Source: Oscillatoria nigro-viridis PCC 7112 (GTDB lineage Bacteria; Cyanobacteriota; Cyanobacteriia; Cyanobacteriales; Microcoleaceae). Taken from it: a stretch of DNA of 64,000 nucleotides. Under the pieces are notes generated by a model. That model worked only from the letters and a program-made list of their open reading frames with translations. It was not told the origin of the DNA and made no database searches. Positions 1 through 64,000 of the stretch are shown here, in pieces. The stretch covers positions 2,308,501 to 2,372,500 of the forward strand of contig NC_019729.1 of the NCBI RefSeq assembly GCF_000317475.1. Reading direction: 5' to 3'. The first letter of the stretch is position 1; each line of letters starts with the position of its first letter. Both the position numbers and the translations under genes were made by a program.

Positions 1-441
1 GTAGGGGGCCTCGGTGCAGATACCCTTACGGGGGGCGGCGGCAGCAATCAATTCCGCTATACCAGCCCTGCACAAGGTGGGCCGGCTTTTGATGCGGCTT
101 CTTCGGCGGCGATCGATGCTGCGATCGCGGCGGGCGGATACGATGTGATTACTGATTTTAGCGGTCTCGGTGTGCCGATCGCCGATCAGTTTAATTTTGC
201 CCCCGGATTTGCCAATCTCAGCAATGGCAGTCAAGTTCTGCTGAATGTGCAGACAACTGTTTCTGCAAATATTCTGGGAGGAAGTGCTTTCTTGTTTGCC
301 TACGATTCCGGTGGCAATACTTACATCATTTATGACGGCAATGGCAATAACCTCACCGGCAGCGATTCTCGCATTTTGGCGAAGTTAAATGGTGTAACAG
401 GGGTTTCTTCTCTTTCGGAATTTGACTTTACTTTTATCTAA
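1..441 (+). CDS. C-terminal end of an RTX/hemolysin-type calcium-binding protein (partial)
   Basis: The reading frame is open from base 1 to the TAA at 439-441, so only the last 146 codons are present. It begins with a glycine/aspartate-rich stretch (GGLGADTLTGGGG) of the nonapeptide type GGxGxDxLx that forms calcium-binding beta rolls. This is followed by FRYTSPAQGG and DVITDFSGL, the typical region just after the last repeat in cyanobacterial hemolysin-type proteins. Such proteins are normally secreted by type I secretion through an uncleaved C-terminal signal and act in adhesion, S-layer or toxin roles. Which role applies cannot be told from this fragment. A GTG at 145 could mimic a start, but coding continues upstream of it. 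Confidence 0.75.
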   Translation, partial: VGGLGADTLTGGGGSNQFRYTSPAQGGPAFDAASSAAIDAAIAAGGYDVITDFSGLGVPIADQFNFAPGFANLSNGSQVLLNVQTTVSANILGGSAFLFAYDSGGNTYIIYDGNGNNLTGSDSRILAKLNGVTGVSSLSEFDFTFI

Positions 442-450
442 AAAGATAAG

Positions 451-537
451 AGGTTTGAAACCGCAGATAAACGCAGATAAACGCCGATTTTGTTGGCTGT
501 TTATCTGCGTTAATTTGTGTTCATCTGCGGTGAAAAC
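451..537. repeat. Dispersed GCAGATAAACGC repeat, copy 1
   Basis: This stretch contains CCGCAGATAAACGC on one side and its inverted counterpart TTTATCTGCG...ATCTGCGG on the other, so it can fold on itself. A near-identical copy lies at 736-810. Shorter fragments occur at about 50255-50285 and 56288-56320. It is a non-coding dispersed repeat directly after the RTX gene. Confidence 0.7.
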
Positions 538-547
538 GTCAATCTAA

Positions 548-675
548 GTAATGAGAATTAAATAACTTACACAAGTTTGTGGGGTGGGCGTCCCGCCCGC
601 CCTTTTTGGACGGGCGGGACGCCCATCCCACCATAACAATTAAAATTGTAAGTTATTTAATTCGCGATCCTAATT
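548..675 (+). repeat. MITE-like palindromic element, copy 1
   Basis: A perfect 16-bp inverted pair, GAATTAAATAACTTAC at 555-570 and its complement at 648-663, encloses a long GC-rich hairpin whose arms begin GTGGGGTGGGCGTCCC (from 580) and end GGGACGCCCATCCCAC (to 632). It has no ORF. A second copy in the opposite orientation at 63030-63160 shares the outer ATGAGAATTAAATAA edge and the TTATTTAATT..CGATCCTAA edge but has a different hairpin interior. Confidence 0.65.
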
Positions 676-735
676 ATCTTCAGGAAAAATCCCAAGAATG
701 AGCCTAGCATAGCATCAAGCCTTTAGAAAAATCCG

Positions 736-810
736 AGGTTTGAAACCGCAGATAAACGCCGATTTTGTTGGCAGTTTATCTGCGTTAATTTGCGTTGATC
801 TGCGGTAAAA
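736..810. repeat. Dispersed GCAGATAAACGC repeat, copy 2
   Basis: This is a close copy of the repeat at 451-537 (AGGTTTGAAACCGCAGATAAAC start, TTTATCTGCGTTAATTTGCG middle). It abuts the 3' end of the rhomboid gene. Confidence 0.7.
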
Positions 811-812
811 AA

Positions 813-1517
813 TTAAAGCCGATTATCTTCTGAAAACAATCCCAACAAAGGGCCGAGAATAGCGCCGAAAACAAAGCCGCCGGCGTGGGCCCAGTAGGCA
901 ACTCCCCCCGATTCCATGCCGACACTTGCCGGGGCATTCAAGGAAGCCAGCCCGTTCAATGCTTGCTGTGCAAACCAAAATCCTAGAAAGAAGAAAGCGG
1001 GGACTCTGACGGTGGTAAAAAAGATTCCCAAGGGCAGCAGTGTCACAACTTTGGCTTGGGGATATCTGAGAATGTAAGCTCCCATCACGCCTGCGATCGC
1101 GCCGCTAGCACCTAGGGACGGAATGGCAGATGCTGAGGAAAAAAACCACTGAGTTAGTGATGCTAAAACGCCGCAAGTAAGGTAAAATATTATAAATTTG
1201 ACGTGTCCTAAACGGTCTTCTACGTTGTTGCCAAAAATCCACAAAAATAACATATTTCCGGCAATGTGGAGAAAGCCTGCGTGCAGGAATTGGGAGCTAA
1301 TCAGTGTCGTCCATTCGGGAAATGGCGAAACTGGCAGCGCCACCCGACACATATTGCTTAACTGGCAAGGAACTACTGCCCAAGAGTAGAAAAATTCGGT
1401 TAATTGTCGATCGCCCAAACTGAGTTCGTACAAAAATACTAATATGTTGGCGGCAATCAGCCCGTAGGTGACGTAGGGAGTGATACTAATGGGATTTTCA
1501 TCGCGTAAGGGAACCAC
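813..1517 (-). CDS. Rhomboid family intramembrane serine protease
   Basis: This 234-residue polytopic membrane protein should cleave transmembrane substrates inside the plasma or thylakoid membrane. The rhomboid signature is complete: GASGAIAGVMGAY supplies the catalytic Ser138, AHAGG supplies His211 in the last core helix, and HIAGN (His84, Asn88) gives the oxyanion residues. Hydrophobic segments lie at about 18-32, 82-97, 108-125, 138-150, 157-170, 172-190 and 208-226, and the L1 loop sits between the first two. The start is the ATG beginning MVPLRDENP, the usual N-terminus for bacterial homologues. The physiological substrate cannot be inferred. It stands alone between repeat-rich spacers. 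Confidence 0.9.
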   Translation of the reverse strand: MVPLRDENPISITPYVTYGLIAANILVFLYELSLGDRQLTEFFYSWAVVPCQLSNMCRVALPVSPFPEWTTLISSQFLHAGFLHIAGNMLFLWIFGNNVEDRLGHVKFIIFYLTCGVLASLTQWFFSSASAIPSLGASGAIAGVMGAYILRYPQAKVVTLLPLGIFFTTVRVPAFFFLGFWFAQQALNGLASLNAPASVGMESGGVAYWAHAGGFVFGAILGPLLGLFSEDNRL

Positions 1518-1975
1518 AGCCTTTTTTTCCTCATCAAAATATTGGCAACACAGTAGCGCATTTATAGCCCAGGTGTCTCCTGTCTAAAGGAAGAGGGAAT
1601 AAGCCAATCGATTTGAGATTTTAGATTTTGGATTTTAGAATTGAAGATTTGAAGATTTGAGATTTGAAGAAAGCGACTTGACGGATGTAGCCGAGGGCTG
1701 GTTAATCGATTTGAGATTTTTTATTTCTGCACCGATGAATCCGGGGGCTTCTACCGCCCCTGGATACCCCAAGCTTGCTGCAAACCCGCCGTGTCCCGAT
1801 GAAACAAAAATAAAACCCAACACCTTGCAGTTACTTGAATATCTGCTTTTTAGTGTTGGGTTTTATTTTACCGCAAAGGCGTATATTGTAGGATTGCAGA
1901 GCAAGTTTGTAGTTGCGGTATTGGTGGGGTTTTCACCTCTAAAAAAAACTACAAACTTATTTATCCCCTTGCTGA
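1518..1975. other. Gene-free spacer with heptad repeats and a hairpin
   Basis: This spacer contains AT-rich heptamer repeats (TTTTAGA/TTTGAGA units) at about 1612-1668 and one long inverted repeat (1807-1869, listed separately). Open frames across it have no recognisable protein character and overlap the repeats, so I see no gene here. Confidence 0.6.
1807..1869. terminator. Long inverted repeat, possible terminator
   Basis: Seventeen-base arms, AAAATAAAACCCAACAC (1807-1823) and its exact complement (1853-1869), flank a 29-base loop. The A/T-rich outer ends provide a T-run on either strand. It lies downstream of the minus-strand DJ-1 gene and could terminate it. The loop is long for a classical terminator. 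Confidence 0.5.
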
Positions 1976-3079
1976 TTACATTTTTACAGCGGGGCTAGTT
2001 GAAGGTTTAGGTGACTTAATTTCCTGGGAAACTGCACGGGCGCGGAAGAGTTTAGCAACGACTTGTTCGCACTTAGACAAATCCGATTCTATCTCGGTCA
2101 AAATCGCAGTTGATACAGGATCTGTGAATTTCACTCGCAGGTTGTTGATATCGACAACACCGGTTTGCAAATCACCCAAAGTGCTCCGCAGCAAGAACGT
2201 TTCATCTGTTCCTTGCATCGAAGCTTTTAATTTAGCGTATTTGTCAGCAATTTGGGCGGGAATTGAGGGTTTTTCACCCAAATCGTTGAGGCGTTTTTCG
2301 AGAGCGAGGATGTGGTGCTGTTTGTTTTGAATCATCTCTCTCAAGAGCGATCGCAAATCGCTGTCTTGGGTTTTTTCCGCATAATTTTGAAACGCTTCGC
2401 AAGCATAGCGTTCCCCGGCGAGGGCGGTATTCAAACCTTTAACAATGTCGCCTTGTGTAGAACCTCCCCAAGCATTAGCTAATTTCCACCATTCTGCATT
2501 TGTGTCAGTTTCTTCTGGCAAAGCGACTTCTTTTCCGCCGTAACCGAGGCGAGCCATAATTGCGGTGGTAAATATTGCTAAATCTCCCGGTTGTCTGGAA
2601 GTAATTAAGTTGCCGTCAACGACTAAAGGTTCGTTGATATAATTAGCTCCGGCATTGATCATGTCTTTTTTGATTGCCAAGAAACCTGTGGCATTTTTGC
2701 CTTTTAACAAGTCGGCTTCAATCAAAACTTGCGGGCCGTGGCAAACAGCAGCTACGAGTTTTCCTTGCTCAAATGCTTCTCGTACAAATTGCACTGTATT
2801 GGGGTTAGTCCGCATCTTATCTGGAGCCATACCGCCGGGAATGACTACTGCATCGAATTCTGCGGGAACTGCTTCAGTCGTAGTTCCGTCAGCCTGCTGG
2901 GCAACTTTTCCTTGTTTACCTGCATACTTTTCGTTTGTCCGCGAACCGAGGACAACTACATCAAAATTTGCTTGTTTTAAGGCGTTGTAAGGAACTAGAA
3001 ATTCCGAATCTTCAACTCCATTTTCAATGAGTATGGCAACTCGTTTGGTGTTGGTGCCGTTATTTGTTGTCATAATCAA
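1976..3079 (-). CDS. DJ-1/PfpI domain fused to a four-helix-bundle (DUF2383-like) domain
   Basis: Residues 12-180 form a DJ-1/PfpI domain with the nucleophile elbow AVCHGP (Cys113, His114) and an early acidic residue (GVEDSE, Glu23), as in PfpI/YhbO-type protein deglycase or stress proteins. Residues about 211-345 form a second, helical domain rich in E/H positions (GERYACEAFQNYAEK, QNKQHHILALEKRL). It resembles the ferritin-like PA2169/DUF2383 four-helix family that is often linked to stress responses. The 367-residue length fits a two-domain protein, since PfpI alone is about 180. The role is likely stress or carbonyl defence in the cytoplasm. Metal binding by the second domain is unproven. 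The start is ATG at 3079, with an alternative ATG two codons later. Confidence 0.8.
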   Translation of the reverse strand: MIMTTNNGTNTKRVAILIENGVEDSEFLVPYNALKQANFDVVVLGSRTNEKYAGKQGKVAQQADGTTTEAVPAEFDAVVIPGGMAPDKMRTNPNTVQFVREAFEQGKLVAAVCHGPQVLIEADLLKGKNATGFLAIKKDMINAGANYINEPLVVDGNLITSRQPGDLAIFTTAIMARLGYGGKEVALPEETDTNAEWWKLANAWGGSTQGDIVKGLNTALAGERYACEAFQNYAEKTQDSDLRSLLREMIQNKQHHILALEKRLNDLGEKPSIPAQIADKYAKLKASMQGTDETFLLRSTLGDLQTGVVDINNLRVKFTDPVSTAILTEIESDLSKCEQVVAKLFRARAVSQEIKSPKPSTSPAVKM

Positions 3080-3116
3080 ATTTCCTCAGACTATCTTCGA
3101 TCTAACCCTAAATGAT

Positions 3117-3656
3117 TTATGATGTTTTTAGCGTCTTGCTAAAGTGATAAATTAGTTGGTTTGAAAAGATGTCAGCGTGAGCCTTGAGAGGTATTTTACA
3201 GTAATTGTCTCCATGCACATAAGAGGCTCCGTTAATATCGATCGCAGTCCCGGTAGCGTGCGTAGCCAAACCGGCTGCTAAAAACGCGATAACATTGGCA
3301 ACATCTTGAGGAAGAGCGATTTTGCCCGGGATATCGCGAATAATATCAGCTTCACCGAACTCCTGAATAAACTGATTAGACATTTCTGTACTGACAAATC
3401 CCGGGGCAACTGTAAAAGCCAAAATATTATCAGCAGCAAACCCTCTAGCAATGCTGCGAGTTAAAGCAACAATAGCATCTTTAGAAGCGGCGTAGTGCAG
3501 ATAAGTCGGGTCATCGCCGCGAAAAGCAGCGCGACTTGCTATATTAATAATTGTACCGACCCTGCGAGTTTGAAAATATAGATAGGGGGTAGGCACTCTT
3601 AGCACTACCCCTACAAATTTATCTGAATCATTTAGGATTGCTATAGACTTATCCAA
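3117..3656 (-). pseudogene. Truncated short-chain dehydrogenase (SDR) remnant
   Basis: From about residue 33 the frame is a good SDR C-terminal half: GTIINIASRAAF, then YAASKDA with the catalytic Tyr/Lys pair, then APGFVSTEM and the C-terminal DINGASYV. The N-terminal Rossmann fold with the TGxxxGIG cofactor loop is missing. The first 32 codons are instead translated from a dispersed repeat (a palindrome around GGGTAGTGC...GCCTACCC at about 3583-3618). The C-terminus also runs about 30 residues past the usual end. Without the dinucleotide-binding half it cannot be an active oxidoreductase, so I call it a pseudogene truncated by repeat insertion or deletion. Confidence 0.75.
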
Positions 3657-3746
3657 AAAATTTCAAATCCTTTCCCATGTTGGTGTCTATTGGAAATCTA
3701 GCCACTGGTTACAACACTACAGCTTCTTTATCCTTAAACTCGATAG

Positions 3747-6700
3747 CTAAAGTGTATCCGGCAGCAGAGGTCGAATCAACTCCATAATTCGATCGGCATT
3801 AAAATTATTGATATAATCGGTTAGTGCTTTGGACAAACTTGCTTTGGATTCGGGAATTTGTACGATTAATTCGTTCATAACTTCGGTATCGAGATAGTAA
3901 GCCGCTTGATACATTTGTTCTAACCACTCAGGGGACATCACGCATAGATCTTCTACAGACAGACTTTCAGCTAATAGTTTCTTTGGAGTTGAGCCGAGGG
4001 CTTCGTAGATATATTGCACTCCCAAATATTTAGCGATTTTGTCAAAAATTTCTCTCTGCTGAAATGGCTTGCTTATAAAGTCGTTAAAGCCAGCCCTCAG
4101 AACTTTCTGTCGCTCTTGTTCAAAAACACTGGCAGTTAAAGCAATAATGATAGTTTCTTGATTCTGAGGGTGTTCTTTAATATATTTAGTAGCAGTGTAG
4201 CCGTCCATGATTGGCATTCGCAGATCCATGAAAATCAGGTGCGGCAACCAACTCTCCCACAGTGAGATTGCCTCAACTCCCTGTGTTGCTTCTCTCACCT
4301 CAAACCCAATTGAGGTTAGGATCTCGACTAACAAGCGGCGATTTTCTTCTAAATCTTCAACGACAAGAATGCGGTAGGTTGGTTGTCCGGTAGCTAAACT
4401 AATTACTCTTTGATTAATTGATTCTGGGGGTAAGGATTCTGCTTGAGGTAACTGTACGCGAAGCTCAAAGGAAAAAGTGCTACCTCGGTTTAAAGTGCTT
4501 TTAACGCGAATTTTACCGCCCATTAGTTGGACGATTTTTTGACTGATCGCTAAACCAAGCCCAGTGCCTTGACTCAAATTATTCCCAGCTTGGGCTTGCA
4601 CGAATACCTTAAATAAGCTGTCAATTTCTGTGGGCGCAATTCCCACGCCTGTATCCTCTACTTCAAAACATAGGTAACAGGATGTTTTGTCTCTTTGTGC
4701 TGCTCTTACCCGTAGGGTGATGCGTCCTTGATTGGTAAACTTAATCGCATTACCGAGCAGATTTACCAAGACTTGATAGAGTTTTTTCTCGTCGCTATGC
4801 ACAAATTGAGGAATGTCGGGATCTAGCTCGAAAATTAGTTGCAATTCTTTTGATTGGACTTTAATTTGCAGCATTTCTTCAATAGAAGTCAGCAAACTTG
4901 TCAAAGCAAAGTCAGAAGGATTGAGCGTCATCCGTCCGCTCTCTATTTTGGATAAATCTAAAATATCGTTAATCAAGTCCAATAAATGTCTACCGCTACG
5001 ATTGACAATCTGTAAATTTTCTTGGAGAGAAGGAGTCAGATTGCTCTCATAGCTCATCAATTGCGTGAATCCCAAAATTGAGTTGAGGGGGGTGCGGAGT
5101 TCGTGGCTCATATTGGTGAGGAAGACACTCTTGGCTTGGTTTGCTGCTTCTGCTGCTTCTTTTGCCTGCCGAAGTTCCACCTCAGCTTGTTTGCGATCGC
5201 TAATATCAATTAAATATCCCAAAATTTCCACTGGTCTACCTGCACGATCGCGAATTAGCTTTAGTTGTTCGAGTACCCAGCGATAATTCCCATCTGCGTG
5301 CAGAAGACGGAATTCCTGAAAATAAAAATCATTGGTGAACAGGTTAGTTAGTCCATTAAGCACTCGCTCTACTTCATCGGGATGCAGATGATTCATCCAA
5401 AATCCAGACTCTTCTAAAAATGCTTTGGTTTCGTAGCCCATTACGTCTTTGATGTTTTCGCTGACGAAGGTTGCGCCGTAGTCGCCATCAGCTTTACTGC
5501 TAAAAATGACGACGGGACAGTAGTTCAGGAGAAAGTTGAGGCGGTTTGTGGTGGCTTGCAAGGCTTGTTCAGCAACTTTGAGCTTCGATATATCCTCCTG
5601 AACGGCAACATATACAGTTCCGTATTCAGGATGCTCAAACCTAGATGTATGAACTCTGCACCAAAAGAGTGTGCCATCTTTTTTTTTGTTGTAGACTTCA
5701 TATTTCGCTTCCCCGTCCCGATCGAGTTGAGTCACAACATCTTCAACGGTTTCGTCGGGTGTAACCTGTGTATCGACATAATTTATTACACTAACGTGTT
5801 GACCTGCGAGTTCGCCCTCTGTATAGCCAAACATCGCATCAAATTTAGGATTAGTGTAGACCATCGTCAAGTCTGAGGCTTTGACTAAACATACGCCACC
5901 TGCCATATTATTCATAATAATGCTTTGCAGTTCGAGTGTCTTTTGAGCTGCTTTTCGAGCCGTAATGTCTTGGATTTGAGCAATAAAATGCAGTGGATTT
6001 CCCTGCTCATCTTGGATGAGGGAGCCATTCAGCAAAATCCAGACAATATGTCCTTGCTTGTGAAAATACCGTTTTTCCAGTTGGTAAGTTGAAATCGCTC
6101 CTGCTAATAGCTGCCGGGCATAACCGAGATCTACCTCTAAATCTTCAGGATAGGTAATGTCTTGAAAAGTTAACGCTGACAACTCTTCTGGGGAGTAGCC
6201 AATAATCTGACATAACGCAGAATTGACATTAATCCAATGCCCATCAAGAGAAACAATCGCCATCCCGATCGAGGCATCTTCAAACGCATGGCGAAATTGC
6301 TCTTCACTGTTTCGTAAAGCTGTCTCAATTTGTTTGCGATCGTTTTCAGCACGCTTGCGATCGGTGATGTCGCGTTTAATCACAGAAACCCCAACAATTC
6401 TGCCTGTTGTGTCCTTCAGCGGTGATACGGTGGAACAGATGTGGATAAGTTGTCCATCTTTGCGTACACGCACGGTTTCATAGTTTTCAATCGTTTCTCC
6501 TTGTCGAATCGTTTCTATGATTTGCTGTTCTTCGTCGATCAGATTGGGTGGAATTAGAATGCCGATCGATTGTCCTATGATTTCTTCAGCCTCGTAGCCA
6601 AAGATTTTTTCTGCTGCATGGTTCCAGCTTAAAATGATGCTGTCTAAGGACTTGCTAATAATTGCTTCACCAGAGTATTCCACAATCGCTGCTAAGCGTG

Positions 6701-8432
6701 CCAGTGATGCTTCTGCTTGTTTGCGGAGGGTAATATCGTTTCCAATGCCGAGAAACCCTGTGATATTGCCTTCTGGGTCATGTAAAGCTGTCATCGAGAG
6801 GAGTAACGGAAAGCGACTACCATCTTTGCGGATGTAGGACCATTCGTATTCGTCTGGCTCTCCAAGACGTGCCTTGGCAACAAAAGTCTCAAATCCTGGT
6901 TCGATAGAGATTCCCATTTCGACAGATAAATCTTGGGCGCGGCGCACGACTTCCTCCTTGTCGTGAACGATCGCAAGTGTTGCTTTCCCCACAACTTCTT
7001 CGGCACTATATCCCAGCAATCTCTCGGCGGCTTTGTTAAAGGTAAGAATCGTACCATCTACGGCGGTGGAAATGATGGTGTAGTTGGCACTATCTAACAT
7101 AGCTTTTTGCAGCGTTGTTGTTTGAAGTAATTCTTCCTCAGCCTGTTTGCGATCGCTGATATCCCGCAGAATAACCGTAAATATCGTTTCGTCTCCCATG
7201 TCCAGCCTAGAAATTGAGGCTTCAGCAGGAAACTGAGTGCCATCTTGACGGCGACCCCAAATCTCACCTCCTTCTCCCATCCTTCGCGCTTTACCAGAAG
7301 ATTGAGCAAATTGTTGGATATGCTGCTGGCGAGCATTCCTCAACTCCTCTGGCAGCAGTAAGCTCAGGGGCTGCCCTAAAACTTCCTCAGTTTTATAGCC
7401 GAAAATCTTTTCCGCCCCTTGATTAAACAGGGTAATCTGTTGAGCGCGATCGACAGAAATAATTGCATCGTTGGCTATTTCGAGAATTCCAGCAAAACGA
7501 GCCTGTGATTGTTCTATAGCTTCAGTCCGTTCAGTCACAAGATTTTCTAAAGTTCCATTAAGTTTTTGAAGCTCTACTTGGGTTTGTTGGCGATTGAAAT
7601 CTATCTGGTTGAGAACTCGAGCCGTCGCCCAAATGAGAATTGAGAACGTGAGAACCATGATGGTTGACAGCAATGCCTCGCCAAATTCAGCGTTATACCA
7701 GCCTACTTTTTCCCCATGAAGAGAGAACCAGTTCATTGCCACTGGAAAGATTACTGCCCAAGGCAGCAACCACCGCAACATCACTCCCCCGACTAGCGGG
7801 CTGGTGACTTCTTGCATTAACCCTTCCTTGGGTCGGAGGCATAAAATTCCCCCATAGAGGATCAAAAAGCTGAGGATCGTGGATGGTACTTGAGCTGTTG
7901 CAACTACGATTACTTGGGCGAAAATTTTGATTTCAAAGATGTATCCAAATAAAGCTAGCAGAGAGATTAAAGCTGCAAAACTACTGCAAATCTGAGCCAA
8001 CCAAGTGTCCCGTTGGGAATTTTTCCCTAGCAGTAATAGTGCTACTCCCATCAGCACAAAATTTAAGGCGGTATTCACTGCCATTCGCCCCGGATCGGGA
8101 GTCTCTGAAGACGCGACATCCCGGAAAAGCCACTCATCAATGCCCAGATGCCAGCCAAAGAGATACTCGCTCAGCGTCAGCAGCCCAATCACAATTACCA
8201 ATCCGGCCGTCCCTTGAGCGACTCGATAGTGCAGTCGGGTTCTTTGGTACTGCAACAATCTCAAAGACACTCCAGCCAGCACAAAGCAAAGTGCCGTGTT
8301 TGCTTTCATGGTCGAAGTCATACCGGGAAAACCGCTTTTGAGTAGGAAGATGTCAAATTGCCAACCCAGCAGCACGAGACATCCGATCGCAATGACCAGT
8401 AGGCTTGCCATTTGAGAAATGCGCTTGTTCAT
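3747..8432 (-). CDS. Membrane-bound hybrid histidine kinase with about six PAS domains
   Basis: This 1561-residue sensor kinase begins with about eight hydrophobic segments (residues 5-275) forming an uncharacterised membrane sensor. A short coiled coil follows (about 280-308), then a tandem run of roughly six PAS/PAC modules (about 310-1085), several ending in DIT/DISDRKQAE linkers. The HisKA domain carries the phospho-acceptor His1110 (MSHELRTPLNSILGF). The HATPase_c domain has N, G1 (EDTGVGI) and G2 (GTGLGLAI) boxes. A C-terminal receiver has its phospho-acceptor at Asp1403 (MDLRMPIMDGY). No HPt domain is apparent in the tail, so phosphotransfer must use a separate protein. It is divergent from the GGDEF-EAL gene at 8681 and shares a 248-base spacer with it, which suggests a common pathway. 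The ligand is unknown. Confidence 0.9.
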   Translation of the reverse strand: MNKRISQMASLLVIAIGCLVLLGWQFDIFLLKSGFPGMTSTMKANTALCFVLAGVSLRLLQYQRTRLHYRVAQGTAGLVIVIGLLTLSEYLFGWHLGIDEWLFRDVASSETPDPGRMAVNTALNFVLMGVALLLLGKNSQRDTWLAQICSSFAALISLLALFGYIFEIKIFAQVIVVATAQVPSTILSFLILYGGILCLRPKEGLMQEVTSPLVGGVMLRWLLPWAVIFPVAMNWFSLHGEKVGWYNAEFGEALLSTIMVLTFSILIWATARVLNQIDFNRQQTQVELQKLNGTLENLVTERTEAIEQSQARFAGILEIANDAIISVDRAQQITLFNQGAEKIFGYKTEEVLGQPLSLLLPEELRNARQQHIQQFAQSSGKARRMGEGGEIWGRRQDGTQFPAEASISRLDMGDETIFTVILRDISDRKQAEEELLQTTTLQKAMLDSANYTIISTAVDGTILTFNKAAERLLGYSAEEVVGKATLAIVHDKEEVVRRAQDLSVEMGISIEPGFETFVAKARLGEPDEYEWSYIRKDGSRFPLLLSMTALHDPEGNITGFLGIGNDITLRKQAEASLARLAAIVEYSGEAIISKSLDSIILSWNHAAEKIFGYEAEEIIGQSIGILIPPNLIDEEQQIIETIRQGETIENYETVRVRKDGQLIHICSTVSPLKDTTGRIVGVSVIKRDITDRKRAENDRKQIETALRNSEEQFRHAFEDASIGMAIVSLDGHWINVNSALCQIIGYSPEELSALTFQDITYPEDLEVDLGYARQLLAGAISTYQLEKRYFHKQGHIVWILLNGSLIQDEQGNPLHFIAQIQDITARKAAQKTLELQSIIMNNMAGGVCLVKASDLTMVYTNPKFDAMFGYTEGELAGQHVSVINYVDTQVTPDETVEDVVTQLDRDGEAKYEVYNKKKDGTLFWCRVHTSRFEHPEYGTVYVAVQEDISKLKVAEQALQATTNRLNFLLNYCPVVIFSSKADGDYGATFVSENIKDVMGYETKAFLEESGFWMNHLHPDEVERVLNGLTNLFTNDFYFQEFRLLHADGNYRWVLEQLKLIRDRAGRPVEILGYLIDISDRKQAEVELRQAKEAAEAANQAKSVFLTNMSHELRTPLNSILGFTQLMSYESNLTPSLQENLQIVNRSGRHLLDLINDILDLSKIESGRMTLNPSDFALTSLLTSIEEMLQIKVQSKELQLIFELDPDIPQFVHSDEKKLYQVLVNLLGNAIKFTNQGRITLRVRAAQRDKTSCYLCFEVEDTGVGIAPTEIDSLFKVFVQAQAGNNLSQGTGLGLAISQKIVQLMGGKIRVKSTLNRGSTFSFELRVQLPQAESLPPESINQRVISLATGQPTYRILVVEDLEENRRLLVEILTSIGFEVREATQGVEAISLWESWLPHLIFMDLRMPIMDGYTATKYIKEHPQNQETIIIALTASVFEQERQKVLRAGFNDFISKPFQQREIFDKIAKYLGVQYIYEALGSTPKKLLAESLSVEDLCVMSPEWLEQMYQAAYYLDTEVMNELIVQIPESKASLSKALTDYINNFNADRIMELIRPLLPDTL

Positions 8433-8680
8433 AAAATCCGCTGCTTGGGTTGAAATACTCTTCTTCTGATGTTAGGCGAAGCGAAGAAGGGCAACCACGG
8501 GGAGACTGCTCCTACCCGAACAATTCAGATTTTGTAAGGCTGTACCCCGTTGCCAGCCCAATATCTCCGGGAGCGCAGGACTTGTTTGTGGGTAAACCGA
8601 TCTTTTTAACCGAATAATTAAACTATACTATTTGTGTATTTGTGCATATGTATATATTCCTCTAGCAGGAAACTAGGGAA

Positions 8681-10861
8681 ATGAGTATGATTGTCGATAG
8701 AACTAGCGATCGGGTTAGCGATGGAGCTACAAGCTACCGAGGCAATATTTTAATTGTTGACGATCTGCCTGATAACCTGCGTCTTCTCAGGGATACTTTG
8801 AGGGCAGAGGGTTATAAAGTTCGCAGTGCTGTAACAGGGGCAATGGCGATCAGAGCAGCTCAATCTCCATCCACCGAGTTAATCTTACTAGATATTAAGT
8901 TGCCCGATCGGGATGGCTATGAAGTTTGCCGAGACTTAAAATCTGACGAGCACACCGCAGGCATTCCAATAATTTTTTTGAGTGCGCTAAATGAAACTTT
9001 TAATAAGGTGCAAGGTTTGGCTGCGGGAGGGGTAGATTATATTTCTAAGCCATTTCAAATCGAAGAAGTATTAGCTCGTGTCGAAACCCACCTAACCATC
9101 GGAAGGCTGCAACAAAAACTCCAAAAGCAGAATTCAATCCTCTTGAAAGAAATCGAAGAACGGCAACGTCTCGAAGAGTCTCTCTTTGCCGAAAAAGAAC
9201 TAGCTCAAGTGACACTGCAATCCATTGGCGATGCGGTCATTACTACTGATGCCCAAGGTAATGTGACATATTTCAATCCTATAGCTGAGCGGCTGACAGG
9301 CTGGAAAATTCATGAGGTTCAAGGAGTTCCTTTTTCTACAGTCTTCCTAATTGTCGATCAAGTAACGCGAGAGCCAGTAGAGAATCCTATAAGCAAGGCT
9401 CTATTAGAGGAGCGAATTGTGGGCTTAGCTAACAATACTATTCTGATTTCCCATGATGGAACGGAGTATACCATTGCTGACTCGGCAGCACCGATTCGAG
9501 ACCGCCAAGGTCAAGTTATCGGGGCAGTCATGGTCTTTCATGATGTTACTGAATCGCGCTATCTCACCCGTCAACTTTCTTGGGAAGAGAATCACGATGC
9601 CCTGACGGGGTTAATCAACCGTCGAAGATTTGAGCAGGAGCTAGTTGAGGCGATCGCCTCTGTTAAAGATAGCAATCAGCAGCACGCTCTCTGTTATTTA
9701 GATTTAGATCAGTTCAAAGTCGTTAACGATACCGTAGGTCATATTGCTGGCGATGAGCTACTGCGCCAAATCACCGCACTTATTCAACAGGGAGTCCGTG
9801 CTAATGATATGCTGGCTCGCTTGGGAGGTGATGAATTTGGTATTTTGCTCACTCAATGTTCCCTCTCTCAAGCAACCCTGATTGCGGAAAACCTCAAAGA
9901 CTTAGTGCATCAGTTTCGGTTTATTTGGAATGGCAAAACCTTTATCATGGGAGTCAGCATTGGAGTTGTTGCTATTGACCAAACCAGCCAAGATTTGAGG
10001 GAGCTTCTGGGAGCGGCTGATGCAGCTTGTTATGCCGCCAAAGCCAGAGGCCGCAACTGTGTTCATATTTATAGTGTAGATGATAGCGAACTAATTAAAC
10101 AACGTGGTCAGAGGCAGTTGATTTCCCAAATCAGCCGATCGCTGGAAACTAATCGTTTTTGTCTCTACTACCAAAAGATTGTCTCTATTACTTCTAAACC
10201 ATTAGTAGAGCATTGTGAGATTTTGCTCAGAATGCTGGACGACAATGGAAACATAGTACCTCCAAATCAGTTTATTCCCGCCGCCGAGCATTACGGCTTG
10301 ATAACTGAGATCGATTGTTGGGTAATCGAAACTTTTTTCTCTAATTATCACAAATTGCCGGAGAAAGATGTTCTCAGTCAAGGCTTGTATACGATCAATC
10401 TCTCTGGGGCTAGCATTAGTAACAATCAGTTTATGAGGTTTTTAATCGAACAATTTTCTCGCTACCAAGTCCCCCCACAAACCATTGGTTTTGAAATCAC
10501 GGAAACCGCAGCGATCGCCAACTTTGAGCAAGCCAGATATTTCATGAGCGAACTCAAAAAGATTGGCTGTTGCTTTGCTTTAGATGATTTTGGCAGTGGG
10601 TTGAGTTCCTTTGCTTATCTGATGAATTTACCAGTGGATTATCTAAAAATTGATGGTGCTTTTGTCAAGAATATTAGTCATAATTTGATTTCTCAAGCGC
10701 TGGTTGAAGGCTTTAATCGTATTGCCCATGCGATGAATCTTGAAACTATAGCTGAGTTTGTCGAAGACGAGACTATCTTAGAAAAATTGCGGGAGATTGG
10801 AGTAGATTATGCTCAGGGTTATGGGATCGCCCGCCCCGTCCCTATTAATTTTAATCGCTAG
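8681..10861 (+). CDS. REC-PAS-GGDEF-EAL cyclic-di-GMP regulator
   Basis: This is a 726-residue response regulator for c-di-GMP turnover. The receiver (about 21-140) has Asp71 in LILLDIKLPD. A coiled coil leads to a PAS domain (about 180-290). The GGDEF domain has an intact active site (GGDEF, 382-386) and an intact inhibitory I-site RAND (373-376) five residues upstream. The EAL domain begins at Glu513, but the signature reads EIL rather than EAL. The downstream DDFGSG, KIDG and ETIAEFVED motifs are present, so phosphodiesterase activity is plausible. The protein may be bifunctional. No transmembrane segments are seen, so it should be cytoplasmic. It is divergent from the hybrid kinase at 3747-8432, which could phosphorylate its receiver. 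The ATG at 8681 follows an AGGAAACTAGGGA stretch that can serve as a ribosome binding site. Confidence 0.92.
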   Translation: MSMIVDRTSDRVSDGATSYRGNILIVDDLPDNLRLLRDTLRAEGYKVRSAVTGAMAIRAAQSPSTELILLDIKLPDRDGYEVCRDLKSDEHTAGIPIIFLSALNETFNKVQGLAAGGVDYISKPFQIEEVLARVETHLTIGRLQQKLQKQNSILLKEIEERQRLEESLFAEKELAQVTLQSIGDAVITTDAQGNVTYFNPIAERLTGWKIHEVQGVPFSTVFLIVDQVTREPVENPISKALLEERIVGLANNTILISHDGTEYTIADSAAPIRDRQGQVIGAVMVFHDVTESRYLTRQLSWEENHDALTGLINRRRFEQELVEAIASVKDSNQQHALCYLDLDQFKVVNDTVGHIAGDELLRQITALIQQGVRANDMLARLGGDEFGILLTQCSLSQATLIAENLKDLVHQFRFIWNGKTFIMGVSIGVVAIDQTSQDLRELLGAADAACYAAKARGRNCVHIYSVDDSELIKQRGQRQLISQISRSLETNRFCLYYQKIVSITSKPLVEHCEILLRMLDDNGNIVPPNQFIPAAEHYGLITEIDCWVIETFFSNYHKLPEKDVLSQGLYTINLSGASISNNQFMRFLIEQFSRYQVPPQTIGFEITETAAIANFEQARYFMSELKKIGCCFALDDFGSGLSSFAYLMNLPVDYLKIDGAFVKNISHNLISQALVEGFNRIAHAMNLETIAEFVEDETILEKLREIGVDYAQGYGIARPVPINFNR

Positions 10862-11039
10862 CCATCGCACGCTTGCCAGCGAACCCATTGCCTTACGCCT
10901 GCCCGTTGTCTGGAAGCCTCCAAGAGTCGATCGCCCGCTGCTACAAGGCTGGCTCAATTTGCTGTGTCAAATTTAGATCGAATGTGCTGTAATTGTAAAG
11001 GATTGAGTGTTCTATTGGAAATAAACCGGAAAATTTGCC

Positions 11040-11987
11040 ATGAAAGCAGTTGCGTTCGATCGCTACGGTTCAGCCGAGGAATTGCAGTACCGAGAATTGT
11101 CCAAGCCGATCGCCAAATCCAACGAATTGTTAGTGCGAGTTCGCGCTAGCAGCGTCAATCCCGTAGACTGGAAAATCCGGCAAGGACACCTGCAACTATT
11201 AACAGGATATAACTTTCCTCGAATAGTCGGTTCTGACATCTCAGGAGTTGTCGTGGAAGTCGGGCGGGAAGTCACCAAATTTCAGCCCGGAGATGAAGTT
11301 TATACTTTCTTAAATCCCATCAGTGGGGGTGGTTGCGCCGAATACGCGGCCGTGCCAGAATCGGATGCAGCAATTAAACCGAAAAACATCACTCATGCAG
11401 AAGCAGCAGCAGTACCGATCGCCGGTTTAACTGCTTTGCAAGCACTCCGAGATTTGGGTGGAATTCAAGCAGGAAACAAAGTATTGATTAACGGCGCTTC
11501 CGGCGGAGTCGGCACTTTTGCCGTGCAAGTTGCGAAAGCAATGAACGCGGAAGTAACGGGAGTTTGCAGCGCCAAAAATAGAGAATTTGTCAAGAGTTTG
11601 GGAGCGGATTTTGTCCTGGATTACGCGGAAGTTGACTTTACTCAACAAACCGATAAATATGATATAATTTTAGATGCTGTGGGGAGAAAAACATTTGCTG
11701 AATGCGAAAAAGTGCTGCAACCAGAGGGAGTTTATATCTCGACTTTGCCGAGTTTAGACAACCTCGCACCGATGGTAACAAGCTGGTTTATATCGGGGAA
11801 AAAAGCTAAATTAATTGTCGCCAATGCCAACACCAGCGATTTAGGGGCTTTGCGGGAGTTAATAGAATCCGATAAAGTTGAGCCGATTGTCGATCGCACT
11901 TACAGCTTGCAAGAAGTAGCAGCAGCCCACGCTTACAGCGAAACGGGCCGCGCGGTCGGCAAAATTGCGCTCGTCATTGATGGCTAA
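11040..11987 (+). CDS. Zinc-free MDR-family NAD(P)H:quinone oxidoreductase-like protein
   Basis: This 315-residue medium-chain dehydrogenase/reductase belongs to the quinone-reductase/zeta-crystallin branch. It has the N-terminal GroES-like fold (MKAVAFDRYG, SSVNPVDWKIRQG, IVGSDISGVV, GDEVY) and a Rossmann fold with the cofactor loop NGASGGVGTFAVQVA. The zinc-binding cysteines of alcohol dehydrogenases are absent, so it probably reduces quinones or enones using NADPH. It stands alone. No membrane or signal sequences are seen. Its substrate cannot be named. Confidence 0.88.
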   Translation: MKAVAFDRYGSAEELQYRELSKPIAKSNELLVRVRASSVNPVDWKIRQGHLQLLTGYNFPRIVGSDISGVVVEVGREVTKFQPGDEVYTFLNPISGGGCAEYAAVPESDAAIKPKNITHAEAAAVPIAGLTALQALRDLGGIQAGNKVLINGASGGVGTFAVQVAKAMNAEVTGVCSAKNREFVKSLGADFVLDYAEVDFTQQTDKYDIILDAVGRKTFAECEKVLQPEGVYISTLPSLDNLAPMVTSWFISGKKAKLIVANANTSDLGALRELIESDKVEPIVDRTYSLQEVAAAHAYSETGRAVGKIALVIDG

Positions 11988-12115
11988 AAAAAATTATGTC
12001 TAACCAATAGGCTTAAAGTAAAAAGAGCGATCGCCCTTAATCCAGAAACTGATTTCTGCTACCACCTGCACCCAAGACTAATAAACGTAAAACCTAAATA
12101 AAATCAACAATACCT

Positions 12116-13465
12116 ATGACTGTGCCCTCAGACTTGGAGACATCCGAACAAGGTTCCGACAACAACCTAGAAAAAGTTAGCCCGGAAAATAGCATTGCCC
12201 CAATTGCGGATGATTTAGAGGCTGTCAGTAACTTAGAAGACAAATCAGTTATCCCGGAAAATAGCATTGCCCCAATTGCGGATGATTTAGAGGCTGTCAG
12301 TAACTTAGAAGACAAATCAGTTATCCCGGAAAATAGCATTGCCCCAATTGCGGATGATTTAGAGGCTGTCAGTAACTTAGAAGACAAATCAGTTATCCCG
12401 GAAAATAGCATTGCCCCAATCGCGGATGATTTAGAGGCTGTCAGTAACTTAGAAGACAAATCAGTTATCCCGGAAAATAGCATTGCACCAATCGCGGATG
12501 ATTTAGAGGCTGTCAGTAACTTAGACGAGAAAAAAGTTAGCCCCAAAAATAGCATTGCATCCATAGCAGATGATTTAGAGGCTGTCAGTAACTTAGAAGA
12601 CAAATCAGTTATCCCGGAAAATAACATTGCATCCATAGCAGATGATTTAGAGGCTGTCAGTAACTTAGAAGACAAATCAGTTATCCCGGAAAATAACATT
12701 GCCCTAATCGCCGACAGTTTTCTGGGTTCCCGCAACCTAGAAAATGAATATCTCGATGAACTTCCCGACGAAGTTGAAATGTCTTTATTCGAGCATTTAG
12801 AAGAATTGCGCCAGCGAATTTTTTACTCGCTAATTGCAGTAGTAATCGCTGTAATCGGTTGTTTTTTCACAGTTAAACCCATAGTGCAACTGCTCGAAGT
12901 ACCGGCCGGGCCCGTCAAGTTTCTGCAACTAGCTCCCGGCGAGTATTTCTTTGTTTCTATCGAAGTAGCCGGATACAGCGGTTTGCTCCTCGCCAGTCCG
13001 TTTATTTTTTACCAAATAGCGCTGTTTGTTCTCCCCGGTTTGACTCGCAAAGAACGCAGGTTGCTGGGGCCGGTGTTTTTCGGTTCGAGTTTCCTATTTT
13101 TGGGCGGTTTAGTATTTGCTTACATCGCTCTGATTCCGGCGGCGCTCAACTTCTTTGTTAGCTATGGGGCGGATGTTGTAGAGCAGTTGTGGTCGATCGA
13201 CAAATACTTTAAATTTGTGCTGCTGTTAATGTTCTGCACCGGCTTAGCTTTTCAAATCCCGATCGTCCAAGTATTGCTCGGTGTTTTGGGCATATTTTCT
13301 TCCAACCAAATGCTCTCCGGCTGGCGGTATGTAGTCTTGGGAGCGGCAGTTTTGGGAGCGGTTTTAACGCCTTCTACTGACCCTTTAACGCAAAGTCTTT
13401 TAGGAGGTGCGGTGTTGGCTCTTTATTTTGGCGGGGTTGGTTTGGTGAAGCTTTTAGGACGGTGA
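12116..13465 (+). CDS. tatC: Twin-arginine translocase subunit TatC with a repetitive N-terminal extension
   Basis: Residues from about 222 onward are a standard Tat[13 protein letters not shown], six membrane helices and the conserved PAGPVKF-type periplasmic loop. They are the multispanning receptor for twin-arginine signal peptides of folded proteins. Cyanobacterial TatC proteins are usually near 250 residues, but this one has 449. The extra N-terminal 220 residues are acidic and consist of seven full and one degenerate copy of a 24-residue unit ([20 protein letters not shown] core), encoded by the 72-bp array at 12182-12757. The ATG at 12116 is the only start that keeps the repeats. The alternative is that translation begins near 12779 ([10 protein letters not shown]), just after the array, leaving the repeats as untranslated leader. 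The repeats are a multiple of three and stay in frame, which favours translation. Confidence 0.9.
12182..12757 (+). repeat. 72-bp tandem repeat array inside tatC
   Basis: Eight units start at 12182, 12254, 12326, 12398, 12470, 12542, 12614 and 12686. Units 2-4 are almost identical; units 6-8 have drifted, with the eighth strongly so. Each unit encodes 24 residues, and the same array is also open on the opposite strand. Nearly identical neighbours indicate recent expansion by slippage or unequal exchange. Confidence 0.93.
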
Positions 13466-13515
13466 TTTCTTCATGATGTAAAATAAACACTGTCGAGTTA
13501 TAAATCCTTGAAAAA

Positions 13516-14463
13516 ATGCGAGAACTTTACCCGCCTAGACAACCTTATAACGAAGGAAAACTCAAAGTTTCTGAGCTCCATACCATTCATTTTGAAGAGT
13601 CTGGCAACCCAGAGGGAAAACCTATTGTATTGCTACACGGGGGACCAGGAGGTGGATGTCCGCCTTTTTACCGACAATATTTTGACCCGGAAAAATGGCG
13701 TTTGGTGATGTTTGACCAACGCGGCTGCGGTCAAAGTAAACCTCATGCAGAATTGCAAGAAAATACCACTTGGGATTTAGTCAACGATATTGAGAAACTT
13801 CGAGAATATTTAAATATTCAGCAATGGGTTGTTTTTGGTGGTAGTTGGGGAAGCACTCTATCTTTAGCTTACAGTCAAACCCATCCCGACCGTTGCAAGG
13901 GTTTAATCTTGCGCGGCATTTTTATGTTGAGACGAAAAGAAATTCGCTGGTTTTATCAAGAAGGAGCAAGTTATATTTTCCCTGATGCTTGGGAGGAATA
14001 TGTTAAACCTATCCCCATAAATGAAAGGGACGATCTGCTAACAGCTTATTACCAACGCTTGACGAGTCCAGATGCTCAGATTAGATTAGAAGCGGCTCGT
14101 GCTTGGTCAATTTGGGAAGGGAGTACGAGTAGATTGTTTCCAGATTTAGATTTAAAGCAAAGATTTGGAATTGATGCTTTCGCGGAGGCGTTTGCTAGAA
14201 TTGAGTGCCATTATTTTATCAATAAGGGATTTATTGAGCCGGAAGATAAATTGCTTTTAAATATCGATCGCATCCGCAAGATTCCGGCGGTTATCGTTCA
14301 GGGAAGATATGATGTTGTTTGTCCGATGATGTCGGCGTGGGAACTGCATCGTGCTTGGCCTGAAGCTGAGTTCATTGTAGTTGCCGATGCCGGACATTCG
14401 ATGAGCGAACCGGGAATTCGCACCTGTTTAATCGAGGCAACAGATAAGTTCGCAGACTGGTAG
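13516..14463 (+). CDS. pip: Proline iminopeptidase
   Basis: This 315-residue alpha/beta hydrolase of peptidase family S33 removes N-terminal proline from peptides in the cytoplasm. The triad is readable: nucleophile Ser110 in GGSWGS, the acid in GRYDVVCP, and the histidine in DAGHSM near the end. The oxyanion HGGPGGG and the family motif FDQRGCGQS are also present. Length and motif order match bacterial Pip. The ATG at 13516 opens directly onto the conserved MRELYPP N-terminus. It is separated from tatC by 50 bp and could be co-transcribed with it. It is followed by a hairpin at 14583-14612. Confidence 0.93.
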   Translation: MRELYPPRQPYNEGKLKVSELHTIHFEESGNPEGKPIVLLHGGPGGGCPPFYRQYFDPEKWRLVMFDQRGCGQSKPHAELQENTTWDLVNDIEKLREYLNIQQWVVFGGSWGSTLSLAYSQTHPDRCKGLILRGIFMLRRKEIRWFYQEGASYIFPDAWEEYVKPIPINERDDLLTAYYQRLTSPDAQIRLEAARAWSIWEGSTSRLFPDLDLKQRFGIDAFAEAFARIECHYFINKGFIEPEDKLLLNIDRIRKIPAVIVQGRYDVVCPMMSAWELHRAWPEAEFIVVADAGHSMSEPGIRTCLIEATDKFADW

Positions 14464-14792
14464 CAAGCCAAATTGCTAATGGTTAATTGCTAATTTTTAA
14501 TGAATCCTATAAATATTTTCCGCCTGATGGTAATTTGTTGCTGAGTATTGGGCGATCGCTCACTTTTAAGGTTTATAAAAAATATAGAGACGCGATCGCC
14601 CGCGCCTCTATAATTACTTAAAGTTAAAATTCAACATCAAAGTTTTGTCAAAACTTTGAACCCGCGTAAAACCAGGTAAAACCCCGCGACTTAAGGAGTG
14701 GAACACCCAAAATTTTAGACTAAGTTTCAAGCTCTCAGATTCAATACAAAAGTAAATCTAAAATCTAAAATCTAAAATCTAAAATCGACTGA
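14464..14792. other. Convergent spacer between pip and ccmK
   Basis: This spacer holds the hairpin at 14583-14612, a second small palindrome (CAAAGTTTTGTCAAAACTTTG, about 14638-14658) and four AAAATCT-type heptad repeats at 14757-14785. No gene is seen. Confidence 0.6.
14583..14612. terminator. Hairpin after pip, probable bidirectional terminator
   Basis: TATAGAGACGCG and CGCGCCTCTATA form a near-perfect stem (one mismatch) around a short loop between the convergent pip and ccmK genes. The T-run is weak. Confidence 0.5.
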
Positions 14793-15101
14793 CTACATTC
14801 GGAACTGTTCGACTTCGGGAGTATAGCCGATCGGCAAAACGTAATCCAGATTCTCGTGGGGACGAGCAATTATGTGATACGATAGCAACTTTCCGCCATC
14901 GACCTTTTTAACTGATTCAATTCCAGCATCAACGGCTGCTTGCACTTCAGAAACATCTCCTCGCACTATAATTGTCCAGTAGGCGCGGGTTATTTTCTCA
15001 TAGCGAACTAAAGTAACACGGGCTGCTTTCACCATTGAGTCTGCAACTTCTACGGCAGCGGGAAATCCTAAGACTTCAACCATTCCCAGTGCAACACCCA
15101 T
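14793..15101 (-). CDS. ccmK: Carboxysome shell hexamer protein, CcmK type (satellite copy)
   Basis: This 102-residue single-BMC-domain protein begins [16 protein letters not shown] and contains [15 protein letters not shown] and [15 protein letters not shown], all classic CcmK sequence. Hexamers tile the beta-carboxysome shell and pass bicarbonate and RuBP through a central pore. In CcmK1/CcmK2 the pore loop reads KIGSG. Here residues 36-40 read KITRA, so a threonine and arginine occupy the pore position. The gene stands alone, away from any ccmLMN genes in the window, like the satellite ccmK loci (CcmK3-6). The altered loop suggests a CcmK5/CcmK6-type protein, but I cannot assign the class firmly. 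It probably modifies shell permeability in mixed hexamers. Confidence 0.9.
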
Positions 15102-16064
15102 TACAACATTCTCCTAAATTTCACAAGATATCTGACACTCATTCTATTTGACACTCAAGCGGGCTTTAGCCGAGCTCGATTCTTGAATAGCCCACATTTG
15201 GACTTACAAAGGCATTGTCAAAGTGCCTCTACACGCTCAAAACGACTACCAGTACAAAAGGTATTGCAATTGCGCTTACTTTTAGTTTTGATCGAAGCTT
15301 TCCGAGTCCACCAAATTTTGATTTACGCTCAGCAACTTATCCTTACTTGTCCAACCAGGCTGCGGCATCACCGAGACGAGCTGAATCAGGGGTTTCACCT
15401 TGTTAAGTTACTTCAATGCGCTAGTGGTTATTCTTACTTGCGACTTGACTATAACATAAGATTGACAGGGACTGAAGTCCCCCGATCCGCTTTCCTAGGA
15501 AGGTGGCGCATACACCCTCGCCAACGGCATCCCGCACTTTTGTGTGAAATTGCGGACAGAAATTGGTGGCGATTTTGGCAAGCATGAAGGACGATCGCCC
15601 AAAATAAAAAAAGCCCCTAAAAAGCCCCAGAAACTGTTGCGACATTTAAATCCCACAGCAGGGCGCGCGCAGCAAAGCCCGCCCCACAAGACTTTGAATC
15701 AAAACACCCGTGCAAATTAGATGCGGCACAGCTTAGTTTCTCACCAGCGGCAAGTCGTATGACAAGCTCGCCGATCGATTTTCGGGACTTTGGGCTCAAC
15801 TAATCCAGCCGCGGCGCGACACAAAACTTTAGGGAACTCTCCCAGATCCCGGCTGTGGAGTCAATCGATTTTAGATTTTAGATTTTAGATTTTAGATTGA
15901 AGCATTGACCCCACGGATAAATTCGGGGGGCAAGTTTCATCGGATACAGGTTTTTTATTTCTGGGTCCTGAGTCTGCGAAGGGATGAATCACGTGGCGGG
16001 TATCCTGGATGCTTGATTGTCAATCTAAAATCTAAAATCTAAAATCTAAAATCGACTGAGTGAT
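15102..16064. other. 963-bp gene-free region upstream of ccmK
   Basis: Open frames here do not resemble proteins. Visible pieces are a GGGACTGAAGTCCC palindrome (about 15469-15482), GC-rich fragments of dispersed repeats (about 15660-15695), and heptad repeats of the AAAATCT/TTTTAGA type at 15871-15898 and 16021-16050. The first part could contain the ccmK promoter and leader. I see no RNA gene. Confidence 0.55.
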
Positions 16065-16382
16065 TCAAAACTCGTCTAGCAACCACTCCGAGGCTCTTTC
16101 ACCCAAATCTAGAGCAACGCTGACAGCTTTGCCCAAACGAGGGCGATCGCGAGTAGTTACGATGTATTCTCTCACCTGTTCAGTGCTCCCCCAGCCGTTG
16201 AGGTAATTGGCCACCGCATCCAAATGCTCGAAATAATCAGCCTCCGTCATCGGAAAAGATGCCTGTTCTAGATATTTCCACATAACTTGCACAAAAATCT
16301 TGCCCCGCGTTCGCCGCAATCTGATATCGTAAGACTTTCCCCATTTTTCTAGCAGTAGCTGGTGTAAATCCTTGCCCGTCAT
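16065..16382 (-). CDS. DUF3067 family protein
   Basis: This 105-residue soluble protein is conserved across cyanobacteria and plastid lineages and has no assigned function. The N-terminus MTGKDLHQLLLEKWG and the central RRTRGKIFVQVMWKYLEQASFP are diagnostic for the family. It is divergent from petC, with 213 bp between the two starts, an arrangement that may share control with the cytochrome b6f genes. A heptad array lies directly at its 3' end. Confidence 0.8.
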   Translation of the reverse strand: MTGKDLHQLLLEKWGKSYDIRLRRTRGKIFVQVMWKYLEQASFPMTEADYFEHLDAVANYLNGWGSTEQVREYIVTTRDRPRLGKAVSVALDLGERASEWLLDEF

Positions 16383-16595
16383 GGTTGCTCCTGAGTTAAT
16401 CCATTAAACAATAAAAGACAAAGTTCAAAAAATGTAATAATACTCTAATAAAGGCTGGAAGGCGCATTCTTAAAAGGAATTTTCGCGGCCTAAAATTTGT
16501 GCTAGCAGATTAACGGCAATTATCCCAGTTGTCTGCACGTACAGGTTCGCTAACAGCTAACAAACAAACGTAACTTAAAACCGTAAAGGCAGGTC

Positions 16596-17138
16596 ATGGC
16601 TCAATCTTCTGCTGGAAATCCCGATGTCCCCGATATGGGGCGTCGCCAATTTATGAATTTGCTGACGTTCGGTACAGTCACAGGTGTTGCACTGGGCGCA
16701 CTCTATCCCGTTGTCCAATATTTTGTTCCTCCGTCGAGTGGGGCAGTTGGCGGCGGGGTGACGGCTAAAGATGCTTTGGGCAACGACATCATCGTTAGCA
16801 AATATTTGGCTTCGCACCCTGCGGGCGATCGCACCTTAGCCCAAGGTCTCAAAGGCGACCCCACTTATCTTGTGGTGGAAAAAGACCAATCTCTCGCCGA
16901 CTACGGCATCAATGCAGTTTGCACTCACTTGGGTTGCGTCGTGCCTTGGAATGTTAGCGAAAACAAGTTTATCTGTCCTTGCCACGGTTCTCAATACAAC
17001 AATGAGGGCAAAGTGGTGCGCGGCCCAGCGCCTTTGTCTCTGGCCCTGGCCCACGCCACTGTCGCAGATGACAAGATCGCTTTTACCCCTTGGAAAGAAA
17101 CTGATTTCCGCACCGGCGAAGAACCTTGGTGGTCTTAA
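16596..17138 (+). CDS. petC: Cytochrome b6f complex Rieske iron-sulfur protein
   Basis: This 180-residue thylakoid protein passes electrons from plastoquinol to cytochrome f. It has an N-terminal single membrane anchor (about 18-42) preceded by GRRQF, the twin-arginine-like signal used by cyanobacterial Rieske proteins. The 2Fe-2S cluster ligands are Cys109/His111 (CTHLGC) and Cys127/His130 (CPCHGS), with Cys114 and Cys129 as the disulfide pair. Length is typical. It is followed by petA in the normal petCA arrangement. The ATG at 16596 follows AGGCAGGTC. Confidence 0.97.
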
Positions 17139-17296
17139 ACAATTTTGGATTTTAGATTTGAGATTTTAGATTGGAGTCAGCGGTGAAAATCCAAGATAAT
17201 TGCATCCCTAAAACAGTCTAATAATCCAAAATCCAAAATCCAAAATTCAAAATCTAAAATTCACGCATTGTCTGACCTTTGAGATTGAATACTCTA

Positions 17297-18286
17297 ATGC
17301 CACAAACTAATTTATCTGCGATATTTCGCCGCAGTGCCAGGACGATCGCGAAAACTGCCTTAATTGCGATCGCAGCTGCAGGATTTTTCCTCACCAGCGA
17401 TATCGCACTTCCCCAAGCAGCATTTGCTTACCCTTTCTGGGCCCAGCAAACAGCACCCGCTACTCCCCGCGAAGCAACAGGTCGCATTGTTTGCGCTAAC
17501 TGTCACCTCGGTGCAAAACCGACTCAAGTTGAAGTACCGCAATCTGTTTTGCCTGACACAGTTTTTGAAGCTATTGTCAAAGTTCCCTACGATACTAGCG
17601 TGCAGCAAGTTGTCGGCGACGGCAGCAAAGGCGGCTTGAATGTCGGCGCAGTTGTGATGTTGCCCGAAGGTTTCAAGATTGCTCCCGCTGACAGAATTCC
17701 CGAAGAAATGAAGGAAAAAGTCGGCGATCTTTACTTCCAACCTTACAGCGAAACCCAAGAAAATATTGTTTTAGTGGGCCCGGTGCCGGGAGAACAGTAC
17801 AAAGAATTGGTATTCCCAGTTTTGTCGCCGAATCCGGCAACTGACAAGTCCGTTCACTACGGCAAATACCAAATTTATGTTGGCGGCAACCGCGGTCGCG
17901 GTCAGGTTTATCCTACTGGCGAAAAGAGCAATAATACTGTTTACAATGCTTCGGTAGCTGGCACCATTTCTAAGATTGCTCAACCGGAAGCTGGCGGTTA
18001 TGAAGTGACAATTCAACCTGCAGAAGGTGCAGCCGTTGTTGATACGATTCCCGCAGGCCCAGAACTGATTGTTTCCGAAGGACAAACAGTTGCAGCAGGC
18101 GAACTTTTGACGAACAATCCTAATGTGGGCGGCTTCGGTCAAAAAGACGTGGAGATTGTGCTGCAAAGTGCCGATCGCGTTAAAGGATTGATGGCTTTCG
18201 TGGCTTTGACCATGCTGGCTCAAATTATGCTGGTTCTCAAGAAGAAACAGGTCGAAAAAGTTCAAGCTGCTGAAATGAATTTCTAA
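17297..18286 (+). CDS. petA: Apocytochrome f
   Basis: This is the c-type cytochrome of the b6f complex, which hands electrons to plastocyanin or cytochrome c6. The precursor has a Sec-type leader (about 1-44, ending AAFA) and the mature protein starts at Tyr45 (YPFWAQQ), the axial haem ligand. The CANCH motif binds the haem covalently. The lumenal domain includes VGPVPGEQY and the lysine/arginine docking surface, and a C-terminal helix ends in the conserved [16 protein letters not shown] start at ATG 17297 ([10 protein letters not shown]), which gives the usual length; an in-frame TTG at 17279 would add six residues. The spacer from petC contains heptad repeats (17145-17170, 17220-17262), yet the two are presumably one operon. 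Confidence 0.96.
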
Positions 18287-18342
18287 GTGCGGCTGTAATT
18301 AGTTGGGTAAGGTACTCTGTGCACACTCAACTATTAAGTAAG

Positions 18343-18372
18343 TAGGGCGGGTATTCCCCGCCTTATTGTTTG
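18343..18372 (+). terminator. Terminator after petA
   Basis: GGGCGGGTATTCCCCGCC forms a GC-rich stem-loop followed by TTATTGTTT, 55 bases after the petA stop. Confidence 0.5.
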
Positions 18373-18391
18373 ATAAATAACAAGTAAAATA

Positions 18392-19243
18392 ATGTTAATT
18401 GATGAGAAGATAGTTGAAGTAGGCCCGCTGCAATGGTTTTATCGGGAAACAAATCCGGTTAACGAAACTGAGAAACCGCCCGTACTGCTGCTGCACGGTT
18501 TGCCGTCCCAGAGTTTTACCTGGACTGTAATGATGCCGGATTTGGCGGCACAGGGATTTAGATCGATCGCCCCCGATTGGGTGGGTTACGGGCGATCGAC
18601 AAAACCAGACAAGCGCGACTTTGCCTACACTCCCGATGCTTTTGTTGACGCCCTCGCTGGCTTTATTCAAGCTATAGAATTAGACCGATTTTACCTCGTT
18701 GTCCAAGGATTTTTAGCTTCAGCAGGCATTCAATACGCTTTACGCAATCCCGATAAAATTGAGCGTCTAGCCGTCATCAATACACCAGTTTCACCAGATA
18801 TCAAGTTGCCTTGGAAAATGCAACAGTTGGGACTGCCTTTTATTGGCGACATGATGACGCAAGACCCGCTTTTGGTTGACAGAACTCTCGAAGGCGGCTG
18901 CCGCCAGACAATATCAGACAAGGATTTAGATGTTTACCGCCGCCCGTTTTTGAAGAGTTCGGATGCAGGTCGATCGCTGATGAATACTGTCCGCAATATT
19001 CAGTTGCCGCAGTCAATGGCCGAAATAGAATCCGGCTTGAAAGCATGGACTCGACCAACTTTATTTGTCTGGGGTTTGACAGATCCTTGGCTGAGTGTTG
19101 AACCAGTTCAAAAGCTAGTCGGTTCCCTGCAAAATGCAGAATTAGTCACACTGGAACAAGCGGGGCATTATCCTCAAGAACATTGGTCAGAAAAAGTTGG
19201 CAATGCTGTGATAACTTTTCTGCGCCGCCAGGAGGTAAAATAA
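18392..19243 (+). CDS. Alpha/beta hydrolase-fold protein with a degenerate nucleophile elbow
   Basis: This 283-residue protein aligns by motif with haloalkane-dehalogenase/epoxide-hydrolase-like proteins: HGLPSQSFTW (oxyanion), PDWVGYGRSTKP, and a late histidine in QAGHYPQEHW. At the nucleophile elbow, where dehalogenases have VVQDWGG, it reads VVQGFLASAG, so the nucleophilic aspartate or serine is replaced. The histidine and an acidic residue (WGLTDPW) remain. It follows petA on the same strand. Cyanobacteria carry related proteins; whether the loss is family-wide I cannot check. It may be a non-catalytic or altered-mechanism member. Confidence 0.82.
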   Translation: MLIDEKIVEVGPLQWFYRETNPVNETEKPPVLLLHGLPSQSFTWTVMMPDLAAQGFRSIAPDWVGYGRSTKPDKRDFAYTPDAFVDALAGFIQAIELDRFYLVVQGFLASAGIQYALRNPDKIERLAVINTPVSPDIKLPWKMQQLGLPFIGDMMTQDPLLVDRTLEGGCRQTISDKDLDVYRRPFLKSSDAGRSLMNTVRNIQLPQSMAEIESGLKAWTRPTLFVWGLTDPWLSVEPVQKLVGSLQNAELVTLEQAGHYPQEHWSEKVGNAVITFLRRQEVK

Positions 19244-19327
19244 TATTTTGTACATAACTCTCGGTGCTAAGTCAGTGAACCAGCTCCTCGCCGAGCTGCA
19301 TTCCCAGGCTTTTCCTGAAAACGAGAA

Positions 19328-19351
19328 ATCTAAAATCTAAAATCTAAAATC
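19328..19351. repeat. AAAATCT heptad repeats before psbQ
   Basis: Three copies of a seven-base unit (AATCTAA) lie directly upstream of the psbQ start codon. Confidence 0.8.
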
Positions 19352-19354
19352 GAT

Positions 19355-19798
19355 ATGACTCGTCCCCGTTCAATTTTTGCCTTGATGATGGCGTTTTTGA
19401 TGGCATTTCTGGTCAGTTGCAGCAGTGTCGAAGCAAAAGTTCCAACGACTTACACAACAGCCCAAATCCAGCAAATTCAGCGCTATGTTCCTACCCTGAC
19501 AGAGTTCCGATCGCGCATGGACAAATTGGGTACCCTAATTCAAAAACGGAATTGGGTTGATACCAGAACTTACATTCACGGGCCTCTAGGCGACTTGCGG
19601 AACACCATGAAAATGGTCTCTGCGAGTTTGTTGCCTAGTTCTCAAAAACAAGCTGTTGATTTAACTAAGAGTTTGTTTGCCGATTTGGTTAACATCGATC
19701 TTGCTGCTAAAGACCTTGACTATGCAAAAGTCACGGCCAGCTATCAAAAAGCTGTCAATGATTTCGATAGCTTCTTGCAGCTAATTCCTAAAGCTTAA
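19355..19798 (+). CDS. psbQ: Photosystem II lipoprotein PsbQ (CyanoQ)
   Basis: This 147-residue lumenal PSII subunit stabilises the oxygen-evolving complex. The leader MTRPRSIFALMMAFLMAFLVSC ends in a lipobox (LVSC), so Cys22 should be lipidated. The mature part is a four-helix bundle with the family hallmarks YVPTLTEFRSRMDKL, NWVDTRTYIHGPLGDLR and a C-terminal SFLQLIPKA. Its length is typical for CyanoQ. The start lies 3 bp after a heptad array, which probably forms part of the untranslated leader. Confidence 0.95.
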   Translation: MTRPRSIFALMMAFLMAFLVSCSSVEAKVPTTYTTAQIQQIQRYVPTLTEFRSRMDKLGTLIQKRNWVDTRTYIHGPLGDLRNTMKMVSASLLPSSQKQAVDLTKSLFADLVNIDLAAKDLDYAKVTASYQKAVNDFDSFLQLIPKA

Positions 19799-19828
19799 TT
19801 AGCCTTAACTCACATCTTGTATCATTGT

Positions 19829-19858
19829 CAAGAACAGGCAAGATGCCTGTTCCACAAA
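19829..19858. repeat. AACAGGCAxxxTGCCTGTT palindrome, copy 1
   Basis: AACAGGCAAGATGCCTGTT followed by CCACAA is a short dispersed palindrome. A second copy (20580-20606) sits inside the next coding gene. Confidence 0.75.
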
Positions 19859-19972
19859 CAAAGAATCAGTTTTCTTGTGCGGCGGGCCGGAAAGCCCGCC
19901 CGAACAAGGCTTATACGGGCAGAACCTAGGAAGCAGTTAATCTAAAATATAAAATCTAAAATATAAAATTGA

Positions 19973-21100
19973 ATGGTTCGCGTTGCAATTATTGGTTGCG
20001 GTATTATTGGGGCTTCGATCGCCTTTGAACTAAGTCAATTTCCCGAACTGAAAGTTACTGTGTTCGACAAACAGCCGCCGGCACAAGGTTCTACTGGCGC
20101 TGCACTGGGTGTTTTGATGGGAGTGATCGGCCACAAAACTAAGGGCAGAAATTGGCAGTTGAGGGAAGCCAGCCTTCAGCGCTACGAAACTTTGATTCCT
20201 GAATTAGAAGCAGTTACGGGGCGAAAAATTCCTTTTAACAAACAGGGAATTTTAATGCTTTGTTCGGAGGGAGAGGATTTAAGTAAGTGGGAAAAATTGA
20301 TAGCAACTCGCCAGTCTCAAGGTTGGCAATTGGAACTTTGGGATGTGGAACGAGTCCGCGATTGCTGCCCTCATCTCTATTTAAACGATCGCATTATTGC
20401 TGCGATTTATTCGCCTCAAGACCGGCAAGTCGATCCGACGGCGCTAACTTTGGCTTTGGTTGATGCTGCAGAACGCAATGGAGTGATTTTTGAGTTTGGC
20501 GTGGAAGTTGAAGGAATTACTGAGTTGAATTCTCAGGTGTCTCAGAGTCAACTCCCATCTTCCATTGCAGTCAATATCTCTTGTGGAACAGGCATCCTGC
20601 CTGTTATGGAAAATTTCGATCGACTAATTGTGTGCGCTGGTTTGGGTTCTGCTGCTGTGACTGCATCGTTAAATCAGTTGGTTGACATTCGCCCGGTGTT
20701 GGGACAAGCGCTGCATTTACTGACGCCCAATCCTTTAGGAAACCCAGATTTTAGCCCGGTAATTACTTGCGATGACGTTCACATTGTGCCTTTGGGAAAT
20801 CAGGAATTTTGGGTGGGGGCGACGGTGGAGTTTTCCGAAAATGGCGGGGAAATTCCGGCGAATGCTGATATGTTGGCGCAAGTGATGGCGAGGGCGAGCT
20901 CCCTTTGTCCGGGCTTAGCATTCGCCTCAATCATCAGGAAATGGTCGGGATTGCGCCCGCGGCCGGAAGGGCGGCCGGCCCCAATTATCGAGACGCTTCC
21001 CGGTAACGATCGCGTTCTCATCGCCAGCGGCCACTATCGCAACGGTGTTCTGCTGGCCCCTGCAACAGCGCGATCGATTCGAGAAATGATTTTGCAATAA
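19973..21100 (+). CDS. FAD-dependent oxidoreductase of the DAO/glycine oxidase (ThiO-like) family
   Basis: This 375-residue flavoprotein has the N-terminal dinucleotide loop VAIIGCGIIGASIAFEL, the family GSTGAALG segment and the C-terminal GHYRNGVLLAPATA. The latter closes over the FAD and substrate, as in glycine oxidase (ThiO) and D-amino-acid dehydrogenases. Glycine oxidase supplies dehydroglycine for thiamin synthesis, but without thi neighbours I do not assign thiO. Residues about 193-215 contain SCGTGILPV, which is the translation of a dispersed palindrome (20580-20606) inserted in frame. The insertion lies between domains and does not break the frame. Confidence 0.85.
   Translation: MVRVAIIGCGIIGASIAFELSQFPELKVTVFDKQPPAQGSTGAALGVLMGVIGHKTKGRNWQLREASLQRYETLIPELEAVTGRKIPFNKQGILMLCSEGEDLSKWEKLIATRQSQGWQLELWDVERVRDCCPHLYLNDRIIAAIYSPQDRQVDPTALTLALVDAAERNGVIFEFGVEVEGITELNSQVSQSQLPSSIAVNISCGTGILPVMENFDRLIVCAGLGSAAVTASLNQLVDIRPVLGQALHLLTPNPLGNPDFSPVITCDDVHIVPLGNQEFWVGATVEFSENGGEIPANADMLAQVMARASSLCPGLAFASIIRKWSGLRPRPEGRPAPIIETLPGNDRVLIASGHYRNGVLLAPATARSIREMILQ
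20580..20606. repeat. Palindromic repeat inserted in frame in the FAD oxidoreductase gene
   Basis: TTGTGGAACAGGCATCCTGC followed by CTGTT is the same palindrome type as at 19829-19858. It is read as CGTGILPV within the coding frame of the oxidoreductase. Confidence 0.75.
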
Positions 21101-21163
21101 TTAACAAATGAATTAACAAATGTTAATATAATCAAGATAGCAATTCATATCTTACATCTAAAT

Positions 21164-21646
21164 ATGTCCGACAAACCTTTAGGTAAACCGCGCTCTTTGT
21201 GGCGAGTAATTTTGCTGTCTGGAGTCAGCTTGCTGCTATATTACGGATGGTACAAATGGATCATTCAAGAAGAATTGCGCCGCTATAACGGCAGCGGTTG
21301 GTCGGGAACTCTTTGCTTGCTTCCCTTTGTTTTAGGAGTAGCCGTCCCCCAAGCTTTGCGGATATTCGATCCTGACGTTCCCGGATGGTTTGGTTGGTTT
21401 TCCTTCCTCGGTATTGCTTGGATTTACATCGTGCAGTTCAAACTTTACAAGACAGTTAACGAATTGTACCGCCAAGAAGGAATCAAAGAACCCCTAACAG
21501 TTTGGTGGCTTTTTGTACCAGGTTTAAATTTAGTTGTCGGCTTGCGGCAAATTCACTTTTTGAGCCAGTTTTGGGCGAGAAAACAGGGCATAGAAGTTAA
21601 GGATAACTTAGCCGAAAGTATTCCTTTTCTGTCAGCTAACGCTTAA
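21164..21646 (+). CDS. Conserved small membrane protein of unknown function
   Basis: This 160-residue protein is not assigned to a named family. It has hydrophobic segments at about 12-28, 46-60, 74-92 and 108-126, many aromatic residues, and short cytoplasmic-type loops (LYKTVNELYRQEGIKEP). The pattern resembles small DUF4234-like membrane proteins, but I would not insist on it. The ATG at 21164 lies 63 bp after the oxidoreductase, so co-transcription is possible. Confidence 0.65.
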   Translation: MSDKPLGKPRSLWRVILLSGVSLLLYYGWYKWIIQEELRRYNGSGWSGTLCLLPFVLGVAVPQALRIFDPDVPGWFGWFSFLGIAWIYIVQFKLYKTVNELYRQEGIKEPLTVWWLFVPGLNLVVGLRQIHFLSQFWARKQGIEVKDNLAESIPFLSANA

Positions 21647-21651
21647 ATAAA

Positions 21652-21999
21652 TTAAGCTCCAATCGCTTGGCGCTGCGAGTAAATTTCTTCGATAAGCAGG
21701 TCACGCAGTTCATCCGCAATGTCCGTGGGAGGGTTGCCTGCGAGGGCGCGTCCAATCAGCCGTTCTGCTTCCCGGAGTTGGGCACACTCAATGGCAAGTA
21801 CGGCGGCGCTCCGATGCAGTATAGAACGAGTCGGCTCAAAATCCCATTCGTTTGCTACTAAATCCGCTGCCGCCCGTTCTTTCGCAAAGGCGGCTCTGGT
21901 GAGTGCAGTCACTTGGTCGATATCACCGCACTGACGGGCGAGAACTGCTCGATCGACCAGTTCCATTGCTTCGCGGTGAAGGGCTTCTACGGTCTGCAT
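21652..21999 (-). CDS. Small helical protein of unknown function, possibly 5'-disrupted by IS605
   Basis: This is a helical, TPR-like protein of about 115 residues: ELVDRAVLARQCGD, AFAKERAAADLVA, EPTRSILHRSAAVLAIEC and REAERLIGRAL. It reads as two or three helical hairpins. I start at the ATG encoding MQTVEALHREAM (21999), but the frame remains open upstream through MSHFLGQK to the IS605 boundary at about 22024. No ribosome binding site precedes 21999. Removing the two IS elements upstream appears to join this frame to the minus-strand fragment at 26172-27952, so this may be the C-terminal part of a broken gene. Alternatively it is a complete downstream gene that lost its promoter. Confidence 0.6.
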   Translation of the reverse strand: MQTVEALHREAMELVDRAVLARQCGDIDQVTALTRAAFAKERAAADLVANEWDFEPTRSILHRSAAVLAIECAQLREAERLIGRALAGNPPTDIADELRDLLIEEIYSQRQAIGA

Positions 22000-22036
22000 T
22001 TTTTGACCAAGAAAATGGGACACAAGCCCCGTCCTT

Positions 22037-22444
22037 TTAGGACGGCTTTTCTTGATTCCTAATATACTCCTTTAAGACTTCTAGAGGTGCACCACCTACG
22101 GAAACTGCGAAATAACTGGGACTCCACAAAGCTTCCTTGTGTGGTTTCTTGTGTCCGGCTTGCCCATATCGACGGCTAGACACCCCTTTTAGCGCATTCA
22201 CTATTTGAGAAACAGAAAGTTTAGGCGGATACTCAATCAGCGCATGAACGTGATTGCCTTCACCGTTAAACTCTAGAACCTGAAAATTCATTTTTTCGGC
22301 AACCTCTCGAAATGATTTTTCAATCAAGTCAAGACTTTCACTTGTAAATACAGGCCGACGATACTTTGTCACGCAGACCAAGTGGATCTTAAGTTCTGTA
22401 ACAGAATGTCGTTCTCGGCGATAGTCGGTTGTCATTTTTGGCAA
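22037..22444 (-). CDS. tnpA: IS200/IS605 transposase TnpA (Y1 HUH)
   Basis: This 135-residue single-strand transposase nicks and joins the element's hairpin ends through a 5'-phosphotyrosine link. The HUH metal motif is HVHALIEYPP, and the catalytic tyrosine is in EYIRNQ near the C-terminus. The N-terminal strand ELKIHLVCVTKYRRPVF is diagnostic. It looks intact. Translation may start at MPKM or at the second methionine. Its 3' end overlaps the left-end hairpin, as is usual. Confidence 0.93.
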   Translation of the reverse strand: MPKMTTDYRRERHSVTELKIHLVCVTKYRRPVFTSESLDLIEKSFREVAEKMNFQVLEFNGEGNHVHALIEYPPKLSVSQIVNALKGVSSRRYGQAGHKKPHKEALWSPSYFAVSVGGAPLEVLKEYIRNQEKPS

Positions 22445-22485
22445 ACCAAGATATGATTTAGTTGCAGACCAAATTTAGCACAGTT

Positions 22486-22579
22486 TTGAAATCACGATAT
22501 CGTTACAGATTCTACCCAACCGACCAACAACGACAGAGCCTAGCTCAGTTGTTTGGCTGCGTGCGTGTAGTCTGGAACG
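22486..22579 (+). CDS. tnpB: tnpB 5' exon
   Basis: The first about 31 codons of the TnpB nuclease: LKSRYRYRFYPTDQQ, then LFGCVRVVWN, the universal N-terminal segment of IS605 OrfB/TnpB. The frame has no ATG; TTG at 22486 is my choice, with another in-frame TTG at 22462. Coding stops being TnpB-like after AAC-G at 22579, where GTGCG, the consensus 5' end of group II introns, begins. Splicing to 25068 restores WND-ALALCKQSEK, a continuous TnpB sequence. Confidence 0.8.
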
Positions 22580-23190
22580 GTGCGATTCGTTTGCTAGAAA
22601 CCAAATCCAATAAGAAGGGTTTGGGGGATTAGCAGCAAGGACAAAAATAGGGAGTAATCCCGAAAATGAACCTTGACAACTGAGCGACCATGAGGGTGCA
22701 AAACCCTCCCCTGTAGATGCCAGGTGAAAGCACATCCCCTGCGGTAGCGACTAGCCCTCAATCCGTAGAGCGGGGATGAAAGCCTCTCAACACTTCCAGT
22801 TCAGGATAGTGCGGGGCAAGCAAAGAACCCATGAGTAAAACATTACGTCTGAATCCACGACTGAACCATCGTCAACTACAACCAGCAAAAAGGACTGATT
22901 AGCTGGAGCCAAAAAGGCAAAGGAAAAAAAGGTTGGCGGTTCGTTCCCCGACCAACAGCATCTCTAAATAAACCCGGTGGATAGTGGAGCTCTAAAGGTT
23001 CATAGCATGGTCGTTCGGAACGAAGTAACCCCTCGTATGTTCTCTCGGAAATCAAATACCGTGAGCAGGTGCTAACCGGATGCTGCGAGTGGGTGGGATT
23101 GAGTCAGAAGCAAACGCCTTGCTGTAATGACAAGGATATGCAGACAGACTCACGGTGATAAGGAAGGAATAGTGTAGAGTAGCAGTACAA

Positions 23191-25061
23191 ATGTCTAAAA
23201 CACTGAGCAATCAGATGGTGGAATGGAGAGAGACGGACTGGCGTAAGCTGGAACGGCGAATCTTTAAGCTGCAAAAAAGAATATTCCAAGCCTCTAGTCG
23301 TGGTGATTTGAAAGCAGTCCGCAGACTCCAGAAGACATTGATGAGGTCTTGGTCAGGAAAGATGCTAGCTGTACGTCGCGTGACGCAAGACAACCAGGGC
23401 AAGAAACAGCCGGAGTAGACGGAGTTAAATCACTCTCACCCGTCCAAAGGATAGCACTGGTGGAAAAACTTGAGCTAAAGGGGAAAACCAAACCCACTCG
23501 ACGGGTATGGATTGACAAACCAGGAACGGATGAAAAACGCCCCCTTGGTATTCCCACGATGTACGACAGAGCGCTTCAGGCGTTAGTGAAATTGATGCTT
23601 GAACCGGAGTGGGAAGCAAGGTTTGAACCCAACTCCTATGGATTCCGACCAGGACGTTCATGCCATGATGCTGTCGAGGCAATCTTTAACGCTATTAAGT
23701 CAAAGGCTAAATATGTGCTGGATGCCGACATCGCGAAATGCTTTGACCGCATAAACCACGGGGAACTTCTCAAAAAATTAAATACATTCCCGACCTTAAG
23801 ACGCCAGATAAACGCTTGGCTCAAATCGGGAGTGATGGATGGCAATCAATTATTCCCCACATCTGAGGGTACGCCACAAGGCGGGGTCATCTCTCCGCTA
23901 CTGGCAAACATTGCCCTTCACGGGATGGAAGAACGGATAAAGCAGGTGGCTGAAACATTGCCAACACCACGAGGACATAGTAAGCGAGGAAATCGCCAAT
24001 CTCTAAGCCTAATCCGGTACGCCGACGACTTCGTAATACTGCACGAGGACTTAACCGTTGTCCATAGATGTAAAGAAGTGATTTCTGAGTGGCTAAACGG
24101 CATTGGACTTGAATTGAAACCAAGTAAAACGCGCCTTGCCCATACATTGAATAAACATGATGAGCAAGACGCGGGGTTTAACTTCCTGGGGTTTAATATC
24201 AGACAGTACCCAGTAGGTAAATATAACACGGGTTGTAATCCTCATGGGGAACCACTTGGATTCAAGACGCTCATCAAACCCAGCAAGCAGAAGCTAAAGC
24301 TACACTATGACAGTATCTCTGAGGTAATAGAACAGCATAAAACAGCTCCACAAGCTGCGCTGATAACTCATTTAAATCCAATCATCAGAGGATGGGCTAA
24401 CTATTACCGCACTGTTACCAGCAAGGAAACATACTCCGAACTGGGACACAAAGTGTACAAGAAGCTAAAAAGCTGGGCACATAGACGCCACCCGAATAAA
24501 TCAGGGGAATGGATAGCCAACAAATATTGGCAAACCATAGGCGATGATAACTGGGTATTCGCAACCAGGCAAGAAAGGAAAAACCCCTTGCGGTTACAAA
24601 ATCACAACGCTACAGATATCGTGCGTCATGTGAAAGTCAAAGGCGATGCTAGTCCCTATGATGGCAACCTTGTGTACTGGAGTGCAAGAATGGGCAAAAA
24701 CCCCGAAGTCCCTAAAGATGTGGCAACACTCTTGAAACGACAGAAAGGCAAATGTACCCACTGCGGATTACACTTCACAGAAGAATCGGTGTTAGAAGTA
24801 GACCACGTTATCCCTAAGTCGAAAGGCGGAAAGGATAGCTATGACAATTTGCAACTACTCCACCGACATTGCCACGATGAAAAGACAACCAAGGATGGAA
24901 GTCTTGGCAACAAATCTGGCTGTAATCGCGCCAAGCCTTCACCCTCAAAAACGGGGAATAGAGGTACTCATGACAAGAGCCTTATTACTGAGGAGCCGGA
25001 TGAGGTGAAAGCTTCACGTCCGGTTTTGAAGACGAGCAGGGCTGGTGACAGCCTTGCTTAG
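23191..25061 (+). pseudogene. Group II intron reverse transcriptase/maturase with HNH endonuclease (frameshifted)
   Basis: Two overlapping frames encode one intron protein. Codons from ATG 23191 give the N-terminus (WRETDWRKLERRIFKLQKRI, then RRVTQDNQGKK) and run into TAG at 23416-23418. From about 23406 the other frame continues TAGVDGVKSL and holds the whole RT: GIPTMYDRALQALVK, GFRPGRSCHDA, the catalytic YADD in LIRYADDFVILH, maturase domain X, and an HNH nuclease with CTHCG, LEVDHVIPKSKGG and HRHCHDEK. Homologues read GKKTAGVDG through this joint, so one A appears to be missing from the run at 23404-23406. The protein would be made only by slippage or not at all. It runs through domain V to TAG 25059. 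Confidence 0.88.
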
Positions 25062-25066
25062 TTTAC
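24993..25066 (+). ncRNA. Group II intron domains V and VI
   Basis: Positions 24993-25026 read GAGCCGGATGAGGTGAAAG followed by its pairing half, a textbook 34-nucleotide domain V with the catalytic triad. After GAAGAC, a second hairpin (GAGCAGGGCTG / CAGCCTTGCTT) fits domain VI, with an A near its 3' side as the candidate branch point. These are the catalytic parts of the ribozyme. Confidence 0.85.
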
Positions 25067-25067
25067 C

Positions 25068-26134
25068 ATGCGCTTGCTCTGTGTAAGCAGTCCGAGAAAA
25101 AGCCGAGTTCAGTAGATTTGCAAAAAATCGTAATTACCCAGGCTAAAAATACTGAGGAAAGAGCTTGGCTAGGAGATGTGTCCTGCGTCCCATTACAGCA
25201 GTCGGTTGCCGACCTGGATGTTGCTTTTAAGAACTTCTTCAACTCCTGCAAAGGGAAAAGAAAAGGACGTAAAGTCGGATATCCTAAGTTCAAAAAACGA
25301 ACTAACAGCCAATCGGCGCGTTTTAGAGTTGGAGGGTTTTCCCTCAAAGGTGATGGAGTTTATTTAGCCAAGATTGGAATTGTTAACCCAGTCTGGTCTA
25401 GAGAATTGCCATCTGAACCTAGCTCTGTCACGGTAATCAAAGACTGTGCGAACCGCTATTTTCTAAGTTTTGTTGTAGAGGTCAAACCAATTCAATCCGA
25501 AGCTAAAAGCCCAAGTATCGGGATTGATTTGGGAATTAAAACTTTTGCAGTAATGAGTAACGGTGAAAAAGTCGAAAGCCCTAGCTATAAAAAACTAGAC
25601 CGAAAAGTTCGCAAACTACAACGCAAATTAGCCCATCAGCCCAAAGATTCTAGGAGAAGGAATGTAACTCGCATCAGAATTGCGAAACTGCATAATGGAA
25701 TTGCCGACACCCGCAAAGATTTTCTCCACAAACTGTCAACCAAAATAGTCAACGAAAACCAAGTGATTATTTTGGAAGATTTGAATGTGTCAGGAATGGT
25801 CAAGAACCGGAAACTTTCAAGAGCGATTAGTCAGCAAGGCTGGTACGAATTCCGAACGCTTTGCGAGGCTAAATCAGAGAAACTTGGTAGAGAGTTTAAG
25901 GTAATTAGTCGCTGGGAACCCACTAGCCAAGTGTGTTCGGATTGTGGATTCAAGTGGGGCAAAATTGATTTATCTATCCGCTCAGTGCTTTGTCTAAGTT
26001 GCAACACCGAGCAGGATAGAGATGAAAATGCCGCTAAGAATATAGAGAAAGTCGGGATGGGGAATCGCCACGACTCTAAATGTACGCAGAGACAGAGTAA
26101 GACAACTTCGGTTGCATCAGTCGGTGAAGCGTAA
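25068..26134 (+). CDS. tnpB: tnpB 3' exon: RNA-guided nuclease TnpB (IS605 OrfB)
   Basis: This is the main body of TnpB, which in characterised members is an RNA-guided, TAM-dependent DNA endonuclease that helps the element persist. All three RuvC acidic positions are visible: GIDLGIKTFAV, ILEDLNVSGM and DRDENAAKN. The zinc ribbon is complete, with CSDCG and CLSCN. Just before the first clear TnpB motif here, ALALCKQSEK continues the 5' exon. A TTG at 25118 could allow an N-terminally truncated product without splicing. The gene ends at TAA 26132-26134, close to the right-end hairpin. Confidence 0.9.
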
Positions 26135-26170
26135 AGAATCCCCGTGCGTTTACGCCGGGGAGTATTTCAA
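26020..26170 (+). ncRNA. Predicted omega (reRNA) guide RNA region at the IS605 right end
   Basis: Characterised TnpB proteins use a guide RNA that overlaps the 3' end of tnpB and the right end, with the guide taken from flanking DNA. By analogy, this segment, containing the CCCCGTGCGTTTACGCCGGGG hairpin, would be the scaffold and the guide would begin just beyond about 26170. This is inferred from position only. Confidence 0.35.
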
Positions 26171-26211
26171 GATCCGTGCTTTGGGAGTACCGAACTCAAT
26201 TACAGATACAT

Positions 26212-27881
26212 AGGGCTTGCTGAATCAGTGAGAAAAGTAAACAGTGTATGGGTTTTCCGAACAAAAAAGTAGTAAGGGTCGCCGTGAAAAACAGGTATAA
26301 TCAGTCAAAACCCGTGCATCACCACCTGCGATCGTGTATAGAAAAGCTGAGCTTGCCCCAAGCTCCCCATCCGACTTTGAACTCCCCTTTGAAGGAAGAT
26401 TGTCAGAAGATAACCGTTGGGTAAAAATGACCCAACTAATTCCTTGGTTAGAATTTGAATCAGAATATGCTGCAAATTTTCCGACCGAAATGGGAGCACC
26501 CGCTTGCATCATTTAGGATGGCATTAGGGGCATTAATTATCAAAGAAAAGCTGGGAATCAGCGACATAGAAACAGTAGAACAGATCCGAGAAAACCCATA
26601 CCTGCAATACTTTATAGGTCAATCAACATACAGTAATGAACCCCCATTTGATCCATCATTATTAGTCCACTTTCGGCAGCGAATCAGTGCAAACTTAATC
26701 AAGAAAGTGAACGAACGGATGGTGGAAAAAATGCGCGAAACCACCCCAAAACCGCCCGAAAAAAAAAAGGATTCGGACGCAAAAAATGAATTAACCAATC
26801 AAGGAAAATTAGTCATAGATGCGACCTGTGCTCCAGCAGATATTAGCTATCCCACCGACTTAGGGCTATTAAACCGAGCCAGAGTTCATACCGAAAAAAT
26901 CATCGATATTCTCTATAAATCCCTCAAAGTAAAAATCAATAAAAAACCCAGAACCTACCGGAAAATAGCCAGGAAAGACTACTTAGCAGTAGCAAAACAA
27001 CGACGACCTAAACGAAACAAAAAAATCCAAGCCCTTAAAAAACAACTGCAATATATCAAAAGAAACCTCGCTAATATTGAACAGCTAATCGAATCAGGTG
27101 CCACCCTACAAAGTTTGACCAAAAAGCAATATAAAACCTTGCTAGTTCTCACAGAAGTCTATCGCCAACAACTCTGGTTATTGGAAAATAAAAAACAGAG
27201 TATATCGGACAGTTGGGGTAAGTTTAAGCCAACCGCACATCCGTCCCATTGTTAGAGGAAAAGCAGGAAAACCCGTAGAGTTTGGAGCTAAACTGTCAGC
27301 GAGTTGCAGTGAAGGATATGTATTTTTAGACCGGATAAGTTGGGATAACTTTAACGAATCAGGAGACTTAAAAGCACTCATTTGAAGCATTTAAAATTTA
27401 CACAGGATGCTATCCAGAATCAGTCCATGCCGATCGCATTTATCGAACCAGGGAAAATCGAGCCTGGTGTAAAGAAAGAGGAATTAGAATTAGTGGCCCC
27501 CCTTTAGGAAGGCCACCAGCAATTGTTAGTAAGGAAACCAAGAAACAAGCCTGGGAAGATGAAAGAATTCGTAACTCTATTGAGGGCAAATTTGGACAAG
27601 GTAAAAGAAGATTTAGCTTGAATCGAGTGATGGCAAAGCTTGATAATACTTCGGAAACAGCTATTGCTATTACTTTTTTAGTGATGAACCTTGCTACCTG
27701 GTTAAGACGGGTTTTTTGTGTGTTTTTATGTCAAAAACCAAAAATCACACCTATTTATGGTTCAATGATTATTAAAAGCTATAACTGGGCAAGTTATAGT
27801 CAACAAAAAGTTATGTTTTGCCGAGCTTGAATTGCCCATTAATTGCGATCGCGATTTTTCCTAACTTATTCAGTAAGCCCT
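26212..27881 (+). mobile_element. IS5-like insertion sequence with 4-bp target duplication
   Basis: A 1670-bp element has imperfect terminal inverted repeats: AGGGCTTGCTGAATCAGT at 26212 and AGGGCTTACTGAATAAGT as the complement ending at 27881. ACAT flanks it on both sides (26208-26211 and 27882-27885), a direct target duplication. It contains one decayed DDE transposase gene. Confidence 0.88.
26334..27830 (+). pseudogene. IS5-family DDE transposase, multiply frameshifted
   Basis: Fragments in three frames together spell a full IS5/IS1182-like transposase. The N-terminus is LAPSSPSDFELPFEGRL, then SFRMALGALIIKEKLGISD and LLVHFRQRI (DUF772 region). LVIDATCAPADISYPTD gives the first catalytic Asp, SVHADRIYRTRENR the second, and NSIEGKFGQGKRRFSLNRV the catalytic Glu. 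Frame breaks occur at about 26508 (an extra T), about 27206-27216, and about 27381. The element cannot move by its own transposase in this state, though it could be mobilised in trans. Confidence 0.87.
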
Positions 27882-27980
27882 ACATAGCCAGGAGCTACGT
27901 CATCTGAAGGGCGGATTTGTTCTAATTTTATGTTAACTCTGGCTTGAATCATGCTGTCAGAACCTTTACCGAGCCACTCT

Positions 27981-28397
27981 TCACCAAAACCGATTCGGCA
28001 AATCCGCCAAAATGAGTTTGAGTTCCGGTTCATTAACCCGCTTAATTGATTTAGGAATACTTACCCACTGGCGCTTTCTCTTGCTAGCTTCCGGCCAAAT
28101 TTCCAGAACTGCTTCCACTTGCAGTAGAAATACTCCTACCAGCCAAGTACAGCCGGATTTTTGATACTCGTAAGTTCCTAGCAAATCCGGGAACACTTTA
28201 CCCAACAAACCTGCTTCTTCCCAAGCTTCCTTGGCGGCGGAATCTTGGGGAGTCATGTCAGGTTCAATTAATCCTTTGGGAATAACCCAGCGCTTGCTAG
28301 CCGAAGAAGTAATCAGCATTACTTCAATTTGTCCGTCTTGAATGCGATAGGGAATTACCCCCGATTGCTCTATCAATACAGCGCTTCTTATACTCAT
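27981..28397 (-). CDS. Nudix hydrolase
   Basis: This protein of about 138 residues hydrolyses nucleoside-diphosphate-linked substrates, possibly diadenosine polyphosphates or inositol pyrophosphates judging from the motif variety. The Nudix box region reads PKGLIEPDMTPQDSAAKEAW followed by EEAGL. The metal-binding EExxG is intact, while the canonical Arg is Lys, and the first Glu is four residues into the box. I start at ATG 28397 (MSIRSAVLIEQSGVIPYR); a TTG at 28454 would add 19 residues with no homologue-like content. It is followed after 29 bp by the IS-interrupted gene. Confidence 0.88.
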   Translation of the reverse strand: MSIRSAVLIEQSGVIPYRIQDGQIEVMLITSSASKRWVIPKGLIEPDMTPQDSAAKEAWEEAGLLGKVFPDLLGTYEYQKSGCTWLVGVFLLQVEAVLEIWPEASKRKRQWVSIPKSIKRVNEPELKLILADLPNRFW

Positions 28398-28693
28398 GAT
28401 TTCTGCAATATTTCTGGGTGACAAAGCTACTGCAACTTCATCAACAGTTGACAACTAAAAAATAAAAATTGCATCCAGATTCTAGATAATTCCCCAGTGG
28501 AGACAACAAAGTGGAGAATAAAGATATTTGGTTTTTACCCTCTGTGCAAAATAGGAAATTCCCCTGCACTCCCACTGCACTCCCACTGAACAATAATATT
28601 ATTATAATAACTGCGCGAAATCCTCTACCGACAAGCAGATAAAAGCCGATCGCCAATATCTGCCTTGATCTGCGCCGGTATGGGGTGTTACAC

Positions 28694-31324
28694 CTAATCT
28701 TTCTTCGCCTTAGCCTCCAAATTTTCCATCCGACTCCTCAAATCTTGATTCTCCTTTTTCACCTGGTCTAATTCCTCCCGCAACTGCTTTACCGCTGCAT
28801 CAGAACCAGCATTTTTCTGCACTCTTTGCACAGCTTCATCAGCCATGCGGCGAACGCGGCCATCGGGAGTTTGGTCAGCTAAAGAACGCAAAATGCGAAT
28901 TGCTTTGCGAGTTTGCATTTGTCCTAATCCGGCTACTACAGAGACTTGAGTCAAGAAAAACGTCTCTTTAGACAATTCTGCCAATCGCTGCAAAATCCGT
29001 TCTAAATTGACCTTCGTTTGACCGGTCGAAATTGTCCCCAAAGATCGAATTGCAGCCAAGCGCAAAGCTTGCGGAGTACCGACGGCTGTGTATTTCAATA
29101 TTAAATTCAGCGCATCTTCAGAAGTTTTCATCTGCGCCAAACCTGCGATCGCACCCGATCGCACTACCTCATTCCACCCCTGACGCTCTTTGAGCACCAA
29201 TTTTAACTCTTTCAGTACCTGTTCGTCGGTCGGTTTTTCGTCGGGGTTAGCCCCTGCAATGGAGCCCATAGCAGTCGCTGCTGCTGCTTCTACGTAATAG
29301 CTGTCGTCGCCTTTTTCGACGATCGATCTCAGCGCTTTATAAGTTTCGTGAGTTTGGATTTTACCCAGCGCATTCACCACAGCGCGACGAACACGAGCAT
29401 CTTTATCTTTTAAACCACTTACTAAACCTTCAAAAACTTGGTCTAGTTTAATTTCAACTAACTGACCGGCAACTTCTGCCCGTACTGCCCAGAACGGCTC
29501 TTTCTTGAGAACTTCTGACAGCGTTTTCACCGCTTCCAGTCCTCCTTTTTTCGCCAAAGCTTGGGCAGCGTAAATCCGGGAAACCGGGTCGGGATCGAAT
29601 TGCAACTGAGCTTTGAGTTCCGCAATTCCATACTCTAAAACAACTGTTTTTAAGTATTTATTGCCGACATCAAAACTGATAAATGCAGGCTTCTCTTCTA
29701 GGGGAAAGTAGAAGCTTTGCTCGCGCTCATGCACTCGGACTGTGAAAGTTTTTAGGTTCGGGGTTGAAGGTACAGAACTGCCATCGTCTTCTTCTTTTTC
29801 CGGCTTGTAACCGAAGCCGATCGGGATTTTCAAATCGAATACATCTTTGCTGTTGCCGTTGCCATTTTTGCTATCTTTTACCTGAGTTTGGGTAACAGTA
29901 ATTTTGGCTAATTTGCTGTCGCCATCCCAGGAATAAGCAACCTTATAATCTGGATGGCCGCCACGATAAACGTACTGGTCAAACAAAAACATGAGATTGC
30001 GACCGGTAGCCTTTTCGATCGCCCTGAGCAAATCGACGGTTTCTACAGTTTGGTGAGCGTTATCCCGCACAAAAGTGTGAATTGCTTTGTAAAATAATTC
30101 GTCGCCCAACTCGGCGCGAATCATGTGATAGACACAGGCACCTTTTTCGTACAAATGGCGATCGTACAATTCGATTGCTTCGCGGTAAACGTGAGTAACA
30201 ATGGGGCGGCGGTAGCGGGAACTGTCTTCAGCTAAATAATTGCGGGCTTCATTTAACATATAGTAAGCCGCCTCTTCTTTGCCATATTCTTTATCAGTCC
30301 ACAGCACCTCGGAATAAGAAGCCATGCCTTCTTTCAGCCAAGCGTGAGACCAATGTTTAATTACTACTAAATCCCCGAACCACTGGTGAGCCAATTCGTG
30401 GGCGACTAAGCTTTCAGTGCCTCGATTGTCGAGGGCGGCGCGTTCGTCTAGCAAGCACCTATCTGTTAGCAAAGTTGTCGAAGTATTTTCCATACCGCCG
30501 AAGATGAAATCATCGACGCAGACTTGAGCGTATTTGGGAAAAGGGTAAGGATAGCCAAATGCTTTAGAGAAGAATTCAATCATTTGAGGCGTTTTGCCCA
30601 TGCTGCGCTTAGCGTCTGCTTCGCGGCTTCTTTCCACGTAATAATTAACTGGTTTGCCGTTCCATTCGTCTTTAATTTCGGCAAAATCTCCGACTGCTAA
30701 GGTCATTAAGTAAGTCGGGTGTACCTGGGTTTGGGACCAGTGATAAATTTTATCGTCGCCTTCGTTTTTTGTACTAATTAATTCGCCGTTGGAAATAGCA
30801 AAGAGTTGTCTCGGAACTTGGACTCGAATTTCCGAAGTAGCGAGTTGTCCGGGATAGTCGAAACAGGGAAACCAGAAGCGGGAATCTTCGTCTTCGCCTT
30901 GAGTCCAAACTTGTGTTGGTTTGTCTGGATAGTGTTTGTCCGGGCCGACGAAATAGAGCCCGCGCTGTGGTTTTTCGACCGAGTATTCGATCGCAATTGT
31001 AATTGGTTGGTAAGCTTCTGTTGGTTCGTGTAGTTGAATTTGCAGCACTTCGCCATCGCTGTCGAAATTTTGGTCAATTTCGCCGACTTTTACTGATTTA
31101 ATATTCAGGTTTACAGCATCTAAGGTTAATTTGTCAATACCGCTGCGGACTGGATTGATGCGGATGCTGCAAGTGCCGCGAAAGCTTTGTTTGGGAATAT
31201 TCAGCACTAAGTCGAGGAAAATGTGCTCTACTTGACCGGGGCGATCGGGGTTGTAGTGGGGCCTAGCACCGGGCATCTCGAAGGATTTGTGACCGTTTTC
31301 AGAATCAAAGTAAGTGTGTGACAT
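28694..31324 (-). CDS. pepN: M1-family metallo-aminopeptidase with C-terminal HEAT repeats
   Basis: This is an 876-residue aminopeptidase N-like enzyme. The substrate-anchoring GGMEN exopeptidase motif precedes the zinc site HELAHQWFGD (His309, Glu310, His313), with the third ligand glutamate in WLKEGMASY. The C-terminal third (about 575-850) is a row of alpha-helical HEAT-like repeats (e.g. DPVSRIYAAQALAKKGG, DKDARVRRAVVNALGKI), ending in a coiled coil with a lysine-rich tail. HEAT-tailed M1 peptidases of this size are usual in cyanobacteria. It should act in peptide turnover in the cytoplasm. The ATG at 31324 begins the conserved MSHTYFDSENGHKSFE region. Confidence 0.92.
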   Translation of the reverse strand: MSHTYFDSENGHKSFEMPGARPHYNPDRPGQVEHIFLDLVLNIPKQSFRGTCSIRINPVRSGIDKLTLDAVNLNIKSVKVGEIDQNFDSDGEVLQIQLHEPTEAYQPITIAIEYSVEKPQRGLYFVGPDKHYPDKPTQVWTQGEDEDSRFWFPCFDYPGQLATSEIRVQVPRQLFAISNGELISTKNEGDDKIYHWSQTQVHPTYLMTLAVGDFAEIKDEWNGKPVNYYVERSREADAKRSMGKTPQMIEFFSKAFGYPYPFPKYAQVCVDDFIFGGMENTSTTLLTDRCLLDERAALDNRGTESLVAHELAHQWFGDLVVIKHWSHAWLKEGMASYSEVLWTDKEYGKEEAAYYMLNEARNYLAEDSSRYRRPIVTHVYREAIELYDRHLYEKGACVYHMIRAELGDELFYKAIHTFVRDNAHQTVETVDLLRAIEKATGRNLMFLFDQYVYRGGHPDYKVAYSWDGDSKLAKITVTQTQVKDSKNGNGNSKDVFDLKIPIGFGYKPEKEEDDGSSVPSTPNLKTFTVRVHEREQSFYFPLEEKPAFISFDVGNKYLKTVVLEYGIAELKAQLQFDPDPVSRIYAAQALAKKGGLEAVKTLSEVLKKEPFWAVRAEVAGQLVEIKLDQVFEGLVSGLKDKDARVRRAVVNALGKIQTHETYKALRSIVEKGDDSYYVEAAAATAMGSIAGANPDEKPTDEQVLKELKLVLKERQGWNEVVRSGAIAGLAQMKTSEDALNLILKYTAVGTPQALRLAAIRSLGTISTGQTKVNLERILQRLAELSKETFFLTQVSVVAGLGQMQTRKAIRILRSLADQTPDGRVRRMADEAVQRVQKNAGSDAAVKQLREELDQVKKENQDLRSRMENLEAKAKKD

Positions 31325-31548
31325 TGTGATGGCAAAGTTGTGAGTCGATCGGCGATCGCTGGCAGCGCAGATCCGGCTGAACTGCCAGCTTATTATAGAG
31401 TAGCGCGTCCTAGTTGCTGTTGTCGCTAACTGGTTAAAAACTGGGTCTAGCGTTGACGGTATGGAAAAAATGATTTTTTCGCTACAATATCAGCAAGGTT
31501 AATGTCTGCAATCATCAGCGTGCAATTGAAATTGAGAGGGAAATCTGT

Positions 31549-32631
31549 ATGACAGCTACACTATCAGTTCCCAGTTCGATCGAATCTTGGCTTGGCGACG
31601 AAGCCGAAGACTTGCTCACCCATCAAGCAAAAGTTTCTAAAGATTTGTTGCATCTGCCGGGCCCGGATTGGGTCGATCGCATTTTTGCTCAAACCGATCG
31701 ACCTCCCCAAGTTTTGCGATCGCTTCAGCAACTCTATTCTAGCGGACGCTTGGCCAATACTGGCTATTTATCCATCCTGCCAGTAGACCAAGGAATCGAA
31801 CACTCAGCCGCCGCTTCTTTTTCACCAAATCCCATCTATTTTGACAGCGAAAATATCATTAAATTAGCAATTTCTGCAGGCTGCAATGCTGTCGCAACAA
31901 CCCTGGGAGTTTTGGGAAGCGTCTCTCGCAAGTACGCGCACAAAATCCCTTTTATTGTCAAGCTAAATCACAACGAATTGCTGACTTATCCCAATCAATA
32001 CGACCAAATAATGTTTGCTTCTGTCGAACAAGCGTGGAATTTGGGAGCGGTTGCAGTCGGAGCAACAATTTATTTTGGTTCCCCGGAATCGACGAGGCAA
32101 ATCCAAGAAGTCAGTCAAGCTTTTGCCCACGCTCACGAATACGGAATGGCGACAATTTTGTGGTGCTATCTCCGCAACGATATCTTTAAACAAGACAAAG
32201 ATTATCACGTTGCCGCCGATTTAACCGGGCAAGCAAATCACTTGGGAGTGACAATTGAAGCTGACATTATCAAGCAGAAGTTGCCCGAATGCAACAACGG
32301 TTACAAAGCTGTTGCTAAAGCCAGCGGCAAGAGTTACGGCAAAACCGACAAGCGCGTTTATTCGGATTTGACAACGGATCACCCGATCGATCTAACTCGC
32401 TATCAAGTGCTCAACTGTTATGCGGGAAGGATGGGTTTAATTAACTCCGGCGGTGCTTCCGGGAAAAGCGATTTTGCAGAAGCAATTCGCACGGCAGTAA
32501 TCAACAAGCGCGCTGGCGGCTGCGGCTTAATTTCCGGTCGCAAAACTTTTCAGCGTCCTTTTGAAGAAGGCGTAAAATTGTTCAACGCCATTCAAGATGT
32601 TTATTTGTCGCCAGAAATCTCGATCGCCTAA
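31549..32631 (+). CDS. fbaB: Class I fructose-bisphosphate aldolase (DhnA/FbaB type)
   Basis: This 360-residue Schiff-base aldolase serves glycolysis and the Calvin cycle. Family features are [17 protein letters not shown], the active-site lysine region [22 protein letters not shown], and [15 protein letters not shown]. Length matches cyanobacterial class I enzymes. The start ATG at 31549 follows GAGAGGGAAATCT, a good ribosome binding site. It is divergent from pepN with 224 bp between, containing a possible -10 box (TACAAT, about 31491). Confidence 0.93.
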
Positions 32632-32706
32632 AAATTTACCGCACAGAGATTGGCCTCAATATCACAACCTAAACCTAGGTGTGCACGACCCTCAAATCGT
32701 CGTAAA

Positions 32707-32733
32707 CGTAGGGTGCACGCTGTGCACCTTACG
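32707..32733. repeat. GTAGGGTGCxxGCACCTTAC palindrome, copy 1
   Basis: GTAGGGTGCACGCTGTGCAC followed by CTTACG is a dispersed palindrome. A variant occurs at 38572-38596 between two cpcC genes. Confidence 0.7.
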
Positions 32734-32821
32734 TGATTAAAATTCCTTAATCTAAGTGGCAACTTAGCTGTAGTATTAATACTAGCTGAACATATATACA
32801 GACACAGTATATAATTTAAAA

Positions 32822-33703
32822 ATGCCCCACAGCCTTGTTTTAAACCTGCAGCCAGTTGCACCAATTCCATCCCAGTTTTTAACGGGGCGGCATCTCCACG
32901 CTTTGTTTTTGAACCTTGTGAGTGCTGTAGACAGCGATTTGAGCGCCTACCTGCACGACCAATCTCATGAAAAAGCTTTCACTTTAAGCCCTTTTCAAGT
33001 AAGCCGAAAAGAGGCTTACAAAAGCAGCGCGCCCCAGCTACAAAAGAGAGTTTTGCCTCCGGCTTCCCGCACAATATCTCCGGCCCTACAGTGGGAACAC
33101 AAGCAAGCAATTCAGGAAAATACGCCGATTTGGTGGCGAATTTCTCTGCTGGATGACGGTTTGTTCGATCGCCTAACTCTACTTTGGCAGCAACTCAATT
33201 TCGATCGCCCTTGGCATATCGGGCCGACAAATATATACATTACTAATATTTTGAGCGAACCGCAATCAAACCAGCCGTGGGTAAACTTTTGTACTTACGC
33301 CGAATTGTTCGAGAGAGCTTCAGAAACTCAGCGGCAAATTGCTTTTAGTTTCTGCACTCCTACTAATTTTCGGCAAGGTGTATACGATAGTGCTATGCCC
33401 ACTCGTGAAAGTATTTTCGGCAGTTTAGCGAATCGCTGGAACAAGTACAGCAGGATGGCGATCGAACCTACTTTCACAGAAGCTATTTTCCCCAGTTTTT
33501 TCGATATCCGAACAGAAGTTAGTACGGATTCTCGCAGTAAATTTATTGGCTGCGTCGGCGATATTAGTTACCGAATTATGGGAGATATAGCTCCTGCTAC
33601 TATCAAGCAAATTAACACTTTAGCAGATTTTGCGCTTTACAGCGGAGTCGGGCGAAAGACGCCGATGGGAATGGGAATGACGCGCCGGTTGCAGGTTTTT
33701 TAA
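32822..33703 (+). CDS. cas6: CRISPR-associated endoribonuclease Cas6 (orphan)
   Basis: This 293-residue RAMP protein normally cleaves CRISPR precursor RNA within the repeat hairpin. The N-terminal fold carries a likely catalytic histidine region (GRHLHALFLNLV). The C-terminus holds the glycine-rich loop GVGRKTPMGMGMTR, the hallmark of Cas6. The middle contains SFCTPTNFRQG and the C-terminal RRM-like VGDISYRIMGD. No other cas gene and no CRISPR array occur anywhere in the window, so it must serve distant arrays or be a stand-alone paralogue. It converges with the ABM gene, stop codons abutting at 33703/33704. Confidence 0.9.
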   Translation: MPHSLVLNLQPVAPIPSQFLTGRHLHALFLNLVSAVDSDLSAYLHDQSHEKAFTLSPFQVSRKEAYKSSAPQLQKRVLPPASRTISPALQWEHKQAIQENTPIWWRISLLDDGLFDRLTLLWQQLNFDRPWHIGPTNIYITNILSEPQSNQPWVNFCTYAELFERASETQRQIAFSFCTPTNFRQGVYDSAMPTRESIFGSLANRWNKYSRMAIEPTFTEAIFPSFFDIRTEVSTDSRSKFIGCVGDISYRIMGDIAPATIKQINTLADFALYSGVGRKTPMGMGMTRRLQVF

Positions 33704-34030
33704 TTATTCACTTTTGGGCTGAATTTCACTGACAATTTCATAAACATTTGTGTCTGGTATTTTCGCAAACAAAGGCGCCATCTGCTTCAATATTTCCTGA
33801 TAAGCTTGGCTTTGATTGGCGGTCATCTCTTCTACGCTTTCCCAAAAAATGATGGCAATACCTTTATCTGTATTGGGCAATTGCAGCAGGTATGCTCCCT
33901 TAAAACCTGTGGCATAAGTTGCCACGGCTTTTTCAAAAAGTTGTTCTGCAGCTTCAAATTTTCCTGGTTTAAATTCGCCAATGGCAACGTAGGCAAACTG
34001 ATGTCTGAGAAAGTCTAGAAATTCTGACAT
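33704..34030 (-). CDS. Antibiotic-biosynthesis-monooxygenase (ABM) domain protein
   Basis: This 108-residue ferredoxin-like fold protein has strands FAYVAIGEFKPGKFEAAEQL and GAYLLQLPNTDKGIAIIFWE followed by a helical segment. Such small dimeric proteins act as heme-independent oxygenases or unknown stress proteins; no catalytic residue is diagnostic here. Its stop abuts that of cas6 (convergent). The ATG at 34030 follows AGGAAAAGGAT on the minus strand, a good ribosome binding site. Confidence 0.75.
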   Translation of the reverse strand: MSEFLDFLRHQFAYVAIGEFKPGKFEAAEQLFEKAVATYATGFKGAYLLQLPNTDKGIAIIFWESVEEMTANQSQAYQEILKQMAPLFAKIPDTNVYEIVSEIQPKSE

Positions 34031-34458
34031 ATCCTTTTCCTCACTTAATAGCGATACAGCAAGTTATATTTTACCCGATCGCCAGAAATTTGTGAACTTC
34101 ACAGGTTGGAGTTTCGCGCTTAGCTCATCGGCGGGTTTATTAATTACACGTAACTGCGATCGCCACTCAAATAGAAACTTTTTGAGTCAGGCGGCTGAAA
34201 TCTTTATTAAATAAACTGTTGAATCGTTGATTTTCCACGTTCACAATCCTAGGTACGCCGCAGCGATTCCTAGCGCTAGTACACAAGGTAAAGCTGCTGA
34301 TAACTCAAGTCTTGTGCGTAACTGCGAGCATACACAAAGCCGTAAAAAGTTGCCAGTCAAAAGCGGTTTTTTGCAATAACCCTATTGAATTCTTTAAAAA
34401 TGACCTGTAACACTTATAACAGATCCATACAAACAAAGTAAAGATCCAGCTCAAACAA
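34031..34458. other. Divergent spacer between the ABM gene and a receiver gene
   Basis: No gene or clear repeat is seen. It should contain the promoters of both flanking genes. Confidence 0.5.
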
Positions 34459-34926
34459 ATGAAAAAAATATTAGTAATTGAAGACGATCGCTTAATCCGA
34501 GAAACGGTATTAGAACTTCTGGAATCGCGCGGTTTTGAAGCTGTCGGCGCCGAAAATGGAAAAGTTGGTATCCAGTTAGCTGCCCAAATTCCCGATTTAA
34601 TTTTGTCTGATGTCATGATGCCCGAACTAGACGGTTTAACAGTTTTCGCGGTTTTGCGATCGCACCCTGCAACCGCCAGCATTCCGTTTATTTTTATGAC
34701 AGCCTCCGAAATGGAAAAAGCCCTGGAACTCAAAGCAGACGGCTATCTCAAAAAACCTTGCAGCGTAGCAGAAATGCTCGGGGCGATCGCCGCTCAACTA
34801 GAAAAACCGACAGTTGCCAACCCACAACATCAAAAAGTACAGGACAATTCTGCGCCATCAAATCTCAGTTTGCGCGCCCGGAATCAAAAATCTCGGTTTG
34901 AGATTGCCTCGGTTTGCTGGCAATGA
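34459..34926 (+). CDS. Single-domain response regulator (CheY-like)
   Basis: This 155-residue protein is one receiver domain: KKILVIEDDRLIRE acidic pocket, phospho-acceptor Asp in LILSDVMMPELDG (about residue 54), MTAS threonine and the KKP lysine. The C-terminal 30 residues are polar, low complexity and probably disordered. With no output domain it should act in a phosphorelay or by binding a partner. No kinase lies next to it. It is upstream of the DUF2103 gene. Confidence 0.9.
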   Translation: MKKILVIEDDRLIRETVLELLESRGFEAVGAENGKVGIQLAAQIPDLILSDVMMPELDGLTVFAVLRSHPATASIPFIFMTASEMEKALELKADGYLKKPCSVAEMLGAIAAQLEKPTVANPQHQKVQDNSAPSNLSLRARNQKSRFEIASVCWQ

Positions 34927-35026
34927 CACGCACAGTAACGTTATTGATAGATAAGTTGAGGGAAATTCAAATTGGTTCCAGCCAGGGGTGGCTTAGACTG
35001 GGTATGTTGAATTTGGTTAAATATTT

Positions 35027-35320
35027 ATGAACGCACAACCCAAAGGCCGCCTAGTTTGGAATCACTCTACCCACCTTCCCGGTTTGATACCAATTTTAGA
35101 GCGCCTCACCCTAAAAATGGGCATTCAAACAGTCACTCCGGGCGTCATCAACAAAGTTAAAGGACACATCCCCCGCATGACATTAAGAGTGTCAGTACCC
35201 ATCCGCGGGGGATTTAAAATCATCGCCAGACAGGGCAAAACCGTACAAGAAGTCTTTATATTAACCACTCTCAGTCAAGGGGACTTGGAAGAGACGATCG
35301 CCCAAACCCTAGCCAAGTGA
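35027..35320 (+). CDS. DUF2103 family protein
   Basis: This 97-residue basic protein (GRLVWNHSTHLPGLIPIL, GRxxxRxxLRVSVPIRGGFKIIARQG type) is conserved in cyanobacteria. The family has no known function. The GKTVQEVFILTT segment suggests a compact alpha/beta RNA- or nucleotide-binding fold, but this is guesswork. Its last 12 bases overlap the end of cpcF on the opposite strand. Confidence 0.75.
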   Translation: MNAQPKGRLVWNHSTHLPGLIPILERLTLKMGIQTVTPGVINKVKGHIPRMTLRVSVPIRGGFKIIARQGKTVQEVFILTTLSQGDLEETIAQTLAK

Positions 35321-35935
35321 CAATATTTTCTTAGCAAGCAAAGCCCGAGCCCTAACTGAAGTAGCTTCATCGCTTTGGGTGATTTCCTCAAGCCTGGCCG
35401 AAACTTCCGCTAACCAATCCGGTTTAACAGTCGCAGCACCCGCCAAAGCTTGCAAACCCCCCGCTGCTGCGTAGCGAACCACCCATTCTGGATCTCGGGA
35501 CGCTTGCAGTAGCGTTTTCACAGCGCGAAGTTGAGCATCTGCAATTTGTTCTGCCGGCATCAATTCCCAGCAAATCGTCCCCAAACCCCTAGCCGCAGCC
35601 CGCCGCACGCTCAAAGCAAAGTCATTCGCCGCTGCATCGAGCAAAATCTCCAAACCCCTGGGGTCGCCAATTCCCGCCAAAGCCCGAACAGCCCAAGCTC
35701 TCGCCCCATAATTGTAGCCGTCAAGCTGTTCTAGAAGCGGCAGCACCGCAGCTTCTCCGAGCTGAATTAGCCCGTCAACGGCGGCAACAGCGGCGCCTGG
35801 GTTGTTGTAACCGAGCACTGTAATTAAGGTAGGAATTGCTTGTGTTGAGGGAGTCGCCGCCAGTGCTTTGACTGCGTTTAACAAGCCTTCGGAAGAATCT
35901 GCTTGTTCGACAGCCTGAATTAGTTCTAATGCCAT
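35309..35935 (-). CDS. cpcF: Phycocyanobilin:alpha-phycocyanin lyase subunit CpcF
   Basis: This 208-residue HEAT-repeat protein is the second subunit of the CpcE/F lyase that attaches phycocyanobilin to Cys84 of CpcA. Repeats such as NPGAAVAAVDGLIQLGEAAV and DFALSVRRAAARGLGTICWE follow the CpcF pattern, and the N-terminal LELIQAVEQADSSEGLL is typical. It lies last in the cpc operon, 207 bp after cpcE. Confidence 0.92.
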   Translation of the reverse strand: MALELIQAVEQADSSEGLLNAVKALAATPSTQAIPTLITVLGYNNPGAAVAAVDGLIQLGEAAVLPLLEQLDGYNYGARAWAVRALAGIGDPRGLEILLDAAANDFALSVRRAAARGLGTICWELMPAEQIADAQLRAVKTLLQASRDPEWVVRYAAAGGLQALAGAATVKPDWLAEVSARLEEITQSDEATSVRARALLAKKILSLG

Positions 35936-36142
35936 TTATTTGTAAGCTTTACCGTGACTATTGTAATTGTAGGTTGGGTCGATCGCGCGATCGAACTTTT
36001 TGCCACCTCACCCACCAACATTCTCATCAAAATAGGTAGGGAAACAGCACGGCGCTGTGTCCTGAAATGTGCTGTCTCCTGAATTTACGGCAGACAATTG
36101 AGAATCGCTACATCAATCCTATTTCAGTTGTTAACTAATTTT

Positions 36143-36982
36143 TTAAAGTAAACTATCCATTAAATCCATAACGCGGATAGCATCATCTGATAAAGATAGT
36201 GATTCTTGTTGATTGAGGTGATGCTCCAAAACTCCTTTGAGCGCAATCAATTTCAGGCTATTTTCTGCTAAAGTTTCAGAAATAGCTTGCGCTCCCGGCA
36301 AATAGCCGATCGCCCCCAAGTCCATCAAAGCCGATCGTCTCAACTGCAAATTATCCCCATTCAAAGCACTTACCAACCGCTCTCCATAAACCCGCTCACC
36401 AGTTAACTGATACATCGCCCGCGCCGCAGCGTACTGCACCCGCTCCACAGAATGTTCTAAAAAAGGTGAAATTAGCGGTATTGCTTCTGTCGCTTGCAGC
36501 GTTCCCAAAGCTTCAATTACCGAGTCGTAAGGTTGCACGAGGTGCGATTTTCCTGGCACTCGCACAGCCACAGCTACGCCGCCATCCAATAGCTTCATTA
36601 GCGGCTCAATAGAATCGCGATCGCCCAGCATTTCTAGAGCTTGAGCCGCCGCTTCCCGCACGTAATAATCGGCGCATTCCAAACAGCGAATCAGAGCCGG
36701 TAAGGCTTGTTTGTCGCCCAATTTACCCAGAGCCCGCGCCGCATTTCGCAATAGGGAATAGTCGCCGATTTTTGTTTGTTCTGATTCTTCTTCCAATGCG
36801 GCAATTAAAGCTGCAATAGCTGCAGGTTCCTTGACTCTAAATCTGCCCACCCACCAAGCAGCATAATACCGGAGACTGTAATCTTGGGAGTGCAAATTTG
36901 CGATCGCCTGTTCAACAGTTAAAGACTCGCCCTCAGCTACACCCGCCGGCGGTGAGTCGGATTCGTAATAATCCACAGTCAT
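36143..36982 (-). CDS. cpcE: Phycocyanobilin:alpha-phycocyanin lyase subunit CpcE
   Basis: This 279-residue HEAT-repeat protein pairs with CpcF to form the E/F-type bilin lyase. Motifs include LRYYAAWWVGRFRVKEP, LRNAARALGKLGDKQALP, ADYYVREAAAQALE and PYDSVIEALGTL. These are arranged as five to six helical repeats. Length is typical for CpcE. The upstream spacer carries heptad repeats (36984-37006) and a dispersed repeat (37008-37180). Confidence 0.93.
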   Translation of the reverse strand: MTVDYYESDSPPAGVAEGESLTVEQAIANLHSQDYSLRYYAAWWVGRFRVKEPAAIAALIAALEEESEQTKIGDYSLLRNAARALGKLGDKQALPALIRCLECADYYVREAAAQALEMLGDRDSIEPLMKLLDGGVAVAVRVPGKSHLVQPYDSVIEALGTLQATEAIPLISPFLEHSVERVQYAAARAMYQLTGERVYGERLVSALNGDNLQLRRSALMDLGAIGYLPGAQAISETLAENSLKLIALKGVLEHHLNQQESLSLSDDAIRVMDLMDSLL

Positions 36983-36983
36983 T

Positions 36984-37006
36984 AGTTATTAGTTATTAGT
37001 TATTAG
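36984..37006. repeat. TTAGTTA heptad repeats
   Basis: Three to four copies of a seven-base unit lie directly upstream of the cpcE start. Confidence 0.8.
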
Positions 37007-37007
37007 T

Positions 37008-37210
37008 TATTCGGCGATTGAAATCGCTGTTATCCCACAAAACCTGACTGCGCGGGTTAGGAAACTCGGCGATTAAAATCGCTACTAAACAGACAAAACC
37101 CGCCTGCGCGGGTTGCACTAACTCTTAGTCTGCTTCGAGTGGACGCAAGTTTGTGTAGCAGCGATTTCAATCGCCCCTTCTAGCTTTTGTAAGAGCGATT
37201 TTCATCGCCC
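37008..37210. repeat. Dispersed GGCGATTGAAATCGC / CTGCGCGGGTT repeat cluster
   Basis: GGCGATTGAAATCGCTG followed by CAAAACCTGACTGCGCGGGTT-type sequence occurs twice (about 37012-37057 and 37069-37115). Inverted partial copies follow (GCGATTTCAATCGCCCC at about 37162 and GCGATTTTCATCGCCCC at about 37193). The cluster lies between cpcD and cpcE and overlaps the last codons of cpcD. Confidence 0.65.
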
Positions 37211-37493
37211 CTGCAACCAAACTATTGGCGGTGTCCGATCGTTCATGGGATGATTCTGCACTCGCGCTTAAAGGATGAATGCTGACAATTTTCCCGCCCA
37301 TGCGAGTAATCCGCTGCATTTCTTGATTCATCCGATTGTAAGGCACGTCGATCGAGGTACTCGCGCTCGATCGAATCGAATAATCCACATTATTTATTTC
37401 ATCGCTTTGGCGCAAGCCGACAACTTCATACCGGAAACAGCGAGCTGCCGAAGCTGTATTGCCACTTTTTCCAGCTACAATTTGACCCAACAC
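37167..37493 (-). CDS. cpcD: Phycobilisome rod-capping linker CpcD, extended C-terminus
   Basis: This small linker caps phycocyanin rods and limits their length. Residues 1-80 match CpcD: MLGQIVAGKSGNTASAARCF, RYEVVGLRQS, then the CpcD-domain core VPYNRMNQEMQRITRMGGKI and VSIHPL. CpcD is normally about 80 residues. Here about 28 extra residues follow, encoded partly by the dispersed repeat cluster, so the natural stop seems to have been displaced. The capping domain itself is intact. Confidence 0.9.
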   Translation of the reverse strand: MLGQIVAGKSGNTASAARCFRYEVVGLRQSDEINNVDYSIRSSASTSIDVPYNRMNQEMQRITRMGGKIVSIHPLSASAESSHERSDTANSLVAGAMKIALTKARRGD

Positions 37494-37513
37494 AAGCTTC
37501 TTGGTAATTGGTA

Positions 37514-37614
37514 ATTATGACTGTTGACTGTTGACTGTTGACTGTTGACTGTTAACTAAAAGCTAGTAACTGCCAACTGCCAACTGCCAACTGCCAACTG
37601 CCAACTGCCAACTA
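37514..37614. repeat. Heptad repeats TGACTGT and CCAACTG
   Basis: Two different seven-base tandem arrays follow each other: four to five GTTGACT units, then seven to eight AACTGCC units, between cpcC1 and cpcD. Confidence 0.88.
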
Positions 37615-37615
37615 A

Positions 37616-38485
37616 CTAAATTGGAGTAATGCTGGCGATTTTCCCGCCCATGCGTTGAAATTTCTGCATTTGCGAGGACAAATCCTCAACTGGTACGATG
37701 AAAGCCTTGCTGCTGCGGCGCACGCTGGGATAGCCACCCGTGCGAATTCCCGACACTTCCACGCGCAACAGTCGCCCTTCTTTGCCGTAAGCTGCAGCGC
37801 CGCCGAAGCCGCTGCCTGGAGTTACGTTTCTGGCAGAAGGTCGATATGCCCAACCTTCGTTACCGCCAGAAGGCCCAACTACAGCAGTAGCGCTGTTAGT
37901 GCCGAGTTCGACAGCTAAGCGAGAGTTATTGCCTTCTAGTTGAGATGTATCGCTGTTTGCATAGCCGCGGTACAGCCGGAACATCCGGGTAAAACCGACG
38001 GTTTTTTGCCCCCGCTGCGTGTTAAAGCCGCGGTAGTAAGGCACGATACTTTCGCCGAAGTTTTCTTGATACTCTACTGAATCGATGTAAGAATCAATAT
38101 CAGCATCGTAGCCTTGTGTTTGGTACAAATCTAAGTGTTCAATTACTTCAGATTCGTCGTAGGTGGCGCGACCGAGCAAGTGTTTGTAGTTTAGTTCGAT
38201 CGTCCGAGTTTGGAAGCTGTTGTAGAAAAACTTGGTTTTGTACAGTTCTGACTTAGCTACAGCGCGTACAAATTCTCGTACAGTCAAACTGCCGTCCCGC
38301 AGCAAAGACTCGGAACTTGTAAGTCGCTCGGATTTCATTAAATAGTCGTTGCCCAGCACCTGACGGTAAACGGCACGAATCACCGTTTCAACGTCATCTT
38401 TGGTGTAGTTCGGGCGCAATTCTACCTTGGGCGCATCGCTCAATGCGGATGTTCCTAGTCTGGATGCTGCTGTTGTAATCGCCAC
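37616..38485 (-). CDS. cpcC: Phycocyanin rod linker CpcC (first copy)
   Basis: This 289-residue linker joins phycocyanin hexamers in the rod. It has an N-terminal phycobilisome linker domain ([57 protein letters not shown]) and a C-terminal CpcD-like domain ([30 protein letters not shown]). A glycine-rich hinge connects them. It lies downstream of the related linker at 38679, so the rod should contain at least two linker positions. Confidence 0.93.
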
Positions 38486-38571
38486 CAGATTTTCTCCTAA
38501 ATTATTAATGACAAAAGTTTAATGATTGGTTGCACTTGAAATTTTTAGGACTAAGGATAATATGCCTCAAA

Positions 38572-38596
38572 GTAGGGTGTGCACTGCACACCTTAC
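38572..38596. repeat. GTAGGGTGxGCACxxCACCTTAC palindrome, copy 2
   Basis: GTAGGGTGTGCACTGCACAC followed by CTTAC lies between the two cpcC genes. Copy 1 is at 32707-32733. Confidence 0.7.
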
Positions 38597-38678
38597 CTAT
38601 ACATATAAAATTGAAAAATTTTTTAGCCTTAGTCCTAATTTGCTAAAGACGTTTCAAAAAAACGTCAATATACAAACT

Positions 38679-39494
38679 TTAAGCTGTGGTAATACTTACC
38701 ACTTTGCTGCCACGTTTGTTGATTTGCTGCAAGCGGCTCGAAAGTTGCTCGTAAGGCACGAGATATTCGGTAGTAGCCCGCCGCACTTGCGGCAAAAAAT
38801 TAGCCGCACCTTGCATTGCGGTGACTCGGTAGAGTTGGTCGCGACAACCGCCGGATGTGCCGCCAAGGGCTTTTCCGGTGGCGGCCGTGTATATCGGCGA
38901 AGCCATATTTCTCGCTACTTCCCAAGTCAGCCGGGCTTGGGTTTTGTTGTGCGATCGATCGCTAGAAGCAAAACCCCGGTACAGTTGAAACATCCGGTTA
39001 AAACCGACGGTTTTTTGACCTCTTTGAGTCGCAAAACCGCGATAGTAAGGCACTACACTTTCGCCAAAATTTTCTTGATACTCAACTGAGTCAATGTAAG
39101 AATTGATTTCAGCTTCGTAGCCTTCTGCATTGTACAAATCAACGTGGAAAGCAATTTCCGACTCGTCGTAAGGAGCGCGGCCCAACAAATGCTTGTAATT
39201 AAGCTCAATTAACCGCGTTTGCGAGTTCGGATAAAAAAACTTTTTCCTATACGTTTCCGAATGTGCAATTGACCGGACAAAATCTTTCACTGAAATCTGC
39301 CCTTGCAGCAGCAGAGATTCAGCACTGGTAAGTCGTTCGCTCGACATTAAATACTCGTTGCCGAAAACTTGGCTGTAAGCAGCGCGAATTACTGCTTTCG
39401 CCTCCTCTTGCGTCCAGTGGGGGCGCAGTTCTACCCGTCCCGCTTCTTCAAATGCTTTTATTCCCAATCGTTCTGCTGCACCTAATCCCGCCAT
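38679..39494 (-). CDS. cpcC: Phycocyanin rod linker CpcC (second paralogue)
   Basis: This 271-residue linker is homologous to the one at 37616: linker domain with [39 protein letters not shown] and [19 protein letters not shown], and a CpcD-like C-terminus ([25 protein letters not shown]). The hinge region differs strongly between the two. Being nearest to cpcA it may sit at a different position along the rod (the CpcC1/CpcC2 or CpcH/CpcI situation). Confidence 0.92.
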
Positions 39495-39642
39495 TTTCGC
39501 TTCTTCCTTTTTTGCTTTAAAAATTGAAAACTGCTTAAAAAAGTATTTGCAAAACTAGGCTTGGATCGCAGATGCCCGGAATTGTAAACAACCGCTAACA
39601 CTTAAGCTAACAGCAGCTTACAATCCCGGGCATCACGCAAAT

Positions 39643-40131
39643 CTAGCTCAGAGCGTTGATTGCGTAGTCGATGTAGGAATTTGCTTCAGTTGCAGCGTCG
39701 CCACTGAGACCGTGGTTGCCTTTGATGTACTTGAGGGCTTCAACGTACCAGCTAGGAGACAATTCAAATGTCCGGTTGATTTCGTCAACACCTGCAATCA
39801 GGTACTCGTCCATCGGGCCGGTGCCGCCTGCAACTAAGCAGTAGGTTACCATCCGCAGGTAGTAGCCGATGTCGCGAGCGCACTTCGCTTTACCGGTTGG
39901 GGTAGAAGCGTAGTTCGGGCCTTGCATTTGTTGGGTGTACGGGAATTTGTTGTACACAGCTTGAGCTGCACCGTCGATCAAGCGCTGAGAGTTGGCGGTC
40001 AAAGCTTTGGCTGCTTCCAAACCTGCTGCTGCTTGGCGGAAACGTCCGAATGCGACTTGCAATTCAGTGCTGCTGAGGAAACGGCCTTGAGAATCCGCTG
40101 CGGTTACTGCTTCAGTCAAAGGGGTTTTCAT
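39643..40131 (-). CDS. cpcA: C-phycocyanin alpha subunit
   Basis: This 162-residue globin-fold light-harvesting protein carries one phycocyanobilin at Cys84 ([11 protein letters not shown]). [19 protein letters not shown] is the standard N-terminus and length is exactly typical. The ribosome binding site GGGAGAC lies 12 bases ahead of the ATG. It pairs with CpcB into the alpha-beta monomer of rod hexamers. Confidence 0.98.
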
Positions 40132-40233
40132 TGTTCTGGTGTCTCCCTAATGTTGTGTTGTTTATGTACAAAAATGATTGTTTGCAAAAATGCGATGCTC
40201 GCTTCTTTACAAAAAAGGTTCGCTTGGCTATTT

Positions 40234-40752
40234 TTAGCCGACTGCATTGGCAGCGCGGTCGAAGTAGCTGCCGATTTCAGACATCAGCGAGCTGCAATCA
40301 CCACGGGTAACACCGTTGGGGTCGTTAGCGATCGCGATTGCTGCTTCTTTCATTTTTTGCACGCCGGCTGCAACTGAGCCACCGGGAACTCCCAGAGCTT
40401 GGTATGTTTCACGCAGACCGTTCAAGCAGCGGTCGTCCAAAACGCTGGCGTCGCCTGCAAATGTTGCATAGGTGACGTAGCGCAAGATGATTTCCATATC
40501 GCGCAAGCAAGCTGCCATGCGACGGTTGGTGTACGCATTGCCACCAGGAGCGATCAGTTGTGGCTGTTCGGCGAACAGGGTGCGAGCTGCATTGGCTACG
40601 ATGGTGGATGCGCTGCCGGTGATGCGGTTTACTGCGTCAATCCGCTTGTTGGCGTCGGAAACCATGCTGCTGAGAGCATCTAGTTGACCCTGAGCTAGAA
40701 ATTCGCCCCGAGCGTCAGATTGGGAAACCACTTTTGTAAATGCGTCAAACAT
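40234..40752 (-). CDS. cpcB: C-phycocyanin beta subunit
   Basis: This 172-residue phycocyanin beta chain has bilin-binding Cys82 ([14 protein letters not shown]) and Cys153 (RGDCSSLM), plus Asn72, the usual methylated asparagine (GGNAYTN). It is the first gene of the operon, with a strong ribosome binding site AGGAGAG eight bases ahead of the ATG. CpcB-CpcA spacing is 102 bp. No phycoerythrin genes are in the window. Confidence 0.98.
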
Positions 40753-40953
40753 GAAAGAACTCTCCTACTTGAGTTAATTGAGTTTGGTTGCGGTATAAAA
40801 CCGTTAAGTTAAATTTGTTCAGGCTACGAGTGCCTGCAAGGGTTGAAATTTGATGCCAGCTAATCTGCTGGTCCGATCGAGTTTTCCCTTTCCGCTACCT
40901 GCACTATTGTTACATTGCAACGGACGTTTAAGAAACCTTAGAAATTTTAACAT

Positions 40954-40982
40954 CTTTTATGAGATGCGACAAACCTTGTCAA
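40954..40982 (-). promoter_or_regulatory. Candidate cpc operon promoter
   Basis: On the minus strand TTGACA (40977-40982) is followed after 17 bases by TAAAAG (40954-40959), with TTAAAAT nearby as an alternative -10. Transcription would start near 40947, giving a leader of about 195 nucleotides before cpcB. The match is by consensus only. Confidence 0.45.
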
Positions 40983-42119
40983 TCAGTGTTTTTGTTAACT
41001 TTGGCCTGTCGTTTCAACCCTCTGATAATCTTTATACAACGCTCGCCCGTCTTTGTTTATTACAAATTATTACACAAAGTTATCTCTCTAAGAAGGTAAA
41101 TGTCTGGGTGGGCAAGTCCGGGCTAATCTCATTCCTGCGGTAGATGCGGGTTTGCCAAACAAAACGCAGAGTTTGCTTCCCTCACCCCTGCCGTCGCGGT
41201 TGAACCGCCGCGAACCATCTCGTGGGCCGCCTTTGTTGGCTTTCTTTGGAAAATCCGAATTGTTAAGAAGTATTAAGTAAATTAAAGTTTTCGTAAAAGA
41301 AGGCTGGGGGAATTGGGAAAAAACCAAAAATTCTGCCCAATGTCAGGAGGGCAGCAGAATTCGGTGTGGGCAAAATCCAAAAGATTGTGAACCCCCTCGC
41401 CACAGCCTCAGCTTTTGTCGCAAATATCAGCAAGCATCTACTGTATGCCCTGCAGCGGTTGCAAAAAAAACTTTCTTCATCTATATCTTCTATAAGCAAT
41501 CATCGCATCATTTGTGAATTTCTTACAGACTCCCAGCGAGTTCGGGGAGGGTTGGGGTGGGGTAAAAAATTGACGACTCCTGCAAGGATTGCTATATGTT
41601 CTGCTTCCCACAGGCTAGCCCCACGCCAGCGTGTGGCAAGCTGAGCATTGTGGAGGGTGAGAAAACCAACATAGGCGATCGAGACCTGTGGACGCAGCGC
41701 CATTTTTATTTTAACATTAAATAATGCGAATAGATGAGTTCGGATACCGGCGTTTTTTTGATTGCGTTTTTTTTAGGTAGGTTTTGACCGACGACGCACG
41801 CTTTCATCCCCAGACTAAAGTCACTCATGCTCTCAGCTTATTTTCTGTGTAAAAGCCGAAGGAATTGCTAATTTTTAGTAGTAAGGTGGATAGGTGCTAT
41901 CAGCCGTAGGCATACAAACGGCGCGATCGAGCCGCCAGACGCAGTGAAGTTAAAAGCTTTTTGCTTCCCCGGCATCAAACCGCCCAAAACGAGTCCCAAG
42001 TTAAACAGTTTTTTATTCAGAACCCAAAACTTAAAAGTTTCTGACTGTAATCAGCCACATCCATCGGCTGTAGCTGTCCGGCCTCATTCGCCTAATTTCC
42101 CCAGGATCGATCGTAATTT
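40983..42119. other. Long gene-free region between cpcB and the P-type ATPase
   Basis: More than 1.1 kb with no convincing gene on either strand. Short open frames (e.g. 41366-41644) have low-complexity or repeat-like translations. It contains GC-rich repeat fragments (about 41155-41240 and 41600-41650). It may hold additional upstream cpc promoter elements and the ATPase promoter. Confidence 0.5.
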
Positions 42120-44942
42120 ATGTCTTCAAATTCTCCCTCTTCTTGGCACACCGTAGCAATTGACAAAACTCTCAAGCAGCTAAGCAGCAACAAAGACGCT
42201 GGCTTGAGCAGCAAACAGGTGTCAGAACGCTTGCAGCAATACGGCCCCAACGAACTAGAAGAAACAGGAGGCCGCAGTCCGTGGTCGATTTTTGTCGATC
42301 AGTTCACCAACATCATGTTGTTGATGCTGATGGGTGTGGCCGTGATTTCGGCTTTTTTGGACATTCGGTCCAATACTTTTCCCAAAGACGCGATCGCCAT
42401 TTTTGCGATCGTCATACTCAACGGCATTCTCGGCTATTTCCAAGAGCAAAGTGCTGAAAAAGCCCTCGCAGCACTCAAAAACCTCGCTTCTCCCCTAGTC
42501 AGAGTCCTGCGGGACGGCAAAACTTCGGACATAGCAGCCAAGGAACTCGTACCCGGAGACGTGATGCTGTTGGAGGCTGGGGTAAAAATAGCAGCAGACG
42601 CACGCTTGATCGAAACATCAAATCTGCAAGTCAGAGAATCTGCTTTGACAGGGGAAGCTCTAGCAGTAACCAAGCAAGCCGATCTAGAACTTCCAGAAGA
42701 TGCTTCCTTGGGCGATCGACTCAACCTGATTTTTCAGGGTACAGAAGTTGTTCAGGGACGAGCAAAGGCGATCGTCACCAACACCGGAATGCAAACTGAA
42801 CTGGGCAAAATTGCCGCCATGCTTCAGTCAGTAGAAAACGAACCGACTCCCCTGCAACAGCGGATGGATCAGTTGGGAAAGGTTCTAGTCTCCGGTGCCC
42901 TAACCTTAGTCGCAATTGTCGTCATCGGCGGCATGATTAGCTTCCAAAACGGCAGCATCGGATTCGATACCAGCAGGTTTGAAGAGTTGTTAGAAGTTTC
43001 TCTGAGCATGGCTGTGGCTGTTGTTCCCGAAGGACTCGCAGCAGTCGTGACAGTTACTCTGGCACTCGGAACTAGGCGGATGGTGAAGCGAAACGCCCTG
43101 ATTCGCAAACTGCCTGCGGTAGAAACTTTGGGTTCGGTAACTACCATTTGTTCTGACAAAACAGGTACTCTGACTCAAAATAAAATGGTAGTTCAGCTAG
43201 TGTCTACGGGCGACTGCACTGTCGCCGTCGCAGGCGACGGCTATGCCCCGATCGGAGATTTTACCGATCGCCTGACATCGGCCAAAATTAATAATTTAGA
43301 GGAATATCCAGAACTCGAATCTTTATTAATTGCCTGTGCAGTTTGCAACGACGCAGTATTGCAACAAGAACAGCAAGAATGGCAGATTTTAGGCGACCCC
43401 ACAGAAGGATCTCTGCTGTGTGTAGCGGGAAAAGCAGGCATTTATAAGGAAAAACAGTCTCAATTGCTGCCGCGGACGGCGGAATTTCCTTTTTCTTCGG
43501 AACGCAAGCGGATGAGCGTGATTTGCCAAGTGCCCGGCCGATCGGGACATTCGGGATTTCCCGCAGAAAAAGGACAGCAGCCGAATTATTTGATGCTGAC
43601 CAAAGGTTCTCCAGAGTTGACTTTGGAGCGCTGCAAAGGCATTATAGTCGGCGATCGAGTACAAGCTTTAACCCAGGAAATGCGCGATCGCATCCTCGCC
43701 GAAAACAACAACATGGCAAGCCGCGGTTTGCGAGTCCTCGGGTTTGCGTACAAACTCTGGGAAAACCTGCCGCCCGAAGGTTCTGAGGAAACCAGCGAAC
43801 AAGACATGATTTGGCTGGGACTCGTCAGTATGCTGGACGCCCCGCGGCCGGAAGTGCGGGAAGCAGTGGTGAAGTGCCGCAATGCAGGGATTCGGGTGGT
43901 GATGATTACAGGAGACCACCAGTTGACAGCAAAAGCCATCGCCTACGATTTAGGTATTGCTAGAGAGGGCGATCGAGTTCTCACCGGTCAAGAATTAGAA
44001 AAGCTCAGCCAAGAAGAACTCAAACAGCAAGTCGAACAAATTAGCGTTTACGCCCGCGTTTCCCCCGAACACAAATTGCGAATAGTCCAAGCTTTGCAAA
44101 GTTGGGGCAAATTTGTCGCGATGACCGGCGACGGCGTTAACGACGCCCCCGCCTTGAAACAAGCCGATATCGGCATCGCCATGGGGATTACCGGCACCGA
44201 TGTCAGCAAAGAAGCTAGCGATATGGTGCTCCTCGACGACAACTTCGCAACTATTGTCGCCGCCGCTGAAGAAGGGCGAGTGGTTTATAGCAATATTCGC
44301 CGCTTTATTAAGTACATTTTGGGCAGCAACATCGGCGAAGTTTTGACAATTGCGGCCGCACCTTTACTCGGTTTGGGAGGAGTGCCGCTGACGCCCCTGC
44401 AAATTTTGTGGATGAACTTAGTAACAGACGGCGTTCCCGCTTTGGCCTTGGCCGTGGAACCGGGGGAACCGAACGTGATGAAAAGGCCTCCTTTCAGTCC
44501 GCGAGAAAGTATTTTTGCGCGGGGTTTGGGTTCTTACATGATTCGGATCGGGATTATTTTTGCAATTTTGACGATCGCGATGATGTCCTGGGCTTACGGG
44601 TATACCACCAACCCTAACCATGTGGGAGATCCCGAGGCTTGGAAAACAATGGTGTTTACAACTCTCTGTTTGGCACAAATGGGTCACGCGATCGCAGTTC
44701 GGTCTAACACTCAGCTAACTATTGAGTTAAATCCCTTCACTAATGTTTTTGTGTGGGGGGCTGTAATTGTGACTACTATTCTGCAATTGATGCTGATTTA
44801 CGTTCCGCCGCTGAGATCGTTTTTTGGCACTCATTATTTAACGGGATTTGAGTTGCTAGTTTGCCTCGGTTTCAGCGCCCTGATGTTTGTCTGGATTGAA
44901 ATGGAAAAACTGTTCTTGCGGTTTTACAAATCTAGAAAATAG
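42120..44942 (+). CDS. Calcium-type P-type ATPase (PacL/SERCA-like)
   Basis: This 940-residue cation pump of the P2 class has an N-terminal cation-ATPase domain, TGEA actuator loop ([11 protein letters not shown]), the phosphorylation motif [13 protein letters not shown], nucleotide-binding segments and the hinge [20 protein letters not shown]. About ten membrane helices are present. The fourth helix reads AVAVVPEGL, the PEGL form found in SERCA and PacL calcium pumps, and helix 6 has [12 protein letters not shown], also matching Ca2+ pumps. It should export Ca2+ (or Mn2+) from the cytoplasm. The ATG is at 42120. Confidence 0.92.
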
Positions 44943-45253
44943 TGTTAATCATGGCTGACGCTTACTGCTCGATGTTTCCTGATTAGCTAGACCGCTCGCC
45001 CGATCGCTATTCTCCACAGTCGCCAGGGTGTAAAACCCCTGGCCCACAGCGAAAGTAATCGCTATGAAGACTAAAGATATTATTCCACAATTAAACATTT
45101 ATTACTTCGTTATAATGTCATTGCGAGCGCCACTGGTCGCGAAAATTCCAATTGCAAAAAAGGGTCACAATTGCCAACAGGTCAGGTGCGCTCGATCGTG
45201 TACCCCACGATGACTGTATTACCAATTACCAATAATTACCAATTACTAATATT
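44943..45253. other. Spacer with palindrome and TTACCAA heptads
   Basis: It contains a CCAGGGTGTAAAACCCCTGG hairpin (about 45025-45044, a possible terminator for the ATPase gene or a dispersed palindrome) and tandem TTACCAA heptads at 45219-45250, directly upstream of recF. No gene is seen. Confidence 0.6.
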
Positions 45254-46507
45254 ATGTATTTGAAAACGCTTCACCTACGGCAGTTTCGGAACTACTTCGA
45301 TCAAAAAGTAGCGTTTGACGCTCCCAAAACCATTTTAGTAGGAAATAACGCTCAAGGAAAATCTAACTTGTTAGAAGCGGTAGAGTTGCTTTCTACATTA
45401 AAAAGCCACCGGGTAGGGCGCGATCGCGATTTAATACTCGACTCAAAGCCGATCGGGCAAATTGATGCTACACTCGAACGTCAAACCGGAGCGATCGACT
45501 TAGCTTTAACTCTTCGCTCTGGGGCGCGCCGGATCTGCAAGCTCAACGGTGAACCGCTGCGCCGCCATTTAGACTTTTTGAGCGTCTTAAATGTAGTGCA
45601 ATTTTCTTGTTTGGATTTGGACTTAGTGCGCGGCGGGCCCGAAGGAAGGCGCAATTGGATCGATCGCCTAGTCATCCAGTTAGAACCGATTTACGCTCAC
45701 ATTTTGCAGCAGTACAACCAAATTTTGCGCCAGCGAAACGCTCTGTTGAAACGTTCTAAAGAAATCAGGAAAGCGGAATTTTCCGAAAGTTTTGACAAGA
45801 TGCGATTTATCGGATCTGAAACTCCCGAAGACCAAAATATTGCAGAATTCCCAATGCCCAATGCCCCATTCCCCATTCCCAGTTCCCAATTCCCCATTCC
45901 CAGTTCGGAATTAGCTTTGTGGGACGCGCAGTTGGCGACAGCGGGCGCTCGCGTCATCCGCAGGCGCGATCGAATTTTGGAGCGGTTGATGCCTTTAGCT
46001 CGAAATTGGCACCGTTCAATTAGCGGTTCAGGAGAAGTTTTAGATGTGAAATACGATGCTAATATTGAAGTAGGGGCGGAATTGATCGCTAAAGATAATC
46101 TCGAAGGAGTGCGACAAGCATTTTTAGAGAAAATTCAAAAAAGGGCGATCGCAGAACAGTTTCAAGGAACCACTTTAGTCGGCCCCCACCGCGACGACAT
46201 TACATTTACCATTAACAATACCCCAGCTCGTCAATACGCATCCCAAGGCCAGCAGCGAACTCTGGTATTAGCATTAAAATTAGCCGAATTGCAGCTTATT
46301 GAAGAAGTCGTCGGCGAAGCGCCTTTACTATTGCTCGACGACGTACTTGCAGAACTCGATCTGAGCCGCCAAAATCAACTTTTAGAAACAATTCAGGAAC
46401 GATTTCAAACTCTGATTACTACAACTCACCTAGGTGCTTTTGATGCTCAGTGGCTGCGACAAACCCAAATTCTCTCCGTCGTTGCTGGACAAATCAATCG
46501 ATTTTAG
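45254..46507 (+). CDS. recF: DNA replication and repair protein RecF with an in-frame heptad insertion
   Basis: This 417-residue SMC-like ATPase helps load RecA at gaps. Walker A is [12 protein letters not shown], the signature region is [18 protein letters not shown], and Walker B is [13 protein letters not shown]. Cyanobacterial RecF is usually near 370-390 residues. Here residues about 196-218 ([12 protein letters not shown], then SQFPIPSSE) come from a seven-base tandem repeat at 45848-45907. Three heptads equal 21 bases, so the frame survives. The insertion falls between the N-terminal ATPase lobe and the helical arm, in a region tolerant of length change. The start is ATG 45254 ([14 protein letters not shown]). 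Confidence 0.94.
45848..45907. repeat. Heptad repeats inside recF
   Basis: Units of the form CCCATTC, CCAGTTC and CCAATTC alternate seven to eight times (phase seven), translated as P-I-P-S-S-type sequence. Confidence 0.88.
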
Positions 46508-46654
46508 ATTTGAGATTTGAGATTTGAGATTGACAAAAATTCTGTTTTATGGTAATGGTGAAAAAAAATTGAAAAATTGGCATTATTAGCTCCATTCGAG
46601 ATAGGATAAAGGTTAATTTTGATTGCCGCTTTCGCTGCCATTTTTCTAAACCTT

Positions 46655-47053
46655 ATGAAGCATTACATTTCTCGTCTGTTAGCCCTGGTATTAGTTGTTG
46701 TCATCGGCGTAGCGGGCTGTACCAATGTTCCGGCCACTCTGAGTGGAGATTACGGTCAAGACACATTAGCATTAGTGAAGAGCTTGAGAACAGCGCTCAC
46801 TTTGCCAGAGGGCACGCCGGAAAAAGCAGCCGCTCAAGCCAAGGCTCGCACAAGTATCAACGATTTTTTTGCTGCCTACCGCCGCGATCCCGCTCTTACC
46901 AAGCTGGCCTCTTTCACGACAATGCGGACGGCATTAAACTCTTTGGCTGGACATTACAGTTCCTATCCAAACCGTCCCGTTCCTGAAAAATTGAAAAAGC
47001 GTCTTGAGTCAGAATTTCAGCAGATTGAAGCTGCTCTTAGCAGAGGAGCTTAA
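46655..47053 (+). CDS. psb27: Photosystem II assembly lipoprotein Psb27
   Basis: This lumenal lipoprotein of 132 residues binds CP43 during PSII assembly and repair. The leader ends in VAGC (lipobox), so Cys21 of the chosen start is lipidated. The mature part has DYGQDTLALVKSLRTAL, FFAAYRRD and SYPNRPVPEKLKKRL, hallmarks of Psb27. I start at ATG 46655 (MKHYISRLLALV); an upstream in-frame TTG at 46619 would lengthen the signal unnaturally. Confidence 0.94.
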   Translation: MKHYISRLLALVLVVVIGVAGCTNVPATLSGDYGQDTLALVKSLRTALTLPEGTPEKAAAQAKARTSINDFFAAYRRDPALTKLASFTTMRTALNSLAGHYSSYPNRPVPEKLKKRLESEFQQIEAALSRGA

Positions 47054-47150
47054 TCTCAAAATTTAGGATCGAGGATAAATTTTAATGATTCATCTTTCAT
47101 CCTTGATATTTGAGTGTTAACAATTTTTAGTAGAAATATCCACTGTTTTT

Positions 47151-47178
47151 AGCGCCAACTGTATCCAGGCGCTTTTTT
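47151..47178 (+). terminator. Rho-independent terminator after psb27
   Basis: AGCGCC and GGCGCT form a stem around an 11-base loop, followed by TTTTTT, about 100 bases after the psb27 stop. A T-run on the other side could also serve the opposite strand. Confidence 0.75.
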
Positions 47179-47412
47179 ATGCAGCATTTAGGGAAAAAAT
47201 ACTGAAAAACGGTTTAATCGCAGAGTTTTATCTTATCCTATCGCCCTTATTGAATTTAAATAGCCGTCAGATAGAATTTGCATTGTGCGATCGACTTGTG
47301 CCATAACTAGGTCAACCGAAAAAAGTAGAAAATTTGTAGCTGCTTGTTGAGCGCGATCGCATTTTTGCGCTCGCCACCCAATTTAAACCAGAAAACCCCA
47401 TTCAATTCTCCC
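47179..47412. other. Spacer between psb27 terminator and the GH10-like gene
   Basis: AT-rich, no repeat or gene recognised. It should contain the promoter of the downstream gene. Confidence 0.4.
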
Positions 47413-49056
47413 ATGAAAATTGCACCAACTCGCATCGCGAATTTTCAACACCAGCGACGCTTTTTCAGTGCGGTAACTGCTGTTTTAACCAGTAGCTTCA
47501 TCAGCCAGCTTGTTTGGCCGTTTATCGGAAATCAACCAGCTTTGGCCCAAACATCAGCCTATTGCCAATTATCCCAAGAACAGGTCAATCAAAAAGAAGA
47601 CTTGCGCCGCGCCGCGCTGTCGGGAAAACCGGAATCTCAGCAAGCATATTTTGCTGTTTTGAACAAACACGCGCGGGAAATAGCAGAATGCCGCCAAAAA
47701 ACTTGGCCCGAAACCCAAGCAATTTGGCTGCGTTTGTATCCCTGCGATGTCAGACCCGGAGAAATCGATCGAGTATTAGACAAAGTTGTGAATAAAGGCT
47801 ACAACCAAGTCTATATCGAAGTGTTTTACGATGGTCAAGTGCTGCTCCCAGCAGCCGACAATCCTACGGCTTGGCCTTCTGTTTTGAGAAATCGCGGTTA
47901 CGAGAAATACGATTTGTTAGAAAAGGCGATCGCCAAAGGCAAACAACGAGGTTTAAAAGTTTATGCTTGGTTGTTTACAATGAACTTTGGCTATACCTAT
48001 TCTCAGCGTCCCGACAGACAGCAAACCCTCGCTATCAACGGTAAAAATCAGACAACTTTAACAGTAGTTCAAGACCCAGGAATTAACGATGACTTAGGAG
48101 AAGTTCCGGGCAATCAAGCCTTTATCGATCCGTACAACCCACAAGCACGGCAAGACTATACTTTGTTAGTAAATCAAATAATCAAGCGCCAACCGCAAGG
48201 AATGTTATTCGACTACATTCGCTATCTACGGGGCGTCGGGCCTGCTTCAGTTGCTACAAAAGTTCAAGACTTGTGGATTTACGGCCCAGCATCGCAGCAA
48301 GTTCTTTTGCAGCGGGCTACCAATCAGCAAGGGCGAGATTTAATTCAGCGGTATTTGACTAAAGGATTTATCAATCCTAATGACGTTCAAGCAGTAGTCA
48401 AACAGTATCCAACTGAGCGAGAACCTCTTTGGCAGGGCCGAATTTCGCAGGCGATGTCAGTAGCAACTACAGCTTCTAGAAGTCAGAATGCCGCATCCAG
48501 ATCTGCCTCAACAACTCCCGCAGCTAACAAGCCAAACCCTGCAAGTCCCACACCAAAACCGACACCGCCGCTTCCCGATACTGGCACTCTGCAAAAAGAC
48601 CTGTGGAAACTGAGCGTTGCTCACGCAGTCCAAGGGATTTTAGATTTTTTGGGGATAGCAATTCAACCAGCTCAAAGGATGGGAATTCCTGTAGGAGCCG
48701 TGTTTTTTCCCACTGCAAATCAAGCGATAAATCAAGGAGGATATGATTCTAGATTGCAGCCTTGGGACACATTTCCGGCTGCTATAGAATTCCACGCCAT
48801 GTCTTACGGAAATTGCGGGGATGTAAGCTGCATTGTGCCGCAGGTGCAGCGGACAGTAAGTTTAGCGCCTGCAGGAGCAAAAATTATTCCTGCCATTGCT
48901 GGAGATTGGGGAAAACCTCTAAAAAATCGGCCGTCTTTGGAGATTCAAATGCGGGCAATTCGCTCGGCGACGCCGCAAATTAATGCGGTGAGTCATTTTG
49001 CTTTTGGGTGGCAAGAACCGGAGGATGAAAGGGCGCGGCAAACTTGCCGATTGTAG
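47413..49056 (+). CDS. Secreted family-10-like glycosyl hydrolase (GHL10/DUF187)
   Basis: This protein of about 547 residues has an N-terminal export signal (hydrophobic 20-38, cleavage near PALAQ). The catalytic TIM-barrel-like part includes IWLRLYPCDVRPGEIDRVLD, YNQVYIEVFYDGQVL, GLKVYAWLFTMNFGYTYS and PQGMLFDYIRYLRG, the pattern of GHL10/DUF187 proteins. These cleave or remodel exopolysaccharide or cell wall glycans. A proline/serine/threonine-rich linker (about 350-390) separates a second segment. The start is ATG 47413, since an upstream TTG at 47344 adds unlike sequence. Confidence 0.85.
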   Translation: MKIAPTRIANFQHQRRFFSAVTAVLTSSFISQLVWPFIGNQPALAQTSAYCQLSQEQVNQKEDLRRAALSGKPESQQAYFAVLNKHAREIAECRQKTWPETQAIWLRLYPCDVRPGEIDRVLDKVVNKGYNQVYIEVFYDGQVLLPAADNPTAWPSVLRNRGYEKYDLLEKAIAKGKQRGLKVYAWLFTMNFGYTYSQRPDRQQTLAINGKNQTTLTVVQDPGINDDLGEVPGNQAFIDPYNPQARQDYTLLVNQIIKRQPQGMLFDYIRYLRGVGPASVATKVQDLWIYGPASQQVLLQRATNQQGRDLIQRYLTKGFINPNDVQAVVKQYPTEREPLWQGRISQAMSVATTASRSQNAASRSASTTPAANKPNPASPTPKPTPPLPDTGTLQKDLWKLSVAHAVQGILDFLGIAIQPAQRMGIPVGAVFFPTANQAINQGGYDSRLQPWDTFPAAIEFHAMSYGNCGDVSCIVPQVQRTVSLAPAGAKIIPAIAGDWGKPLKNRPSLEIQMRAIRSATPQINAVSHFAFGWQEPEDERARQTCRL

Positions 49057-49137
49057 ATATATTTCTGGACGCAAAGGGTGTCATCACCTTGTTTTATGGT
49101 CGTCGCAAGAGCATGAAAGGGTAGATTTTTGAGCAAT

Positions 49138-49204
49138 AAACCGGGTTTTATTATCGGAATCAGCGGCGAATCACGATTGATTTGCCTAAGAAAACCCGGT
49201 TTTT
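49138..49204. terminator. AAACCGGGTTTT inverted repeat, possible terminator
   Basis: AAACCGGGTTTT at 49138-49149 and AAAACCCGGTTT at 49191-49203 can pair around a 41-base loop. The AAACCCGGTTT core recurs at 52322-52354, so this is a dispersed element that may also terminate transcription. Confidence 0.5.
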
Positions 49205-49319
49205 GCCTAAGTCTTGCTGGAGTAGGATCGACCTTTTGAACAAAAAATAATTTACCAAACTTTCAAGCTGGCAGAACAATCAGGCATAATGAGATTGTTC
49301 AAAATAAATCCTATAACTG

Positions 49320-50216
49320 ATGAGTCCCAAAGGCAATAAAAAACGGGTTATTAAAACCGTTATATTTATCGGATTGACCCTCACAATTTCTCTGTTGTCG
49401 GAAAACAAAAAAACCGCCAATTCAAATCCGCTAATACCGATCGCACCCGTTGAAAATCCCCCGCCAAACCTCCTGAAACCCCGAAAACTCAAAACACCTC
49501 CTTCTCCCTCCCCAACTCCCTCTCCCAAACCTCCCGAACAACCTTTAGTCTTCGCACCGCCGGCGCAATTTCGCAGCCAGATTGTGTATAAAGCCGGTAT
49601 TAACAACTCAAAAGTTATCGCCCTGACATTTGACGATGGCCCAACGCCTGAAACTTTGAAAATATTAGAAGTTTTGCAGAAACATCAAGTTGTGGGCACA
49701 TTTTTCTGCTTGGGTGCAAATTTGCGGGAGTATCCAGAAATTGCGAAAAGAGTTGTGCAAGCGGGAAATGCGATCGGCAACCATACTTGGCATCACTATT
49801 CTCATAATGTTACCGAAAAAACAGCCTCCGATGAAATAGATAATACTGGTGTTCATATTTATCGATCGACTGGGGCAAAAAGTTTGTTGTTTCGCCCTCC
49901 CGGCGGGCGCTTAAATAACGGTTTGGCAGATTACGCTAAAAAGAAAAATTATGTAGTGGTGATGTGGTCGATCGACCCTAAAGACTTTCTGCAACCTCCG
50001 GCGGCTGCGATCGCCCGTAGCGTGCTATCCCAAGCTTCAACGGGGGCGATCGTATTGTTGCACGACGGCGGCGGAAATCGCCAGCAAACAGTCGAGGCCC
50101 TATCTGCAATTATTCCCAAACTCAAACAGCAGGGATATCGTTTTCTAACCGTGCCGCAATTGCTGCAAATGCAAGTAGCCCAAAAACAACAAACTGCCGA
50201 TCAAAAATCCCCATAA
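49320..50216 (+). CDS. Polysaccharide deacetylase (NodB domain)
   Basis: This 298-residue carbohydrate esterase 4 protein removes N-acetyl groups from peptidoglycan or chitin-like polymers. After an N-terminal hydrophobic anchor (about 10-28) and a proline-rich linker (PSPSPTPSPKPPEQP), the NodB domain carries motif 1 TFDDGP, motif 2 HTWHHYSH (zinc histidines), motif 3 RPPGG and motif 4/5 LLHDGG. Probably acts in the periplasm or outer envelope. The start ATG at 49320 comes just after a hydrophilic leader. Confidence 0.92.
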   Translation: MSPKGNKKRVIKTVIFIGLTLTISLLSENKKTANSNPLIPIAPVENPPPNLLKPRKLKTPPSPSPTPSPKPPEQPLVFAPPAQFRSQIVYKAGINNSKVIALTFDDGPTPETLKILEVLQKHQVVGTFFCLGANLREYPEIAKRVVQAGNAIGNHTWHHYSHNVTEKTASDEIDNTGVHIYRSTGAKSLLFRPPGGRLNNGLADYAKKKNYVVVMWSIDPKDFLQPPAAAIARSVLSQASTGAIVLLHDGGGNRQQTVEALSAIIPKLKQQGYRFLTVPQLLQMQVAQKQQTADQKSP

Positions 50217-50254
50217 ACAAACATCTCACCAAAATTAACTTACTGGGAATTTCA

Positions 50255-50285
50255 TCTGCGTTCATTTGCGTTCATCTGCGGTTGA
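50255..50285. repeat. Fragment of the GCAGATAAACGC dispersed repeat
   Basis: TCTGCGTTCATTTGCGTTCA followed by TCTGCGGTTG matches the half-repeat at 451-537, between the NodB gene and the nuclease-like gene. Confidence 0.6.
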
Positions 50286-50339
50286 AAATCCCAATTATGC
50301 TAAACTTATTAACAACCATAAAACCATTTATTAATCATC

Positions 50340-50963
50340 ATGCAAAAACTACAAACAAGAGATATCAACCTCCGCTATCTAATCGATAACTTCGGCTTGC
50401 AGCGAGTTCGCAACAGCGAATTTTTCCGAGAATGGCAAGAAAACTTACCCGAAGTAACCGACTCAGAAAAACAATTGCTCGATCGCGTTCAAGACATATA
50501 CTTCAACTTGGTAGACAACCCGCCTGTATTGGAAAATGCAGTCAAGCTAACAATCATCAGCCCCATTTTGTTTATTGCCGGTCTGTATGAGTCTCCTTTT
50601 CAAGTCAAAGCCGAAAAGTCGATCGCCATTCAAGAGGAAGACGAAGGCAGAATCATCGAAGGCAGAATAGATATCCTAATTATGAAAGCAAACTTGTGGG
50701 TGACAGTAATAGAATCCAAACAACTTGCTTTTTCCACAGACGAAGCACTTTCCCAACTCCTGACATATATGCTGGCAGATCCCAATCCTGAAACTCCTAC
50801 TTTTGGGATGATTTCTACAGGTGCTAACTTCTCTTTTGTGAAGTTAGTTAGAGGCGAAACTCCCCAGTATGCGCGATCGGCGGAATTTGTTATTTCCAAT
50901 CCCGGCAATGAATTGTACCGCGTTTTGCAGATTTTAAAACGCCTGAGTAAACTCCCAGACTAG
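50340..50963 (+). CDS. Predicted PD-(D/E)XK-type nuclease (restriction-like N-terminal domain)
   Basis: This 207-residue protein resembles HsdR-N/restriction subunit R nuclease domains. EGRIDILIMKANLWVTVIESK contains the motif order E...D...ExK of PD-(D/E)XK folds (Asp in GRIDIL, then ESK). LSQLLTYMLADPNPETP also fits the family helix. No modification or specificity gene is nearby, so it is an orphan and its role is unknown; defence or DNA metabolism are both possible. Confidence 0.7.
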   Translation: MQKLQTRDINLRYLIDNFGLQRVRNSEFFREWQENLPEVTDSEKQLLDRVQDIYFNLVDNPPVLENAVKLTIISPILFIAGLYESPFQVKAEKSIAIQEEDEGRIIEGRIDILIMKANLWVTVIESKQLAFSTDEALSQLLTYMLADPNPETPTFGMISTGANFSFVKLVRGETPQYARSAEFVISNPGNELYRVLQILKRLSKLPD

Positions 50964-51037
50964 CAATAAAAGCCATTTTGAGTTATCTTTCAAAGCAGAC
51001 AATATCTAATATCTCAAATTTCTCTCCTGGTGCGAGC

Positions 51038-52315
51038 ATGGTAAATTACTCTATAGTCGGCGCTGTGGCAATAGGTTCTGTCTGCTGGGCAGAAATAATA
51101 CGAGACTTTTATCACGTCGCGTCCCATTATTGGGCACCCCTGCAAAAGCTGCACACTTGGCATCACCGCGTTTTCCGCCCGAATTTGACCCCCGTCAGCG
51201 AGACAATTTACAAGCAAGCACACTGGCGTCACGACGTGCCCGAAGCTGCGGCGATGATGGTTTTGGGCTTGTTGCTGTGGGTTGTAGCTTATTTTGGGCT
51301 GCCGGAATACCACTGGGGCGCAGCAGCCGGTTGTATTTATACTTTAGGCTTTTTGTTGAGCGCGATCGCCCGCGGGATCGGTATCAAAGGTGCAGACAAA
51401 TTAACCGACATCACCCACCAACCGGGAGACTTCCTGACTCCCCCTGGCAAGTGGTTAGTTAATAAACCTTATCACTGGCGGCACCACTTCGACAATCAAA
51501 ATGCTTACTATTGCGGTACTTTCACCTTAATAGATAAACTTATGGGTACAGCACTTTCTCTCAAAGGCAAAACTGTAGCCGTCACCGGTGCATCGGGAAC
51601 TTTAGGGCGATCGCTTCTCAAAAACCTGCACAAAGCTGGTGCAAAAGTTATCGCCCTCACCTCTGGAAATGAGGAAATTACTTTGAATTTAGAGGGCGAA
51701 AGTTTACCTGTAAAAACCATAACTTGGCAAACTGGCCAAGAGGCAGACTTAGCCCTATTGTTAGAAAAAATCGATATTCTCGTCATCAATCACGGGATTA
51801 ACGTACACGGAGAAAGAACAGGAGAAGCGATCGCAAACTCCTACGAAATTAACACTTTTTCCGCGTGGCGGCTGATGGAACTCTTTTTCTTAACAGTCCG
51901 CACTAACGAAAACATCGCTTGCAAAGAAGTCTGGATCAACACTTCAGAAGCAGAAGTAATTCCCGCTGTCAGTCCCCTCTACGAACTCAGCAAACGCGCC
52001 CTGGGAGATTTAGTCACCCTGCGGCGGCTGGACGCGCCCTGCATCGTTCGCAAACTGATTTTAGGGCCGTTTAAAAGCAACTTAAACCCGATCGGCATCA
52101 TGTCTCCCGACTGGGTAGCGCAGCAAATTGTCAAACAAGCTAAAGCTGATGTTCGCAATATCATCGTGACAATTAATCCTTTGACTTTTATAGTTTTTCC
52201 AATCAAAGAGTTTTTTGTTTCTCTTTACTTCCAAATTTTCAGCCGGAAAGCGATTTCAGAGATTAAAGCATCGGCGGCATCGGAAAAATCTAGCGTTGAA
52301 TCTAAGATTAATTGA
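51038..52315 (+). CDS. Fusion of a fatty-acid-hydroxylase/sterol-desaturase domain with a short-chain dehydrogenase
   Basis: This protein of about 425 residues has an N-terminal membrane diiron domain with histidine clusters (DFYHVASHYW, HTWHHRVF, HWRHH) of the fatty acid hydroxylase superfamily. A Rossmann-fold SDR follows: cofactor loop TGASGTLGRSLLKNL, NHGIN and YELSK with catalytic Tyr/Lys. The two halves together suggest hydroxylation followed by oxidation or reduction of the same lipid or carotenoid-like substrate. I chose ATG 51038 (MVNYSIVGAV); TTG 50978 would add 20 residues with no membrane character. The DNA immediately downstream holds an AAACCCGGTTT hairpin. Confidence 0.87.
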   Translation: MVNYSIVGAVAIGSVCWAEIIRDFYHVASHYWAPLQKLHTWHHRVFRPNLTPVSETIYKQAHWRHDVPEAAAMMVLGLLLWVVAYFGLPEYHWGAAAGCIYTLGFLLSAIARGIGIKGADKLTDITHQPGDFLTPPGKWLVNKPYHWRHHFDNQNAYYCGTFTLIDKLMGTALSLKGKTVAVTGASGTLGRSLLKNLHKAGAKVIALTSGNEEITLNLEGESLPVKTITWQTGQEADLALLLEKIDILVINHGINVHGERTGEAIANSYEINTFSAWRLMELFFLTVRTNENIACKEVWINTSEAEVIPAVSPLYELSKRALGDLVTLRRLDAPCIVRKLILGPFKSNLNPIGIMSPDWVAQQIVKQAKADVRNIIVTINPLTFIVFPIKEFFVSLYFQIFSRKAISEIKASAASEKSSVESKIN

Positions 52316-52321
52316 CAAACA

Positions 52322-52354
52322 AGAAACCCGGTTTTTTAGATAAACCGGGTTTCT
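52322..52354. terminator. AGAAACCCGGTTT hairpin terminator
   Basis: AGAAACCCGGTTT (52322-52334) and AAACCGGGTTTCT (52342-52354) pair perfectly over 13 bases around a seven-base loop, 6 bases after the preceding gene stop. Confidence 0.65.
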
Positions 52355-52462
52355 AACTGGGGATGTAATACCAAATTCGGCTTTAATACCCCTTTTATGC
52401 TTTAGTCGCTCTCAGCAGAGACCAAAGTTTGTCTAAGATCGGTTTTAACCGTTGAGTTTTAT

Positions 52463-53062
52463 CTAATTACTAACCTCAGCCATTTCAATGACGCGGCCGT
52501 CATAATCCTTGACCAAAAAATTCAGCGGCTTTTCCCGGCGAATTTTATAACTAATGCCGCGAGTTTGTACCCTCATCAATAGCTGATCCAAACAATCGCG
52601 ATCGAAACAAACGTGACGCTGGCGATTTTTTTCCCCTACACCGGCCCCGCTAATAATGTGCAGTTGGGTATTTTTCATCAACTGATACCACAAACCCTCG
52701 GGACTCCCCATTGTTTGAGAGGTCGTTGCCCTCCCGACATTCGGCGACAAATACAGCGGATCGATACCTGTTGTGCCCAAAGTTTGCTCGTAATTGTAGT
52801 AGTAGTGCAGCGGCACTTCTGCTACGGGCAGGTTTAGCATACCTTCATAGAACTCCCTCGCTTGTCCGAGATCCGATACCATCACCGTGTGCACCTTCGG
52901 AGCACTGGTGAGAAACATCCACATCGCCCCCGCATAGGCGGCCAGCAACATTACCATAATCCCTTGAGTCGAAAACAAGCTGTCCAGGGGCAGGGACGGC
53001 AAAAAAGAGCTCAAGTACAAAGGCCGAAGTCCAAAAGCAATAAAACTAACTGCTAGAGTCAT
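52463..53062 (-). CDS. Glyoxalase/VOC superfamily protein with N-terminal membrane segments
   Basis: This 199-residue protein has hydrophobic stretches at about 3-26 and 33-50, then a VOC-like domain: VHTVMVSDLGQAREFYEGML, RHVCFDRDCLDQLLMRVQTR and VKDYDGRVIEMAEV. In VOC enzymes paired betaalphabetabetabeta modules bind a metal through His/Glu residues. Here His at KVHTV, His at RHVCF and Glu at VIEMAE are candidates. The substrate is unknown. The membrane tether is unusual for this family. Confidence 0.8.
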   Translation of the reverse strand: MTLAVSFIAFGLRPLYLSSFLPSLPLDSLFSTQGIMVMLLAAYAGAMWMFLTSAPKVHTVMVSDLGQAREFYEGMLNLPVAEVPLHYYYNYEQTLGTTGIDPLYLSPNVGRATTSQTMGSPEGLWYQLMKNTQLHIISGAGVGEKNRQRHVCFDRDCLDQLLMRVQTRGISYKIRREKPLNFLVKDYDGRVIEMAEVSN

Positions 53063-53182
53063 GAATTATAAGAAAGGGTAAACAACGAAATTTAGGAAGA
53101 TTGCAGTCGCGATCGCCCGCGAGACTTAAACTATTAGCTTAGCCATCTATGTTAGCAAAAACTAGCGGTTAGGCCTTACCCG

Positions 53183-53587
53183 ATGAAAGTCTTTGTCTAC
53201 GGCACTCTCAAACCCGGGGAGTCCAACTACCTCCGCTACTGCGAAGGAAAAGTTGTGGATGCTTGCCCCGCGATCGCCCGCGGTCAACTTTTTGCCCTGC
53301 CGATCGGCTATCCTGCGATGGTGGTCGGAGACGGCACAGTCTGCGGTTTTCTCCTCTGTTTCGCTTCCTCGGCTATTTTGGACGATTTAGACCGATTGGA
53401 AGACTATCATCCGCTGCGGGAACCGAAACAAAACGAATATCAGCGGCAGGAAATCGAAATCTTCGATCGACATCTCAAACCTTTAGGCACGGCTTGGGCT
53501 TACTTCATGTTACCCGATCGCGTTCGTTCCCTAGGAGGCATCTGGCTGCCCGACGGCAGGTGGGAAAATCGGTTTTTCACCAAATAA
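53183..53587 (+). CDS. Gamma-glutamylcyclotransferase-like protein
   Basis: This 134-residue AIG2/GGCT-fold protein starts with the family motif VFVYGTLKPGESNY, with the conserved catalytic-region glutamate near LDRLEDYHP and a C-terminal W/Y-rich end. Proteins of this type release 5-oxoproline from gamma-glutamyl amino acids or act on related isopeptide bonds. Single-copy gene; the end overlaps the tail of the neighbouring regulator relic (convergent). Confidence 0.88.
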   Translation: MKVFVYGTLKPGESNYLRYCEGKVVDACPAIARGQLFALPIGYPAMVVGDGTVCGFLLCFASSAILDDLDRLEDYHPLREPKQNEYQRQEIEIFDRHLKPLGTAWAYFMLPDRVRSLGGIWLPDGRWENRFFTK

Positions 53588-54323
53588 GGTGTTTAATGAC
53601 GATGAGCTTAGGAAATAGCCATTGCTGTGGGTTCGGATCGAACCTGTAACCGTAACCCCGAATAGTTTTAATAAACTGCGACCCAGTAGCATCAACTTCA
53701 ATCATTTTCTTGCGAATCTAACCGATATGCACGCTAACAACTTGGTCTTCTCCTGTGTCGTTGCAGTTCAACCCCCAGATTTTTTCGATTAGCTTTTGGC
53801 GACTCCAAGATTGACCGGAATGGATTGCCAAAAAATGCAATATCTTAAATTCCAAGGCTGTTAACTTGATAATTTTGTCGTTGAGTGTTGCTTCTCGACG
53901 CACTGAATCGATCGCGAATCGATCGAATACAATCCGTGATGGAGTCACGCACCTCATGCGTCTCAACACAACTTCTATACGAATTGCCAACTCTGCCAAA
54001 CCACAGGGTTTGCAGATATAGTCATCAGCACCTGCGGACAGGACTTTAAGTCGATCGGCTTCGTCTGTGCGGCTGCTTAGTACAATCACAAAAACATTAG
54101 TACGGCGCTGCATTTCCTGGCAGAGGTGATAGCCTGTAGTATCCGGCAAATTCCAATCAAGAACTACTAGCAGTGGCTTGAATTTATCAAACAATTCTCA
54201 AGCCGTCTCGCCATCTGCTGCCGAATCTACTTGATATTTCTGATTTAAAAAACGATGAACTAGATTGCGGATTGATGAGTCATCATCCACAACGATAATC
54301 TTGGGAATAGTATCAGTAATCAT
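53577..54323 (-). pseudogene. OmpR-type response regulator with two in-frame stop codons
   Basis: Reading from ATG 54323, the receiver begins IPKIIVVDDDSSIRNLVHRF, and the phospho-acceptor is in LLVVLDWNLPDTTGYHL. The winged-helix domain (LTALEFKILHFLAIHSGQSW, then KTIRGYGYRFDPNP) ends near TGA 53577. Everything is in one frame except TGA at 54198-54200 (ETA-stop-ELFD) and TAG at 53718-53720 (VSVHIG-stop-IRKKM, where CAG would be expected). No indels are needed. It is therefore a recently inactivated gene or one requiring readthrough. The surviving open segment is 53718-54194. It lies directly downstream of the permuted HATPase gene, so the two were probably an operon. Confidence 0.85.
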
Positions 54324-54407
54324 CACAACAAAGTTTCTTCCTAGCGTCTATTTAAAGCTGGCAATTACAGAACAGCTTTAGTGCAGCTAAATCCCAGGTC
54401 GTTCCAA

Positions 54408-55001
54408 CTAATACAGACTTTTTTGGGAGAATTCTTCTTTCAACTTCGCTTGAATGTCAAAAGGCTCTCCCCAATCCCAAATTTTTACTTCTAGGTGTTC
54501 CTTAAATACCATTATTTCCAGCTCTATCGGAGTTTCTAATGGCAGATTTTTGTGAGCGTGGCGAACAGCATTCGTAAACCCTTCAATCACAGCAAGTTTA
54601 CACTGATGCACAACGACTAGGGGAATTGGTAGAGGATCTAACTGTTCAGCCCACGATAAAACTCGAGCAACAGCCTTGATATCAGTATTTATTTGAAGGC
54701 AGATTTTTTGAACTAGCTGGTTAGAAATTGGATCGGGTTGGGGAACTCGTTGCTTTGGCAACCCGAAATCAAAGCTAGTTAAAACATCGATCGCCCGCTT
54801 AAAAAAACCATCTTGAATGCTTTGTTGTGATGGTACTAGACCGGGCTGCTGATAAGATTTTACAATAAACAGACAGTTTCGACCGTCAGAAGTGCGAGTA
54901 TAACTTAGCTCATCGGCAATTTTGCCAATAATTTTTATACCTATCCCACCTGACGGAATTTCATCTATGTTATCTCTCATGGTGCTATCCTTTGTCATCA
55001 T
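54408..55001 (-). CDS. RsbW-like anti-sigma HATPase with motifs in permuted order
   Basis: This 197-residue protein carries all boxes of an RsbW/SpoIIAB-type ATPase but in the wrong order. Residues 17-52 (SGGIGIKIIGKIADELSYT, then RNCLFIVKSY) match the G2 box and C-terminal end of cyanobacterial anti-sigma kinases. Residues 103-186 hold what should come first: INTDIKAVARVLSWAEQ, the N box EGFTNAVRHAHK (Glu140, Asn144) and G1 box DWGEPFD (176-182). No G2 box follows the G1; the protein stops after FSQKSLY. A linker (54-100) joins the halves. Either a tandem duplication lost its outer halves, giving a circular permutant, or it is a nonfunctional relic. TAA immediately precedes the first ATG, so the start is firm. 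Confidence 0.8.
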   Translation of the reverse strand: MMTKDSTMRDNIDEIPSGGIGIKIIGKIADELSYTRTSDGRNCLFIVKSYQQPGLVPSQQSIQDGFFKRAIDVLTSFDFGLPKQRVPQPDPISNQLVQKICLQINTDIKAVARVLSWAEQLDPLPIPLVVVHQCKLAVIEGFTNAVRHAHKNLPLETPIELEIMVFKEHLEVKIWDWGEPFDIQAKLKEEFSQKSLY

Positions 55002-55203
55002 TTAATCTGTACTTTTTTACCTAAAAAAGAGAGTGGCATTCAGAACGATTAAGTTTGCATGATTTATGCCTGAGTTTTCCCGTAGGCCGTGCAGTTGTTG
55101 TCCCGATCGTTTTCTCTTTTTTGCTGGGGTCTTGACAAACTCAGTTTGCGATCGCTAAACTGAGCGAAAACTGAGATTGACAATTAGATAAGTCAATTAT
55201 ATA

Positions 55204-56227
55204 GTGACAGCCCTCAAAGCCTCTGACGAGGGATTAGTAAAAATTAAGCAAGCTAGAAAAGAAAGGGGCTTGACTGTAGAAGACCCCAGATGGCTAGTAA
55301 GCTGTCGCGCATTTAAATTGCATATTCGGGGCGGGATCATAGGCCCACCCCACTCATTGTTTTATTGTTTTTTGACATACAATTTAAATCCCGAACAGCT
55401 TAGAAGCTAGTAAAAGATTAGAGCCCGATCGAACTTGGACAGAAGTCGGGCCCTATGCCGATGGCCTCTCGCTGCCAACTTGGAGGCGCTTTTTAGGAGG
55501 AAGAGCACCCATTAAAGCTAATGCTTTCAAGGCTTTCTGCACGGTTTTGCATTTGGATTGGGAAGAAATTGTCGATCGTCCTCCACCCGAAAATCCGCAG
55601 CCACCGAATTTAGACATTGATTCGGTAGTGGAAGAGATACGGCAAAAATGCCACAGCAAAATCCAACTGCTTTACAGCACAAAGCAACTGTTGGATACTG
55701 CACAGCCCGTTGATTTCAGCAACCTCTACGTTGAAGTCAACATTTTGGAGGAAATTACCAGTTGGCAGCCGGGAGAAATTAGCGATTTACTCAGAGACTT
55801 CAACCCAGATGCGGATAAATTTAACCGCTTGGGATTAGGTAAAGTATGCCAGAAACGAGTACCAGGATTGGATGCGGTGAAATCTCACTCTAAACTCATG
55901 GTACTTGGCAAACCTGGTTCTGGTAAAACTACAGATCCAAAAAGTGACAAAGAGATATTTGCAAAATGGTGGCAAGATAACGGTTAGGCTTGGGATCGGC
56001 GATTAAGACAAATGATGATTTTGTATCCCGATATGGGTCGCGTTTGGCAATTTAGCCAACAGCAGAAGTCATTGCTGAAGAATTATTACGATGCTAATAA
56101 ATTGCTGGTAGATTGCCTCAATAGCGGTTGTAATGTCTCTCCTGCTGTGCGGCAGGAAATTGAGGAGACATTGCTGTTGCCGATCGCAAATCTCCAAAAA
56201 ACACGTGGCAAGTGCGATCGCAATTAA
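55204..56227 (+). pseudogene. NACHT-family NTPase remnant with N-terminal HTH domain
   Basis: From GTG 55204 the frame gives KASDEGLVKIKQARKERGLT and DPRWLVS; after a MITE (55299-55401) it resumes SKRLEPDRTWTEVGPYADG and PTWRRFLGGRAPIKA, the HTH-like N-terminal domain of cyanobacterial NACHT proteins. The P-loop VLGKPGSGKTT follows, but the rest of the NTPase is deleted: the next sequence (DKEIFAKWWQDNG) belongs to the C-terminal end. That tail has a TAG at 55985 (NG-stop-AWDRRLRQMM) and ends with NKLLVDCLNSGCNVSPAVRQ and EIEETLLLPIANL. NACHT proteins act as sensors in defence or signalling; this copy is clearly dead. Confidence 0.82.
55299..55401. mobile_element. Miniature inverted-repeat element (MITE) in the NACHT relic
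   Basis: A non-coding insertion of about 103 bp has 22-base imperfect terminal inverted repeats (AAGCTGTCGCGCATTTAAATTG against AAGCTGTTCGGGATTTAAATTG as complement). CTAGT occurs on both sides, but not directly at the repeat ends, so the target duplication is unclear. Removing it restores WLVS-SKRLEP coding. Confidence 0.7.
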
Positions 56228-56404
56228 GCGCGATCGAGCGCCCCACAATTCGTCATTAGACAAGATTGCAAAAGTTGCTAACTATCTTGAAATTATCTGC
56301 GTTTATCTGCGGTTTCCCTATCAATCAAAGATTTAGGCAATTAGCCATTCAAAGCCGGGAGGTTTTCAAAGGATCTATCCACCTTGAAAAACTGGAAAAA
56401 ACAG

Positions 56405-56430
56405 CAAAAAGCCCCCTTTTTTAGGGAGCT
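56405..56430 (-). terminator. Terminator for the sigma/anti-sigma genes
   Basis: On the minus strand AGCTCCC and GGGGGCT pair around a TAAAAAA loop and are followed by TTTTTGC, 34 bases after the anti-sigma stop. Confidence 0.75.
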
Positions 56431-56463
56431 TAGCAACTTCCGTTATTGCTCTAAACAGAAATC

Positions 56464-57069
56464 CTACTGCGCCTTTGGCAAGGACTTTTGAGGGGTTGGT
56501 ACACCCACTTTGGGAATATCCACGATCGGTGCATTCACCCCAAGCATCAAATCGTTGGGATTAACAATCTCCACCAGAGGCTCGTTCAAAGCCACAATCA
56601 AACCGTCAGATTCAGCAGGAACGGGCGATCGAGCAAACTGAGGAGCAAACAATTGGCGGCCGCCACCGACACCAGCCACCACCGCAACCAACAAAGCTGC
56701 GATTGCCCCTCCCCGCCAAACCAAATTTCGTTTCGTCTTGCCTTCCACTCGCTGTAAAACCTTCGTCGCCAACTCCTCGGCCGATTGTTCTGCAGCAGGC
56801 ACCGGCATTGCCTGAAAACTCTGCTGCATCATCAGCAGTCGCGAGTACAAACGCTTCGTAGTCGGGTCATTTGTCAGCCAGTCCTCAACTTGGCGGCGTT
56901 CTGCAGCCGTCACTTCGCCGTCGAGGTAGGCACTAAGTAATTCAAAGCGATCGCGCATCATAGTAGTTACATTGCCCTGGGCATAATTGTTGTTAACTTC
57001 AGTTTCAGCGAGTGAATCCCCGACGCCTTGCTGATTCTGATTTTTATCGGATTCAAAGTTACCATTCAT
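56464..57069 (-). CDS. Membrane-anchored anti-sigma factor
   Basis: This 201-residue protein follows an ECF sigma gene. Its N-terminal domain (MRDRFELLSAYLDGEVTAAE, RRQVEDWL) is the anti-sigma fold that holds the sigma factor. It lacks the HxxxCxxC zinc motif of ZAS anti-sigmas, so binding must rely on the zinc-free fold. A transmembrane segment spans about 118-138 (GGAIAALLVAVVAGVGGG), and the remaining about 60 residues should be outside. It probably keeps the sigma factor inactive at the membrane. The ATG is at 57069; another start within the frame is possible at the second Met-Met-Arg. Confidence 0.82.
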   Translation of the reverse strand: MNGNFESDKNQNQQGVGDSLAETEVNNNYAQGNVTTMMRDRFELLSAYLDGEVTAAERRQVEDWLTNDPTTKRLYSRLLMMQQSFQAMPVPAAEQSAEELATKVLQRVEGKTKRNLVWRGGAIAALLVAVVAGVGGGRQLFAPQFARSPVPAESDGLIVALNEPLVEIVNPNDLMLGVNAPIVDIPKVGVPTPQKSLPKAQ

Positions 57070-57208
57070 ATTTCACACTTACTCTAATTGGGGAATCACG
57101 CACTCGCTATTAGAATGATTTACTGCTTATTTATATTTTAAAAGAGAAGTTTTGATGTCACAGCAAATATCACCAAATCTTCTTAACCCGCCTCTAAAAG
57201 CACTATTG

Positions 57209-57892
57209 CTAATTACCATCGAGATATTTTTGCAATTCCAACTGCAATCTTTGGCGAGCCCTAGCAATTCTCGACTTGACAGTTCCCAGAGAAACTCCGG
57301 TCATTTCGGCTATTTCCTCATAGGCTAAACCTTCAATTTCTCTCAAAACAATTGTCGTGCGGAATACTTCCGGCAAATCTGCGATCGCCACCCGCAACTG
57401 GTCGTAAAATTCTCTCGTCGTCAAATCTTCATCAGGCCCCGGACTGTCGGCCGGAATTTCCCAATCAACCTCGCCATCTTCCAGAGTACGGGGTACGTCC
57501 AGCGACAGCGGAGTTCGCACCCGTTTGCGCTTGCGCAACTCATCGTAAAACAAATTAGTGGCGATGCGGCTCAGCCAGCCCCGAAATTTAACAGGCTCTT
57601 GCAAGCGGTTAATATTGCGGTATACCCGAATCCACACTTCCTGAGCCAAGTCTGCTCGGTCTTGCCAGTCAGGGGCCAAGTGATAGAGAACCCTGTCTAC
57701 GTGGGACTGATACCGCTTCAACAGTTCTGAAAAGGCAGTGGTCTCAGGTCGATTTCCTTCCTGACACCGCAACACCAAGTCATAATTAGAGAGTTTTTCG
57801 GCTGGCAATTGCACTCTTTGAACGGTCGCCACAACCGCAGACCAGGACACGGAAATAAAGTCGCTCATCGGTGGAATTGGCTCATCGAACAT
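57209..57892 (-). CDS. sigG: ECF sigma factor (SigG-like)
   Basis: An RNA polymerase sigma factor of about 228 residues. Region 2 reads LLKRYQSHVDRVLYHLAPDW, ADLAQEVWIRVYRN and FRGWLSRIATNLFYDELRKR. Region 4 reads LPEVFRTTIVLREIEGLAYE, EIAEMTGVSLGTVKSRIARA and a C-terminal LQKYLDGN. It matches the cyanobacterial group 3/ECF SigG family in length and in pairing with an anti-sigma gene. I start at ATG 57892 (MFDEPIPPMSDF); the ATG at 57868 is equally possible, and the upstream ATG at 57952 reads repeat sequence. SigG is an essential stress-related sigma factor in Synechocystis; its control here should be release from the anti-sigma. Confidence 0.88.
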   Translation of the reverse strand: MFDEPIPPMSDFISVSWSAVVATVQRVQLPAEKLSNYDLVLRCQEGNRPETTAFSELLKRYQSHVDRVLYHLAPDWQDRADLAQEVWIRVYRNINRLQEPVKFRGWLSRIATNLFYDELRKRKRVRTPLSLDVPRTLEDGEVDWEIPADSPGPDEDLTTREFYDQLRVAIADLPEVFRTTIVLREIEGLAYEEIAEMTGVSLGTVKSRIARARQRLQLELQKYLDGN

Positions 57893-57975
57893 TCCACACT
57901 TTTTGACGTTAGGAGAGCGTAACAAGTTCCCCTCTTCAATCTCAAATCTCAAATCTCAAACCTCAAATCGATTGA

Positions 57976-58467
57976 CTAATGCCCGACAACCTCGCACGCT
58001 CCAATACTAACCCAACTGCTAGAACCGTCTGCCCAATGTTCCTTTTTCCAAATCGGTACATTGTGTTTGAGCGTATCTATGGCGTACTGGCAAGCTGCAA
58101 AGGCCGAGTCCCGGTGGGGACAGCCAACAGCCACCAATACGCTGATTTCGCCCACCTGCAAGTGTCCGACGCGGTGGTGAATGGCGACCCGATTGACATC
58201 GGCCCACTGGCGGCGGATTTCCGTAGCAATTTGCTGGAATACTCGCACGGCCATCGGTTCGTAGGCTTGATATTCCAGGGAAACTACAGCTTGACCGTCA
58301 GTTTGGTTGCGGACTGTACCGCTCATGATTACCACGGCTCCGTTCGCGGGGTCATCTGCCAAAGCGTATATTTCCTCTATAGACAACGGCGCTAAGGTAA
58401 TGGCGAAGCTGTCTGATTCATGGCGTTGAGGAATTGTGCCGATCGAAAGTGCAGCGAAGGAGTTCAT
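57976..58467 (-). CDS. moaE: Molybdopterin synthase catalytic subunit MoaE
   Basis: The large subunit of molybdopterin synthase, which together with MoaD converts precursor Z into molybdopterin for nitrate reductase and other enzymes. MoaE features include GAVVIMSGTVRNQTDG, LEYQAYEPMA, VNRVAIHHRVGHLQVGE and NVPIWKKEHW with the active-site lysine. About 163 residues from ATG 58467 (MNSFAALSIG); a distal ATG at 58509 adds a serine-rich stretch. No moaD or other moa gene is adjacent. Confidence 0.93.
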   Translation of the reverse strand: MNSFAALSIGTIPQRHESDSFAITLAPLSIEEIYALADDPANGAVVIMSGTVRNQTDGQAVVSLEYQAYEPMAVRVFQQIATEIRRQWADVNRVAIHHRVGHLQVGEISVLVAVGCPHRDSAFAACQYAIDTLKHNVPIWKKEHWADGSSSWVSIGACEVVGH

Positions 58468-59104
58468 TGCCAAAGAAGTGGTGCTGGATATGTTAATCGA
58501 TCTTGACACAAATCAAGTCGCGATGGATTTGTCTTGCATTCTTGTCGGGGACACTGGGAGGCTAATCTTGAGACCAATCTCGTAGCACGGGCTCCTGGCC
58601 CGAAGCCATCGGCCCGAACTTCTGCACCAGTGCGATCGGCTACAATGTAACTCGCCCGAACCAAACTAATACCGTGCTTGAAGACGAGTAGGATGCTTGT
58701 TCGATCGAATTAACTGCCGATATTGCTGTAGCAATTCAATAAATAAGCACCAAAATAAGTAGTGTTATTTGCAACTCAGTACAAGCAATTTCCCACCCCA
58801 ATCGATAACTTCGTTCCCTTTTGAATGACACAGTTAAGTTGAATTCCGCCCTCCTACTTAATCCGCGTCGCCCAAATCTTTAGCAGCAGATGTAAACTTT
58901 ATTTATTTTTTTGTTCCGGAAAGCTACTTAGATGGCATGATATACCTGTGCAGGATTCAGGAAAATTGGCGACTACTCGGCCAAAGCAAGACCGTAACGC
59001 CCTCTTGTGCCTTTTCTGAAACATAAGTTAATGGTTTGGGCTGTTAATTGAGGCTTTGACCTGAGTCTGCACCAACAAATGTTAACAACAATCACGAGGA
59101 AACT
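58468..59104. other. Gene-free divergent region between moaE and the SH3 gene
   Basis: No convincing gene on either strand. The minus-strand frame 58464-58664 is short and unlike known proteins. It should hold two promoters; an untranslated leader precedes the SH3 gene (an ACAATCACGAGGAAAC ribosome site ends 3 bases before ATG 59105). Confidence 0.5.
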
Positions 59105-59497
59105 ATGGAAGCACTAGCATTGAGCCACTCTTTTGTTGCTTATGAATCTCCAGAGTCCGAACTCCAAGTCAAGTCGTTAGACCAACTGGGCTTGAAAATT
59201 CCTAATTCTGCATGGATAGGCGTTGCAGGTATTGCAGTAGCTCTATCTGTTCTGGGTACCCCCGGTGAAGCGCAGGCCGGTTGCTACAGACAACGCTGTG
59301 GTCATCGCAGCCATCACACCTACGCCGAAGTGGCAACCAACGGTGGCAGACTGAATATCCGCCACCGCCCCAATGGCTGTTCTCATGTCATCGGCAAGTT
59401 ATACAACGGAGACAATGTGGCATTGACCGGTCGTTACAGAAACGGCTGGGCCCAACTCAAAGGCGGCGGCTGGGTGTCTACTTCCTGGCTCTCCTAA
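59105..59497 (+). CDS. Secreted bacterial SH3-domain protein with long leader
   Basis: A 130-residue protein with a bipartite N-terminus: about 38 residues that are hydrophilic and acidic (ESPESELQVKSLDQLG), a hydrophobic segment (AWIGVAGIAVALSVLG), then a likely cleavage at EAQAG. The C-terminal SH3b domain reads RLNIRHRPNGCSHVIGKLYN, GDNVALTGRYRNGWAQL and WVSTSWL. Cysteines in CYRQRCGHR precede it. SH3b domains bind cell wall or other proteins outside the cell. The long pre-signal part is unusual, though I recall similar leaders in other filamentous cyanobacteria. A strong hairpin terminator follows. Confidence 0.82.
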   Translation: MEALALSHSFVAYESPESELQVKSLDQLGLKIPNSAWIGVAGIAVALSVLGTPGEAQAGCYRQRCGHRSHHTYAEVATNGGRLNIRHRPNGCSHVIGKLYNGDNVALTGRYRNGWAQLKGGGWVSTSWLS

Positions 59498-59536
59498 CTC
59501 TTAACTAGATCGCTTTACATTTCTAGAAAGAGTTCT

Positions 59537-59572
59537 AATCGTTACCCGGCAATACTGGGTAACGATTATTTT
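59537..59572 (+). terminator. Rho-independent terminator after the SH3 gene
   Basis: AATCGTTACCC (59537-59547) and GGGTAACGATT (59557-59567) form a perfect 11-bp stem with a nine-base loop and a TATTTT tail. Confidence 0.85.
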
Positions 59573-59634
59573 AAATATGGGATCGATCCTGAAAATCATG
59601 GAATATCCGAAATTCATGACTAACAACTAACAGC

Positions 59635-60615
59635 CTAAACTTTACCGCCGCCGATCAGATAAAGTAATGCCATCCGCACCGCCACGCCGCTGGTAACTTG
59701 CTGAGATATCAGGCTAAACTGGGCATCGTCCATCAAATCCGAACTAATTTCCACGCCGCGGTTGACCGGGCCCGGGTGCAACACCTTCACATCCGGCTTG
59801 CAGAGTTTGAGCCGATCGCGCGTAATCCCGTACAAAGAATGGTACTCTCGTAAACTCGGGAGCAAATGGTCGCTCATCCGTTCCTTTTGCAGCCGCAAAG
59901 TCATCACAAAATCAGCATCGGCTAAAGCAGGTTCAAGCTGCCAGTGCAAAAATAACTTGCCTTCCCTACCATCGCCACACTCAGCAAACAACAGCGGTAG
60001 CAAAGTCGGCGGCCCGGCCAAATGAACCTCTGCCCCAGAAGCCGTTAGACTCCAAATATTAGACCTAGCCACCCGCGAATGCAAGATATCCCCCACCACA
60101 GCAATTTTTTTGCCCGCTAACAGTTCCAGCCGCGGACGTTCGGTATCTAACAGAGAACAAATAGTAAATAAGTCTAGCAAACCTTGCGACGGGTGTTCGT
60201 GCTGACCGTCTCCTGCATTGAGAACGCTGACTCTCGAACCCAAGCGATCCATTTCCGAAGCAATCGTGCTGGGAACTCCAGCTTGTTCGTGCCGGATCAC
60301 CATCAAATCCGTTCCCATCGCCAGATAAGTCTTAGCCGTATCCAGAATAGTCTCCCCTTTCGTCAGAGAAGAACTTCCCGGAGTAAAATTCAGCGTGTCA
60401 GCCGACAGCCGCTTCGCCGCCAACTCAAAACTATTGCGAGTCCGGGTAGAAGGTTCAAAAAACAAATTCGCGACCACTTGACCCTGCAGGGCCGGCACTT
60501 TCTTCGTGCGGCGGCCGAGCACCTCCCGAAAACTGGCTGCTGTTTGCAGCACCGTATCGTATTCGTCCGAGGTAAAATCAGCCAGAGTGAGAATGTGTCG
60601 CCTTGTCCAAGTCAT
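59635..60615 (-). CDS. pyrB: Aspartate carbamoyltransferase
   Basis: This 326-residue enzyme joins carbamoyl phosphate to aspartate in pyrimidine synthesis. The carbamoyl-phosphate loop [25 protein letters not shown], and the aspartate-binding [12 protein letters not shown] are all present, plus [14 protein letters not shown]. Length matches the bacterial catalytic subunit; no regulatory subunit pyrI is near, as usual for cyanobacteria. The ATG is at 60615 ([14 protein letters not shown]). A heptad array overlaps the upstream sequence (60620-60650). Confidence 0.95.
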
Positions 60616-61267
60616 ACAATTTTAGATTTTAGATTTTAGATTTTAGATTGACTCAATCAGGACGGACGATGGGTTGGAAATTTGCTTGTACGCCCGCTCT
60701 GCTGTCGCCTTTGAATGTTCGATCGACATTTAGAGGTGGCGATCAACAGTATCCAACAATTTTCGATCGCTTTTGCGGTGAGTAGAGTTATAATCGGTTT
60801 ATGTAGCTCAGACCCCACTCTCACAGCGAACCCAGTGTCGAAGGTGAAACAGGTGTGGTTTACCCGCAGGAAAGCGGAAATTACGCTCTAGCAGCCAAAG
60901 CGCAGTAGTTGCAGTTTTTCCTACGCAAACTCAGCCTTGTCAAGAACAAGCCGAACGCAGCCCTTGCATCTGCCACTATGTGGAAACAATCGGTGGAAAC
61001 AATCGAGGCGGCAAAGCTCCCACTGTCGATCGACAGCATATAGCGGGACAGTTCAAAGATGATTAATTCTTTGAAGTCGGTCTTGACTCTTCAGTCCTGC
61101 TTATAGGCCCTTGTCAAAACGAACTCTCTTAAGATACAAGTTGAATATGTAGCTTCCCGACAAAAATCTACACGTATCTTGGCGAGACTGTTCTTGGCGA
61201 AACTGCGGTAAAAAGTGAGAGCTGGGAAGTGGTAATTACACAAGATTTAAACAATTCAAGAGGTATT
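60616..61267. other. Gene-free region upstream of the DUF4327-like gene
   Basis: 652 bp without a protein-like frame. It holds TTTTAGA heptads (60622-60650), a possible -10 box TATAAT at 60789-60794 and a GC-moderate, stem-rich stretch to about 61110. It might encode a leader or small RNA, but no known RNA family was recognised. Confidence 0.45.
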
Positions 61268-61486
61268 ATGAGCCAGCAGGTTATACAGCCGATGGTTAAG
61301 TTCCAGCGTCAGGTGCATTCTCTCGTCACATCTGACATTATCAAGCCGACAGACAGTATTTGGAAAATTGCCCTGCTTTACGGCGACGAATGGCCGTACT
61401 GGAAACAGCAATTGCTAGAGTTTGATTTTTCTATGCAAGACCCCGTGAGCGAGTTGATAGCTGTAGAAGCTTGGGACGAAGAATAA
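61268..61486 (+). CDS. DUF4327-like small cyanobacterial protein
   Basis: This 72-residue protein (VKFQRQVHSLVTSDIIKPTD, SIWKIALLYGDEWPYWKQQL, LEFDFSMQDPVSELIAVEAW) has an aromatic-rich core and an acidic C-terminus. It looks like the cyanobacterial DUF4327 family, whose function is unknown. The start is ATG 61268, with AAGAGG five bases upstream; a GTG at 61229 is less likely. Confidence 0.75.
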   Translation: MSQQVIQPMVKFQRQVHSLVTSDIIKPTDSIWKIALLYGDEWPYWKQQLLEFDFSMQDPVSELIAVEAWDEE

Positions 61487-61573
61487 CAGAGGAGACGGAG
61501 GACTTGGGTGTTGGAGAGAAATTCCGAGGCGATCGGGTAAATTTTCTCAATAAATTTTCCCTTGTTAACTTCT

Positions 61574-61686
61574 TCCCTCTTCCTTGTTCCCTCTTCCCTC
61601 TTGCTAGTGACGAATGACGAATGACCGCGGACTTTTTCCTTCTGACTAATGACTAATGACCGATGACTAATGACTTCTGACTTCTA
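61574..61686. repeat. Heptad repeat arrays TTCCCTC and TAATGAC
   Basis: Two heptamer types: CTTCCCT-related units at 61574-61602 and ACTAATG/ACGAATG units at 61608-61676, between the DUF4327-like gene and the kinase gene. No gene here. Confidence 0.8.
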
Positions 61687-62928
61687 TTAAAGGGAAGCTG
61701 CTAAAGATCGAGCTAATTGTTGAGCAGTTTGAAAGCGATCCCCAGGCTTGGCTGCCGTGGTTCGCAAAATGGTCTCTCGCAGCTTGGGGGCGATCGTCGG
61801 AATATTTTCGAGCTTAAACCCGTAACCTCCAGGTATTTTCCCGTAAAAGTTTTGAGGGCTTTGGGCCGTCAGCAAAAAAATTAAAGTAGGCCCAATAGCA
61901 TATAAATCCGACTGAGGGAGAGGCTGTCCCCGGTCTTGTTCTGGTGCGGTGTAGCCTTCAACGCCGATGCGAGTCCCTGGAGGAGTGCCGATTTCTTTAA
62001 CGGCACCAAAATCCAGCACTGTAATGCGATTGTCGCGGTGGCGCACCAGCAAATTAGCAGGTTTAATATCCCGGTGGACGATCGGGGGTTTTTGAGAGTG
62101 AATGTAGTCCAAAACCTCACAGGTTTGGATCATCCACTCTATTGCTTGTTGGGGAGCAACTGGCCCGCGGTTGTAGATGCGTTTTTCTAAATCCTCGCCG
62201 TGGAGCATTTCCATCACCAAGTATTTTTTGCCCCCTTCCACAAAAAAGTCAAAAAACTGAGGAATTCCCGGATGGTGGAGGGCCTTGAGAGTTTTAGCTT
62301 CACGTTCAAACAGTTCTTGAGCTTTGACTATTTGAGCCATGTCAGCATTCATTTCCTTGAGAACTACCAGAGAAGCTGCAGGGGAACTTCCGGGTTGTTG
62401 AGCTTTCGCTTTATCTCGATCCCAGGCTAAAGTCGTTGTCCCCATACCGCCTTGGCCCAAAGTTCGCAGCACTTGGTAGTGGCGCACCGTGCGCTCGACT
62501 TTAATCGGTTCGCCGCAGTGGATGCAAAATAAATTCCCCGGCGGGTTTCCCGCGTGGCTACACCGCGGGGCGGCGACATTGACGCTGGGGTTCGCCTTAA
62601 TTTTGCCGCCGAGTTCAATAGTAATAACTTGGAAATGCAGAATTGGGCCGCCCCGCGCCAACTGGATCAGAGCACCGTCGGATATCCAACCCTGAGACAT
62701 GAGAATACCGTTAACCAAAGTGCCATTTGTCCCGGAATTGACTAAGTACCACTGACTGGAGCTCCCGCTATTAACTCTTTGCAATTCCAGATGCTGCCGC
62801 GACACTAGAGCATTGGGGATCACAACGTGATTTTCTGGAGAGCGGCCGATGCGAACAATGGATTCGCTCTCGAAACTCCACTGTTGCAGGGGGGTCTGTT
62901 TTTCTGGATCTAAAAGAGTCAGCAGCAT
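61687..62928 (-). CDS. FHA-zinc ribbon Ser/Thr protein kinase
   Basis: This 413-residue kinase begins with a forkhead-associated domain (VRIGRSPENHVVIPNALVSR, QHLEL, NSGTNGTLVNG) that binds phosphothreonine. A short zinc-ribbon follows (CSHAGNPPGNLFCIHCG), then a protein kinase domain: GQGGMGTTTLA, VVLKEM lysine, HRDIKPANLL, DFGAVKE, and EGYTAPEQ. The kinase lies next to the end of a PP2C phosphatase gene (63877-64000), a typical opposing pair. No membrane segment. The start is ATG 62928. Confidence 0.92.
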   Translation of the reverse strand: MLLTLLDPEKQTPLQQWSFESESIVRIGRSPENHVVIPNALVSRQHLELQRVNSGSSSQWYLVNSGTNGTLVNGILMSQGWISDGALIQLARGGPILHFQVITIELGGKIKANPSVNVAAPRCSHAGNPPGNLFCIHCGEPIKVERTVRHYQVLRTLGQGGMGTTTLAWDRDKAKAQQPGSSPAASLVVLKEMNADMAQIVKAQELFEREAKTLKALHHPGIPQFFDFFVEGGKKYLVMEMLHGEDLEKRIYNRGPVAPQQAIEWMIQTCEVLDYIHSQKPPIVHRDIKPANLLVRHRDNRITVLDFGAVKEIGTPPGTRIGVEGYTAPEQDRGQPLPQSDLYAIGPTLIFLLTAQSPQNFYGKIPGGYGFKLENIPTIAPKLRETILRTTAAKPGDRFQTAQQLARSLAASL

Positions 62929-63876
62929 TTTCGATTGATGTGGTTGAACTCCCTGATGTGGCAGTGAGAGTTGGCGGGAATTTACAGATTCGGGGCGTAG
63001 GGCTTTGAAAAATTAGCAATTAAAAATTACTTAGGATCGTCAATTAAATAATTTCCCTTTTTTCTTGTGGGATGGGCTCTTATAGCCCGTCTATCAGGGA
63101 CGGGCTATAAGAGCCCATCCCACAACAGTCATGAAAAGTGGATTTTATTTAATTCTCATTCCTTACGAGCTTCACAGGTGAGTTTCACTAAAATTTTATA
63201 ATATCCTGATTGTGATTAAAGATTCCACAAACAATTAAGTTATAAATAGTTTTTTGGGAACAATTATCCGTAAAAATTCAGAGGGGTCGATCGCTCCTTA
63301 AAACACAGTCGATCGATTTAACAATTGCCACGACAAAAACTAGGTAAACAATGGCTAAACTTTTACGTAAATTTGATGTAGCAGCAGATTGTGATTTAAG
63401 CCCCACATATATATGATGTAGGGCGGACACTTCCCACCTATGCCCACCTTGCTCCCATAGCGATCGGGTATCAAACCGATTTCGCATCATCCCGCCTGCA
63501 GACTCACTTCATTTTAGTTGATTTTTTTTCATTAGACTAAGTATTTTTGTAAGTTAAAGCTCTTTCAACTATGATGAATCCACTTACTATCAAGCCACTT
63601 TTTCCGGTAGATTCCCTGAACAGAGTCTCAAAATTCAAGCTACGGATAAATGGTTGGTACTCCACAGCTTGTCTGCCATAGTATGGCTCTGCAATCAGTT
63701 TTCGATCGCTCAAACCGAAGCTGTTTTAACACCGGATACCTAAGAACAGAGCGAGCAGTAAAGCCTTGCCCGGAAACGGCAGAAGCTGTTTTTTTTCTCT
63801 GCAAAAATTGCAGGTTTAACCCAGACCGTCACGGGGGAAAGGCGCCACCTTTGAAAAAGTTGGCAGCATCGAAATT
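62929..63876. other. Gene-free region with MITE copy 2
   Basis: 948 bp without a convincing gene; the short frames 63278-63490 and 63650-63880 show no protein character. It contains the MITE-like element at 63030-63160. A weak hairpin and T-run lie at about 63765-63800. Confidence 0.5.
63030..63160 (-). repeat. MITE-like palindromic element, copy 2 (opposite orientation)
   Basis: Outer edges CGATCGTCAATTAAATAA-like (left) and TTATTTAATTCTCATT (right) enclose a hairpin with arms GTGGGATGGGCTCTTATAGC (63067 onward) and GCTATAAGAGCCCATCCCAC (to 63123). Compared with copy 1 (548-675) the outer edges are homologous in inverse orientation; the hairpin interior differs but keeps the GTGGG.TGGGC core. 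Confidence 0.65.
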
Positions 63877-64000
63877 CTAAAATCGAAATGCGCCTACCTG
63901 GGCCCGAATGATAATTGCCGTGATATTGTCGTGACCGTTGCGTTGGTTGCCGAGTTCAATCAACTGGGCAACTCCCTGGTCGAGATCGGCTTGGGGATTG
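63877..64000 (-). CDS. C-terminal end of a PP2C-type protein phosphatase (partial)
   Basis: The minus-strand frame is open from the window edge to TAG at 63877-63879, giving about 41 codons: NPQADLDQGVAQLIELGNQR then NGHDNITAIIIRAQVGAFRF. GHDNIT followed by a final hydrophobic strand is the characteristic C-terminus of PP2C/PPM metal-dependent Ser/Thr phosphatases. It probably counteracts the neighbouring kinase. The rest is outside the window. Confidence 0.82.
   Translation of the reverse strand, partial: NPQADLDQGVAQLIELGNQRNGHDNITAIIIRAQVGAFRF

What the first reader, a model, noticed from the sequence alone, without database searches (positions are those of the whole stretch)
22024..27952. 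Nested insertions: host gene, IS605, group II intron and frameshift, with a second IS alongside
A small minus-strand gene behind the Nudix gene is interrupted by an IS5-like element with an ACAT duplication. Immediately beyond lies an IS605 element whose tnpB is split by a group II intron that itself contains a frameshifted reverse transcriptase. Removing the IS5-like element restores an open frame. Removing IS605 as well, with the boundaries I assumed, joins that frame in phase to the helical protein at 21652. This gives a stepwise record of insertions.
Basis: partly seen in the sequence, partly recalled or inferred. Interest (0 to 1): 0.75.

Follow-up and report, generated by a model that had tools for sequence, protein, structure and literature searches.

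The report
Group II intron inside an IS605
In a filamentous cyanobacterium a decaying gene has lost its front end and been hit by two jumping elements, one of which carries a self-splicing intron inside its own gene; the pile-up is ordinary, but related introns in neighbouring genomes also tend to sit in that same jumping-element gene.

Summary
The insertions are real; empty sites in relatives fix the anatomy and change the story. An IS605 element (22008-26170) carries a 2,488-nt group II intron (22580-25067) in tnpB; leaving the intron out restores the TnpB frame, as intron-free homologues predict. The intron's reverse transcriptase lacks one base compared with three other copies in this genome. 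An IS5-type element (26213-27880) lies beside it with a 6-bp duplication, not ACAT. The host gene is not one ORF joined in phase to the helical protein: relatives show a 194-codon gene A whose stop overlaps the start of gene B in another frame. The IS605 with its intron sits elsewhere in the genome, identical but for that base, so it moves as a unit; the same intron sits at the same site in two diverged tnpBs, so it also moves between them. In a census of introns sharing its 5' end, 24 of 103 junctions abut tnpB in sense, none antisense; the other 79 do not. Nested insertion is a known kind; this pairing is the interesting part.

The parts
21652..21999 (-). gene B, 115-aa helical (TPR-like) protein, intact; ATG at 21999-21997
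   Evidence: homologues in 13 of 59 genomes searched, own included; alignment A2; model of 5 helices, mean pLDDT 93.7; start set by relatives
22008..26170 (+). IS605-group element, 4163 bp with its intron; inserted after TTTTTTGAC (21999-22007), no target duplication
   Evidence: empty site in relatives; second copy L003 identical but for one base, different flanks
22037..22444 (-). tnpA, Y1 (HUH) transposase, 135 aa, open
   Evidence: PF01797 E=1e-37; NF033573 over its cut-off
22486..22579 (+). tnpB exon 1 (TTG start likely; ends in VVWN, phase 1)
   Evidence: intron-free homologues L091 and L092 align across the junction
22580..25067 (+). group II intron, 2488 nt, begins GTGCG, ends ACC
   Evidence: RF00029 at 24991-25066 and RF04357 at 24990-25030; 4 full-length copies in own genome, all at the same tnpB site
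22749..22753 (+). candidate EBS2 (GACTA), complements TAGTC in exon 1
   Evidence: a 5-mer match can easily be chance
22942..22947 (+). candidate EBS1 (CGTTCC), complements the last 6 nt of exon 1
   Evidence: one such 6-mer in the 700 nt scanned is expected by chance with probability about 0.17
23191..25061 (+). intron-encoded protein (RVT_N, RVT_1, GIIM, HNH), broken by a one-base deletion near 23407
   Evidence: the other three copies have one open frame of 629 codons
24990..25066 (+). intron domains V and VI
25068..26134 (+). tnpB exon 2
   Evidence: PF01385, PF07282; NF040570 over its cut-off
26171..26212 (-). remnant of host gene A, codons ~175-188
   Evidence: aligns to L050 and L051
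26207..26212 (+). 6-bp target duplication TACATA, left copy
26213..27880 (+). IS5-type element, 1668 bp; transposase frame broken in several places
   Evidence: 10 copies ~100% identical in own genome, this one included; ends; frames
27881..27886 (+). 6-bp target duplication TACATA, right copy
27887..27969 (-). remnant of host gene A, codons ~147-174
   Evidence: 27881-27969 is 98.9% identical to L050 8280-8368
27966..27969 (.). deletion junction: ~552 bp between the Nudix gene and codon ~147 of gene A missing; GTAA shared at both ends
27981..28454 (-). Nudix gene, intact flank
   Evidence: PF00293; syntenic in L050

Best explanation
Gene A (194 codons, overlapping gene B) lost its 5' three quarters through a ~552-bp deletion and was disrupted by two insertions: an IS5-type element near codon 174 (6-bp duplication) and an IS605 element after codon 188, eight bases before gene B's ATG. 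The IS605 carries a group II intron in tnpB. Shown here: boundaries, empty sites, exact restoration of the TnpB frame when the intron is left out, a second IS605::intron copy elsewhere identical but for one base, and the same intron at the same position in two diverged tnpBs. Inferred: (i) the intron splices from tnpB mRNA so that TnpB can still be made; (ii) it spreads between tnpB genes by retrohoming to a conserved N-terminal coding site; (iii) it is also carried as a passenger when TnpA moves the whole element, and probably arrived here that way; (iv) the window copy depends on other copies for a working maturase; (v) gene B stays intact but is cut off from its upstream partner.
For: Synteny and empty sites in a ~94%-identical relative; 8 of 12 loci checked hold the IS605 empty-site string. 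Intron-free tnpB homologues align straight across the junction. Window and L003 share 4168 aligned bases at 99.976% with different flanks. The intron in L002 and L004 differs from the window's only by the missing base, while their tnpB exon 2 is 67.0% and 76.7% identical to the window's. L002's 94-nt 5' exon is 91.5% identical but its first 200 nt of 3' exon only 60.2%, as 5'-exon co-conversion would give. In a census of 103 distinct junctions, 24 abut tnpB homology in sense and 0 antisense, against roughly 0.8 in sense expected if tnpB fills ~1.5% of a genome (my estimate).
Against: No RNA data: splicing is inferred. The intron ends in ACC rather than the usual AY (AY recalled). EBS/IBS matches are short. 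The L002 co-conversion signal is partly explained by better conservation of the N-terminal codons (L002 vs L091: 80.9%, then 63.9%). The missing base could be a read or assembly error. 79 of 103 census junctions, 7 of the 9 copies of another intron family in this genome, and the 4 examined G055 relatives of the window intron are not in tnpB as far as the search shows.
Confidence: 0.88

Rival explanations
1. One reading: one gene of about 150-160 codons, from 27952 to the end of the helical protein, split by the two IS elements.
For: The frame is open across the IS5-type site, and gene B lies directly behind the IS605 site.
Against: In 8 of 8 loci with the empty-site string, A stops 10-13 nt inside B in another frame. 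Of 40 loci from the protein search, 33 gave both an A stop and a B start: 32 overlap out of phase, 1 has the stop 47 nt upstream, none is fused in phase; 3 gave no A frame and 4 no B.
Confidence: 0.02
2. The intron was inherited with the tnpB lineage and never homed: diverged tnpBs share it by descent.
For: All four full-length copies sit at the identical position.
Against: The intron shows no substitutions between copies whose exon 2 differs by 23-33%, and the intron-free elements L089-L092 are closer to the window element than L004's element is (80% vs 77%).
Confidence: 0.04
3. Gene conversion or recombination between IS605 copies, not retrohoming, moved the intron.
For: Long identical stretch plus a similar 5' exon in L002.
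Against: Identity drops sharply at the 3' intron boundary in L002 (60.2%) and on both sides in L004 (72.3% and 73.5%); recombination would usually bring flanks along.
Confidence: 0.12
4. The one-base deletion in the IEP is a sequencing or assembly error.
For: It lies in a short A run that is longer in the three other copies.
Against: None available from sequence alone.
Confidence: 0.3

Closest known systems
IS200/IS605 family, IS605 group
   Same: Y1 TnpA and TnpB divergent, no target duplication, fixed left target (TGAC)
   Different: carries a 2.5-kb group II intron inside tnpB
IStrons (group I intron plus IS; PMC4227781: start of abstract and found passages seen)
   Same: a self-splicing intron joined to an IS605-type element and travelling with it
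   Different: here the intron is group II, encodes its own RT, and sits inside tnpB; splicing would not remove the whole element from host RNA
Group II introns nested in other mobile elements (PMC8919778, passages seen)
   Same: that paper's introduction states that group II introns often nest within other mobile elements, including other group II introns
   Different: the passages seen do not mention tnpB
Thermosynechococcus TeI group II introns (PMC2882425, 12 of 34 found passages seen)
   Same: many copies in a cyanobacterium, twintrons, IEPs that mobilise other copies
   Different: the passages seen say only a few lie within genes, and do not mention tnpB
IS5 family
   Same: best NCBIfam match of the transposase fragment
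   Different: score below the curated cut-off on a broken frame; 6-bp duplications

Membership tests
IS200/IS605 (IS605 group) | Y1 HUH transposase TnpA | tested here: met
   PF01797 E=1e-37, NF033573 over cut-off
IS200/IS605 (IS605 group) | TnpB, divergent from tnpA | tested here: met
IS200/IS605 (IS605 group) | insertion without target duplication, fixed motif at the left end | tested here: met
   empty site TTTTTTGAC|GATCC; window, L003 and L004 elements all follow TGAC
IS200/IS605 (IS605 group) | single-strand transposition by TnpA | not testable with these tools
   needs an assay
group II intron | domain V/VI above the Rfam threshold and GUGYG 5' end | tested here: met
   5' end GTGCG
group II intron | IEP with RT, maturase and endonuclease domains | tested here: met
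   RVT_N, RVT_1, GIIM, HNH in the two pieces; this copy is frameshifted
group II intron | exact removal restores the host frame | tested here: met
   TnpB frame continuous; intron-free homologues match the junction
group II intron | EBS/IBS pairing | tested here: inconclusive
   6-nt and 5-nt candidates only
group II intron | splicing | not testable with these tools
   needs RNA
IStron | group I intron core | tested here: not met
   Rfam scan of the whole window at gathering thresholds: 2 hits, both group II
IStron | whole element spliced out of host RNA | tested here: not met
   intron ends lie inside tnpB, so IS605 sequence would remain
IS5 | IS5 transposase above curated cut-off | tested here: inconclusive
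   NF033578 211.3 bits, cut-off 275, on a fragment

The most novel reading that the evidence does not exclude
tnpB is a shared home for several group II intron sub-families in these cyanobacteria, with preferred conserved coding motifs (VVWN near the N-terminus; the RuvC-III-like DxNxAAxN motif; QDR|D), and one sub-family has settled in an IS605 right end. IS605-group II composites would then be a second, independently evolved kind of intron-transposon partnership, in which splicing decides whether TnpB, or a guide RNA interrupted by the intron, is made.
Probability: 0.35. Interest if true: 0.65.

Novelty: new variant of a known kind. Interest (0 to 1): 0.42.

Why it matters
Group I introns paired with IS605-type elements are known as IStrons. 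A repeated, sense-only association of retrohoming group II introns with tnpB would show that RNA-guided nuclease genes are a common refuge for self-splicing retroelements, and it can be tested directly. The host-gene part is routine gene decay, but with clean empty sites.

Tried and rejected
Single fused ORF: rejected by empty sites. ACAT 4-bp duplication: replaced by 6-bp TACATA. Function of genes A and B: no Pfam, NCBIfam or PADLOC match, no PDB sequence match for A, no Foldseek match with E<=0.001 for either model; B looks TPR-like only. Ordering the two IS insertions and the deletion: no sequence evidence. EBS/IBS pairing in the G055 introns: none convincing by eye. Literature: searches (15 of 18 hits listed) listed no paper whose title or shown abstract start reports group II introns in tnpB; of these papers only found passages of six were seen, none in whole. 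A 2024 paper on conflict between IS605 introns and guide RNAs is recalled, not seen. Recalled, from no call: AY 3' ends, usual EBS/IBS positions, the names 'aminopeptidase', pdxJ and rarA, and the RuvC-III label for the DxN motif.

Full report
Setting. The window is G000:C1:2308501-2372500 of an unnamed 8.27-Mb genome in 6 contigs.

Host locus. The window keeps this order, but BLAST jumps from L050 7731 to 8280 at window 27966-27969: about 552 bp, including the first ~146 codons of A, are gone, with GTAA at both ends of the deletion. What is left of A is split by two insertions. Of 59 genomes searched (own plus 58 relatives), 15 have a match to A; in G001, G010, G024 and G048 a match is only a fragment or is interrupted, so the gene looks dispensable in this group.

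Two genes, not one. The empty-site string was found in 8 of 12 gene-B loci checked; the other 4 are L036, L039, L044 and L049, of which L036's genome still aligns almost contiguously across the site (L056). In all 8, A ends 10-13 nt inside B in another frame; in 4 of them (L034, L038, L047, L048) A is itself damaged further upstream. Functions are unknown: no family match. The fold of A, modelled on a relative's sequence, is confident (mean pLDDT 86.6) but has no significant PDB match; B is helical, with TPR proteins as the best, non-significant matches.

IS605. The element runs from 22008 to 26170. The left host sequence TTTTTTGAC and the right GATCCG are contiguous in relatives, so there is no duplication. 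The window, L003 and L004 elements all follow TGAC and end in TTTCAA. TnpA is open; TnpB is open once the intron is left out.

Intron. It runs from 22580 to 25067. Intron-free tnpB homologues of about 80% identity exist in the same genome (L089-L092); each aligns in one piece over the junction, shown base by base for L091 and L092. There are four full-length copies in this genome, all at the same tnpB codon, besides more diverged introns. The three others are 2,489 nt and differ from the window copy by one base only; their IEP is one open frame of 629 codons. L003 is a second copy of the whole IS605 plus intron, with different flanks. L004 and L002 are different tnpBs (exon 2 76.7% and 67.0% identical) with the same intron. 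So the intron has moved both with the IS and between tnpBs. L002's pattern, 91.5% in the 94-nt 5' exon but 60.2% in the first 200 nt of the 3' exon, suggests 5'-exon co-conversion, though better N-terminal conservation explains part of it.

IS5-type element. It runs from 26213 to 27880 with 6-bp TACATA duplications. Ten copies, this one included, are ~100% identical. The 7 of these 10 whose frames were read all have a broken transposase, and the 9 other copies have 6-bp flanking repeats, so the family probably moves in trans.

Wider pattern. The 5'-end pattern GTGCGATTCGTTNNNNNGAAA had 104 matches in 31 of 59 genomes (own plus 58 relatives), and none for the reversed control pattern. Introns with other 5' ends are not counted. 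The 104 give 103 distinct junctions; upstream sequence was 1,200 nt for most but as short as 115 nt for some near contig ends. With 36 TnpB query sequences, tnpB homology reaches within 12 nt of the junction in sense at 24 of 103 and antisense at 0 of 103. Two of the 24 are soft: S016 (36% identity over 99 aa) and S007, where the intron lies behind tnpB in what looks like the right end. The own genome has about 100 tnpB loci (107 matches, 5 below cut-off, some split), roughly 1.5% of its length; using that for all genomes is an approximation, and introns of one lineage are not independent. The 24 carry 11 of the 21 five-base tags seen, but a tag is no proof of a separate lineage. Of the 21 junctions with tag CAGTCGAAA, 11 are in tnpB; read by eye, 10 of these 11 follow a DxNxAAxN-type motif and S042 a variant. 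Five 5' exons, four of them with that tag, were confirmed as OrfB_IS605 by Pfam. Against an absolute preference: the other 10 CAGTCGAAA junctions show no tnpB, among them 7 of the 9 copies of that intron in the own genome; and G055 carries 80-82% relatives of the window intron, the 4 examined showing no tnpB and two lying in other genes.

Verdict. Nested insertion is a known kind; a group II intron riding in tnpB is a pairing that the listed searches did not turn up in print, and the sense-only tnpB bias deserves a proper census.

Noticed in passing
L149 4836-7153 (G055), L153 4651-7058 (G021): Twintrons: a second RT- and HNH-like group II intron (read from its frames) lies inside the IEP gene of relatives of the window intron, at nearly the same place.
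   Followed up: partly
junctions S005 (L155), S053 (L276), S055 (L277), S068 (L291), possibly S057 (L280): The 5 introns with tag GGGTAGAAA have 5' exons that resemble an RT gene at a GFRPG-like motif (S057 less clearly); read by eye.
   Followed up: partly
27 junctions with tags TAGCCGAAA, TAGTCGAAA, TAGCTGAAA or TAACCGAAA, e.g. L268-L271: TATAAT/TACAAT starts exactly 18 nt upstream of the junction in 10 of 27 (1 each at -17 and -19; 3 elsewhere in 200 nt), like a promoter -10 box; it may simply be an IEP recognition motif.
   Followed up: partly
8 junctions with tag AGGTCGAAA in G032 (L257-L264): Several share a motif like AAGTAGGYAGG just upstream of the junction (by eye).
   Followed up: no
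L150, L151 (G055): Relatives of the window intron interrupt what look like pdxJ and rarA host genes (names recalled from the translations, no family search), with frames that seem to continue across.
   Followed up: partly
L158, L159 (G018): Two introns sit in sequences resembling the IS605 right-end hairpin, possibly part of the guide RNA; tnpB directly upstream was found only for L159.
   Followed up: partly
window 26213-27880 and L061-L069: A recently multiplied IS5-type element whose transposase frame is broken in all 7 of 10 near-identical copies whose frames were read.
   Followed up: partly
window 21652-21999 and 27887-27969; L168-L207: Conserved two-gene pair (about 190 aa and 115-130 aa, mostly overlapping by 4 or 13 nt) of unknown function, mainly in cyanobacteria with a few records labelled as other phyla.
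   Followed up: partly
L038/L055/L142 (G001): Gene A is truncated within a few bases of the window's deletion point, with different upstream sequence; a shared fragile point or chance.
   Followed up: no
L052 (G024): A ~450-bp insertion in the same gene A carries a sequence like the IS605 left-end hairpin, so this gene has been hit more than once in the genus.
   Followed up: no
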